Source of the DNA: Planctomycetia bacterium
GTDB taxonomy: Bacteria > Planctomycetota > Planctomycetia > Pirellulales > UBA1268
Length of the DNA: 46,437 nucleotides
Assembly (NCBI GenBank): GCA_021414115.1
Contig: JAIOPD010000025.1
Location: 1-46,437 of the forward strand
Reading direction: 5' to 3'
Below, one piece after another: positions 1 to 46,437 of this stretch (position 1 is the stretch's first letter; every line of letters begins with the position of its first letter). The position numbers and the translations under genes are program-made. Below the pieces are notes generated by a model that did not search any database, had not been told where the DNA came from, and saw only the letters and a list, made by a program, of their open reading frames with translations.

Positions 1-364
1 TGAAGCAGGTGATCCCCGCGAGCATGGCGATCTTGAGGCCGAGCAGCGGCGCCACGCGTGAGGCTTGGGATAGTTTCAAGGCGGTGAAGACCACGACCTG
101 CCCCAAGAGATAGAAAACCGTCGAGGCCACGAGCGGGACGAGCCAACGGGCGTCGGCCTGTAAGCCGCTCGGCCAGAGCAGCCACGACGCCGGAATGCAG
201 GCCGCTCCCATCAATGCGTGGGCGAGCACGAGCAGTCGCAGGCTGCTCCCGCCCCGGCTGCCGTGGTCCCGCGACACGAAATACGAGAACGCGCTCAGGA
301 ACGCGGCGACAAGTCCTGCCGCGACGCCGAGGACAAGCGTGCCGCCGTCGATGTGGCTCTCCAT
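1..364 (-). CDS. DMT/EamA-type membrane transporter, N-terminal part (runs off the window)
   Basis: The frame is open from an ATG at 364 to the left edge, giving about 121 residues of the N-terminus. It shows a short polar leader, then hydrophobic segments at about residues 11-28, 43-60 and 72-92, and the stretch TALKLSQASRVAPLLGLKI. That pattern (paired helices, then a small-residue motif of the type ALK..ASRVAPL) resembles the drug/metabolite transporter superfamily, whose members export or import small metabolites across the inner membrane. The substrate cannot be told. It is divergent from ftsK. The rest of the protein lies outside the window, so family assignment is tentative. Confidence 0.55.
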   Translation of the reverse strand, partial: MESHIDGGTLVLGVAAGLVAAFLSAFSYFVSRDHGSRGGSSLRLLVLAHALMGAACIPASWLLWPSGLQADARWLVPLVASTVFYLLGQVVVFTALKLSQASRVAPLLGLKIAMLAGITCF

Positions 365-580
365 GCGTGACCTATTAACGCCGCTCGGGGGATCTCTTTG
401 CCGGCGGGTGAATCTCGCGCGGGGTCGAGGAGCCTAACCTCCGGCCGCACTGCTTTCGTAGCCCGTTTTATCCTCACAACCGAAGGAGGTTGACCGCCGT
501 GGCGAGTGGGCGGCCGCCGCCCCGCGGAAAAGCGGCCTGTAGAGTTGCAGGAGACCATTCTCCCGACAAGGACCGTCGTC
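365..580. promoter_or_regulatory. Divergent intergenic region in front of ftsK
   Basis: This 216-bp gap separates the transporter and ftsK, so both must be transcribed from it. It contains a GGCCGC/GCGGCC stem (about 511-536) and a GGAGA-CCAT-TCTCC hairpin (about 551-564) just ahead of ftsK. AAGGA at about 570 is a plausible ribosome binding site for the ATG at 581. No confident -35/-10 pair was recognised. Confidence 0.35.
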
Positions 581-3268
581 ATGGCGTTCGCCGACCGCAC
601 TGTATCCCAACGCTTCGCGCCCCCGGCCCGCGTGGTGGCCCGCCCGGTCGTCGAACCTGCGGCGTCGGTCACCGCGGCGACGCGGAACCGCGTTCGCGAT
701 CTGACGGCGCTGGTGCTCCTCGCTGGATGCATCTTTTTGGTGGCGGCCCTGGCGACGTTCGACGCCGGCGATCCGCCGACGTCGCGGGTTTTCCCGCCGC
801 ACGCCCGGGCGATCAACGCCTGCGGACTGCTCGGCGCCGCCGTCGCCGGCACGCTCATCGAGTGCTTCGGCATCGGGGCGTGGTGCGTGGTGGCATTCGT
901 GGCGGCTCTCGATGCAGCGCTGCTCCGCAGGCGTGCGCTGCCCGACCTCCCGCTCCGGACCGCCGGCGCGATCCTGGCGACCGTCGGCGTCTGCACGCTG
1001 CTCACACTCTTCCTGCCCGACTGGGTCGGTCGTCCGCTCTGGGGCCCCGGCGGCCGCGTCGGCGGCATGGGTGGCCTGTTGGCCGGCTCGAATCTCGCGC
1101 AAACGGGGGCCGCGATCATCGTCACGGCGCTCACCTTTGGCGGTCTCTTTCTCGCCTGCGATACGGCGATCCTCTGGCTGGCGCGAAGCTCTGGAACCCT
1201 GGCGGTTGCCTGCACGACGGCATGCAGCATGATGGCGACGCGGCTGGCCCGGAGAAGGACGGTGAGCGACGCATTCGATGCCGAGCAGCCTGATCTGGCG
1301 GATCGGTTCCCCGGGATGCGGTCGCGGCTTGCAGGCCGCGGCGATGCCGAAGCCGACCTCGATTCCGACGATGCCGAAGGGGAGCCGACCATCCGCGTGA
1401 AGCGACGTGAGCTGCCCGTGGCCGCGGCCGCGGATCTGGAGGACGAGACGATCGTCGAGGATGCCGATCTCGGTGGCGACGCGGGAGAGGACGCCGTACC
1501 GGCAGCTCCGCAGCCACTGGTGCCGATCCGGTCGCTCTCGAACCGCCGCAAGCCACAGCCCACGCTCGAACTCTCCCCCGACCCGGCGGCCGACTACGAG
1601 CTGCCGAGCCTCGACCTCCTCCTCCCCACCGAATACCTCGAGCTCGATCAGCAGGAGCAGGAAGTCCGCGACCGGGCGAAGGTGCTGGAGAAGACGTTTG
1701 CCGAGTTCGGATTCAAGGTGAAGGTGGTCGAGGTGGAGACCGGCCCGGTGATCTCGCAATACGAGATCGAACTGGAGGCTGGGCTGCGGCTCGCGAAGAT
1801 CACGAATCTCGCCGACGACCTGGCGATCGCGCTGCGCGTGCCGAGCGTCCGCATCGTGGCCCCGATCCCCGGCAAGAACTCGGTCGGCATCGAGGTGCCC
1901 AACACGACCCGGCAGATGGTCCGCCTCCGCGAGGTGATCGAGGAGACACAGGCCAAGAGCCGCACCATGAAGATCCCGATCTACCTCGGGAAGGACGTGG
2001 CGGGCAATCCCATGGTCGTGGACATGGCGAGCATGCCCCACCTCCTGATCGCCGGCCGCACCGGCACGGGCAAGTCGGTCTGCTTGAACTCGATCATCGT
2101 CTCGATGCTGATGACGCGGCGGCCCGACGAGGTGCGGATGCTGATGATCGACCCCAAGATGGTCGAGCTCACGCCCTACAAGTCGCTCCCGCATCTGATG
2201 CACCCGGTCGTCACCGACATGAAGAAGGCCGAGGCGATCCTCGCCTGGGCGGTCGAGAAGATGGAACAACGCTACGCGCTGCTCGCGAAGGTCGGCGTGC
2301 GCCATCTCACCCAGTACAACGCGCTGGGCCGCGAGACGATCCTGGAACGGATGAGGCCCGAGTCGGAGGAGGAAGCCGCCGCGATCCCCACCACGATGCC
2401 GTTCATCGTGATGATTGCCGACGAGATCGCCGACATGATGATGACCGCGGGCAAGGAGATCGAGGCCCACATCATTCGGCTTGCCCAGAAGAGCCGGGCG
2501 GTCGGCATCCACCTCATTCTCGCCACGCAGAAGCCGACGGTGGACGTGATCACCGGTCTCATCAAGAGCAACCTGCCGGCGCGGATCGCCTTCCAGGTGG
2601 CGAGCCGCACCGACAGCCGCGTGGTGCTCGACGAGATGGGGGCGGAGCGGCTCCTCGGCAACGGCGACATGCTCTTCCTCTCGCCGGGCACGAGCCAGAT
2701 CCTCCGCGGGCAGGGCACGTATCTCAGCGACGAGGAGATCGGCCGCGTGATGGGGGCGATTGGCACGAGCGAGCCGCAGTACGCCGCGGAGCTGGTCAAT
2801 CTCCAGCCGGCACCCTCGGGCGACGCCGGCAAGGCGGGCGTGAGCCCGAAGGACAAGGACGATCTCTACGAGGCGGCGGTGGAGGTGGTGATTCGGGAGG
2901 GCCGCGGCAGCGTGTCGCTCCTGCAACGCGCCCTGGGCGTGGGCTATGGCCGCGGCGCCAGGCTCATCGACTTCATGGCCGAAGACGGCGTCGTCGGCCA
3001 ATACGCCGGTTCCCAGGCCCGCGAGGTCTTGATCACGATGGACCAGTGGGCCGAGCGAACGGGCTCCGCCCCCCTGCCCCCCGACCCGACCCCGCGGAAG
3101 CTGAAGATCCAGCCCCACGCCTCCGCGCCGGCCGTGATCGACGCGGACGAGACGGGCGACGCGGACGAGGACTTCGAAGACGACGATGCCGGCTTCGAAG
3201 ACGGGGACACCGACGCCTTCGATGACGACGTCGAGCAGGACGAGGCGTTTCCCGACGACGATCGTTAG
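581..3268 (+). CDS. ftsK: DNA translocase FtsK/SpoIIIE
   Basis: Membrane-anchored, ATP-driven DNA pump that moves chromosome ends across the division septum. The 895-residue product has about four hydrophobic segments in residues 35-210 (the FtsK 4TM domain), a short acidic linker, then the alpha/beta motor with Walker A GRTGTGKS (about 492-499) and Walker B ending in DE (614-615). The winged-helix gamma domain that reads KOPS sites is at about 760-825 (DDLYEAAVEVV through GVVGQY). The chosen ATG has AAGGA eight bases upstream; the frame extends to 506 but those codons do not look coding. Odd feature: about 50 residues rich in Asp and Glu follow the gamma domain, which normally sits near the end. 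Family identity is certain; the role of the acidic tail is unknown. Confidence 0.95.
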   Translation: MAFADRTVSQRFAPPARVVARPVVEPAASVTAATRNRVRDLTALVLLAGCIFLVAALATFDAGDPPTSRVFPPHARAINACGLLGAAVAGTLIECFGIGAWCVVAFVAALDAALLRRRALPDLPLRTAGAILATVGVCTLLTLFLPDWVGRPLWGPGGRVGGMGGLLAGSNLAQTGAAIIVTALTFGGLFLACDTAILWLARSSGTLAVACTTACSMMATRLARRRTVSDAFDAEQPDLADRFPGMRSRLAGRGDAEADLDSDDAEGEPTIRVKRRELPVAAAADLEDETIVEDADLGGDAGEDAVPAAPQPLVPIRSLSNRRKPQPTLELSPDPAADYELPSLDLLLPTEYLELDQQEQEVRDRAKVLEKTFAEFGFKVKVVEVETGPVISQYEIELEAGLRLAKITNLADDLAIALRVPSVRIVAPIPGKNSVGIEVPNTTRQMVRLREVIEETQAKSRTMKIPIYLGKDVAGNPMVVDMASMPHLLIAGRTGTGKSVCLNSIIVSMLMTRRPDEVRMLMIDPKMVELTPYKSLPHLMHPVVTDMKKAEAILAWAVEKMEQRYALLAKVGVRHLTQYNALGRETILERMRPESEEEAAAIPTTMPFIVMIADEIADMMMTAGKEIEAHIIRLAQKSRAVGIHLILATQKPTVDVITGLIKSNLPARIAFQVASRTDSRVVLDEMGAERLLGNGDMLFLSPGTSQILRGQGTYLSDEEIGRVMGAIGTSEPQYAAELVNLQPAPSGDAGKAGVSPKDKDDLYEAAVEVVIREGRGSVSLLQRALGVGYGRGARLIDFMAEDGVVGQYAGSQAREVLITMDQWAERTGSAPLPPDPTPRKLKIQPHASAPAVIDADETGDADEDFEDDDAGFEDGDTDAFDDDVEQDEAFPDDDR

Positions 3269-3913
3269 ATCGCGTTCGACTCTGGAGTTCGCCTGACGGG
3301 GGCCTGAGTGGTGGGTCGGGGCTGCCCGTACCCCGCGAGCCGGACGTTCGCTTCGTCCATCCTGGACTTCGCTCACTCGATGCTGCCTGCGCTTCGGCAT
3401 CCAGCCTGCGCTGGCCAGCAACGCCGGCTCTCGGGGTACGGGCAGCCCCTCGCGGGTTCTCGAAGGCCGGGGAAGCCCGGAGCGCGAGCGACGGGGAGAC
3501 GCTTTCCACCCCAACCCGCTCCGCGTCACGTCCACGAAGCGCCACCCGCTGTCCCCTCGCTGCTCAGCGGTGGAGCGCATTCGACTTTGGTGTTTTGCCG
3601 GCTCCGGTGGCCAAAAGTCGCCGCTTCGCGGTCCTTCGGATTCTCGCGGCGGCAGGATCGCCGAAGCTCGTCGAGCGTGTGCCGACCCTCCCGTCGCCTA
3701 CCCGTCCTGGCTTGCCAACACGACGCTCCACTTCGACTGGATGCGCTCTAGGGTTCTCCTGTGTGAAGGGGATCGATTCGCTCCGCAACTCCTCTGATGC
3801 GGCCGCGTTGCGGGTGGACGCGCCTGCAGGGCATGATCTTACGATCAGGCTAAAAATGCCCTGTTACGCGGGTCCGCGGAATGAAGAGTTCGCCCAACAT
3901 CCCAGAGATCATC
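3269..3913. repeat. Repeat-rich intergenic region containing a full copy of the dispersed structured element
   Basis: 645 bp without a convincing gene. The first part (about 3270-3500) is a copy of an element found again at 46250-46437. Its core is a long inverted repeat: arm 3318-3343 pairs with 3424-3449 (18 bp perfect, one mismatch at 3336/3431, then 7 bp). Inside the loop are smaller hairpins, GTCCA-TCC-TGGAC near 3355-3367 and GATGC/GCATC near 3378-3401. A 25-base box related to CCCGTCGCTCGCGCTCC, in reverse orientation, follows at about 3472-3496. The remainder (3500-3800) holds scrambled pieces of the same flanks, such as the GCATTCGACTTTGG-like string near 3577. A nested hairpin lies at 3827-3863. 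Confidence 0.8.
3318..3449 (+). ncRNA. Core of the structured repeat, copy A (possible structured RNA or MITE-like element)
   Basis: The terminal arms are complementary over 26 positions with one mismatch. Compared with the copy at 46304-46435, the arm pair A3330-T3437 is replaced by G-C, and the inner hairpin pair T-A near 3356/3366 is replaced by C-G. These are paired substitutions that keep the helix. One further change (C3322 to T) would leave a G-U wobble in RNA. This covariation is seen directly. Whether it reflects a transcribed RNA, a protein-binding cruciform or a mobile miniature element is not known; the strand given is arbitrary. Confidence 0.5.
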
Positions 3914-4297
3914 ATGACAGGCCCACAGCAGCACGCCGTCACAAAATGGCATGTCTTATTGTGTGCTCTCGTAGCTTTGGCATTCACGGCATTGGGCGTG
4001 CTTGCCCTGTGTAAAACCGTAGCCCTTCATCGCAGTGAGTCCGTGGCGGTGGCCCGTGTGGTCGAATCTCGGACAATCGCGAAGCGCCGGGGCGGAGTGT
4101 CGTTTGATGTGCGTTATGTTTTCGCCCCTGCACCTGGTTCTCCCGAGATCGGGCGATGCGACTTTCTGGGTCGCACGAACCCGCTCTCTGGCAGTTTGGG
4201 AGACTCAAGTACCCTCCTGTTTCTTGGGGTCGGTCTTGGTGTCGCGGCGATTTGTGGCGAGGTGGTTAGAAGACGGCAGTTGTCCGCTCAAGCATGA
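3914..4297 (+). CDS. Small two-helix membrane protein, DUF3592-like
   Basis: 127 residues from the ATG at 3914 (an in-frame ATG at 3881 is also possible). There is a hydrophobic helix at about residues 12-33, then a soluble stretch with SVAVARVVESRTIAKR and SFDVRYVFAP, and a second helix near residues 95-115. The order helix, beta-rich domain, helix, and the alternating beta pattern before a GRC segment resemble DUF3592 proteins, which are uncharacterised membrane proteins. The section normally containing an Asp-Pro turn before the second helix appears short, so the gene may have lost a few codons. It stands alone between two repeat regions. Moderate to low confidence that it is expressed. 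Confidence 0.4.
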   Translation: MTGPQQHAVTKWHVLLCALVALAFTALGVLALCKTVALHRSESVAVARVVESRTIAKRRGGVSFDVRYVFAPAPGSPEIGRCDFLGRTNPLSGSLGDSSTLLFLGVGLGVAAICGEVVRRRQLSAQA

Positions 4298-4794
4298 CCA
4301 TCATCCAGCCACGCTGGGCGAACCATACGATGCAATGGACCCGCGGGCGTCGTCGTGATTGACGGTAAGCCAGTGGGCCGCGGGCCATTGATCGGAACTG
4401 TGCGAGTGACGTGGAGCGATAAACGTAGTGCCCGAAGCAGTAGCGGCACTCTGTGTCTGTGAAGCGATCGTGGAGCTCTCGGCAGTTCCGCTTTCAACTC
4501 CCGCAGGTCCTCAACCTCAACCGACTCCCCGCCGCTGGCTCGGGTCGCGAACCGGATACCCGTCGCTCGCGCTCCGGGCTTCCCGGGCGTCGGACATAAT
4601 CGAGATTCCGCGAGGGGCACGAGGAGCCCCGACCCACCACTCGGGCTTGCGTCAGGCGTTCCGCTAAAGTCGGATGCGATCCCGCCTCGGGGCCCAGGCA
4701 CCAGACGCCCCACTCCCCACGGCTCGCGGATCAGCACGCTCACCTGCCTTGCCCTTGCGAGCCCTCGCGGGCGATTCCGGGTATTCTTCCGGTC
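4298..4794. repeat. Intergenic region with a possible gene scrap and a reversed, core-less repeat copy
   Basis: Bases 4321-4461 can be read on the + strand as a fragment containing VVVIDGKPVGRGPLIGTV before a stop, reminiscent of the DGKPV motif of planctomycete carboxypeptidase-regulatory-like lipoproteins; there is no start and the match is short. From about 4530 to 4680 the reverse complement carries both flanks of the dispersed element (a GCATCCGACTTT-like start, GAGTGGTGGGTCGGGGCT, and the GGAAGCCCGGAGCGCGAGCG box), but most of the hairpin core is missing. The region also serves as the upstream region of the cyclase gene; no clear promoter was recognised. Confidence 0.55.
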
Positions 4795-6090
4795 ATGACC
4801 CAGGCAGGCGGACGCACGATCGTGATCGCGGAGGATAGCCGCGTGCAGGCGCTGCTCCTCAAGCGGGCCCTCGAGGCCCGTGGTCACACCGTGCACCTCG
4901 GGGGGAATGGCGTGGAGGCCCTGGCGCTCGTGCGGGAGCATCGCCCGGCCATGCTCATCTCCGACGTCGAGATGCCGGAGATGGATGGCCATGCCCTCTG
5001 CCGGGCCGTCAAAAGTGATCCCGACCTGCGCCGCACGCCCGTCCTGATGCTGACCGCACTGGCCGCCACGTCCGACATCCTGGCGGGACTTCGCGAAGGC
5101 GCCGACGCCTACGTCACCAAGCCCTATGAGCCGGACCACATCCTCGAACGCATCGAGCATTTGCTCGCGCAGGATCCGTCCGGCGACAGGCCCGGCGAGC
5201 CGCTGGAGCTCGACTACGCCGGCGAGCGGATGCGACTCGATGTCACCCGCCGTCAGCTCCTCAACCTGCTGCTGTCCACCTACGAAAATATCCTCCAGCA
5301 GAACTCGAAACTGGCGGAGATGCACCGCGCCCTCGGCGAGACCAGCGGTCAGCTCGAGGCCAGCCTGCGGAAAACGCGGGAGCTGCTCTACAAGGTCTTC
5401 CCGCGTCGGATTGCCGACGAGCTCGCCGTCGGGGGGCAGACCGAGCCCATGCAGTTCGACAGCGTCACCGTGCTGTTCACCGACTTCGTGGGCTTCACGA
5501 AGACTGCCGAGACGATGTCGCCGCGGCAACTAATCGAGGATCTCGAGCAGTATTTCCGCCGGTTCGACCAACTGCTTGCCGAGTGTCACATGGAGAAACT
5601 CAAGACGATCGGCGACGCCTACATGGCCGCTGGCGGGGTGCCGGAGCCGAATCGGTCGCACCCGCTCGATGCGGCATTGTTTGCCCTTGGCCTTCGCGAG
5701 TTCGTCGCCGCGACCGGCAGCGAGCGGGCGGCGGGCGGGCTCCCGTTCTTTCCGATCCGCATCGGTCTGCACACCGGGCCGCTCGTGGCCGGTGTGATCG
5801 GCGAACAGCGGTTTCTCTACGATCTCTGGGGCGACACGGTCAACACCGCCAGCCGGATGGAGAGTCGCGGCGAACCGGGCCGGATCAACATCTCGGAGGC
5901 CACCCACCTGCTCGTAGCCCCGTGGTTTGAATGCACGTCACGTGGCCGGATCGAGGTCAAGGGCAAGGGCGAGGTGGAGATGTTTTTTCTCGACCGGCTC
6001 AAGCCCGAGTTCAGTGACGATGCCGCCGGCCTCGTGGGCAACGAGAGGTTTCGTGCGGACCACGACCGCTTGCGCTCCCGGGAAGCCTGA
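4795..6090 (+). CDS. Response regulator receiver fused to class III adenylate cyclase
   Basis: Cytoplasmic signalling enzyme of 431 residues expected to make cAMP from ATP under control of a phosphorelay. Residues 7-125 form a CheY-like receiver with acidic pocket E13/D14, phospho-acceptor D57 in ISDVEMPEMDG, T87 and K109. A helical linker (about 140-200) probably dimerises. The cyclase domain (about 218-400) has the first metal Asp in FTDFVGFT, the KLKTIGDAYM segment with the ATP-selecting Lys and second metal Asp, and LYDLWGDTVNTASRM with the adenine-selecting Asp, transition-state Asn and Arg. All catalytic positions look intact, and Lys plus Asp indicates adenylate rather than guanylate cyclase. 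No histidine kinase is adjacent. No Shine-Dalgarno sequence is evident. Confidence 0.9.
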   Translation: MTQAGGRTIVIAEDSRVQALLLKRALEARGHTVHLGGNGVEALALVREHRPAMLISDVEMPEMDGHALCRAVKSDPDLRRTPVLMLTALAATSDILAGLREGADAYVTKPYEPDHILERIEHLLAQDPSGDRPGEPLELDYAGERMRLDVTRRQLLNLLLSTYENILQQNSKLAEMHRALGETSGQLEASLRKTRELLYKVFPRRIADELAVGGQTEPMQFDSVTVLFTDFVGFTKTAETMSPRQLIEDLEQYFRRFDQLLAECHMEKLKTIGDAYMAAGGVPEPNRSHPLDAALFALGLREFVAATGSERAAGGLPFFPIRIGLHTGPLVAGVIGEQRFLYDLWGDTVNTASRMESRGEPGRINISEATHLLVAPWFECTSRGRIEVKGKGEVEMFFLDRLKPEFSDDAAGLVGNERFRADHDRLRSREA

Positions 6091-6122
6091 ACCGCGAGCG
6101 ACGAGTGGGCGCCAGTGAGCGG

Positions 6123-7445
6123 TCAGACTTCCCAGCCCTTGCGATACTCGCGTCGCAGCAGGGCGTTGGCGTCGTCGCGGCTGCTCTTCATCGCCGTCGC
6201 GTCCCACGCAAACTCGCCCTGCACGCGGTAGGCGATGTTGGCCAGCAGCACGCTCTCGGTGAGCGGGCCTGTGTAATCGAAGGCGCAGGTCGCCGGGATG
6301 CCGCCCCGGCAGGCGTCGAGCCATTCTCGGTGGAATCCCGGCGAAGGCGGGAGCGTCTGCGGTGGCTTGGCATCGACCGGCTTTCCGTCCTTGATCAACA
6401 GCCAGTCGTCGAAGCCGCACATCAGCATCCCCTCGGTGCCGATGAAGAGCGTGTTTTTCGTCTTCGAAGGCTGCTTGCCGTCGGCGCGTGGCTGATCGAT
6501 TCCGAGTTTGTCGAGCACCGGCGGGCGGCCCTGATACCAATGGAGGCTGACTGGTGGCAGCGTGGCTCCCGTGGCCGCCTGCCGCTCCGGATAGTCGAGG
6601 CGGGTGGCGAAGGACGTCGGCGTCCGCTCCGGGTCGGGGACCGGGCCGCTGCCGGAAACGCGCACCGGGTGGCCGAGTTCCAACGCCCACGCCGGGATGT
6701 CGAGAATGTGGCAGCCCCAGTTGCCACTCTCGCCGGTGCCAAACTCCCACCAGAATCGCCAATCGTAGGGGGCGAGACCAGGTTGATAGCGGCGCTCCGA
6801 GAGCGGGCCGAGCCAGAGATCCCAGTCGAGGTTCGCCGGCACCGGACCGGGCTCGCCCAGCGGCTTGGGCATGCCCCGCCCGCTGGTGATCCAGGAGTGG
6901 ACCTCCTTGACCGTGCCGAACGCACCAGACCTGACGAACTCGACGCCCGCCCGCAGGCCCGGCAGCGTGTGCCGCTGCGAGCCAAGTTGTGTCGCCAGTT
7001 TCTTCGCGCGTGCCGCCTCCGTCAGCCGGCGGACCTCCTCGACCTCGTGCGCAAGAGGCTTCTCAAGATAGACGTGCTTGCCTCGCTCCATCGCCCACCA
7101 CGCGGGATGGAAATGCGTGTGGTCGGGCGTGCTGATGACGACCGCGTCGATCTGCTTGTCGAGCGTGTCGAACATCCGACGAAAGTCGCTGAATCGCTGC
7201 GCCCGCGGATGCTGTTCGAACGCTTTGCCGGCACGCTTCTCATCGACATCGCAGAGCGCCACGATGTTCTGGTTGGCGACCCCCTTGAGGTTTGCAGCCC
7301 CCTGTCCCCCGATGCCGACGACCGCGACATTGAGCTTTTCGGAAGGCCCTTCGGCGGCCCGACTCCCAAACCCATGGGTTGCGAAGAAACCTGCGGCGAG
7401 GCCGGTAAACGTGCGGCGCGGAACGGCGAAGGGGCGCGGGGGCAT
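6123..7445 (-). CDS. Gfo/Idh/MocA family NAD(P)-dependent oxidoreductase, probable Tat substrate
   Basis: 440-residue oxidoreductase of the large planctomycete expansion acting on sugars or inositols. The N-terminus has a twin arginine (R10-R11, PRRTFTGLAAG) and a hydrophobic stretch, consistent with a Tat leader that exports the folded, cofactor-loaded enzyme. The Rossmann fold follows: VAVVGIGGQGAANLKG (about 40-55), CDVDEKR (about 65-71), STPDHTHFHPAW (about 105-116) and the conserved EKPLAHE with Lys near 129. The C-terminal half contains the dimerisation and substrate sheet, including WWEFGTGESGNWGCH with the catalytic-type His. It ends convergently with the cyclase gene. The substrate is unknown. 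Confidence 0.9.
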   Translation of the reverse strand: MPPRPFAVPRRTFTGLAAGFFATHGFGSRAAEGPSEKLNVAVVGIGGQGAANLKGVANQNIVALCDVDEKRAGKAFEQHPRAQRFSDFRRMFDTLDKQIDAVVISTPDHTHFHPAWWAMERGKHVYLEKPLAHEVEEVRRLTEAARAKKLATQLGSQRHTLPGLRAGVEFVRSGAFGTVKEVHSWITSGRGMPKPLGEPGPVPANLDWDLWLGPLSERRYQPGLAPYDWRFWWEFGTGESGNWGCHILDIPAWALELGHPVRVSGSGPVPDPERTPTSFATRLDYPERQAATGATLPPVSLHWYQGRPPVLDKLGIDQPRADGKQPSKTKNTLFIGTEGMLMCGFDDWLLIKDGKPVDAKPPQTLPPSPGFHREWLDACRGGIPATCAFDYTGPLTESVLLANIAYRVQGEFAWDATAMKSSRDDANALLRREYRKGWEV

Positions 7446-7670
7446 GAGCAGATCTCTCCCTAAGGAATCGAGTTCGCAAAAGTTTATCCGCCCGGGGATG
7501 AAAGCGGGGCAGGACCGCGGAAATCTTCGAGTGTGCGGGTTCCGGCCCCGTTCCTCCCCACCGATTCCGGCATGTCGGTCGTCCGACTAGGCTAGGGTCT
7601 GCGCCGCGCGGCCCGCCCCCGGGCCCGCCCGCATCCTTCCGCTCGCCCACACCCTCCCACTGGTGGCCCC
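7446..7670. promoter_or_regulatory. Divergent intergenic region between the oxidoreductase and cimA
   Basis: 225 bp that must hold promoters for both genes. A TAGGCTAGGG string near 7590 could be a -10 for cimA, but no matching -35 was found at normal spacing. No riboswitch or leader peptide was recognised. Confidence 0.25.
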
Positions 7671-9239
7671 GTGCGCACGATCGAAATCTACGATACCACG
7701 CTCCGTGACGGCTCCCAGGGCGAGGGCGTCAACTTCTCGCTCGAGGACAAGCTCGCCATCACGCGGCGGCTCGACGAGGCTGGCGTCGACTTCATCGAGG
7801 GAGGCTATCCGCTTTCCAATCCGAAAGACGCACAGTATTTCGAGCGGGCGCGAGGTCTCACGCTCGCCCATTCGAGGATCTGCGCGTTTGGGATGACCCG
7901 CCGCCGCGGCATGACCGCCGCTGAAGACCCGGGCATGAAGGCGCTGCTCGCCGCTGACACACCCGTCGTGACGATCGTCGGCAAGACGTCGGCCTTCCAT
8001 GTCGCCGAGGTGCTCGGTGTGTCGCGTGAGGAAAACCTCGCCATGATCTCCGACACGGTCGGCCACCTGAAGCAGGCGGGCCGCGAGGTCTTCTACGACG
8101 CCGAGCACTTCTTCGACGGTTGGAAGCTCGACCGTGACTACGCCCGCGATACGATCGTGGCCGCAGCCCGCGCGGGAGCGACGCGGATCGTGCTCTGCGA
8201 CACCAACGGCGGCACGCTCCCCGACGAGGTCGCGTCGCTCGTGCGCGAGGCCGTCGCCGCGCTCGACACCGCCGGCTGCCCGACGCCCGTCGCCATCCAC
8301 TGCCACAACGACTGTGATTTGGCGGTCGCCAATTCGCTGGCAGGGGTCGCGGCCGGCGCCGTGCAGGTGCAGGGCACGATCAACGGACTCGGGGAACGGT
8401 GCGGCAATGCCGATCTCATCTCCGTGATCGCGAACCTGGCCCTCAAGATGCAGGGACACCGCGTGCTCGGCGGCACGGGCACGGCCCATCTCACGGAACT
8501 CTCGCGGTTCGTCTACGAGACGGCCAACATGACCTATCGTCCCGGCCAGCCATTCGTGGGCTCGAGCGCCTTCGCCCACAAGGGCGGCATGCATGTCCAC
8601 GCAGTGGCCAAGGCGACGGAATCCTACGAACACATCTCCCCCGAGGCCGTGGGCAATTCGCGCCGGATTCTCGTCAGCGAGCTCTCCGGCCGGTCCAACA
8701 TCGCCGCGATGGTGACGCGGACCGACGTGAAGAACGACCGGGTGTTGCTCGACAAGGTGCTCGCCGAGGTCTGCCGGCTGGAAAACGAGGGCTGGCAGTT
8801 CGAGGCGGCCGGGGCGTCGTTCGACCTCTTGGTCGAGCGGTGTGCCGGTGCGTTCGAGCCGCGATTCGAGAAGGAGAGCTACCACGTCGCCGTGGAGAGT
8901 CGCGACGGCCGTGACGTGCGGACCGAGGCGACCGTAAAGCTGCTCGTGGGCGGTGGGCACCGGCACGAGGTGGCGGAGGGTGACGGCCCGGTCAACGCGC
9001 TCGACGCGGCCCTCCGCAAGGCGCTCGAAGTCGCCTATCCCGCGCTCTCGCGGATGCACCTGCTCGACTACAAGGTGCGCGTGATCAATGCCCAGGAGGG
9101 CACGGCCGCCAAGGTCCGGGTGTCGATCGAGAGCACCGACGGTGAGAGCGTGTGGGGCACGGTGGGAGTGAGCGAAAACGTGATCGAGGCAAGCTGGCTG
9201 GCCCTCGCCGATTCCTTCCACTATTTCCTGTCGCGATAG
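7671..9239 (+). CDS. cimA: (R)-citramalate synthase
   Basis: Condenses pyruvate with acetyl-CoA to citramalate, the entry to the threonine-independent route to 2-oxobutyrate and isoleucine. The 522-residue protein has the DRE-TIM metallolyase barrel: YDTTLRDGSQGEGVNF at residues 7-22, then the metal ligands in AIHCHNDCDLAVAN (about 204-217), and GTINGLGERCGNADL, all as in CimA rather than 2-isopropylmalate synthase. The C-terminal LeuA-type allosteric domain (about 390-520) is present and likely mediates isoleucine feedback. The start is GTG at 7671; the TTLRD motif lies close after it, as usual. The length matches the long CimA type. Confidence 0.92.
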   Translation: MRTIEIYDTTLRDGSQGEGVNFSLEDKLAITRRLDEAGVDFIEGGYPLSNPKDAQYFERARGLTLAHSRICAFGMTRRRGMTAAEDPGMKALLAADTPVVTIVGKTSAFHVAEVLGVSREENLAMISDTVGHLKQAGREVFYDAEHFFDGWKLDRDYARDTIVAAARAGATRIVLCDTNGGTLPDEVASLVREAVAALDTAGCPTPVAIHCHNDCDLAVANSLAGVAAGAVQVQGTINGLGERCGNADLISVIANLALKMQGHRVLGGTGTAHLTELSRFVYETANMTYRPGQPFVGSSAFAHKGGMHVHAVAKATESYEHISPEAVGNSRRILVSELSGRSNIAAMVTRTDVKNDRVLLDKVLAEVCRLENEGWQFEAAGASFDLLVERCAGAFEPRFEKESYHVAVESRDGRDVRTEATVKLLVGGGHRHEVAEGDGPVNALDAALRKALEVAYPALSRMHLLDYKVRVINAQEGTAAKVRVSIESTDGESVWGTVGVSENVIEASWLALADSFHYFLSR

Positions 9240-9528
9240 GAAGGCCGGCGATTCACGTTGCCCTGCCGCGGGCCGCGTGGTATTCTTCTTTCTGTTCGGA
9301 ATCGATGAAGGCCTGGCTCGACCTCGTGTCGGGCCCCCACGGCCGCGATCGCATCTCTCGAAGCGGCCTCTCCGCGTTGCCAGGCGACCTGTCCTGAGCC
9401 GCGTGAGCCTCATGTCGCTTGGCAGGCGGTGATCCATCGTCAGGATCACCGCACTCGTGCGGCCCCGCCTCCGGGCAATTGTTTTTTTCCCACTCGCACT
9501 CTTTCCATTCGCACTAAGGACCACTGTC
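9240..9528 (+). promoter_or_regulatory. Long 5' region of the DEAD-box helicase with hairpins and a T run
   Basis: 289 bp between cimA and the helicase. GGTGATCC (9428-9435) pairs perfectly with GGATCACC (9443-9450) across a 7-base loop. CCGCA/TGCGG (9449-9462) forms an overlapping hairpin, and a run of seven T follows at 9482-9488 after GGGCAATTG. The hairpin directly before the T run is weak (GCCC/GGGC), so a classical terminator is not certain. Leaders of cold-inducible RNA helicases are often structured, which makes attenuation a reasonable guess only. Confidence 0.35.
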
Positions 9529-10947
9529 TTGGATACCACGACCACTTCCCCTGTCTCCGTCAACACGTTCAGCGAACTCGGGCTGACGGATCTGCTGCTT
9601 CGCGCGCTGGCCGCCGAGGGCTACACCGTGCCCACGCCGATTCAAACGCGGGCCGTGCCGCCGATTCTGGCCGGCCGCGACCTGATTGGCTGCGCCCAGA
9701 CCGGCACGGGCAAGACCGCCGCTTTTGCGCTGCCGCTCATCGAGCAGATGCTCGCCACGCCGCGCAAGGCCGCACCGCGTCGCTGCCGCACGCTCGTGCT
9801 GGCCCCGACCCGCGAACTCGCCGGCCAGATTCTCGAGGGCTTCAACGCCTACGGCCGGTTTGCCAACCTCTCGGCCGCGGTCATCTATGGCGGCGTCAGC
9901 CAGCGTCCCCAGGCCACTGCCCTGCAACGCGGCGTCGACGTGCTCGTCGCCACGCCCGGCCGGCTGCTCGACCTGGTGGGCCAGCGGCTGGTCGATCTCC
10001 GCACGGTCGAGTTTCTGGTGCTCGACGAGGCCGATCGGATGCTCGACATGGGGTTCATCCAGCCGATTCGCAAGATCATCGGCATGCTCCCGACCGACCG
10101 GCAGACGCTCCTCTTCTCCGCCACGCTGCCCGCCGAGGTTCGCAGCCTCGCCAACGATTTCCTGCGTGACCCGCTCGAGATAAAGACCGCACCGCAGGCC
10201 ACCCCCGCCGACACAGTGACCCAGTCGGTCTACTTCGTGTCGAAGGCGGAGAAGAAGGCCAAGCTCGTGGAACTGCTCCGCGGCGAGGCGTCGGGCCGAG
10301 TGATTGTGTTCACGCGGACGAAGCACGGCGCCGACAAACTCCACCGTGACCTCGACAAGGCGGGCATCGCCGCCGCGGCCATCCACGGCAATAAGTCACA
10401 GAACCAGCGGGAGCGGGCGTTGGCGGCTTTCAAGTCGCCGCGGCCGCCCGTCCTGATCGCCACCGACATCGCGGCCCGCGGGATCGACGTTGACGAGGTG
10501 TCGCACGTCGTCAACTACGAACTACCGCACGAGCCTGAGACCTACGTCCACCGCATCGGCCGCACGGGCCGTGCGGGCCTCACGGGTGCGGCGGTGTCGT
10601 TCTGCGATCACGAGGAGCGGCCCCGTCTGGCGGCGATCGAGCGGCTCCTGCGGCGGGCCATTCCGCAGCGGAACGAGCCGCCGGCGTGGAATGCGTCGAT
10701 GGCGACCGAGAGTGACCGCGGTGGCGGCCGCGGCGAAGGTCGTCCGTCTCGCGGACGTGGTCAGGGACGCGGTCAGAGAACGGCCCAAGGAAATGGCCAG
10801 GGACGGGGTCGCCCCCAGGGAGGCCGCGGGGCCGGGCTGCGTCGCGAAGGCCGTTCGGGTTCCGAGGCCCCGAAGCCGGAGGGGGCTGCGACCGCCACGG
10901 CGACCGCGGCCCGCAAGCTTCCCCGCAAGCACCGCCGGGCGCTCTGA
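9529..10947 (+). CDS. DEAD-box ATP-dependent RNA helicase (RhlE/CsdA type)
   Basis: Unwinds RNA duplexes, typically in ribosome assembly, mRNA turnover or cold adaptation. Motifs in order: Q motif (FSELGL with PTPIQ), motif I AQTGTGKT, Ia PTRELA, Ib TPGR, II DEAD, III SAT, then domain 2 with VIFTRTKHGAD, motif V ATDIAARGID and motif VI HRIGRTGRAG. About 80 C-terminal residues are low-complexity RG/GRGQ repeats ending in basic KHRRAL, an RNA-binding tail. I chose TTG at 9529 because AAGGA precedes it by eight bases and the product then starts MDTTTTSPVS. An in-frame GTG at 9457 would add an implausible hydrophobic leader. The RhlE-like subgroup is inferred from the core length and RG tail. Confidence 0.93.
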   Translation: MDTTTTSPVSVNTFSELGLTDLLLRALAAEGYTVPTPIQTRAVPPILAGRDLIGCAQTGTGKTAAFALPLIEQMLATPRKAAPRRCRTLVLAPTRELAGQILEGFNAYGRFANLSAAVIYGGVSQRPQATALQRGVDVLVATPGRLLDLVGQRLVDLRTVEFLVLDEADRMLDMGFIQPIRKIIGMLPTDRQTLLFSATLPAEVRSLANDFLRDPLEIKTAPQATPADTVTQSVYFVSKAEKKAKLVELLRGEASGRVIVFTRTKHGADKLHRDLDKAGIAAAAIHGNKSQNQRERALAAFKSPRPPVLIATDIAARGIDVDEVSHVVNYELPHEPETYVHRIGRTGRAGLTGAAVSFCDHEERPRLAAIERLLRRAIPQRNEPPAWNASMATESDRGGGRGEGRPSRGRGQGRGQRTAQGNGQGRGRPQGGRGAGLRREGRSGSEAPKPEGAATATATAARKLPRKHRRAL

Positions 10948-11071
10948 CGCTCGACGGGATACCGGGCAGCAAGTGAGTCGGGCACTGGGCTTTTGCCGCC
11001 TGTGAGCCGGCGATACACCTATGTCGATGACGCTCGAGTCTGCCGGCTCATAACCTCCATCCTTTGCCACC
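10948..11071 (+). promoter_or_regulatory. valS leader with a 9-bp stem
   Basis: TGAGCCGGC at 11003-11011 is the perfect reverse complement of GCCGGCTCA at 11042-11050, enclosing about 30 bases and ending 21 bases before the valS ATG. It could be the terminator of the helicase gene, a leader structure of valS, or both. No T run follows, and there is no T-box specifier arrangement. Confidence 0.35.
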
Positions 11072-14000
11072 ATGCACGAACTCCCGAAGCAATACGACCA
11101 CAAGGCGGCGCAGTCCCGCTGCCGCACCCTCTGGGACACCGGCCGCCTGTGGCATGCCGAACCGCAGGCCGGCCGCCGCGTCTATTCGGTGGTGATCCCG
11201 CCCCCGAATGTCACGGGTGCCCTCCACCTCGGTCACGCGCTCAATAACACGCTGCAGGACGTGCTCGTCCGCACGCGGCGGATGCAGGGCTTCCTGACGC
11301 TCTGGATGCCGGGCACCGACCATGCGGGAATCGCCACGCAGGCGGTGGTGGAGCGGCGACTGCTCGAGGAGGAGAAGCTTTCACGACACGACCTCGGCCG
11401 TGAAAAACTCGTCGAGCGGATCTGGGCCTGGAAGGAACAGTACGAAAAACGCATCCTGGGCCAGCTCCGTGACCTCGGCGCGAGCTGCGATTGGGATCGG
11501 GTGCGGTTCACGCTCGACGACCAGTGCGCTGCTGCCGTCCGCGAGGCTTTCTTGCGTCTCTTCCAAAAGGGACTCGTCCGCCGCGGCAAACGGCTCGTCA
11601 ACTGGGACACGTTCCTGCAGACGGCCGTGAGCGATGACGAGGTCTTTCACGAGCAGGTGAAGGGGCACTTCTGGCACATCCGCTACGACGTCGTCGATCC
11701 GCAGCCGGGAGAGCCGGCGAGCGTGACGGTGGCGACCACGCGGCCCGAAACACTGCTCGGCGACACGGCTGTCGCCGTTCATCCCGCGCCCGCCGCCGCC
11801 CTCGATGCGGTCGAAACCGCGCTTCGCCAGAAGCGGGCATCGGCCACGGCGAAGGAGCAGCCGGAGATCGACGCCCAGCTCGACGAACTCGCCGTCCGCC
11901 GCCGCGATCTGCTGCCGACGCTCGAGACCCTCGCCACGATGGCGAGTGCCGGCCGCCTCGTGAGGCTGCCCCTCCTCGGCCGCACGATCCCGCTGGTGGC
12001 CGACGAGTGGGCCAAGCCCGAACTAGGCTCAGGCTGCGTGAAGATCACCCCCGCCCACGATCCAAACGACTACGACGTCGGCAAGCGGCAGAGCCTGCCG
12101 ATAATCAACATTCTCAACCCCGAAGGCACGCTCAACGCCGAGGCCGGGCCCTACGCGGGCCTCACGATTCACAAGGCCCGCAAGAGCGTGGTGGCCGATC
12201 TCGAGGCCGCCGGCCAGCTCGTGCAGGTCGAGGATCGCGTCATCGAACTGGCTCACTCCGACCGCTCCAAGACCCCCATCGAGCCCTACCTCGCCGACCA
12301 GTGGTTCATCCGAATGGACGAACTGGCCCAGCCGGCGCTCGACGCCGTCACGGGCGGCCGCGTGCGGATCGTGCCCGAGCGGTATGCGAAGAGTTACGTC
12401 GACTGGCTCTCCGAGAAACGCGACTGGCCGGTGAGCCGGCAGCTCTGGTGGGGCCACCGGATTCCGATCTGGCACGTGACCGGGGTGACGGAGGCCGATC
12501 TGCGGCAGGCGTTCGGCGATCGGTCCAGCGTGGCCTGGCGGAGCGACGAGGCGGAGGGCTGGTTTGTCTGCTCGTCCGATGAGGCGCTCGCCACGGAGAC
12601 CGTCGCGGGCAGGCCACTGGTTCGTGATCCCGACGTGCTCGACACCTGGTTCTCGTCGGCGCTCTGGCCGCACTCGACGCTCGGCTGGCCGCGACAGACC
12701 GCAGAGCTCGCCACCTTCTATCCGACGAGCGCGCTGGTCACGAGTCGCGACATCCTCACGCTCTGGGTGGCGCGGATGGTGATCATGGGGGTGTTCGACA
12801 CGGGCGAGATTCCATTCAGCGAGGTCTACATCCACCCCAAGATCCTCGATCGCTACGGCGAGACGATGAGCAAGAGCAAGGGGAACGGCGTCGATCCGGT
12901 GGACGTCATCGACACGCTCGGCGCCGACGCGCTCCGCTTCGCGCTGGCGAGCATGGCGACCGAGACGCAGGACGTGCGGATGCCGGTCGAGTTCCAGTGC
13001 CCGGCGTGTGGTCAGCTGATCGAGCAGACGGTGCAAAACCGCGTCAAACCGCGGATCGACTGTGCGAAGTGTGGAAAACCCTTCCGCACGCAGTGGGCCA
13101 GCACCGAGGCCGACCTCGCCCTGCCCCGCGGGCCGGCGGTGAGCGAGAAGTTCGAGTCGGGCCGCAACTTCTCCAACAAGCTCTGGAACGCCACCCGGTT
13201 CGTGCTCATGAACCTGGAGGGCCATATCGCCGGGGATCTCGGCGGCATCCCGCTCTTTGAGACCGCTCCGCTCGGGGAAGCCGCTCCGCTCGAAGATCGC
13301 TGGCTCATGAGCCGGCTGGCGAGCGTCACCCGCGAGGCCACGCAGGCGATCGACGAGTATCGCTTCGCCGAGGCGGCGCGAGTGCTCTACGCCTTCGCGT
13401 GGGATGAGTTTTGCAGCGCCTACGTCGAGCTCTGCAAGCCGCGGCTCGCCGATCCGGCGCAGCGGCCTCGCGCCCAAGCGATGCTCCTCGTGGGGCTCGA
13501 CACGATCCTCCGGCTCCTCCATCCGATCATGCCCTTCGTGACCGAGGAGATCTGGCAGCACCTTGGCGAGGCGGCCGGGTCGCGCCGCATGCCGTGGGAC
13601 GAGCCGGGGCAGCCGTTGTCGGCGTCGCTCATGGTGGCGCGGTGGCCCGCGCCGCCGGCGGCCTGGGCCGACAGCCGCACGGAGACCCAGTTTGGTTCGT
13701 TCCTCGCCGTGGTGGCGGCGATCCGCGAGATTCGCGCCCGACAGAATGTGCCCCCCAAGACGCGGGTCACGGTGGCACTCCGCGCTGCCGTCGACGTGGC
13801 TGCCCTGCTTGATCCCATGCGGCCGGCGATCGAGTCGATGGCGACCGTCGTGATCGAGTCGCTGGGCCCCGATGCGGAGGCACCGCCGGCGGCTGCGACG
13901 GCATCCGCCGCGGGCTGCGACGTATTCGTCGATCTTGCCGACCTCGTGGATGTCGACGCCGAGATCGGACGGCTCGTGAAGGAAAACGAGAAGACCGAGG

Positions 14001-14167
14001 GCTTCATCCGGGCGAAGCAGGCCAAACTGGCCGACGAGAAGTTTGCAGCGCGGGCGCCGGAGGCCGTGATCGCGAAAGAGCGTGCCCAGCTCGCCGAACT
14101 CGAGGCGAAACTCGCCAAGGGCGTGGCGGCACTCGCCGACCTCCGCGGCCGCAAGCCGGCGACCTGA
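11072..14167 (+). CDS. valS: Valyl-tRNA synthetase with zinc-ribbon insertion
   Basis: Charges tRNA-Val; class Ia synthetase of 1031 residues. HIGH-type motif HLGH at 52-55 (within PNVTGALHLGH), editing CP1 domain with the ETLLGDTAVAVHP and GCVKITPAHDPNDY segments, KMSKS-type motif MSKSKG at 599-604, the anticodon-binding helical domain, and a C-terminal coiled coil (about 965-1025) typical of ValRS. Two departures from the usual 880-950 residues: an Ala/Glu/Arg-rich helical stretch of about 50 residues in CP1 (about 232-285) between VAVHP and the RLPLLGR strand, and a zinc-ribbon-like insert of about 45 residues after KMSKS with C643, C646, C664 and C667. All catalytic and editing signatures are intact, so it should be functional. 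Confidence 0.95.
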   Translation: MHELPKQYDHKAAQSRCRTLWDTGRLWHAEPQAGRRVYSVVIPPPNVTGALHLGHALNNTLQDVLVRTRRMQGFLTLWMPGTDHAGIATQAVVERRLLEEEKLSRHDLGREKLVERIWAWKEQYEKRILGQLRDLGASCDWDRVRFTLDDQCAAAVREAFLRLFQKGLVRRGKRLVNWDTFLQTAVSDDEVFHEQVKGHFWHIRYDVVDPQPGEPASVTVATTRPETLLGDTAVAVHPAPAAALDAVETALRQKRASATAKEQPEIDAQLDELAVRRRDLLPTLETLATMASAGRLVRLPLLGRTIPLVADEWAKPELGSGCVKITPAHDPNDYDVGKRQSLPIINILNPEGTLNAEAGPYAGLTIHKARKSVVADLEAAGQLVQVEDRVIELAHSDRSKTPIEPYLADQWFIRMDELAQPALDAVTGGRVRIVPERYAKSYVDWLSEKRDWPVSRQLWWGHRIPIWHVTGVTEADLRQAFGDRSSVAWRSDEAEGWFVCSSDEALATETVAGRPLVRDPDVLDTWFSSALWPHSTLGWPRQTAELATFYPTSALVTSRDILTLWVARMVIMGVFDTGEIPFSEVYIHPKILDRYGETMSKSKGNGVDPVDVIDTLGADALRFALASMATETQDVRMPVEFQCPACGQLIEQTVQNRVKPRIDCAKCGKPFRTQWASTEADLALPRGPAVSEKFESGRNFSNKLWNATRFVLMNLEGHIAGDLGGIPLFETAPLGEAAPLEDRWLMSRLASVTREATQAIDEYRFAEAARVLYAFAWDEFCSAYVELCKPRLADPAQRPRAQAMLLVGLDTILRLLHPIMPFVTEEIWQHLGEAAGSRRMPWDEPGQPLSASLMVARWPAPPAAWADSRTETQFGSFLAVVAAIREIRARQNVPPKTRVTVALRAAVDVAALLDPMRPAIESMATVVIESLGPDAEAPPAAATASAAGCDVFVDLADLVDVDAEIGRLVKENEKTEGFIRAKQAKLADEKFAARAPEAVIAKERAQLAELEAKLAKGVAALADLRGRKPAT

Positions 14168-14286
14168 CCGGGGCTCGCGGACCTCGGGTCTGGTGCCTTG
14201 CACCGTCGGTTCGGATACACTTCGGGATAATGAGGTGTCGCAGCCGGACGGATGCGTAAACCTCTCCCTCGTGTGGAGCCCGGGCC

Positions 14287-14697
14287 ATGAGCGTGCAGAT
14301 GGAACTCTCGCGAATCATCATCAGCGAGATCAACGACCAGCAGGTCGTTTACCTCAAGGAGGTCGATGGCGACCGCACATTTCCGATTCTCATCGGCCTG
14401 TTCGAGGCCACCAGCATCGATCGTCGCGTGAAGAATCACCAGTCGCCACGTCCGCTGACTCACGATCTGCTCGTGGCCGCGGTCGAACTTCTGGGCGGAG
14501 AGTTTCAGGACGTCGTGATATCCGAACTCAAGGAACACACCTACTTCGCCGTGATTCGCGTCCTCAAGGATGGCGAGGTGGTCGAGATCGACTCGCGGCC
14601 GTCCGACGCGATCGCCGTCGCGGTGACCTGTGAGCCGAATCTCCCGATCTACGTGTCGGACGAGGTGCTCGAGAGCGTCCTCGGCGACGCGGGCTGA
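14287..14697 (+). CDS. Bifunctional nuclease domain protein (BFN, DUF151)
   Basis: 136-residue cytoplasmic protein of the BFN/DUF151 family, small domains described with DNase/RNase activity in plants and found widely in bacteria. The family pattern is clear: ELSRIIISEINDQQVVYLKE at the N-terminus, FPILIGLFEATSI, the central RPLTHDLLVAAVELLGG, and SRPSDAIAVAV near the C-terminus, with the usual Asp and Arg positions kept. GGAG lies about nine bases before the ATG. It stands 119 bp downstream of valS in the same direction and may be co-transcribed. The biological role in bacteria is not established. Confidence 0.88.
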   Translation: MSVQMELSRIIISEINDQQVVYLKEVDGDRTFPILIGLFEATSIDRRVKNHQSPRPLTHDLLVAAVELLGGEFQDVVISELKEHTYFAVIRVLKDGEVVEIDSRPSDAIAVAVTCEPNLPIYVSDEVLESVLGDAG

Positions 14698-14986
14698 GGC
14701 CAGGCGTCACGAGAGAGCACCTCAGTCAAAGGCAGCTGATGCGCACAATGTCTGGATCGTGAGGATCCGCGGGTGGCACGTGCCGAAGCCGAAAACACTC
14801 GGCGTGGCGCTCAGCGAGCCGTGGCATCGGCTGCTCAGGAAGCCCGGAGCGCGAGCGACGGGTAGACGGGTGGCATGGCGTGAGGGTGCCGCGGAACGAG
14901 GCGGGGTGGAGGACGTATTCCCCGCGCTCCCGCTTGGGGCTTCGTCACCGGAGGCAGCGCCGAACCCCACCCGCGAAATCGTGGCC

Positions 14987-15030
14987 ATGCCAAAGGTCTA
15001 TGCATTCGACACTGGGTTCGTCTGCCCTGC
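14987..15030 (+). pseudogene. Scrap of a DUF4143-type AAA ATPase
   Basis: MPKVYAFDTGFVC, read on the + strand, matches the short motif that starts the C-terminal DUF4143 domain of bacterial/archaeal-type AAA ATPases (PKVYAFDTGFV). Nothing of the ATPase core precedes it and the following codons do not continue the family. A short match, so this is a suggestion rather than a firm call. Confidence 0.4.
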
Positions 15031-15062
15031 ACAACTGCCCGACTTGATGCGCCGTCACCGCC

Positions 15063-15185
15063 GACGTTGACCGGGCCAGCCACGATGCAAACCCCGGCTA
15101 CGACGCCGTGGACGTGATCAACGGCGGCCTGCTCACGCTCGACGTGAGCGAGGTCGCCATCCCCGAGCCGTCCACACTCGCCATC
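15063..15185 (+). pseudogene. Remnant of the C-terminus of a PEP-CTERM protein
   Basis: In the frame through 15108 the codons read DANPGYDAVDVINGGLLTLD followed by a short acidic link and IPEPSTLAIV. The final part is a PEP-CTERM sorting motif and the preceding GYDAVDV/GLLTLD pattern is typical of the last beta strands of planctomycete PEP-CTERM proteins. The hydrophobic helix and basic tail that must follow are missing, and there is no upstream gene, so it is a fossil. By chance the frame stays open into the membrane-protein gene downstream. Confidence 0.55.
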
Positions 15186-15434
15186 GTCGTTCACATCGTC
15201 CCAGGAATATCGAAGCGATCCGGTTCTCGGATGCTTCGAAGATCGCAAAGGCGAAAGCAAAAGCTCAAAGGCAAGGCCTTCACTCCACGACGGAAAGCAG
15301 TGCGTCGAACGTCATACCCAGTGTCAGGGATTTACCACACGCGCGGACGGCGTTCCACTACATGTCTTCCTCGCCGAGATGCCGTCTTCCACGGGAGTGG
15401 GCTGATTGCTCGACGGCGTACTCCCGCCGTATCC

Positions 15435-16256
15435 ATGATGCCGCCAGCCAAGCCCATGCACGCCCGCCACGTGCGACCTCCCCGAGCCACCCCCGCTCGG
15501 CGCGAGCCGACCGGCTTCGGAAACGATACGGCCCCGCGGTCGCTCGTCATTCGTCTGTCGCGATTCCGCTGGATGATCCGAATCGGAGCGCTGGCGTTCA
15601 GCCTGTTGCTGGGGACGGCCCTCGTGTGGGGAACGACCACCGCCGCGGTCCGGGCTGGGGTGGAGCGCTGGGGCCCGGCCTGGGGAATCTGCTTGGGGTC
15701 CGAACTGCTGCTGCTCAGCGTGGTGCGGGGCCGCGGTTTGGCTGGTGTGCCGAGAGTCTGGCAAAGAGAGGGTGGGCACATGGGCATCGCATGTGCCGCC
15801 GGGCTGGCGTTGGCGGCCACGTGCGCTCGCTGGCTCACGATTCCAGCGTGGGCGCAGATCGGCCTTGCCACGCTGACGTGGTGCGGCAGCATGACCCTTG
15901 CCGCAGCGACGCTTGCGGCGACTGCCGCCACACTGGACGTTCCCCCTTCGATCGCGCCGCGGATCGCGCGGCGGGCGCGTGGCGGACTGTTCGTCGTGCT
16001 GGCAGGATCTCTGGCGCTGCTCGCGCTCGTCTGGCTTGCCTACGGCGGTTCGTGGCTCGGTGCCGACACCAGCGCGGGGCCCGACGGAATGTACCCTCAG
16101 GGGCGTGTGGTGTTCAGGCTCCTCAACCTCGCGACGTTTGCGATCGCCGGGTATGCCTGGAGTGCATTCGCGCTCTGGGCGCTGCTCTGCGACGTGGTCC
16201 TGTGGGACGTCATCCGTATCATCCAGTCGGCCCGAGGAAATCACCCTCGCAGCTGA
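15435..16256 (+). CDS. Hypothetical multi-pass membrane protein
   Basis: About 273 residues. After a basic, Pro/Arg-rich cytoplasmic N-terminus come roughly six hydrophobic helices (starting near IGALAFSLLLG, WGICLGSELLLL, GIACAAGLALA, QIGLATLTWCG, GLFVVLAGSLALLAL and LNLATFAIAGYAW). No known family motif is visible. The start is uncertain: ATG at 15435 was taken because the codons upstream belong to the PEP-CTERM remnant, but 15456 and 15573 are also possible. It converges on the next gene with a 37-bp gap. Confidence 0.5.
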   Translation: MMPPAKPMHARHVRPPRATPARREPTGFGNDTAPRSLVIRLSRFRWMIRIGALAFSLLLGTALVWGTTTAAVRAGVERWGPAWGICLGSELLLLSVVRGRGLAGVPRVWQREGGHMGIACAAGLALAATCARWLTIPAWAQIGLATLTWCGSMTLAAATLAATAATLDVPPSIAPRIARRARGGLFVVLAGSLALLALVWLAYGGSWLGADTSAGPDGMYPQGRVVFRLLNLATFAIAGYAWSAFALWALLCDVVLWDVIRIIQSARGNHPRS

Positions 16257-16293
16257 GCACCCCTGCGCGTGTCTTGGGGGAATTCTCTTCGGG

Positions 16294-16806
16294 TCAGTTC
16301 GGCAGCCTCAAACTCATGAGAGCCGCCACCGAGGCAGCGGTGAGAATCAGCCCGTCGTCGCGGAGCGACCGGCTGCGACGGACCAGCGCGATGCAGGTCG
16401 CCGCGAGGATCACCCCGGCGGCGACCGCCTCGATCGCGAGCACGCGAGGCGTGGCCGATTGAAGACTGCGGATCACGAGGAACGTGGCGACGACGAGCCC
16501 ACCTGCGACACACGCGGGAAACAGGCCGCGGGAGCTCGCGCTCAGCGCCGCATGCGCGGCGAGATACATCGTGTAGGGAAAGAACAGTTCGCGATTCCCG
16601 GTCAGCCAAAAGGCGGCGAGCCAGCAGAGGCTCGGGAGGATGAGCCACACCGGCTCGTACCATCCAGGACTCCGTGGCCTGCCAGCGAGGACAAGGACAG
16701 CGAAGGCGAGCCCGGCGACGACGGTCCAGGGCGGTCCACCAGCGACGTGGGCCATGGCCAGGAACGCAGCCTCCACGATCAACAGACCGATCGGAAAAGG
16801 GGCCAT
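16294..16806 (-). CDS. Hypothetical membrane protein, about five helices
   Basis: 170 residues, almost entirely hydrophobic: helices near residues 3-20, 26-42, 52-70, 76-92 and 98-150, ending MSLRLPN. Small loops contain PRSPGWYEP and TGNRELFFPY. No family recognised. It lies 114 bp from the lysC stop on the same strand, but a repeat box (16845-16875) is between them, so co-transcription is uncertain. Confidence 0.5.
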   Translation of the reverse strand: MAPFPIGLLIVEAAFLAMAHVAGGPPWTVVAGLAFAVLVLAGRPRSPGWYEPVWLILPSLCWLAAFWLTGNRELFFPYTMYLAAHAALSASSRGLFPACVAGGLVVATFLVIRSLQSATPRVLAIEAVAAGVILAATCIALVRRSRSLRDDGLILTAASVAALMSLRLPN

Positions 16807-16825
16807 CGCGTCTCTTCGTGCGGAG

Positions 16826-16880
16826 GGAGTCTCGGCGTGGAGAATCTATTCCCCGCGCTTGCGCTTGGGGCTTCCTGACG
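16826..16880. repeat. Short dispersed box (ATTCCCCGCGCTTGCGCTTGG type)
   Basis: GGCGTGGAGAATCTATTCC and the GCGCTTGCGCTTGGGGCTTC that follows closely resemble 14906-14945 (about 45 bp shared) and, more distantly, the boxes at 4557-4585, 3472-3496 and about 6066-6085. All copies are intergenic or at gene ends. Confidence 0.6.
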
Positions 16881-16920
16881 GAGAGCACACCGCACGCGGC
16901 GAACCGATCGGGAGCATTCG

Positions 16921-18681
16921 CTACAGCCCGAAGGCCTTGCGGAGCACGCCCAGCGACTTCTCGCCATGCTCCGCGGCGACGACCACATTGAGTCGGACCT
17001 CGCTCGTGCTCACGAGATCGAGATTGATTCCCGCGTCAGCGAGCGGCTTGAAGAGCCGGTCGGCGACGCCGGCGTGGCTGCGAATGCCGACGCCGGTGAT
17101 CGAGAGTTTCGCGACGTGCGGTACGTCGGCCAAGCCTGCACCCCGGGCCGCGGCAATCCTGCCGGCGACGTCGATGGCCTTGTCACGGCTGGCGGCCGGT
17201 ACGGTAAACGAGATCTCCGCCCGGCCGTTTCGGGGATTGCTCTGCACGATCATGTCGACGACGAGGCCCGCTCGGCCGACCTCGCCGAAAACGTCGGCCG
17301 CCACGCCGGGCGTATCGGGCAGATCGGTGAAGGTGACGAGCGCCTGGGAGGAATCGAGCAGACAGTCTTCGATCGCGAGGTCTTCCATTCCCTCGAGTCG
17401 GCGAACCACGTCGAGCGGGCTCGACTTGGGGAGCGGCACGGCCGCGGACGAGCCGCTCGGCTCTCCGTTGGCGTCGTGAAGCGCGAATGCCCTGTGGACG
17501 GCCCGCACCGCGGCGGGGCCATCGGTCCGATCGACGAGCGCCGAAATCTTGATCTCACTCGTCGTGATCATGTGGACGTTGATCTTCTCGGCGGAGAGTG
17601 CGGAGAACATCCGGCCCGCGACCCCCTCCTCGGCCTCCATCCCCACGCCCACGACCGACACCTTCGCCATTTCGCCGTCGTGAGACACGCCCTCGGCTCC
17701 GATGGTCTGCGCCACGCGTGTCGTCCGTGCGAGTGCCTCGGCAAGGTCGTCTTCCGGAACGGTGAACGAAATGTCGGCCCGCCCCCCCTGCCCCACGTTT
17801 TGCACGATCATGTCGACCGCGATTCCCGACTCGGCGAGCGTCGAGAAGAGGGCGTGGCTCGATCCGGGCTGGTCGGGCGCCCCCTCGAGCGTGATGCGGG
17901 CCTCGTCCTTGGCGAGTGCCACGCCGCTCACGGGCCGCCGGACCGACTGATCGGCGGCGAGGATCAGCGTGCCGGGCATGTCTTTGAAGCTCGACCGCAC
18001 GACCACCTTCACGCCAAACTTCTTGGCAAACTCGATCGAGCGGGAGTGCATCACGCCGGCACCGAGGCTCGCGAGCTCCAGCATCTCGTCGTAGGAGATC
18101 GAGCCCAGCCGCCGCGCGTCGGGGAGGACACGCGGATCAGTCGTGTAGATGCCGTCGACATCGGTATAGATTTCACAGAGATCGGCGTCGAGCACGGCCG
18201 CCAACGCGACGGCCGTGGTATCGGAGCCGCCGCGGCCGAGCGTGGTGATGTTGCCGTTCTGGTCGATTCCCTGAAAGCCGGCGGCGATCACGATCGCTCC
18301 CGAGTCGAGCAGCTGCTTGACGTGGTCGGTCGAGATCGACCTGATCCGCGCCTTGGTGTGCGTCGAGTCGGTGCGGATGCCGATCTGGGAGCCGGTGAGG
18401 CTCACGGCTTTGTGGCCAGCCGCCTGAACCGCCATCGCAAAGAGTGCCACGCTTACCTGCTCGCCCGTGGAGAGAAGCATGTCCATCTCGCGGGCACTGG
18501 GGCGGTCGCTGATCTGCTTGGCGAGGTCGACGAGGATGTCGGTCTGGTGTCCCATGGCGCTGACCACGACCACGACCTGGTCGCCGGCCTGGTGACGCGT
18601 GATCGCCTTCTGGGCGGCCGCCTTGATCTTGGACGCGTCGGCGACGCTGGTGCCACCGAACTTCTGCACGACGAGGGCCAT
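16921..18681 (-). CDS. lysC: Aspartate kinase with four ACT domains
   Basis: Phosphorylates aspartate, the first step to lysine, threonine and methionine. The kinase domain (residues 1-250) has KFGGTSVADA at 7-16, the MLLSTGEQVS and GFQGIDQNGNITTLGRGGSD segments, and YTDVDGIYTTDPR. The regulatory part is double length: one ACT pair at about 265-410 (GVAGRMFSALSAEKINVHMI) and a second pair at about 440-586 (GVADRLFKPLADAGINLDLV), each with the same internal order. Usual monofunctional aspartokinases are about 400-460 residues with two ACT domains. The gene is last in the hom / apgM-like / lysC operon, 32 bp after the preceding stop. AGGAG lies about 12 bases before the ATG. Confidence 0.93.
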   Translation of the reverse strand: MALVVQKFGGTSVADASKIKAAAQKAITRHQAGDQVVVVVSAMGHQTDILVDLAKQISDRPSAREMDMLLSTGEQVSVALFAMAVQAAGHKAVSLTGSQIGIRTDSTHTKARIRSISTDHVKQLLDSGAIVIAAGFQGIDQNGNITTLGRGGSDTTAVALAAVLDADLCEIYTDVDGIYTTDPRVLPDARRLGSISYDEMLELASLGAGVMHSRSIEFAKKFGVKVVVRSSFKDMPGTLILAADQSVRRPVSGVALAKDEARITLEGAPDQPGSSHALFSTLAESGIAVDMIVQNVGQGGRADISFTVPEDDLAEALARTTRVAQTIGAEGVSHDGEMAKVSVVGVGMEAEEGVAGRMFSALSAEKINVHMITTSEIKISALVDRTDGPAAVRAVHRAFALHDANGEPSGSSAAVPLPKSSPLDVVRRLEGMEDLAIEDCLLDSSQALVTFTDLPDTPGVAADVFGEVGRAGLVVDMIVQSNPRNGRAEISFTVPAASRDKAIDVAGRIAAARGAGLADVPHVAKLSITGVGIRSHAGVADRLFKPLADAGINLDLVSTSEVRLNVVVAAEHGEKSLGVLRKAFGL

Positions 18682-18713
18682 CTGCTTTTTCGACTCCTGC
18701 GCTCTCGCGCTTC

Positions 18714-19845
18714 TCAGGAAACCGCCCCGGATTTCGTTCCCAAAAACTCACCCATCAGTGTCCAGCCCGGCTCGATTCGCGCTCCGCTCGCAGCCGCGGA
18801 CAGCTCATCGTAGGTCGCCTGTCCTGACTCGGCGATCCCGGAGCCGGCCATCACGAAGGGGACAGATCCGCGGGAATGCGTCTTGGTGGCGAGGAACGTC
18901 GGGTGATCGGGGCAGACGAGAATGCGGTGCTCCCCCGCTGCGGCCAAATGGGCCGCGAGCGGGGCGACGATCTTGGCGTCGATCTCCTCGATCGCCTTGA
19001 CCTTCGCGGCGCAGTCGCCCTCGTGGCTCGCCTCGTCGGGGGCTTCGACGTGGACGCAGACCAGATCGGTGGAGGCAAACTCCGCGATCGCCGCCCGGCC
19101 CTTGGCGGCGTAGTCGGTGTCGAGATAGCCGGTGGCGCCCGGCACCTCCAGCCGCTTCCAGCCCGCGAGGGCCGCAAGGCCGCGAAGGAGATCGACTGCG
19201 GTGATCATCGTGCCCGACCTACCGTACTTCGTCGCGAACGGCTCCATGGCCGGCGCCCGGCCCACACCCCACAGCCAGACGTGCGTCGCCGGATGCTTGC
19301 CGGCGGCGATGCGGGCCTTGTTGACCGGATGCCCTTCGAGCCAGGCCGCGCTTCGCGACATGATCTCGGTGAGCAACCGGCTGCCGGTGCCGCGTGGAAA
19401 ATCGTCGCTGACGGTCTTGTCCAGCAGGTCGTGCGGCGGGGTCGCGCGGAGGCTGCCGTCGAAGGGCGACGCGGCCCCCGTGCCCCGATGCAGGAGCAGG
19501 TTGCGGTAGCTGACACCGGGCACGAACGACCAGCTCGCCGCGAGCTCGGGAAAGTCGGCGGCGAGGCCGCGCTGCGCTGCGGAGAGCAGTTCCGTCGCCT
19601 CCGCCGTCGTCACATGGCCGGCGGTGAAGTCGTCCATCCGCTGGGTGGCGATCGTGACCAGGTTGCACCGCACGGCCCAGTCGTCGGGCCCGAGACTGAT
19701 TCCCTGGGCGGCCGCCTCGAGCGGCGCCCGGCCGGTGAAATACACAAGCGGGTCGTAGCCCATGAGGCTCATGCAGGCGACCTCGGACGAGCGACGCCTG
19801 CGGGATGTCGGCGGCGCCGTCGGGGATCACGATCAGGTATTTCAT
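18714..19845 (-). pseudogene. apgM-like phosphoglycerate mutase / putative homoserine kinase analogue, broken by a deletion
   Basis: Alkaline-phosphatase-superfamily protein related to archaeal-type cofactor-independent phosphoglycerate mutase. The start MKYLIVIPDGAADIPQAS is at 19845, but the rest (SEVACMSLMGYDPLVYFTGR onward, about 350 residues to 18714) is in another frame. Bacterial relatives have about 40 residues between these parts, beginning GGRTPLEAA and ending GSEVA; they are missing here at about 19785-19795. The downstream frame could restart at ATG 19772, but would lack the metal-binding Asp of PDG. The gene lies between hom (19 bp gap) and lysC, with no thrB. Relatives in threonine operons have been proposed as substitutes for homoserine kinase, the likely original role. 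Real mutation and assembly error cannot be separated here. Confidence 0.75.
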
Positions 19846-19864
19846 GGGGGCGTCCGTGGTGAGG

Positions 19865-21175
19865 TCAGTCGTCGAGCACGCTCAGGCAGACGCTCTTGCC
19901 CGAGACGACGTCCGATGCGTCGATGTGGGCCACGGCCTTCTGGATCGCCGTCGTGCCGCAGGCATGCGTCATGATCACGAGCGGCACGGCCGCGCCGGCA
20001 GCGCCGGATGGGTCGTGCTGGATGACCGAGGCGATCGAGATGCCATGCTCGCCCAGAATGCCCGTGATCCGTGAGAGGACGCCCGGCCGGTCGTTGACGC
20101 AGACCCGCAGGAAGTGCTTCTCCGTCATGTCCACGCCGCTGATCCGCGCTGCCGGACTGTCGGCGTCGAGCACGCCGGTAGTCCGGAACGTGATGGCTGC
20201 CCGCCCCACGACCGTGTCGATGATGTCGGCGACGACGGCCGACGCGGTGGGCATCTGACCGGCGCCGAGGCCGTGAAAGAACATCCGGCCCACGGCGTCG
20301 CCGACGATGCTCACGGCGTTGAAGGCACCGCGGGTCTCGGCGAGCGGCGTGCCGATCTTGACCAGCGCCGGCGCCACCCGCATCGCGAGCTTGCCGTCGC
20401 TGCGGCTGGCCACCGCCACCAGCCGGATGCGGTAGCCGAGCTCGGCGGCATGGCTCATCAGGTCGCTGTCCACGCCCTCGATGCCGGTCCGCGGAATCTC
20501 GGCCCATGGCACCCACACGCCGAAGGCGAGGTGCGCGAGAATGGCGAGCTTCTGGGTCGCGTCGGTGCCATCGACGTCCATCGAGGGATCAGCCTCGGCA
20601 TAGCCCTTGGCCTGCGCGAGCCGGAGAACTTCCGCGTAGTCGGAGCCGTCCTCCTCCATCTTCGAGAGAATGAAGTTGCTGGTGCCGTTCAAAATGCCGC
20701 GGATGCTCTCGATGCGATTGGCCGCGAGGCATTCACCGATGGCGGCCACGATCGGGATGCCGCCGGCGACGGCCGCCTCGAAGGCGATCGACCGGCCCTT
20801 GCGGCGGGCGAGTTCGAAGAGTTCGGGGCCATGCTCCGCAAGGAGCGCCTTGTTGGCGGTGACGACGTCTTTTCCATTCTCGAGCAGCTCCACCATCATC
20901 GACCGGGCCGGCTCGAGCCCACCGACGAGCAGCGCGGCCACCGAGATCGACGGGTCTCGGGAGACGGAGTGGATGTCGGTCGACACCCGATCGGCCGCCA
21001 GCCGCAGGCCCCGATCGCGGGCCGGGTCGCGGCAGACGGCCCGTTCCACGATGATCGGCCGGCCAGCCTGGCGGGAGATGTGGTCGGCCGACTCGACGAG
21101 GAGGCGGACCACGCCCGATCCCACGGTGCCGAGGCCGACGACACCGACACGGACGGGCTCTGCCGAAGAGGTCAT
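19865..21175 (-). CDS. hom: Homoserine dehydrogenase
   Basis: Reduces aspartate-4-semialdehyde to homoserine with NAD(P)H. The 436-residue protein starts MTSSAEPVRVGVVGLG with the Rossmann motif GLGTVGSG at 14-21, followed by the TANKALLAEHG and FEAAVAGGIPI segments, the signature GILNGTSNFILSKMEE and the catalytic-domain motif GYAEADPSMDVDGTDA. The C-terminal ACT domain (about 355-436) contains VNDRPGVLSRITGILGEHGI, as expected for threonine-sensitive enzymes. The frame is open upstream to 22477 but only codons from ATG 21175 match the family. First gene of a minus-strand operon with the apgM-like gene and lysC. Confidence 0.95.
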   Translation of the reverse strand: MTSSAEPVRVGVVGLGTVGSGVVRLLVESADHISRQAGRPIIVERAVCRDPARDRGLRLAADRVSTDIHSVSRDPSISVAALLVGGLEPARSMMVELLENGKDVVTANKALLAEHGPELFELARRKGRSIAFEAAVAGGIPIVAAIGECLAANRIESIRGILNGTSNFILSKMEEDGSDYAEVLRLAQAKGYAEADPSMDVDGTDATQKLAILAHLAFGVWVPWAEIPRTGIEGVDSDLMSHAAELGYRIRLVAVASRSDGKLAMRVAPALVKIGTPLAETRGAFNAVSIVGDAVGRMFFHGLGAGQMPTASAVVADIIDTVVGRAAITFRTTGVLDADSPAARISGVDMTEKHFLRVCVNDRPGVLSRITGILGEHGISIASVIQHDPSGAAGAAVPLVIMTHACGTTAIQKAVAHIDASDVVSGKSVCLSVLDD

Positions 21176-21382
21176 TGGGGGGCGCTGCTTTCGATGGTGG
21201 AAGTCGTCGATCGTAATGAGCCTAGCCCACGGCGGAAAGCGCGGGGCGTGGCGGTGCCGGGGTGCGCGGGTCGTGCCGGCCGGAGCGGTCGTGCCGGCTG
21301 TGACTTGACGGGGCGATCGCGTACAACCTTCGCAAGCCTTGCTTGGCCCTGATCCGCCCGTCTTCCCCGTGGAGCCTCCGCC
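21176..21382. promoter_or_regulatory. Divergent region between hom and the M42 peptidase gene
   Basis: 207 bp. On the minus strand a TAGGCT string about 45 bases before the hom ATG could be a -10. On the plus strand TTGACG near 21305 is a -35 candidate without a well-spaced -10. GGAG at 21371-21374 is the probable ribosome site for the TTG start at 21383. Confidence 0.3.
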
Positions 21383-22444
21383 TTGGAATCCGCCGCCCGC
21401 GAGTTTCTGTTCCGTCTCCTCAAGACCCCGAGCCCGTCCGGGTATGAGCAGCCGATCCAGCAGCTCGTGCGCGAGTATCTCGGCGGATGTGCCGACTCCG
21501 TCACGACCGATTCCCACGGGAACGTCATCGGCGCGAAAAACGCCGCCGCTCCCACCCGGATGCTCCTGGCGGGCCACTGCGACCAGATTGGCCTGATCGT
21601 CCAATACATCGACGCCGATGGATTCATCTCCGTCCAGCCGATCGGAGGCTGGGATCCGATCCAACTCGTCGGAGCACGCGTCGCCATCTGGACGGCATCG
21701 GGCCCGGTGACCGGGGTGATGTCCCGCAAACCGATTCATCTGCTCACGGAGGAGGAGCGGAAGCAGGTTCCCAAGATGAAGGACCTGTGGATCGACATCG
21801 GGGCGGAGAGCAAGGCCGATTGCGAGAGCGTGGTCCGGGTCGGCGACGCGGTGACGCTCGAACTGGAGGTGCGGCTGCTCCGCCGCAATCTCGCCTGCTC
21901 GGTGGCGATGGACGACAAGGTGGGGCTGTGGACGGTGCTCGAGGGATTTCGCCGGGCCGTGGCCGCCGGGCCCCTGCCCTGCGCGTTGTTCGTCGCGTCG
22001 ACCGTGCAGGAGGAGATCGGGCTGCGGGGTGCGCAGACGAGTTGCTACGGAGTCGATCCCCACGTAGCGATCGCCGTCGATGTGACCCACGCCACCGACT
22101 GCCCCACGATCGACAAAAAGGCAGAGGGAGACATCGCCCTGGGCAAGGGACCGGTCATCTATCGTGGCCCTAACATGCACCCGGGCGTGGTCGAGCGCTT
22201 GTTTGCCGCCGCCAAGGCCCGAGACATTCCCGTGCAAACGGGTGCCAGCGGTCGCGCGCAGCCCAACGATGCCAACGTGCTGCAGACGACGCGGGCGGGC
22301 GTGGCGACCGGGCTGGTGAGCGTGGCCAACCGCTACATGCATTCCGCGGTGGAGACGATCTCGCTCGACGACGCCGATCACACGGCCGACCTGCTTGCCG
22401 CCTTCATTCGCGGGCTGGAGGGTCCCATCTCGTGGGCTCCATGA
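21383..22444 (+). CDS. M42 family metallopeptidase (glutamyl-aminopeptidase / FrvX-like)
   Basis: Cytosolic dinuclear-metal aminopeptidase, 353 residues, of the kind that forms tetrahedral dodecamers and trims peptides. Family features: TPSPSGYE at 15-22, the metal ligand motif AGHCDQIG (H65, D67), AMDDKVG with the bridging Asp, VQEEIGLRGA with the catalytic Glu pair, AVDVTHATD with the next Asp ligand, and the final His in NRYMHSAVE. All ligands are present. The start is TTG at 21383, supported by GGAG eight bases upstream and by the N-terminal family match. Its end is 209 bp before groEL1. Confidence 0.92.
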   Translation: MESAAREFLFRLLKTPSPSGYEQPIQQLVREYLGGCADSVTTDSHGNVIGAKNAAAPTRMLLAGHCDQIGLIVQYIDADGFISVQPIGGWDPIQLVGARVAIWTASGPVTGVMSRKPIHLLTEEERKQVPKMKDLWIDIGAESKADCESVVRVGDAVTLELEVRLLRRNLACSVAMDDKVGLWTVLEGFRRAVAAGPLPCALFVASTVQEEIGLRGAQTSCYGVDPHVAIAVDVTHATDCPTIDKKAEGDIALGKGPVIYRGPNMHPGVVERLFAAAKARDIPVQTGASGRAQPNDANVLQTTRAGVATGLVSVANRYMHSAVETISLDDADHTADLLAAFIRGLEGPISWAP

Positions 22445-22653
22445 AAGAGCCGCCTGGCAGTCCTGCCAAATCGGCACCTTTCTTGGGTGAGTTTCGCGGC
22501 ATGGTGCCGCAGACCTGCGAAAAATGCCCGTAAATAAGAAAACAATGCCCGCGCAGCCGTTCGTGGCACGCGGGTTGCTTTCCTACCGTGCATCCCGAGG
22601 ATGGGCTGCCAAATCGGTCACCCACAACGTCAGATAGTCGAGAGGAGTCTTCC
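22445..22653 (+). promoter_or_regulatory. Sigma-54 promoter region of groEL1 with candidate activator sites
   Basis: TGGCACG (22564-22570), four bases, then TTGCT (22575-22579) is a perfect match to the sigma-54 -24/-12 consensus, with GG and GC separated by the obligatory 10 bases. The predicted start is near 22590, about 65 bases before groEL1. Upstream are two perfect inverted repeats in the range used by enhancer-binding proteins: TGGCAG-TC-CTGCCA (22455-22468) and GCGGCA-TGG-TGCCGC (22496-22510). The 12-mer CTGCCAAATCGG occurs at 22463-22474 and again at 22606-22617 in the leader. No CIRCE element was seen. The activator is not in the window. Confidence 0.75.
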
Positions 22654-24357
22654 GTGGCCAAACAGATGGTGTTCGACGACGAGGCTCGCCAGCCGTTGCT
22701 CGCCGGCGTTTCCAAACTTGCCCGTGCCGTGAAGAGCACGCTCGGCCCTCGCGGCCGCAACGCGGTCCTCGACAAGGGCTGGGGTTCGCCCAAAGTGACC
22801 AAGGACGGCGTCACCGTCGCCGAGGACATCGATCTCGAAGACCCGTACGAAAATCTCGGTGCGCAGCTCGTGAAGGAGGCCGCCAGCAAGACCAACGACG
22901 TCGCTGGCGATGGCACCACCACGGCCACCGTCCTCGCCGAGGCGATTTTTCGTGAGGGCATCAAGATGATCGCCGCGGGCGCCGACCCGATGGCTCTCTC
23001 TCGCGGGATTCACAAGGCGGTCGAGGCGGTCTCGAAGGCGGTGCTGGCGATGGCCACGCCGATCAACGAGAAGAACAAGAAAGAGCTGATGCAGATCGCC
23101 ACGATCGCCGGCAACAACGACCCGACGATCGGCAACGTGCTTTCCGAGGCCTTCCTCAAGGTTGGCAAGGACGGCGTGATCACGGTCGAGGAGGGCAAGC
23201 AGGCCGAGACCACGGTCGACGTCGTCGAGGGCATGCAGTTCGACCGCGGCTTCCTCTCGCCCCACTTCGTGACCGATGCGGAAAGCCAGGTCTGCGAGCT
23301 GGAAAACCCGTTCATTCTTCTCTACGAGGAGAAGATTTCGAGCGCCAAGAATCTCGTGCCGCTCCTCGAGGCGATCAGCAAGGCGGGCAAGCCGCTTGTG
23401 ATCATCGCCGAAGACGTCGAGGGCGAGGCTCTGGCGACGCTCGTGGTGAACAAGCTCCGCGGCATCGTTCAGTCGGTCGCCGTGAAGGCTCCCGGGTATG
23501 GCGATCGCCGCAAGGCCATGCTCGGCGACATCGCCGTGCTCACCGGCGGCCAGGCCATCTTCAAGGACCTCGGCATCGCGCTCGACGGCGTGAAGCTCAC
23601 CGACCTCGGTCGTGCCAAGAAGGTGATCATCGAGGCGGAAAACACCACCATCGTCAGCGGTGGCGGCACGAAGGCCGCGATCGACGGCCGCGTGGCCCAG
23701 ATCCGCGACGAGATCTCGAAGACGACCAGCGACTACGACCGCGAAAAGCTCCAGGAGCGGCTCGCCAAGCTCGCCGGTGGCGTGGCCCAGATCAACGTGG
23801 GGGCCGCGACCGAGACGGAGATGAAGGAGCGCAAGGCCCTCATCGACGACGCCAAGAGCGCCGTGCAGGCGGCCCTCTCCGAAGGCGTCGTTCCCGGCGG
23901 CGGCGTGGCTCTGCTTCGCAGCGAGAAGGCGCTCGAAAAGCTCGACCTCGAAGGGGACGAGAAAATGGGCGTGTCGATCGTCAGGAATGCCCTGCGGTAT
24001 CCGCTCGAGGCGATCGCCGAGAATGCGGGCACCGACGGGTCGGTCGTGGTCAATCGCGTCAGGCATATGAAGGGTAAAAATGACGGCTACGACGCCGACA
24101 AGGGAGAGTATTGCGACCTCGTCAGCGCCGGCGTGATCGACCCGGCCAAGGTCGTGCGAACAGCCCTGCAAAACGCCGCCAGCGTGGCGGCCCTGCTCCT
24201 CACCACCGACTCACTCATCACCGAGATCCCGAAGGATGAGGAGCCCGCCGGTGGCGACGGCCACGATCACGGGATGGGTGGCATGGGCGGAATGGGCGGC
24301 GGCATGCCGGGCATGGGTGGCATGGGTGGCATGGGTGGTATGGGCGGCATGATGTGA
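22654..24357 (+). CDS. groEL: Chaperonin GroEL, copy 1 (with GGM tail)
   Basis: ATP-driven folding chamber subunit, 567 residues. The ATPase signatures are present: [48 protein letters not shown], and [20 protein letters not shown] carrying the catalytic Asp. The C-terminus is a long Gly-Met tail ([10 protein letters not shown] type), as in housekeeping GroEL, preceded by an unusual [16 protein letters not shown] at 22654 was chosen because GAGAGGAG lies seven bases upstream; the frame continues to 22588, where transcription is predicted to start. It precedes groES (71-bp gap), reversing the usual groES-groEL order. The sigma-54 promoter upstream sets this copy apart. Confidence 0.95.
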
Positions 24358-24428
24358 GCGTCGGCCCGGACGCTTGTGTGACTTCGACCAACAAACAGCT
24401 TTTTCAACTCGAACCGGAGACCAACGAG

Positions 24429-24734
24429 ATGGCAGCCAAGAACCTGAAAATCCGTCCGCTCGACGACCGTGTGGTGGTGGAGCCAGTGGAGGCGGAAGAG
24501 CGCACTGCCGGCGGCATCGTGCTGCCCGACTCGGCCAAGGAGAAGCCGCAGCGCGGGCATGTCGTCGCCCTCGGCCCGGGCAAACTGCTCGAAAGTGGCC
24601 AGCGGGCGGCTCTGTCCGTGTCGGTCGGCGACGAGGTGATCTATGGCAAGTACTCGGGCAGCGACATCGAGGTTGACGGCCACGAGGTGAAGATCCTCCG
24701 CGAGACCGACATTCTCGCCAAGGTCCTGTCCTGA
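24429..24734 (+). CDS. groES: Co-chaperonin GroES
   Basis: 101-residue lid protein of the chaperonin. It starts [20 protein letters not shown], has the mobile loop [20 protein letters not shown] and the family-typical [19 protein letters not shown], ending LAKVLS. The ATG at 24429 has GGAG about ten bases upstream; in-frame codons back to 24354 are not GroES-like. It lies between two groEL genes, so it presumably serves both, with about 52 bp to groEL2. Confidence 0.96.
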
Positions 24735-24786
24735 TTCTTCTTTCCAATCCTTCCAGCATTTCCGTCCGTATTCAGGAGACCGTTCC

Positions 24787-26406
24787 GTGCCCAAGCAACT
24801 GATGTTCGACGACAACGCCCGCGCCAAACTGCTCAAGGGCGTGGAGAAGTTGGCAGGCGCCGTGGCCGTGACCATGGGTCCGGCTGGCCGCAACGTGATC
24901 ATCGACAAGTCGTACGGCGGTCCGACGGTGACCAAGGACGGCGTCACCGTGAGCAAGGAAGTGGATCTCGAAGACGCGTTCGAGAACATGGGAGCGAAGC
25001 TCGTCAACGAGGTGGCCTCGAAGACGTCCGACCTTGCCGGCGACGGCACCACGACGGCGACCGTGCTTGCGCGGGCGATCTTCCGTGAGGGCACGCGGAA
25101 CGTGGCCGCCGGTTCGAATCCGACGGCCGTCCGCCGGGGCATCGAGAAGGGCGTCGCGGCTGCCGTGCAGCGGCTGATGGAGATGGCTCGCAAGGTGGAG
25201 CGGCCGGAGGAGATCGCCCAGGTGGGCGCCATCAGCGCCAACAATGACCGCGGGATTGGCGATCTGCTGTCGGAGGCCCTGCAGAAGGTCGGCAAGGACG
25301 GCGTGATCACCGTCGAAGAAGGCAAGACGATGGAGACGACCGTGCGGTTCGTCGACGGCATGCAGTTCGACAAGGGCTTCGTGTCGCCCTACTTCATCAA
25401 CAAGCCGGCGGAGATGGAGTGTCAGCTCGACGACGCACTCATCCTGATTCACGAGAAGAAGATCTCGAACCTTCGCGATCTGCTGCCGCTGCTCGAGAAG
25501 GTTGCCCAGTCGGGCAAGCCGCTTCTGATCATCGCCGAAGACGTGGACGGCGACGCGCTGACGGCGCTCGTGGTCAACAAGCTCCGGGGCGTGCTCAACA
25601 TCTGCGCCTCGAAGGCTCCGGGATTCGGTGACCGCCGCAAGGCGATGCTCGGCGACATCGCCACGCTCACGGGCGGCACGCTGATCAGCGAAGACCTCGG
25701 GCTGAAGCTCGAGAGCCTCGACCTCTCCCACCTCGGGAAGGCCAAGAGCGTCACCATCGACAAGAACGAGACCACGATCGTGCAGGGCGCCGGCAAGCAG
25801 TCGGACGTGCAGGCCCGTGTGCACCAGATCCGCACGCAGATCGAGAACACCGAGAGCGAGTATGACCGCGAGAAACTGCAGGAGCGGCTGGCGAAGCTGA
25901 CCGGCGGCGTCGCGATCGTGTCCGTCGGTGCCGGCACTGAGGCGGAGATGAAGCAGAAGAAGGCCCGCGTCGAGGATGCCCTCCACGCGACCCGTGCCGC
26001 CGTCGAAGAGGGGATCGTCCCCGGTGGCGGCGTGGCTCTGCTCCGCTGCCGTGAGGCGGTCGAGAAGGCTCGCTCGCAGGCCAAGGGCGACGAGAAGATC
26101 GGCGTCGACATCATCCTCCATGCCCTCGAGGCCCCGATCCGGCAGATCGCCGAAAACGGCGGCATCGATGGTGCGGTGGTGGCCGACGAAGTGGCCCAGA
26201 AGGACATCAACATCGGCTACGACGCCAACAAGGGCGAGTATGTCGACATGCTCAAGGCCGGAATCATCGACCCGGTGAAGGTGGTTCGCGTGGCGCTGAC
26301 GAACGCGGCGAGCATCTCGGGCCTCCTGCTGACGACCGAGGCGCTCGTCACCAACCTCGAAAAGGACGAAGCGAAGAAGCGGAAGATCGAGGGCAGCGTG
26401 CGGTAG
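24787..26406 (+). CDS. groEL: Chaperonin GroEL, copy 2 (no GGM tail)
   Basis: 539-residue second chaperonin. It keeps the full ATPase set ([69 protein letters not shown]), and residues around the catalytic Asp are closer to the canonical E. coli sequence than in copy 1. It lacks the Gly-Met tail and ends in charged [18 protein letters not shown] start with AGGAG about seven bases upstream. The divergence of both apical domains and tails suggests different client sets; that is inference. DnaJ follows 70 bp downstream. Confidence 0.95.
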
Positions 26407-26476
26407 GGACGGACTGAGCCCTCGCCTCCTCCTTCAGGGAGAGGCCGGAGTCGGATGAGAGGCCGGTGACGAGGGC

Positions 26477-27643
26477 GTGCAGGTGGGCGATCAGCGGGAT
26501 TATTACGAAGTGCTCGGTGTTGAGCGACGGTCCACGTCGGCTCAGATCACCGACGCCTATCGCAAACTCGCGATCAAGTTCCATCCGGACAAGAATCCGG
26601 GCAACGAGGAGGCCGCGGCCCGTTTCAAGGAGGCCGCGCGGGCCTTCGAGGTGCTTTCCGACGCTGACCTCCGGTCGCGATACGACCGCTACGGCCATGC
26701 GGGCCTGCAGGGAGGCCGTCAGCACGATTTCAACGACATGTCGGACATCTTCGAGGCCTTCGGAGACATGTTCGGCGGCGGGATCTTCGGCGAGGCCTTC
26801 GCCGGCGGTCGCGGTCGGGGCAGTCGGGCCCGCAAGGGCCGTGACGTCTTCTGCCAGGTGTCGCTCTCCCTCGTCGAGGCGGCTCGCGGCGTCACCAAAA
26901 CGGTGGAGTTCAACCGCCATGAGATGTGCGGCACCTGCGACGGCACGGGCGCTAAGAAAGGCACGAAGCCCCAGGCCTGCGACTACTGCGCCGGGAAGGG
27001 GCAGGTGATCCAGTCGGCCGGTGTGTTCCGCCTGCAGACGACCTGCCCTGCATGCCGGGGAGCCGGCAGCGTGATCCGCGACAAGTGCCCCGATTGCGGC
27101 GGCGCCGGCGTGGCCGAAGAGCACGTCGAGCGGCGGGTAACGATTCCGGCCGGCGTGGACAGCGACGTGCGGGTGCGGCTGGCCGGCGAGGGCGAACCCG
27201 GCGGCGGAGGCGGTCCTCCCGGCGACTGCTACTGCGTGATCGAGATCGAGGACCATCCCTTCCTCACCCGCAACGGTCGCGATCTCCATTGCGAGGTGCC
27301 GGTCAGCTTCACGCAGGCCGCGCTCGGCGCGACCGTGGACGTGCCCACGCTCGACGGGGCCAAGCCGCTGCAGATCGCCCGTGGCACGCAGAGCGGCGAT
27401 GTCGTCCGCGTGCGGGGCCTGGGCATGCCTGAGGTACGGGGCCGCGGGATCGGCGACCTGCACGTGCACGTCCACGTCGAGGTGCCGAAAACGCTCTCGC
27501 CGCGGGCGGAGGAACTCCTCCGCGAGCTCGCCAAGGAAGAAAACGCCGCCGTGAGCGTGAAGCGGTCGTCGTTCTTCAGCCGGCTTGCCGAATACTTCCA
27601 GGGCAAGGAAACTCAAGGGGAACACGAGGAGCAGGCACGATGA
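26477..27643 (+). CDS. dnaJ: Chaperone protein DnaJ
   Basis: Hsp40 co-chaperone that delivers clients to DnaK and stimulates its ATPase. 388 residues: J domain (about 7-72) with the HPD triad in FHPDKNPGNEEAA, a Gly/Phe-rich linker with FGGGIFGEAF, then the zinc domain with four repeats, CGTCDGTG, CDYCAGKG, CPACRGAG and CPDCGGAG, and the two C-terminal substrate domains. GTG at 26477 is the likely start (a GTG at 26483 is an alternative). The stop overlaps the grpE start as ATGA, implying coupled translation. dnaK itself is not in the window. Confidence 0.95.
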   Translation: MQVGDQRDYYEVLGVERRSTSAQITDAYRKLAIKFHPDKNPGNEEAAARFKEAARAFEVLSDADLRSRYDRYGHAGLQGGRQHDFNDMSDIFEAFGDMFGGGIFGEAFAGGRGRGSRARKGRDVFCQVSLSLVEAARGVTKTVEFNRHEMCGTCDGTGAKKGTKPQACDYCAGKGQVIQSAGVFRLQTTCPACRGAGSVIRDKCPDCGGAGVAEEHVERRVTIPAGVDSDVRVRLAGEGEPGGGGGPPGDCYCVIEIEDHPFLTRNGRDLHCEVPVSFTQAALGATVDVPTLDGAKPLQIARGTQSGDVVRVRGLGMPEVRGRGIGDLHVHVHVEVPKTLSPRAEELLRELAKEENAAVSVKRSSFFSRLAEYFQGKETQGEHEEQAR

Positions 27644-28158
27644 TGGGTAGCGATCACCACGAACACGACGACCGGCCTGCCGATGCGGAGCATGGTGCCG
27701 AGGTCACGAGCGCGGCTGCCGAGGAGTCGCAGGTCGGCGAGTTGCAGGAGCGGCTCCTCCGCGTGCAGGCGGAGTTGGAAAACTTCCGCAAGCGGTCGCG
27801 GCGGGAATACGAGGATGCCCAGCGGTATCGCGAGATCGACGTGCTCCGCGACCTGCTGCCGGTGCTCGACAACGTGCTGCGGGCGATCGAGGCCGCGGAA
27901 AAGACGGTTGACGTCGAGAGCCTGCGGTCCGGCTTCCGGATGGCAGCCCAGCAGATCGAGAAGCTGCTCGCCGGCCACGGCTGTCAGACGATCGAGACCG
28001 ACGGCTCGGCCTTCGACCCGGCCGTGCATGACGCGATCCTGCAGCAGGAGGTGCCCGGCGTCGCCGCCGGGACGATCGTGGGCACCGCGAGCCGGGGCTA
28101 CAAACTCCACGACCGGGTGGTCCGTCCGGCCCAGGTGATCGTGGCCAAGGGAGGGTGA
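27640..28158 (+). CDS. grpE: Nucleotide exchange factor GrpE
   Basis: 172 residues. An acidic, disordered N-terminus rich in His/Asp/Glu, then the long dimerising coiled coil (LQERLLRVQAELENFRKRSR, about 38-60), a four-helix region with LRDLLPVLDNVLRAIE, and the beta domain with DGSAFDPAVHDAILQQEVPG and VVRPAQVIVAKGG. Releases ADP from DnaK. It overlaps dnaJ by four bases (ATGA) and is followed after three bases by the fmdB-like gene. The order dnaJ-grpE behind the groE block makes this a single chaperone transcription unit or a pair of adjacent ones. Confidence 0.95.
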   Translation: MMGSDHHEHDDRPADAEHGAEVTSAAAEESQVGELQERLLRVQAELENFRKRSRREYEDAQRYREIDVLRDLLPVLDNVLRAIEAAEKTVDVESLRSGFRMAAQQIEKLLAGHGCQTIETDGSAFDPAVHDAILQQEVPGVAAGTIVGTASRGYKLHDRVVRPAQVIVAKGG

Positions 28159-28161
28159 GCG

Positions 28162-28452
28162 ATGCCGACCTACGACTACGTCTGCGACGGCTGCGGGCAT
28201 GCCTACGAGCTGTTTCAGTCGATGACCGACGCCGTGAAGAAGACCTGCCCGAAGTGCGGCAAGAAGAAGCTGCGGCGGCTGATCGGCGCCGGCGGCGCGA
28301 TCGTGTTCAAGGGATCCGGCTTCTACAAGACCGATTACCGCAGCGAGTCCTACAAGAAGGGCGCCGCGGCCGACTCGGGGGGCGACGGCGGGAAGAAGTC
28401 GGGCTCGACCGGAGACTCAGGGCCCAAAAAATCGGGCTCGGGGGAGGGCTGA
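28162..28452 (+). CDS. FmdB-family zinc ribbon protein
   Basis: 96 residues. The N-terminal half is the FmdB/CxxC_CxxC regulatory zinc ribbon: MPTYDYVCDGCGHAYELFQ with CDGC, then CPKCGKKKLRRL, and FKGSGFYKTDYR after it, all family hallmarks. The C-terminal third is Ser/Gly/Lys-rich and disordered. The function is not established; such proteins are often assumed to bind nucleic acid or regulate transcription. GGAGG eight bases upstream is a good ribosome site. It is packed tightly between grpE and yacG. Confidence 0.9.
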   Translation: MPTYDYVCDGCGHAYELFQSMTDAVKKTCPKCGKKKLRRLIGAGGAIVFKGSGFYKTDYRSESYKKGAAADSGGDGGKKSGSTGDSGPKKSGSGEG

Positions 28453-28455
28453 CGC

Positions 28456-28647
28456 ATGCCCAAGTGCCCGGTCTGTGACGGCCACGTCGATCTGAAGACC
28501 ACGCCGACGGTCCCGTTTTGCAGTGACCGCTGCCGGCTGATCGACCTGGGCCGCTGGCTCGACGAGGGCTACGGCGTGCCCCAGCCGCGGAAGCCGGGGC
28601 CCGGCGAGCCCCAGGGCGATCCGGCAGACGCCGAGGACGACGGCTGA
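28456..28647 (+). CDS. yacG: DNA gyrase inhibitor YacG-like zinc protein
   Basis: 63-residue protein with the YacG zinc site CPVC...CSDRC (C-X2-C-X15-C-X3-C) and the family ending CRLIDLGRWLDEGYGVP. In E. coli YacG binds GyrB and blocks DNA binding by gyrase. Pro/Gly/Asp-rich tail. It starts three bases after the fmdB-like stop, so the two small zinc proteins are probably translated together at the end of the chaperone operon. Confidence 0.9.
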   Translation: MPKCPVCDGHVDLKTTPTVPFCSDRCRLIDLGRWLDEGYGVPQPRKPGPGEPQGDPADAEDDG

Positions 28648-28735
28648 CGGCACGTTTCGCCCGCGCGGCGTATACTCCCGCTCCCGTGCGGGCGGCAGGT
28701 GTCCGGCCGACGCGCATCCGCAAGGTACCCGCGCT

Positions 28736-29902
28736 ATGACGTCAGAGCATCGTCCGTCCGGCACGATCGTTCACGAGATTCGCTGGAGCGACGCCTTCCC
28801 ATGGTGGCTGCTCTTTCGAGCGGCCGGCGTGGCCTTTTCCCCGACGGTGATTCTGCTGGCGGCGCTGGGCGCGGTGGCCACGTGGGCCGGATGGTCGGCG
28901 TGCGACTCACTCGGACTCGCGGCCGCGGACGGCATGGTCACCTCAGGCGATGTCGGAGGTCTGGTACTGCCGGGTGCCGCTGGGGGAGCGGTGGCGACTC
29001 CGCTGGCGCCGAGCGTCGCCGCGGCGCCCTGGCTCCACGATTGGGGCCGGCGGCTGCCTCGGCCACTCGCCCAACTGGTGACGCTCGTGAGCGTTCCCTT
29101 CAGCCCGACCGCCTTGTGGAGCGAGCGGCTCGGGGCACTGGCTCGGATCGGCTGGTTCGTGCTCGTCTGGTCGATCTTCGGCACCGGCATCACTCGGCAC
29201 GTGGCGCTGAAGCTCGTGGGCGAGGAACCGCCGGGACCCATCGGGGCCACGCTCTACGGGTCCCGCAAGTGGCTCCCCTCGTTCAACTCCGTGCTGTTCG
29301 TCCTTTTCGGCATCCTGGCGCTGAGCGTTCCCGGGGCATTGCTCGGACTCGCGATGCGAACGGAGTGGGGCCTCGCCTTCGCCGGCGCGGTCTGGCCGCT
29401 CGTGCTGCTCGGCGCGGTCGTGCTGGCGATCCTCGCCGTCGGGGTCGTGGCGGGCTGGCCGCTGATGGTGGCGGCCGTGGGCGTCGAGCGGGGCGATAGT
29501 TTTCAGGCGATCTCGACCGCGTTTTCCTACCTCTACCAGCGACCGCTGCACTATGCGTTCTATGCGCTCGTGGCGCTCCTCGTGGCGGTACCGGCGCTTG
29601 CCGCGGCCGGCCTGTTCGCCGACGCCACGGGCACCCTGGCGATGTGGGCGGCGAGTTTTGGGATGGGCCACGAGCGCACGGCGGCGGTCCTCGACGGACT
29701 CGCCGGCACGGGGACGGAGGCGGCGAGTTGGGGCGTGAAGGCAATCTCCTTCTGGAGTCGCGGCCTCGCCACGCTGCTCTCGTCGTTTGGATGGGGATAT
29801 TTCTGGGCGATCGCCACCGCGGCCTACATGCTCCTCCGGCAGGACGTCGACGGTACCGAGCTCGACGAGGTCGTGATCGACGAGCCCGGCAGCGAGAGCT
29901 GA
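28736..29902 (+). CDS. Hypothetical planctomycete membrane protein
   Basis: 388 residues with about six to seven hydrophobic helices, in residues 30-60, about 135-160, 185-210, 215-245, 270-295 and 345-372. The C-terminus reads YMLLRQDVDGTELDEVVIDE; this DVDGTELDE ending recurs, as far as I can recall, in uncharacterised planctomycete membrane proteins. A conserved-looking loop has FSYLYQRPLHYAFYA. No enzymatic motif is visible. It follows yacG after 88 bp and converges with the receiver-like gene after three bases. Confidence 0.7.
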   Translation: MTSEHRPSGTIVHEIRWSDAFPWWLLFRAAGVAFSPTVILLAALGAVATWAGWSACDSLGLAAADGMVTSGDVGGLVLPGAAGGAVATPLAPSVAAAPWLHDWGRRLPRPLAQLVTLVSVPFSPTALWSERLGALARIGWFVLVWSIFGTGITRHVALKLVGEEPPGPIGATLYGSRKWLPSFNSVLFVLFGILALSVPGALLGLAMRTEWGLAFAGAVWPLVLLGAVVLAILAVGVVAGWPLMVAAVGVERGDSFQAISTAFSYLYQRPLHYAFYALVALLVAVPALAAAGLFADATGTLAMWAASFGMGHERTAAVLDGLAGTGTEAASWGVKAISFWSRGLATLLSSFGWGYFWAIATAAYMLLRQDVDGTELDEVVIDEPGSES

Positions 29903-29905
29903 GCG

Positions 29906-30262
29906 TCAGCGGCTGCACCAACGGGCGAGCAGGGCTGGCAGTCCGCCCATGATCTCGCCTCGGCTCACGGCATCGTCGGCGCCGGCTGCGACTGCCGCGT
30001 CGAGTTTGTCCTTCCAGACATGCGGCCCGTAGGCGACCACCGTCGCCGCCGGGCCGCCGAGTTGCCGCGCCCGTGCGACATGTGAGGCGATGTCGCCCGC
30101 GAGCGACTGGAGGTCGAGGAGCACGACGTCGTAGGTGGCTCCCTGCGGTGTGCCCGCGGGCGACGCCAGAATCTCAATCGTAGCGCCGGTCTCCGGGCCC
30201 ATACCGGCCATGCGGCTGGTGGCCATGAGGTCCGAGGTGATCAGCAGGATGCGGTGCGTCAT
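29906..30262 (-). CDS. Receiver-like (CheY-fold) small protein
   Basis: 118 residues beginning MTHRILLITSDLMATSR and ending LLARWCSR. The order of hydrophobic strands (ILLITSD, YDVVLLDLQS, TVVAYGP, AGADDAVSRGE) is that of a response-regulator receiver, with D in VVLLDLQ at the phospho-acceptor position. The usual Lys near the end is replaced (VSRGE), and the first acidic pair is only one Asp, so this may be a pseudo-receiver. The frame is open up to 30547, but those codons belong to the DUF6883-like pseudogene upstream. Start ATG 30262 fits the fold. Moderate confidence. Confidence 0.6.
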   Translation of the reverse strand: MTHRILLITSDLMATSRMAGMGPETGATIEILASPAGTPQGATYDVVLLDLQSLAGDIASHVARARQLGGPAATVVAYGPHVWKDKLDAAVAAGADDAVSRGEIMGGLPALLARWCSR

Positions 30263-30349
30263 GACGGGATGAGTTACTCTCGGGTGACTGAACGCCTGAT
30301 TCAAAAACGTCGCTCTCACCGGATGATGACTGGATCTCACTCGAGCCAC

Positions 30350-30645
30350 CACCAGGAGAGCGTTGTGGATTCGTTCATCGAGAGATTTGGGGGATCGGGA
30401 TTCACGACTGATTTGACCTTTCACGACGTATTTTACGCCGAACGGCGTCCGGAAGGTAACGAATTGCTCGCATGTGTCGGCAAGAGCCAAGAGATCGCTG
30501 GCCAGTTCATGCCAACGATCGCGGCGTAGCCGAGCGACTGGAACCATGCCGCCTTCGGGCTGCCGTCAGGATGCTCAAGAATGAGCAAGTAGTCGCGAAC
30601 CTTTTCGGTTGCGGCGGTCGCTTCAGTTGCGTGCGGAATTGGCAT
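30350..30645 (-). pseudogene. Frameshifted DUF6883-like gene
   Basis: Reading on the minus strand from ATG 30645 gives MPIPHATEATAATEKVRDYL and then EHPDGSPKAAWFQSLGY. The reading must then shift frame at about 30530 to continue RDRWHELASDLLALAD, a Cys-Glu-Gln link and TPFGVKYVVKGQI. Joined, the pieces resemble DUF6883 proteins (KxRDYLL..EHP.G..KA..F.SLG followed by W..L...L, then FG.KYVV.G.I), small domains often found with toxins or mobile DNA. The final part after KGQI is degenerate. The family match is from memory of the pattern and should be treated as probable. Confidence 0.5.
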
Positions 30646-31207
30646 CGGGTTTAAAACGGTGGAAAACCGGCGATCAGCGGCTCGCGACCACGCGATCATC
30701 CGCACCGCTTGGCATCATCGCGAGGCCGCTGCATCGCTTTGTTCGGGTCGCCCTCGGACTCCCATGACCTTGCACGCTCTTCGATACTCACTGTCCCGAA
30801 CCAGTATTTTTACGGAACCTTGTAGCAGTCGTTGCTCGCTGGATAACGCTCAGCGGGCATCGCGGCCGCGGTGATCCCGGATCGAATCAGACGGATCCGC
30901 GCGCGGCCTGTGGCGGCCGGCGAGTGTTCGCATAGGGTCCTCAGTCCAGGTGGGGCGAATCGCCCCACACCCCCTCGCTGTGGTGAGCCATATCGCCCCA
31001 GCCGCCGTGGCCGATCCGGAGCGATTCGCCCCACCGGCGATCTGTCCGCCCGCGCGAAGAAGGCCGCTTGGATCACGAATTTACCCTTGTTTCCCAAGTC
31101 TTATTCCAAACCCGCCCCCAGCCAACCCCTGCCGGCATGAGGTTTGCACTCCGGTTAGATGACAGCCATCTCCTCTACGGGCCACTCCCACCCGCCACAT
31201 CACCATC
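30646..31207. promoter_or_regulatory. Intergenic region with competing inverted repeats upstream of the PEP-CTERM cluster
   Basis: 562 bp with no gene. GTGGGGCGA (30950-30958) is followed after one base by its complement TCGCCCCAC (30960-30968), a 19-bp palindrome. In addition 30949-30963 pairs perfectly over 15 bp with 31021-31035, so the left arm can pair locally or distally, not both. A third CGCCCCA lies near 30994. Upstream, GGATCG/GGATCCG strings occur near 30877-30898. A promoter for the downstream cluster is expected between 31036 and 31207; TTGTTT near 31087 and TTGCAC near 31145 are weak -35 candidates. Confidence 0.5.
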
Positions 31208-34200
31208 ATGACGCACACTGTTGCTCGCTCACGCGTCGGCCTCCGCGGCCGGATTGCTGCCGTGCTTCTCATCCAGGCCCTGCTGGCCGTCGCCCCGCTG
31301 CCCGCGCCGGCGGCCGACAACTTCTGGACGGGTGGCGCCGGCAATGGCAACTTCAGCGACAACGCCAACTGGCAATCGCCGCCATCGTGGGGTTTTGGAA
31401 ACAGCCTGGTGTTCAAGGCGAACACAACCGCCCCCACCCTCACGAACGACTACGGCGGTTGGCGCGATAACAACGACATCTTTTGGGACACGACGTTCCC
31501 CGTAGCACGCACGCTCCTGGCCACGGGTGACTTCGGTATCAATTTCAAATTACGAGTGGAGAACAAAAGCTCCTCCACCCAGACCGTCACCATGCCACTG
31601 TCTGGCGGGAAGGACGGCGCCGGCGGGATCGAACTCAATCCCGTCAACGGCAGCCTGATCCTGAGCGGACCCATCTACAACGACAACAGCGTCGACTACA
31701 CCGTCTACGGAAGCGACACTGCGACCGTCACGAATCTCACGCTCAACACCGCCCTCGGTTCGAATGCCCCCACCCAGGCCAATGTCGATTTCACCGTGGC
31801 GGGCGGCCGCAACTCGGCCGTGCAGGTGAACGCCAGCCAGGTTTGGTCCGGCACAACGACCGTCAACTCGGGTGCCTTCACGACGGCCAACGGCGTCACG
31901 CTCGCCTCGACGGCGATCGTCGTTGGAGGGGGCACGGTCGCCACGACCTCGGCCAACACGCTCGCCGACACGGCCTCGCTCACGGTCAACACCGGCCGCC
32001 TCTCGATCGGCGGCAGCGACACGGTGGCCTCGCTCGCCGGCTCCGGCGGCACGATCGATATCGCCTCCGGCGCCACGCTTACGGCGGGCAACGCCAGCTC
32101 GACGTCCTACGCCGGCTCGATCACCGGCGCTGGCAATCTCGCGAAGGTCGGCAGTGGCACCTTCACGCTCTCCGCTGCGAGCAGCATGACCGGCACGACG
32201 ACGGTGAGTACCGGACAGTTTTCACTCGGCGGATCGAATCTGCTCGCCGACTCGTCGGCGGTGACGGTGGCGGGCGGTGTGCTCGCCCTCGGCGGAAACT
32301 CCGACACTGTCGGGTCCTTCGCGATCTCGGGCGGTTCGCTGACGGGATCGGGCACGGTGACGGCCGCGAACTACACGCTCGGCGGCGGCACGGTGACGGC
32401 CAATCTCGGTTCGGGCACGATGATCGTGACGGGCAATGCCTCCTTGAACGGCACGTCGAATGGCACGACCCTCAATCTCACATCCGGCACCCTCACCCTC
32501 GGCTCGGCCGGCCGGCTCGCCGCGACGACCGCCGTGGCGGTGACCGGATCGGCCGGCGGGGCCCTCACGCTCGGCGGCAGCGAGACGATCGGCTCGCTGG
32601 CCGGGGCCGCCAACGTGGCGCTCGGCTCGAGCGCCCTCACGGTCGGCGGCAACAACCAGAGCACGACCTACTCGGGCGGCCTCTCCGGCAGCGGCCTGTT
32701 CACGAAGGTCGGCAGCGGCACGCTCACGCTCTCCGGCATCAACTCCAACTCAGGCGGCACGACGGTTTCCGCCGGTCGGCTCGTGGGCACGACGTCGAGC
32801 CTGCAGGGCGCGATCACGAACAACGCGGCCGTCACGTTCGACCAGGCGACCAGCGGCACCTACTCCGGTGCGATGACTGGCTCGGGCAGCCTCACGAAGA
32901 TCGGGGACGGCGTCGTCACGCTCTCCGGCAACAACTCGACCTCCGGCGGCGTGGCGATCAACGCCGGCTCGCTCGCCCTCGGCTCGGTGAATGCCCTTGG
33001 CACGACCGGCACGATCTCGTTCGGCGGCGGCGCACTGCAATACTCGGCGAGCAACACGACCGACTACTCGGGGCGGTTCTCGACCGAGGCGAACCAGCAG
33101 TACCGAATCGACACCAACGGTCGGAGCGTGACGCTCGGCTCGAACCTGACAAGCTTCGGCGGTTCGCTCGCGAAGCTTGGAGGCGGCGCGTTGACGCTGT
33201 CCGGGAGCAACTCGTTCAGTGGCGGCATCGCGATCGACGCGGGCACCCTCGCGCTTACGTCGGCCGGCGCCCTCGGTTCGACCGGCACGATCTCCTTCGG
33301 CGGCGGCACGCTGCAGTACGTCTCGAACAACGCCACCGACTACTCGGATCGCTTCTCGACGGCTGCCGGCCAGCAGTATCGGATTGACACGGGTGAACAC
33401 TCTGTCTTTGTGGCTTCGAACCTCACGAGTGCCGGAGGCTCGCTGACGAAGTTGGGCTCCGGCTTCCTGAACCTCACCGGCACCAACACCTACTCGGGCG
33501 GAACGGTCGTCTCCGGCGGTACGTTGATCGGCACGCCCGATTCGCTGCAGGGGGCGATCACCAATAACGCTCAGGTCACCTTCGTCAACGGCGGCATCTA
33601 CGCCGGCGTGATCAGCGGCAGCGGTGCGGTGGAAGTCCAAAGCACGCTCCGTTTCACGGCCGCGAACACCTACACGGGCGAGACGATCGTGAGTAGTGGC
33701 GGCGGCCTTCGGCTCGACGGTTCGATCGCGGGCGATCTGTTGGTCGACGCCGTCAGCTCGCTGAGCGGCACGGGCACGGTCGGCGGCAACGCCGTGATCG
33801 GGGGAGTCCACTCCCCGGGCAATTCGCCCGGCATCCAGACGTTCAACGGCAACCTCACGTATCGGGGCGATGAGAACGTCCCGCAAGTCAACTGGGAGCT
33901 GATCGCCAACACAACGGGCTCGGCGGGTGTGAATTACGACCAGGTCGTCATGCCAACCGGCAACCTCGACTTTGCCAACGCGACGACGCTCGCCCTGTCG
34001 TTCGACGCCCTGGGCAGTTCCGTCCTCTGGTCGGATGCGTTTTGGAACGTGAACCGTTCGTGGACGATCTACGACCTCACGACGGGCACAACGAACAACA
34101 TCGGCAACCTTTCGGTCGGTGGCTCACTCCTTGACTCCTTGGGCAACGCACTCTCCCCGACCGGCCGTGGCTTCTTCACGACCTCCCTCGTCGGGCAAGA

Positions 34201-34333
34201 TGTCGTGCTCAACTTCACCGCCGTGCCCGAGCCCTCGACATGGGCCATGGCCCTCGCCGGCTTCGCGGGAGGCGGCTGGATGATGCGGCGGCGGAAGCCG
34301 GCTGGCGGACCGCGTCCGTCAGCTCTTTCGTGA
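31208..34333 (+). CDS. Autotransporter-associated beta-strand repeat protein with PEP-CTERM anchor
   Basis: Secreted, surface-anchored beta-helix protein of 1041 residues. Signal peptide at about 1-36 (LIQALLAVAPLPAPAAD), then an N-terminal domain with WTGGAGNGNFSDNANW, followed by many PATR-type repeats of the form G.LTKxGxGTLTLSG.NSxSGGTTVSAG. Two adjacent units of exactly 92 residues begin at nt 32951 and 33227 and share GTISFGGG.LQY, NxTDYS.RFST and QQYRIDT. The C-terminus is a PEP-CTERM signal: VPEPSTWAMAL, a Gly-rich hydrophobic helix and RRRKPAGG. The family sorts proteins through an exosortase, not present here. First gene of a three-gene cluster; its stop touches the next gene. Confidence 0.9.
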   Translation: MTHTVARSRVGLRGRIAAVLLIQALLAVAPLPAPAADNFWTGGAGNGNFSDNANWQSPPSWGFGNSLVFKANTTAPTLTNDYGGWRDNNDIFWDTTFPVARTLLATGDFGINFKLRVENKSSSTQTVTMPLSGGKDGAGGIELNPVNGSLILSGPIYNDNSVDYTVYGSDTATVTNLTLNTALGSNAPTQANVDFTVAGGRNSAVQVNASQVWSGTTTVNSGAFTTANGVTLASTAIVVGGGTVATTSANTLADTASLTVNTGRLSIGGSDTVASLAGSGGTIDIASGATLTAGNASSTSYAGSITGAGNLAKVGSGTFTLSAASSMTGTTTVSTGQFSLGGSNLLADSSAVTVAGGVLALGGNSDTVGSFAISGGSLTGSGTVTAANYTLGGGTVTANLGSGTMIVTGNASLNGTSNGTTLNLTSGTLTLGSAGRLAATTAVAVTGSAGGALTLGGSETIGSLAGAANVALGSSALTVGGNNQSTTYSGGLSGSGLFTKVGSGTLTLSGINSNSGGTTVSAGRLVGTTSSLQGAITNNAAVTFDQATSGTYSGAMTGSGSLTKIGDGVVTLSGNNSTSGGVAINAGSLALGSVNALGTTGTISFGGGALQYSASNTTDYSGRFSTEANQQYRIDTNGRSVTLGSNLTSFGGSLAKLGGGALTLSGSNSFSGGIAIDAGTLALTSAGALGSTGTISFGGGTLQYVSNNATDYSDRFSTAAGQQYRIDTGEHSVFVASNLTSAGGSLTKLGSGFLNLTGTNTYSGGTVVSGGTLIGTPDSLQGAITNNAQVTFVNGGIYAGVISGSGAVEVQSTLRFTAANTYTGETIVSSGGGLRLDGSIAGDLLVDAVSSLSGTGTVGGNAVIGGVHSPGNSPGIQTFNGNLTYRGDENVPQVNWELIANTTGSAGVNYDQVVMPTGNLDFANATTLALSFDALGSSVLWSDAFWNVNRSWTIYDLTTGTTNNIGNLSVGGSLLDSLGNALSPTGRGFFTTSLVGQDVVLNFTAVPEPSTWAMALAGFAGGGWMMRRRKPAGGPRPSALS

Positions 34334-34344
34334 GGTTCGTTCGC

Positions 34345-36066
34345 ATGGTCGCCGTGCCGCGACTTCGCCGAGCGTGGCTCGCGTGCCTGCTGCTGCCGCT
34401 CGTCACCTCGGCTCAGGCACAGGATCAGACGGTCACGGGCACCGGGTCGGCCGGCTTTTCTTCGGTCACGAACTGGTCCGCGGGCAGCCGTGGCTACCAG
34501 ATCACGCTGCAGAGCCACACGTGGTCCGACCCGGCCAACCCGCTCCCCGGACTGCAATCCTTCGCCTCGGCCGTTTATGACGACGAATGGGTGATGGTCG
34601 CGGGCCGCACCAATGGGATGCACGATTTCACGAACAGCGGCGAGGCGAATTTTCCTCCCAACCGGCAGAACGTCGACGTCTACGTCGTCAATCCGGTCAC
34701 GAAGCAGACGTGGCGCCGATCGCTGGCCGATGGCACGAGCCTCTCGCTCGATCAGCTCAGCAGGCTTTCCGCCACCAACACCCAGTCGTTCCAACGCGGC
34801 GACGGCTTCTTCGTCGCCGGCGGCTACGGGTCGATCCTGACCTCCGCGTCGTACAGCTCCATCACCGGTTCCACGACCATCGTTTCCAGCGGCTCGTTCG
34901 TCACCCACAACTCGCTCACCGCGATCCACCTGCCGGAGCTGGTCGGCTGGGTCAAAAGCGGCACGGCGGCTGTGCCCACGAGTCTGCCCGCGAGCGCCGT
35001 CACCCAGGTTTCCGGATCAAACGATTTCTTCACCGTCACGGGCGGGGAGACCTTGAGAACGGCGAACGACCAGGTGCACCTGGTCTTCGGCCAGAACTTC
35101 CAAGGCCCTTACACCGGCGCTTCCAACGGCATCTACACGTCGCAGGTCCGCAGCTTCACGGTGGACTACACGCCTGGCACTGAAGGGGGCTCTCCCACGC
35201 TCTCGTACACTCCGATGAGCGCGTCGCCGGAGCCCGGCGACGACACGCTGTTTCGGCGTCGCGATCTCAACGTCGTGCCCAGCATCCGCCGCGACCCGAA
35301 CGACCCCGCCGCCGTGCAGGAAGGCATGATCGCCTACGCGGGCGTGTTCACCGGCACTGCGCTCGCCACGGGAACGGGCACCGTGTCGTCCGCCGGCAAC
35401 GGCGTGTGGACGCTGCCGGTGGAGATCTCGGCGACCGGAACGCCCACCATGATCGGCACCACGTCGACGGCCGACAGTTTCGTGCAGCCCATGAACCAAT
35501 ACGCATCGGCAAACCTGAGCGTGTATTCCGGCAGCACGGGCGACTTCACGACGTTCATGTTTGGCGGCATCACGGCCAACACCTACGACCCGCAGTCCGG
35601 CGCGCTCGCCTATCAAGCGGAGTATCCCTTCACCAACCAGATCACCGCCGTGACTCGCGATCTCGCCGGCGGCTACAGTCAGCAGTACGTGGGCGAATAC
35701 CCCTTCACGCCAATCGAATCCGGCACCCGCACCTTCTCGCTGTATGGCGCGGAAGCGAAGTTCTTCGCCAGCCCCGGCATGCCGGCGAACGTGATGTTTG
35801 AGAACGGCGTGTTCAAGCTCGACGAACTGCTGGCCTTGGGGAGCGGCACGATCGGCTACATCTTCGGCGGGATCGTCTCCAGTGTGCCCAACACCAGCTC
35901 CCGGCTCGACAGCACGGCGTCCCCGGAAATCTTCTCCGTGATCATCACCCCCGTGCCGGAACCTGCCGCCTGCGCGATCGCCCTCGCCGGCCTCGCCTGC
36001 GGTGGTGGCTTGATGTGGCGGCGACGAAAGCGTGGCGGACGCCCGCGTATGGAACGACAGCGATGA
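34345..36066 (+). CDS. PEP-CTERM protein, kelch-like beta-propeller type
   Basis: 573 residues from ATG 34345 (GAGG about nine bases upstream; a GTG at 34330 overlapping the previous stop is an alternative). Signal peptide AWLACLLLPLVTSAQAQ. The mature protein is rich in beta strands, with blocks such as DEWVMVAGRTNGMHDF, NVDVYVVNPVTKQTW, RGDGFFVAGGYGSIL, QVHLVFGQNFQGPY, FTTFMFGGITANTY and GTIGYIFGGI. Each resembles the core GG or FGG strand of a propeller blade, so a six-bladed kelch-like fold is inferred. The end is VPEPAACAIALAGLACGG followed by WRRRKRGG, a PEP-CTERM signal. The function is unknown. Its stop overlaps the start of the next gene. Confidence 0.8.
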   Translation: MVAVPRLRRAWLACLLLPLVTSAQAQDQTVTGTGSAGFSSVTNWSAGSRGYQITLQSHTWSDPANPLPGLQSFASAVYDDEWVMVAGRTNGMHDFTNSGEANFPPNRQNVDVYVVNPVTKQTWRRSLADGTSLSLDQLSRLSATNTQSFQRGDGFFVAGGYGSILTSASYSSITGSTTIVSSGSFVTHNSLTAIHLPELVGWVKSGTAAVPTSLPASAVTQVSGSNDFFTVTGGETLRTANDQVHLVFGQNFQGPYTGASNGIYTSQVRSFTVDYTPGTEGGSPTLSYTPMSASPEPGDDTLFRRRDLNVVPSIRRDPNDPAAVQEGMIAYAGVFTGTALATGTGTVSSAGNGVWTLPVEISATGTPTMIGTTSTADSFVQPMNQYASANLSVYSGSTGDFTTFMFGGITANTYDPQSGALAYQAEYPFTNQITAVTRDLAGGYSQQYVGEYPFTPIESGTRTFSLYGAEAKFFASPGMPANVMFENGVFKLDELLALGSGTIGYIFGGIVSSVPNTSSRLDSTASPEIFSVIITPVPEPAACAIALAGLACGGGLMWRRRKRGGRPRMERQR

Positions 36067-37337
36067 TACGAACGCCCATGGTGCCGCTGCGAATCCGCTG
36101 CCTCTTGCTCGGGTGCCTTGCGGTTCTCGGTGGCGCGGTCGCTGGCTCGCCGGCCCGAGCCCAGGGTTTTTCCACGATTACGACCCCGATCCAGGTGCCG
36201 CTCCACTGGCGGCACATCAATGGCGACACGAGCGGTCCGCGCAAGCTCGGCATCTATGTGACGCTCGGCGGCGGCTCCACGCCGCAGCTCTTCGAGTTCG
36301 ACACCGGTGGAAACGGGTTTTACGCCACCTATACCAGCAGCACCGCTGCCAGCGGCACCGCGAGCCCGTGGTGGGGCCCCACCTGGACAACGACCGGCGG
36401 CACGTTCTCCCAATCGTTCGACAGCGGCCATGTGTACACGGGCTCCGCCGCCACCACGACGGTGCAACTCTTCGCGAGCGGAACGGCAGCCACGCCGCTC
36501 CTCACCGCCGCGAGCGCGATCGTCGGCCAGACCACGTCGATCATCGACACGAAATCCGGTACCCAGCAGCTCTGGCCGCTGCCGAGCGGCACGAGCCCGC
36601 CGCCGATCGAGCAGGTCTTCTACGGCGACTTCGGCATGGCTCCGAAGCGCGGACAGGCGGGCATCGACCAACTCGCCGCCCAAATGCTCTACGGGCCGGG
36701 TGTGTCGGCCGGATTTCGCGTGCATGCCTCCGACGAAACGCCGTGGGTGCAGTTTGGTCTCTCGGCGGCCGATACTGCCCTCGCCGCAACGGTCGCCACC
36801 TCGTTCGCCCTCAACGTCGATTCCAAAAACGGCACCTCGCCGGCAGGAGTGTTGTTTTACGACAATCTGGTCGTCACGGGCTCGCTGTCGGTCACCTCCG
36901 GCACGCACGAGTTCAAGCAGCCGACGGGCTTCATCTTCGACACGGGCGCCTCGACCACCATCCATTCCGGCACGAACATCCAGTTTCCGTCCGACCTCAC
37001 GCATGATTCCGGCAAGCGAGTGAGGGACGGGGCGAATGTCGTGGTGAGCGGCAGCAGCCTCGTGACGGGGGAGTGGCCGAAGTTTATGGATCTGACGACC
37101 TCGGGCAGCGACAAGGTGGACGTACAATACAAGGAAGGCCCCTACTACCTCAACACCGGCATCGCCCCGTTCACGCAGTACGACTTCATCTACGATCTTT
37201 CGGGGCAGACCCTCACGATGGTGGCCGTGCCCGAGCCCTCGACTTGGGCGCTCATCGCCGCGGGTTGCGGCGCGATTCTTACTTCCGTGATGTACCGACG
37301 CAGAAATGCGAGAGTCTTCAGCAGAATCTGTGGGTAA
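36063..37337 (+). CDS. PEP-CTERM protein with two DTG motifs (pepsin-like aspartic protease candidate)
   Basis: 424 residues starting at ATG 36063, four bases inside the previous stop (ATGA). Signal peptide LLLGCLAVLGGAVAG through SPARAQ. Two copies of a hydrophobic-hydrophobic-Asp-Thr-Gly motif occur: LFEFDTGGNGFYATY (D80) and GFIFDTGASTTIHSG (D293), about 213 residues apart, as in bilobal A1 aspartic proteases. Other glycine and strand patterns around them (KLGIYVTLGGG before the first) fit the fold. The first site has Gly instead of the usual Ser after DTG. The C-terminus VPEPSTWALIAAGCGAIL plus YRRRN is a PEP-CTERM anchor. Protease activity is inference; it may be a non-catalytic relative. 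Confidence 0.75.
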   Translation: MIRTPMVPLRIRCLLLGCLAVLGGAVAGSPARAQGFSTITTPIQVPLHWRHINGDTSGPRKLGIYVTLGGGSTPQLFEFDTGGNGFYATYTSSTAASGTASPWWGPTWTTTGGTFSQSFDSGHVYTGSAATTTVQLFASGTAATPLLTAASAIVGQTTSIIDTKSGTQQLWPLPSGTSPPPIEQVFYGDFGMAPKRGQAGIDQLAAQMLYGPGVSAGFRVHASDETPWVQFGLSAADTALAATVATSFALNVDSKNGTSPAGVLFYDNLVVTGSLSVTSGTHEFKQPTGFIFDTGASTTIHSGTNIQFPSDLTHDSGKRVRDGANVVVSGSSLVTGEWPKFMDLTTSGSDKVDVQYKEGPYYLNTGIAPFTQYDFIYDLSGQTLTMVAVPEPSTWALIAAGCGAILTSVMYRRRNARVFSRICG

Positions 37338-37433
37338 GAACGGGTTCTGAATAAGCCGCGAAGAGAATGAAGCATCGCGCGGCGCAAGTGTTTCGTCTAC
37401 AAGCAGGCCCGGAGTGGGCCGTGACGTGAACGA
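37338..37433. other. Convergent gap between the PEP-CTERM cluster and the GH-like gene
   Basis: 96 bp. GGCCC-GGAGT-GGGCC (about 37404-37419) could form a short hairpin serving either strand as a weak terminator; no T run accompanies it. Nothing else recognised. Confidence 0.3.
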
Positions 37434-38500
37434 CTATTCCTGCGGAGGCGTCATGGCCCCGGGCGGCTGTGCGGAGGGGGGCCGCTCACCGCGAAGCACC
37501 TTGCCGGCCTCGCCGGCCAGGCGCAGGTAAAAATCACCAGGCATGCCCTCCAGGCCGACGAACTGCTTGGCCAGCGGGCCGGCCGGCGGATCGACGCACT
37601 TGAAGATCGCCGTCGCCTCGTCCACCTCGTCGAACATGGCCACATACAGCCCTTTCGCACCGGCCCGCCGTGCTTCGACCACCTGGCTCCAGAAGAGTCG
37701 CCCTTTCTGGCGGGGAATCTGGCCGAGCGGCCCGCCCCTCAGGTTGTGCCAACTGAAGCCCGGAAACGCGACCGGCAGGTAATCGATGCCGCGCTCGGCG
37801 CACCATGCGATGTCGGGCTTCCAGTCGCGTTCGGCATGCCGAACAACGTCGGCGGGATTGCCGTAGCGGCCAACGGTCCACGGGCTGACCACATCACACA
37901 TCGCCACGAGTTCGTGAAGCGTCGAATCTACGACGGCATCCCTGTCGAGCGTGCGCCAGCCGGTGGGCACGCCGCACATCACGGAGCAGCCATCGGCCTG
38001 GAGCGCGGCGATGAGCTCGCGGCACTCCGCCAGCGTGTAGTCGCGGTCATCATTGAAGCCGATGCTCCAGATGGCGACCAGCGGCCTGCCATGCGTCTGG
38101 AGCGAGGCCGGGTCGTCGCCGATGCCCATGCGGCTGCGGAGCAGACGCCAGTCATCCACGACATCGCCGAGCTGCCCCCGCTTCATGCCCGTGAGGTCAT
38201 ACATCACGGCATACACCCGCCCATGTTCGAGCGCACCGTCGCGGCAGTGTCCAAGCACCTTCGTGGCGTGGGCGAGCAGCTTGGCATGCCGCAGATTCGT
38301 GGCGAACCGCTGCACGAACACGCCGTCGATGCCGTAGTCCTGCATCCACCGGAAATGGCGGGACACCGTCGGCCGCAGATGGGAGCTGAACACCTGGATC
38401 GACTGGCCATTCCCAGCCACCAGGCCGGCGGCAACTGAGAGCACGCAAGCAGACAATCGTCCGACGGCAAGACGGACAGGCGGATCGTCTTCCGGTTCAT
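37434..38500 (-). pseudogene. GH71/99-like glycoside hydrolase with internal deletion and frameshift
   Basis: From about 38412 down to 37434 the minus strand encodes the C-terminal two-thirds of a GH71/99-like (xylosidase/arabinosidase-type) protein: VFSSHLRPTVSRHFRWMQDY, DGVFVQRFATNLRH, VYAVMYDLTGM, VAIWSIGFND, CGVPTGWRTLDRDAVVD, VSPWTVGRYGNP, YLPVAFPGFSWHN and FDEVDEATAIFKC. A likely original start, MNRKTIRLSVLP plus a Cys-containing signal-like stretch, is at 38500 in a different frame. The expected N-terminal region with a GYQGWF-type motif (about 100 residues) is absent. The open frame back to 38660 is non-homologous filler. The gene therefore looks deleted between about 38430 and 38412. 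Confidence 0.65.
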
Positions 38501-38656
38501 GGCGTGGCACCGTTGGCTGCCCTTGTTCTTCCCCTTGCTCGATCAGCTCCGCGTGCCGATTCGGTGCCGACGCCAATCCTTGAAGCCAGAGTCCGGATGC
38601 CACGCGATCGGTGTGCCCGATTGAATCCATCGACATAGCGGCCAATCCGGTCTTCG

Positions 38657-39352
38657 TCACTCGCCGGTGCCGCCCTGCCAGTTGTCGGTCTGGAAGGGAG
38701 ACGCAGGCAGGCCCGCGGCATTGACGAGGTTTGGATTGGCGATGCTCCGCCAGCCAAAGCGGGCGATCTTCGGCTCCGCAACGCCGGCAGCGGAAACCAC
38801 CACCGTCTCCTGTTCGATCGTTGCCGTCGCGGGCACGAACTTTCCATCGGCCCCGGCCACCTCGAACTCGCTCAAGGGTCTGCCGTCCCGCGACGCGAGT
38901 CTGGCCGCGTGGGCGAAGCAGAGCCGCAGCCTATTTCCTTCGGCGACGGCCGACTTGAAGAGTGGGCCTGAGTAGACGAGGCCACTTTGGCCGTAGGTTT
39001 TCGCACTCGCCCATCGGGCGAGCCGCTGCCCGACGTCGAGCTTGTTCTTGGGGTGGATGTCCTTCATGTTCTCAACGAGGTCGGTGGTCACGACCATGCC
39101 TGTGCCGGGGATCTTGAGGGTGGCGGCCTGCGCCTCCCAGAGTTTGCAGAGCTCATCCCCCTCGTAGCGGCCCTCCCAGGGCGCGATCTGCACGTAGTAA
39201 AAGGGCAGCTGGTCGTTGCCCCACGCCTTCCGCCAGCCGCCGATCAGATTGTGCATCTTAGCGAGGTAGGCGAGGCCGTTCTTCTGCAGTACGTTCGTCT
39301 CCCCCTGGTACCAGGTGAAGCCGCGGATGGGAAACGGCACGAGCGGCTGCAC
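38657..39352 (-). pseudogene. Sialate O-acetylesterase, C-terminal half only
   Basis: 231 codons starting VQPLVPFPIRGFTWYQGETN, with GGWRKAWG, FYYVQIAPWEGRYEG, ELWEAQAA-like KLWEAQAATLKIPGTGMVV, the DIHPKNK motif carrying the SGNH Asp and His, VYSGPLFKS, and an ending PNLVNAAGLPASPFQTDNW. These are characteristic of bacterial sialate 9-O-acetylesterases (about 480-650 residues). The N-terminal half with the nucleophile Ser (GQSNM block) is missing; only 56 bases separate this fragment from the PII-like gene. It cannot be active as it stands. It is followed by, and overlaps the open frame of, the damaged GH-like gene, suggesting a former glycan-use cluster. Confidence 0.75.
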
Positions 39353-39408
39353 CGCATGAGACGTTCCTCGGAAGCTGCTGTGAGCCGCGGGTTGCGCGGC
39401 TCGTAATG

Positions 39409-39714
39409 TTACACGGCTTCCGGGCCGCGGACGGCCCGGTAGATCTGGACGGCCTCGTGCATCGGGAGCACGAACAGGCGGGCGGTCGCGTCGCCGCCGG
39501 CGGCCAGCACGGCCGAGATCGCGTTGACCGTGCGTGTGACGAAGTCGTCATTGACGGCGATCTCGATCATCACCTCCTGAGCGAGCGGGTCGTCGGCGGC
39601 GAGATCGTAGCCGTGCACGTCGCAGACGGTCAGCCGCGTCACCTGCACCGCGGCGAGCGCCTGCCGCACGCTCTCCACCTGTGCGGGCTTGATGACGGCG
39701 ATGACCAGACGCAT
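39409..39714 (-). CDS. PII-family protein with shortened T-loop
   Basis: 101 residues. The PII fold is recognisable: MRLVIAVIKPAQVESVRQAL, RLTVCDVHGY, MIEIAVNDDFVTRTVNAI and LFVLPMHEAVQIY. Compared with E. coli GlnB the T-loop is 11 residues shorter (T29 to the IEI strand), so the uridylylation site Tyr51 and the RGAEY segment are absent. The GDGKIFV nucleotide motif is ATARLFV, with Arg in place of Lys90. It probably still trimerises, but interaction with classical targets is doubtful. It follows the metalloprotease after 16 bp on the same strand. Known planctomycete PII proteins have normal T-loops; this is a divergent paralogue. Confidence 0.75.
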   Translation of the reverse strand: MRLVIAVIKPAQVESVRQALAAVQVTRLTVCDVHGYDLAADDPLAQEVMIEIAVNDDFVTRTVNAISAVLAAGGDATARLFVLPMHEAVQIYRAVRGPEAV

Positions 39715-39730
39715 GGCCCCTCCTGGGCGG

Positions 39731-42463
39731 TCAGGGACGCGGGAGCTCGACGCTCGAGTCGAGCACCTTGGTGATCCGGGCGGCGAGTTCCGTGAGGTGG
39801 GCCCGCGAGTAGTCGTCGAGTTTCACGTCGCCCTTGGCGAGCAGCCCGTCGATCCGCGCATCGAGGTCCCGCAGTTGCATGGCGGCGATCGCCTGGGCGT
39901 CGGGCGAACCGCCCGACGTGCCGAGTACCAGTCCCGACAGCCGCGTGACGTAGGCCCGCTGCAGTCCGCGGCGGAGGCTCGCGATCGCCGGCTTGCGGTT
40001 TGTGTAGTCGCCCGGCCCGATCGCATCGACCTCGCCCATGATCGACTTCGTCAGCCGGTCGAGCAGTTCCGCCGTCGTGAAGGCGTCCTGCTCGGCGGGC
40101 AGTTTGAGCTCGCCGTCGCGGATCCGATCGAGCGTGAGCGGATCGAGGAGCCGGCCGAGCACACGGTCCTGCCACATCAGGATCACGTCGTGGACGGGAT
40201 AGTCCTCGCGATCCGCCGAATCACTTCCCCAGTGCGACCACCGGGTGGCCATGAGCTGGTTGTAGAGCTCGGGCGGAAAACTGAATGGCTGCGCGGCGAA
40301 CATCTGCTTCTCGAGCAGTTCGAGCGCCTCCCGCTGTTTGGCCGGGGGCACGACCGCGAACGGGGGCTTCGCATTGGCGTCGCCCTTGTGGCTGCGCGAC
40401 GTGGCCACGCCGCCGATCAGCCGGGCCGCCATGTTCATCGCCTGGCCGTGAGACGAGAGCAGCACGCCGAACGCCTGCCGCACCCGCTCATAACCGGGCA
40501 CGCGTCCGTCCGCCTCTTTCTGCGTCATCCGCTCGGCGATCACCGGCATCACCTGGGCCACCAGCTCAGCCCGGGTCTTGGCAAACTCGATCGGATCGCT
40601 GCCCAGATCGAACCGGTTGGAGAATGGATCGGGGTCGCCCCAGTCGGTGTCCTCGTCGGTGGCGTAGGCCAACGCCGGCTCGCCGCTCCGGGCCGCGATC
40701 TTCTCGAGCTCCGGCAGCTCGGCCTCGGGCGAACCGCCGGCGAGGGGCTTGTAGCCGTATTCGATCGCCCACAAGTCATAGGGGCCGAGCTTCGCCGCGT
40801 AGTAGTCGCCCTGCGTCTTGCCCTTGGGCATGATGTTGGCGGGGATGTAATCCATCACGCTCGTGCTGCCGCCCGACTCCGAGGTCTTCGTGACGTCGTT
40901 GAAGTCGGCGAGTGACTTGAGCGCGCTGCCTTTGAAGTTGTGCCGCAGGCCCAGCGTGTGGCCCACCTCGTGCATCGCGACGAGCGTCAGCCCCTGGGTG
41001 ACGAGTTTCTCCTTCTCGGCCTCCGAGAGCCCGCCTGGGGCGGCGGCAGCCAAGGCCGTCGCGGCGAGCGCCGTCTCACGGGCGTGGCCGTCGAACAGGC
41101 GGCAGTCCATGCAATCGGAACTGCATCCGGCGCCCGCCGCGTCGCGGCCGCCCCCCTGCCCTCCCGTCAGCAGGGCCACCGACTGGGGCGTGAACGTCTC
41201 GTATTCCCGCCGCCAAAACTGGAGAAAGTCGCCGTCAAAGATGATGTCGGCGTCGAGGATCTGGCCGGTCCGCGGGTTCACGCGGGACGGCCCCATCGCA
41301 AAACTCTGGCCCGCCGTGATCCAGCGAAAGGTGTTGTAGTTGACGTCTTCGGGGTCCCAGTCGGTGGCATCCGGTTGCTGGCGGACTTCGATGGCACTGG
41401 CGAAGCCGGCCTTCTCGAACGCTCCGTTCCAGGCTTCGATCCCCTCGCGGATCGGCTGCCGGTAGCGGAACGGCACCGTCCGCTCGATCCAAAACACGAT
41501 CGGCTTCTTCGGTGGCGACACGGCGGCCGACGGGTCGGCTTTCTCCAGCTGCCAGCGGTTGATGAAGCGGACGAACCGGTCCTCGTCCACTTTCTGGGAG
41601 AAGTCCTTCAGGGCGGTCACGAAGTAGCCCACGCGGTCGTCGGCCAGCCGCGGCTTGTAGGAGTTTTGCGGCAGCAGGCTGATCGAGTAGTGCACGTTGA
41701 CGGTGGCGCCCCGCGAGTCGGGGACGGTGTCGATCTCGGCCGTGCCGCCCGAGCCGTAGGTGGCGGCCACCTGCAGTTCGACGTTGTCGGGGAAGCCCTT
41801 CACGCTGGCCCACGTCGAGCGGTCGCTGGCGAACGAGAAGCCGGGCAGCGCGCGGGCGATCTGCGGGAGGTCGCTGAGGAAAATCTTGGCGAGATCGACC
41901 ACCTGACCGCCCGAGGGCCCCGTGGTCACGATCGGCAGGCTGAAGAGCACGCTGTCGGTGTAGGCGAGTCCGACCGCCTTCTCCTCGGGACTGCCCTTGT
42001 CGGCGAAGAAGCGGACGTTCTTGCGGACGACCTGAATGTTGTCGTCGACCCTGCGGAACTGCCAGATCCAGTCGTCGCCGAAACCGATGCTCATGCCCCC
42101 GAGGATCGAGCGGTCGCCGATTCCCTTCGCGATCGAGATCAGAACGAACAGCTCCTTGCCCAGGAGCGCGTCGGTCAGTTCGGCATAGACCTTGTCGTCC
42201 TTTCGCCAGAGCGGAATCAGGCCGTCGATCTTCTTGGCATCCTTGAGCACCACGGCGAAGGAGGGCTTGCCGGGCTTGCCATCCGCCGGTGCGGCATCCT
42301 TCGCGGGGGCCGCGGGCGGGGTCGCCGCGGCGGGCGTCTCGGCCTTCGCCGCGTCGTTCTTCACTGGTTCGTCCGCGCGCGCGAGCATGGCCGAGGCGAC
42401 GACCGCCGCCAGCATGAACCACGCCTGTCGCCCGCCCATGCTCGCCGCTGCCGATCGCCGCAT
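39731..42463 (-). CDS. Secreted zinc metalloprotease (DUF5117/DUF4953-like)
   Basis: 910 residues. Signal peptide from ATG 42463 (FMLAAVVASAMLARAD), an Ala/Pro/Lys spacer, then the DUF5117-type domain (about 60-330) with FVLISIAKGIGDRSILGGM-like strands, and the metalloprotease core with LVAMHEVGHTLGLRHNFKGS: zinc ligands H498 and H502, catalytic E499, third His in GLRH. SVMDYIPANI is the Met-turn. C-terminal DUF4953 region to about 900. Just before the active site is a Cys-rich insert GAGCSSDCMDCRLF. The frame extends to 42586 but the codons upstream of 42463 overlap the divergent gene and do not look like a leader. The substrate is unknown. Confidence 0.88.
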   Translation of the reverse strand: MRRSAAASMGGRQAWFMLAAVVASAMLARADEPVKNDAAKAETPAAATPPAAPAKDAAPADGKPGKPSFAVVLKDAKKIDGLIPLWRKDDKVYAELTDALLGKELFVLISIAKGIGDRSILGGMSIGFGDDWIWQFRRVDDNIQVVRKNVRFFADKGSPEEKAVGLAYTDSVLFSLPIVTTGPSGGQVVDLAKIFLSDLPQIARALPGFSFASDRSTWASVKGFPDNVELQVAATYGSGGTAEIDTVPDSRGATVNVHYSISLLPQNSYKPRLADDRVGYFVTALKDFSQKVDEDRFVRFINRWQLEKADPSAAVSPPKKPIVFWIERTVPFRYRQPIREGIEAWNGAFEKAGFASAIEVRQQPDATDWDPEDVNYNTFRWITAGQSFAMGPSRVNPRTGQILDADIIFDGDFLQFWRREYETFTPQSVALLTGGQGGGRDAAGAGCSSDCMDCRLFDGHARETALAATALAAAAPGGLSEAEKEKLVTQGLTLVAMHEVGHTLGLRHNFKGSALKSLADFNDVTKTSESGGSTSVMDYIPANIMPKGKTQGDYYAAKLGPYDLWAIEYGYKPLAGGSPEAELPELEKIAARSGEPALAYATDEDTDWGDPDPFSNRFDLGSDPIEFAKTRAELVAQVMPVIAERMTQKEADGRVPGYERVRQAFGVLLSSHGQAMNMAARLIGGVATSRSHKGDANAKPPFAVVPPAKQREALELLEKQMFAAQPFSFPPELYNQLMATRWSHWGSDSADREDYPVHDVILMWQDRVLGRLLDPLTLDRIRDGELKLPAEQDAFTTAELLDRLTKSIMGEVDAIGPGDYTNRKPAIASLRRGLQRAYVTRLSGLVLGTSGGSPDAQAIAAMQLRDLDARIDGLLAKGDVKLDDYSRAHLTELAARITKVLDSSVELPRP

Positions 42464-42566
42464 CAGAAAACTCCTCAACGAAGCCGTGAAATCATCGACG
42501 AAACCATCCCCGGAAGCGTAGCATCGCGGTGGACGAGCCTCCAATTCCGGGTGCGATGGCCACGCG
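42464..42566. promoter_or_regulatory. Short divergent region between the metalloprotease and the phosphotransferase
   Basis: 103 bp must contain both promoters. No clear -35/-10 pairs or inverted repeats were found. Confidence 0.25.
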
Positions 42567-43643
42567 ATGTCCGGTCCCGACTCCACCGTGCCCGATCTCC
42601 GCGGATTGTGCGCCGCGTGGCTGGGGGATCGCGACGTCGTGATCGAGCCCGTGGTGTCGGAAGGTTTCAGCGGGTCGCGTCTCTATCAGGTGTGTCGCCC
42701 GACGGGCGCTGCCTGGATGCTCAAATCATGTGCGGCCGGGGCTGTCGACCGGGTCGGCTGGGCACACGGGCTGATGCGCCATCTCCGCGATGCCGGTTTG
42801 GAGGAGGTGCCGGTGGTGATGGCCACGCCGGATGGACGCACGCTCGTCAGCGACGCACGCGGCACCGCATGGGAACTCGTGGAACGCATGTCTGGTGTCG
42901 TCACCGACTCTCCCACCCCCGCCCAGGCTGTCGCGGCCGCCAGGTGCCTCGCGCGGATCCATCGGACGGCCGCCTCGATGCCGGGATATCTGCCACGAAG
43001 TGAGGTACCAGCGGCGGTGCGGCGTCGGATCGCGCTGGCGGAGCAGCTCCGCGAAAGCCCGTGGTCGGAGAGACTGTCTCGCGAACCGGGGGCATCGGCT
43101 CAGGGGACTCGCGGCGCGGTGGTCGAACGACTCGAAAGGGCCGTCGCGATCTTCGCTGCGACGGATGGTGCGGCTGCCCTGCGACGCATCATCGGAATGG
43201 AGCTGCCGGTCGTGCCTGTCCAGGCGGTGCTTCGCGATGTCTGGAGCGATCATGTGCTCTATGCCAGCGCTGCATCGGGGCGAATCGCCGGCATCGTCGA
43301 TTTCCATGCCGCAGGGATCGACACGCCGGCCACGGACATTGCGCGGTTGGTCGGCAGTTGGCGCTCGGCGGCGGCCGCTGATGCGCCGCTCCTGCGCCGC
43401 TGGGGGGAGACGGTTGCCGCGTACGAATCCGTCAGAACGCTGTCGCACCCCGAACGGAATCTCATCCCCTGGCTGCACGCCACCGGCGTCCTCTTTGGTC
43501 TCGACAACTGGTTCCGTTGGCTGCTGGCGGAGTCTCGCGAGTTTGTGCGGCCTGTGCGGGCCGTGGCGCGGATCGACCGCCTCCTGTCACAGCTCCCCGC
43601 GGCTATTTCCGGCATCAACGATCACGGTGGCGACGCCGTTTGA
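42567..43643 (+). CDS. APH-family phosphotransferase
   Basis: 358 residues with the aminoglycoside-phosphotransferase/ChoK-like fold. Visible parts: SEGFSGSRLYQV (Gly-rich nucleotide loop), AWMLKSC with the ATP-binding Lys, TAWELVERM hinge, LARIHRTA, the catalytic loop as VLRDVWSDHVLY, and the metal-binding GIVDFHAAGIDTPATDIARL. The catalytic loop departs from the usual HGDLHPGN pattern but keeps the Asp; IVDF fits the DFG-like site. Phosphate acceptor unknown (small molecule or protein). It has two in-frame TGA-free boundaries and ends at the TGA that forms part of the next promoter's -35. Confidence 0.75.
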   Translation: MSGPDSTVPDLRGLCAAWLGDRDVVIEPVVSEGFSGSRLYQVCRPTGAAWMLKSCAAGAVDRVGWAHGLMRHLRDAGLEEVPVVMATPDGRTLVSDARGTAWELVERMSGVVTDSPTPAQAVAAARCLARIHRTAASMPGYLPRSEVPAAVRRRIALAEQLRESPWSERLSREPGASAQGTRGAVVERLERAVAIFAATDGAAALRRIIGMELPVVPVQAVLRDVWSDHVLYASAASGRIAGIVDFHAAGIDTPATDIARLVGSWRSAAAADAPLLRRWGETVAAYESVRTLSHPERNLIPWLHATGVLFGLDNWFRWLLAESREFVRPVRAVARIDRLLSQLPAAISGINDHGGDAV

Positions 43644-43671
43644 CCCTGGAAAAGTCTAGTTTGTAGACTTT
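43640..43671 (+). promoter_or_regulatory. Promoter of the dsbD-like gene overlapped by a palindromic operator
   Basis: TTGACC (43640-43645) and TAGACT (43664-43669), 18 bases apart, form a sigma-70-like promoter. AAAGTCTA (43651-43658) and TAGACTTT (43664-43671) are perfect reverse complements around GTTTG, giving a 21-bp palindrome that spans the spacer and the -10. A dimeric repressor bound there would block polymerase. The GTCTA..TAGAC core resembles BlaI/MecI-type operators; that comparison is from memory. Confidence 0.6.
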
Positions 43672-43757
43672 GGGCGTCGACAATCCCCAGGGATGGGGCG
43701 CCGGCGCGGCCTCCGGACCGCCGGTTTCTGGCATCGTCACTCTCGCCGACGGATCGC
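43672..43757 (+). other. 5' leader of the dsbD-like gene
   Basis: 86 bp of GC-rich sequence from the palindrome to the ATG, without a clear Shine-Dalgarno sequence or hairpin. Confidence 0.3.
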
Positions 43758-46241
43758 ATGCCTCACCTTCGCAGCATCTTGGTCCGGGCGGTCGTCTCCT
43801 GGGGATTCGCGGCCGTCATCGCCGCCTCGGCCTCCGCCGCGGATCTGGCAGGCCGCCTCGGGCTGGCCGCCAATGAGCAAGAAAACCCGCTGGCAGCGGT
43901 CACCGCGGCCCTTGGCGATCCGGTGACGGTGACTGCCGTGATCGAGCCAGGCGACGCCGGCAAACCCGACGCCTTGGCTGTCACGGCCTTGCTCGAGGAT
44001 GGCTGGCACCTCTACGCGATCTCGCAAAAGCCGGGCGGTCCGATTGCCACGAAAATCAAGTTGGCGGCTGATTCTCCGCGGCAGGCATCTGGCGAGTTCA
44101 CCCCCGACACCGCACCTCACAAGCGCACGGTTGACGACGTGCCCGCCTGGAAGGGGCTCGTGATCGAGGAGCACTCGGGCAAGGTCACGTGGCGGGCGGC
44201 TCTTGTCCCGGGAACAGGAGAGGTGCGGGGCGCGGTGAGCCTGCAGCTCTGCCAAGACACCACCTGCCTGCCGCCGCAATCGATCGCGTTCACTGCTCAG
44301 GCCGCAGGGCCGCGGGCAGCGGTGGCCACGCCTGCCGGCGGCGATCTCCGATTCGTTGAGCACGCGCCAGAGCGGGTCCACGCCCGAGTGCGGGCCGCCT
44401 TCGGTCGGCCGGCCGTCGCCGGGTCGTCCGCATGGCCATTGGTGGTGGAGCTCGTGCCGGCGGAGGGCTGGCATCTCTACACACCGGCGGGTTCGGCGGA
44501 GAGCAAGGTTGGGCAGGGCAAGCCCACGATCGTCTCGGCCGCAGCGGGCGACGGTGCCGAGGTCGCGAAGGTTGCAATCTCCAAGGTCACGCCCACGACG
44601 CACGCGGAACTCGTCGAGTCTGGCGCGGTGGACGGTCCGGTGGTGCTCGAGTTGCTCATCGACGCACCGCCTGCGGCCGGCGACGCGGCTCGGACGGTCG
44701 ATGCGATCGTCGGGTTTCAGACATGCAGCGAGCAGACCTGCGACCCGCCCACGGCCGTGAGGCTGAAGATCACGGCCCCGACCGACGCGCCGGCGTCGGG
44801 AGCCATTCGCTTCGAAGACGCCCGCTACGCCGAAGCTGCCAAGAAGCCGCTTGCGTTGGCTGCCCACGACGCCCCGCCTGCGGCGACGAGCACTGCTGTG
44901 ATCCCGGCGATGTCGGCAGCGCCCGCCACGGCCGTGATCCCCGACACGGCGGCGATCCCGGTCTCCGGCGTGCCACTCGCCCTGCCGCTCGCACTCCTCA
45001 TGGGGCTTGCCGGCGGCCTCCTCCTCAACCTGATGCCGTGCGTGCTTCCGGTGCTCGGGCTCAAGCTGATGTCGTTCGCGCAGCAATCGGGCCGCGACCG
45101 CCGCGAAGTTTTCCAGATGAACCTCTGGTATTGCGCGGGCGTGTTTGCGGTGTTCTTCGCTTTGGCGACGGCGAGCGTGGCGGCGAACCTGGGTCTCGGC
45201 AGGGCCAACCTCGCCTGGGGCGAGCAGTTCACCTCGGCTGGCTTCAACATCGCCATGATCGGCATCGTGTTCGCCTTCGCGCTGTCGTTTCTCGGCATCT
45301 GGGAACTCCCGATCCCCGGCTTCATCGGCGAAAAGGCTGGCCACGTGCAATCGCAGGAGGGACCGGCGGGCTCGTTCCTCAAGGGCGTGTTGAGCACGGT
45401 GCTGGCCACGCCCTGCAGCGGTCCCTTCCTGGGCCCGGTGTTCGGCTTCACGCTCTCGCAGCCGACGGCCGTGACCTACGCCGTCTTCGGAGCGATCGCG
45501 ACGGGGATGTGTCTGCCGTACGTCCTCGTCGGCCTCGTGCCCGGACTCGTGAAGTTTCTGCCGAAGCCCGGCGCCTGGATGGCAACGTTCAAGGAGGTGC
45601 TGGGGTTCGTGATGCTCGGCACGGTCGTCTATCTGTTCACGTTTCTGCACCACGAGTGGTTCGTGCCCACGCTCGCGCTCCTGATCGGCATCTGGGCAGC
45701 CTGCTGGTGGGTTGGTCGCGGGCAGGAAAAGACCGGCGTGGTCGGCTTCGGCCGCTGGGTGCAGGCGGCGACGGCAGCGGCGGTCATCGGCTGGAGCGCC
45801 TTCACCCTGCTCGGCCCGGGAGAGTCCGTGATCGAGTGGCAGCAGCCGTTCTCGCGCGACCGGATCGCCGAACTCCGCAAGACCGGCGCCACGGTGATGG
45901 TCGACTTCTCCGCCGATTGGTGTCCGACCTGCAAGTTCAACCTTGCGTATGCGATCGAGACCGACAAGGTGCGGGCGAAGATTGAAAAAAACCGCGTGGT
46001 CCCGGTGCTGGCCGACTGGACCGATGGATCTCCCGAGATCAAGGTCGCGCTCGAGGGCCTCCAGAGTCGGTCGATCCCGGTGTTGGCGATCTATCCGGCG
46101 GCGCAGCCGGGTGAGACGCCTCCCGAGCCGATCGTGCTCCGCGACCTGATCACCGAGTCGCAGGTGCTCGAGGCGCTCGAGAAGGCCGGGCCGTCGCGGG
46201 CCGAAGCCACGGCCTTTCGCTCCGCGTCGACCAGCCGGTAG
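43758..46241 (+). CDS. DsbD-like thiol:disulfide interchange protein
   Basis: 827-residue membrane protein that carries electrons from cytoplasmic thioredoxin across the membrane. Signal peptide at 1-27. The periplasmic part holds two copies of the DsbD N-terminal (DsbC-like) domain: about 45-185 with DGWHLYAISQKPGGP and CQDTTCLPPQ, and about 205-345 with EGWHLYTPAGSAES and CSEQTCDPPT. The transmembrane CcdA-type domain (about 405-700) has its Cys pair in NLMPCVLPVLG (C428) and ATPCSGPFLGPV (C553). The C-terminal thioredoxin domain has DWCPTCK (C722, C725). Classical DsbD has about 565 residues and one N-domain. Distant from other redox genes here. Confidence 0.9.
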   Translation: MPHLRSILVRAVVSWGFAAVIAASASAADLAGRLGLAANEQENPLAAVTAALGDPVTVTAVIEPGDAGKPDALAVTALLEDGWHLYAISQKPGGPIATKIKLAADSPRQASGEFTPDTAPHKRTVDDVPAWKGLVIEEHSGKVTWRAALVPGTGEVRGAVSLQLCQDTTCLPPQSIAFTAQAAGPRAAVATPAGGDLRFVEHAPERVHARVRAAFGRPAVAGSSAWPLVVELVPAEGWHLYTPAGSAESKVGQGKPTIVSAAAGDGAEVAKVAISKVTPTTHAELVESGAVDGPVVLELLIDAPPAAGDAARTVDAIVGFQTCSEQTCDPPTAVRLKITAPTDAPASGAIRFEDARYAEAAKKPLALAAHDAPPAATSTAVIPAMSAAPATAVIPDTAAIPVSGVPLALPLALLMGLAGGLLLNLMPCVLPVLGLKLMSFAQQSGRDRREVFQMNLWYCAGVFAVFFALATASVAANLGLGRANLAWGEQFTSAGFNIAMIGIVFAFALSFLGIWELPIPGFIGEKAGHVQSQEGPAGSFLKGVLSTVLATPCSGPFLGPVFGFTLSQPTAVTYAVFGAIATGMCLPYVLVGLVPGLVKFLPKPGAWMATFKEVLGFVMLGTVVYLFTFLHHEWFVPTLALLIGIWAACWWVGRGQEKTGVVGFGRWVQAATAAAVIGWSAFTLLGPGESVIEWQQPFSRDRIAELRKTGATVMVDFSADWCPTCKFNLAYAIETDKVRAKIEKNRVVPVLADWTDGSPEIKVALEGLQSRSIPVLAIYPAAQPGETPPEPIVLRDLITESQVLEALEKAGPSRAEATAFRSASTSR

Positions 46242-46437
46242 GCCGATGCCTCGGGCGCATCCGATTTTGGTGTGTCGCCTGAAGGGGTTCCGAGTGGTGG
46301 GGCGGGGTTGCCCGTGCCCCGTGAGCCGGACGTTCACTGCGCCCATCCCGGGCTTCGTTCACTCGATGCTGCCTGCGCTTCGGCATCCTGCCTGCGCTGG
46401 CCAGCAACGCCGGCTCTCGGGGCACGGGCAGCCCCTC
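46242..46437 (+). repeat. Structured repeat element, copy C (cut by the window end)
   Basis: A second full core of the dispersed element. Arm 46304-46329 pairs with 46410-46435, with a T/T mismatch at 46322/46417 and one wobble. The flank GCATCCGATTTTGGTGTG and GAGTGGTGGGGCGGGG matches that at 3270-3320. The loop shows GCCC-ATCCC-GGGC and GATGC/GCATC hairpins. The element lies directly behind the dsbD-like gene, as copy A lies directly behind ftsK, in the same relative orientation. Confidence 0.8.

Follow-up and report, generated by a model that had tools for sequence, protein, structure and literature searches.

A stem-loop of about 135-140 nt, present in at least 144 copies in the genome of a Planctomycetia bacterium, is best explained as a REP/MITE-like family of non-autonomous DNA hairpins that are dispersed by an enzyme acting in trans and whose strand-specific fold is under selection. 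To this reading we assign a probability of about 0.6. The two copies that drew attention to the element lie in the window, i.e. the whole stretch of 46,437 nt of contig JAIOPD010000025.1 that was analysed. The family that hosts the repeat belongs to the Planctomycetota and is known mainly from environmental metagenome assemblies; we head the repeat under lake Planctomycetota. It is a well-sampled, strongly covarying, strand-specific hairpin repeat in a group for which few such repeats have been described; in the literature searched for planctomycete structured RNAs and repeats only one REP survey was directly relevant (PMC3733652).

Fold of the element and its probable structured strand

Each unit consists of a long stem (helices 1-2) around two arms, H2 and H3, which carry an identical terminal motif. 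On the minus strand this motif reads GC-GNA-(4-5 bp)-GGA-(4-5 bp)-GNA-GC, and an extra GA/GA step is present in H2. The window contains the following parts:

3312-3451, minus strand (the one that probably folds): core element copy 1, a three-armed stem-loop; covariance-model match E 1.7e-25; fold z -7.0 on the plus and -8.2 on the minus strand
46298-46437, minus strand: core element copy 2, reaching the contig end; covariance-model match E 5.8e-24; fold z -8.0 (plus)
3318-3343, no strand assigned: 5' arm of the long stem, GGGGCTGCCCGTACCCCGCGAGCCGG, from fold and covariation (helices 1-2)
3424-3449, no strand assigned: 3' arm of the long stem, CCGGCTCTCGGGGTACGGGCAGCCCC, from fold and covariation
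3346-3376, minus strand: inner hairpin H2 with GA/GA and GNA/GNA internal loops and a GGA loop; alignment columns 40-72
3378-3423, minus strand: inner hairpin H3, whose distal part (3391-3411) has the GNA/GNA plus GGA motif as in H2; alignment columns 74-125

The long-stem arms of copy 1 are complementary at 25 of 26 positions, and those of the second copy were found at 46304-46329/46410-46435, where an earlier note on this DNA had placed them. Over a 163-nt stretch the two copies share 90% identity. Reading the differences directly, we recovered the changes on which the note had built its case: in the arms an A-T pair is replaced by G-C, in a hairpin T-A is replaced by C-G, and a further arm change yields T.G. 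Since none of 200 shuffles folded as well as the window copies, the fold is not due to chance.

The proposal that selection acts on the fold is supported by an alignment of 96 diverse copies, from which a covariance model was also built. Two-sided changes occur in 29 of the 47 pairs; the alignment contains 307 two-sided cells as compared with 94 in shuffles, and 94.1% of its cells are paired. The covariation score amounts to 0.187, against 0.067 for shuffled alignments and 0.017-0.048 for structures slid out of register, and all five covariation measures exceed all 500 shuffles as well as every slid version. Because the copies share ancestry, significance based on shuffles is overstated; the slides preserve relatedness, and the margin over them is large. 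Within the inner hairpins, six mismatched positions (T.C or C.T on the plus strand, G.A on the minus strand) are kept in 239-265 of 266 distinct copies, and the pairs adjoining them covary. No named family had been recognised for the element, and Rfam likewise gave no gathering match anywhere in the window and, for the element at five diverse loci, no match with E<=1.

The structured strand is probably the minus strand, opposite to the one read earlier, because it is there that G.A mismatches, GGA loops and most wobbles come to lie. The pyrimidine-pyrimidine mismatches of the plus strand turn into G.A pairs on the minus strand, arranged as GA/GA and GNA/GNA; G.A pairs in such loops are sheared. 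A TCC loop on the plus strand, thus GGA on the minus strand, is kept in nearly every H3 loop and in most loops of H2. When the non-Watson-Crick cells of the 266 distinct copies are counted, A.C on the plus strand, which is a wobble on the minus strand, outnumbers G.T on the plus strand by 291 to 72, a bias seen in 31 pair columns versus 8 and in 148 copies versus 27. The 96-copy set gives 115 (minus) versus 29 (plus), and the copies of the own genome taken alone are balanced (22 versus 20). A strand-biased mutation process could contribute to the wobble bias as well. With RNA parameters the minus strand folds to lower energy in 110 of 120 copies, with DNA parameters in 114 of 120. As to the nature of the folded single strand, ssDNA seems the better candidate and RNA the less likely one; the strand data fit either.

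The same features would suit a multi-copy structured RNA transcribed from the minus strand and bound by a protein, such as a sponge for CsrA, a reading that we regard as unlikely. Such an RNA would account for the G.A mismatches and wobbles, and GGA is exposed in both minus-strand hairpin loops, mostly as AGGAU with complementary flanks (CAGGAUG), which would resemble the CsrA-binding consensus. csrA genes are found in 72 of 72 family genomes, but these include genomes in which no copies were found (e.g. G022 and G023), and the absence of an orientation bias relative to transcription, together with the high turnover at orthologous sites, argues against an RNA. Most family genomes have three to five csrA-like genes.

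Copy number, carriers and apparent movement between sites

A nucleotide search with the 163-nt stretch yielded about 40 copies in the own genome, and the covariance model raised this number to at least 144 (144 of 150 scored candidates), a lower bound since nearly all scored candidates matched. With the same model, 65 copies were counted in the relative G018 and 51 in G049. The element occurs in all 22 genomes of its own genus; within the family it is present in 63 of 72 genomes, which represent 11 of the 12 genera. Under stricter filters and with few scored candidates per genome, conditions that weak relatives may escape, it was found in 0 of 160 genomes from other families of the order and in 0 of the 293 other genomes of a 294-genome phylum sample. 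The named genomes with exact-motif matches are MAGs that go under Planctomycetaceae, Planctomycetia or Planctomycetota; some have doubtful names (e.g. Kuenenia).

Many stem-loops of the own genome sit inside a longer, MITE-like composite bounded by TIRs. Both window copies are embedded in this longer repeat, so that the coordinates of the earlier note describe its cargo only. The window holds these further parts:

3266-3289, plus strand: left TIR of the composite, beginning at the ftsK TAG stop codon (3266-3268); consensus TAGAGCGCATCCGACTTTGGTG, from which the window copy is more diverged
3571-3592, plus strand: internal second left TIR
3729-3750, minus strand: right TIR, which closes the composite; minus-strand sequence TAGAGCGCATCCAGTCGAAGTG
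46251-46272, plus strand: left TIR of copy 2 with 3 mismatches, just beyond the DsbD-like gene, which stops at 46241
3471-3501, plus strand: module GGAAGCCCGGAGCGCGAGCGACGGG downstream of the stem-loop, also at 6081-6111 and 14838-14868
4537-4683, minus strand: relative of the composite in collapsed form; TIR and adjoining modules kept, long stem-loop shrunk to GGGGC..GCCCC

The left-TIR consensus matches 60 sites in the own genome and none with a reversed-pattern control. A related inverted repeat, with 9 sites, closes some copies, including the window copy. A facing TIR pair at 1-4 kb spacing, as an autonomous element with matching ends would have, was absent among the listed TIR sites, at a kind of repeat where draft contigs often break. 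TAG precedes the left TIR in 16 of the 25 own copies that have one. It often serves as the stop codon for the gene before it, and at the orthologous empty site L245 the TAG stop is already there. The genes upstream of the two window copies are indeed those named before, FtsK (FtsK_SpoIIIE, E 9e-62) and a DsbD-like protein (DsbD_TM, E 1e-18), and the remark that both copies follow a gene would find its explanation in a composite that often starts at a TAG stop. In genome G015 the copies (e.g. L131, L134) have another flanking inverted repeat, tcacacttgaacct..ctcaagtgtga, which suggests another carrier in that species and a stem-loop that may travel on more than one kind of carrier.

The earlier suggestion of a MITE-like repeat comes close to the best explanation. 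The TIRs belong to the composite (3266-3289/3729-3750), the stem-loop's only inverted repeat being its own arms, and because no target-site duplication has been established for the stem-loop, its exact ends are uncertain.

Two further GC-rich modules are dispersed, GGAAGCCCGGAGCGCGAGCGACGGG at the three sites listed above and at 4537-4588 (minus), and CCCCGCGCTnGCGCTTGGGGCTTC at 14902-14948 and 16833-16879. Both recur intergenically in the own genome and in the closest relative, G017, often near the stem-loop, giving mosaic intergenic regions. The collapsed relative at 4537-4683 has no significant fold (z +1.15). Collapsed stem-loops were also seen at loci L053 and L059 (compare L012 and L007), in which a deletion has occurred between the arms at their GGGGC repeats, the outcome that hairpin-promoted slippage would give. 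At other loci of the own genome the 5' arm GGGGCTGCCCGTGCCCCGAGAGCCGGACGTTCGCT stands in tandem two to four times ahead of the full element (L031 1822-2110, L035 2005-2248, L041-L043 and L402).

Judging from sequence comparison, the repeat appears to move between sites. The ftsK 3' region gave no stem-loop match in the 16 relatives that could be read, and G017 has only a short element with two TIRs there. At further loci G017 either lacks the stem-loop altogether or has a TIR composite that does not contain it; one locus is common to the own genome and a relative (L033/L074). A clean empty counterpart was found for an own copy without TIR composite (L407 versus L237, ...ctgcctc|aggcg...); at this single clean empty site for the stem-loop itself the overlap at the junction is at most 2 bp and ambiguous. 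Several other apparent empty sites were dropped, as they turned out to be other copies or repeat-to-repeat matches. In genus g22 a unit that hardly varies and runs from about CGGTTC to TCACGGAT lies within unrelated flanks, as expected after recent spread.

A mechanism can be proposed for the spread of the hairpin. The unit would fold as a single strand, most likely the minus strand, into the long stem with its two arms, and an enzyme supplied in trans might recognise this folded strand (ssDNA, less likely RNA) and copy or insert the unit elsewhere. If only copies that keep the fold can spawn new copies, covariation would be maintained. Selection against insertion into genes and promoters would leave copies at gene 3' ends, and carriage of many copies by the TIR-bounded composite, which often begins at TAG, would place several starts at stop codons. 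Covariation among the copies of a repeat need not imply a functional RNA. A more far-reaching version, which we put forward tentatively and hold to be doubtful, is that of a family-wide mobile element recognised by a non-RAYT enzyme through its single-strand 3D fold, i.e. tandem G.A pairs and two identical GGA hairpins; this would be a new fold-recognised transposition or copying system that boards other MITEs as cargo.

Genomic placement and the search for a mobiliser

Gene neighbourhoods were scored for the 202 copies that had a gene within 500 nt on either side, using a simple codon-usage gene caller, and compared with intergenic gaps of >=140 nt in the window plus 1.2 Mb of G017. The copies lie between convergent genes in 97 cases, between two minus-strand genes in 50, between two plus-strand genes in 40 and between divergent genes in 15; the corresponding background gaps number 89, 138, 80 and 121. 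Convergent pairs are thus enriched (48% versus 21%, p 8e-12) and divergent pairs depleted (p 4e-10), figures to be read with the crude gene caller and the non-independence of copies in mind. The two unidirectional settings are even (40 versus 50, p 0.34), and overlap of a copy with a called ORF never exceeds 60 nt. A 3' processing element, as considered earlier, or an ncRNA transcribed along with the gene before it finds no support: the two settings are even, the structured strand is probably the opposite one, and the relatives that could be read have no stem-loop downstream of their ftsK orthologues.

Enrichment between convergent genes, scarcity between divergent ones and the very stable stem could also point to a bidirectional terminator or mRNA 3'-end stabiliser kept by selection. 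We consider this improbable, as termination does not need elaborate strand-specific mismatches and orthologous 3' ends do without the stem-loop. An intrinsic terminator was rejected for want of a U-tract: of 119 copies, 4 show TTTT close to the end of the stem on the plus strand and none does so on the minus strand.

Candidate mobilisers were sought next to the copies and genome-wide. The only gene families that recurred beside copies were a few sets of orthologous loci, three or four to a set. Y1 transposases are encoded in 26 of 72 family genomes and are somewhat commoner where copy numbers are high (20 of 39 versus 6 of 33 genomes, p 0.006, a weak association counted by hand and uncorrected for phylogeny). 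This association, the strand-specific hairpins with mismatches and the REP-like placement, convergent and unidirectional with few divergent sites (PMC3733652), would fit a REP or REPIN proper moved by its own RAYT (Y1 HUH) transposase. Yet the own genome with its 144 or more copies has no Y1 transposase, neither the element nor its hairpin motif stands alongside the Y1 loci examined, the GTAG tag is missing and the element is 3-5 times as long as a REP, which makes this reading hardly probable. Palindromes undergo correction between arms, and a between-arm deletion was observed (L053), but a palindrome drifting by replication template switching without selection on the fold is very improbable, since plain correction gives perfect arms and would erase the six mismatches conserved amid covarying pairs.

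Other genes of the window include two neighbouring chaperonin (Cpn60/GroEL) genes at 22588-24357 and 24787-26406, about 70-80% alike in stretches, and one for a large protein (31208-34333) with five PATR autotransporter-type repeats and a PEP-CTERM signal.

Relation to known repeat families

REPs are short palindromes of 20-40 bp that fall into GTAG and CGTC superfamilies, the CGTC families being without a dedicated transposase (PMC3733652). Like REPs, BIMEs and REPINs, the element is a dispersed intergenic palindrome with tens to hundreds of copies, located for the most part at gene 3' ends and where the neighbouring genes are convergent or unidirectional (PMC3733652); its placement (97/50/40/15 versus 89/138/80/121) is extragenic, enriched at 3' ends and depleted between divergent genes. 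It differs in its length of about 140 nt, its two arms, a fold kept family-wide and the lack of a RAYT beside the copies. Its flanks mostly read GG(T/C/G)TC..TC(A/G)CGG, without GTAG, and its ACGTC adjoins H2 inside the fold and is no end tag. By the tests made the element is not a REP/RAYT member, although it shares the placement of REPs and possibly their way of working. With the empty sites found in close relatives, the question of how palindromes that lack a dedicated transposase, such as CGTC REPs, spread and keep their fold can be tested directly.

Resemblance to other systems is likewise partial. The bacterial MITEs ERIC, Correia/NEMIS, YPAL and bcr1 are palindromic, intergenic, 100-200 bp long, present in many copies and moved in trans. 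Compared by description only, the element shares their size, palindromy and intergenic multi-copy nature, and many of its copies lie in a TIR composite, whereas its conserved non-Watson-Crick pairs and strong covariation set it apart. Integron attC sites are recognised as a folded single strand by structure and not by sequence, with arms free to covary; in contrast to these, no RYYYAAC/GTTRRRY core boxes were noticed in the element and no cassette genes were seen beside its copies. RNAs of the CsrB/RsmZ type have repeated hairpins with GGA loops within one sRNA gene; the minus strand of the element offers the same GGA hairpin loops, but as many dispersed units of two hairpins each.
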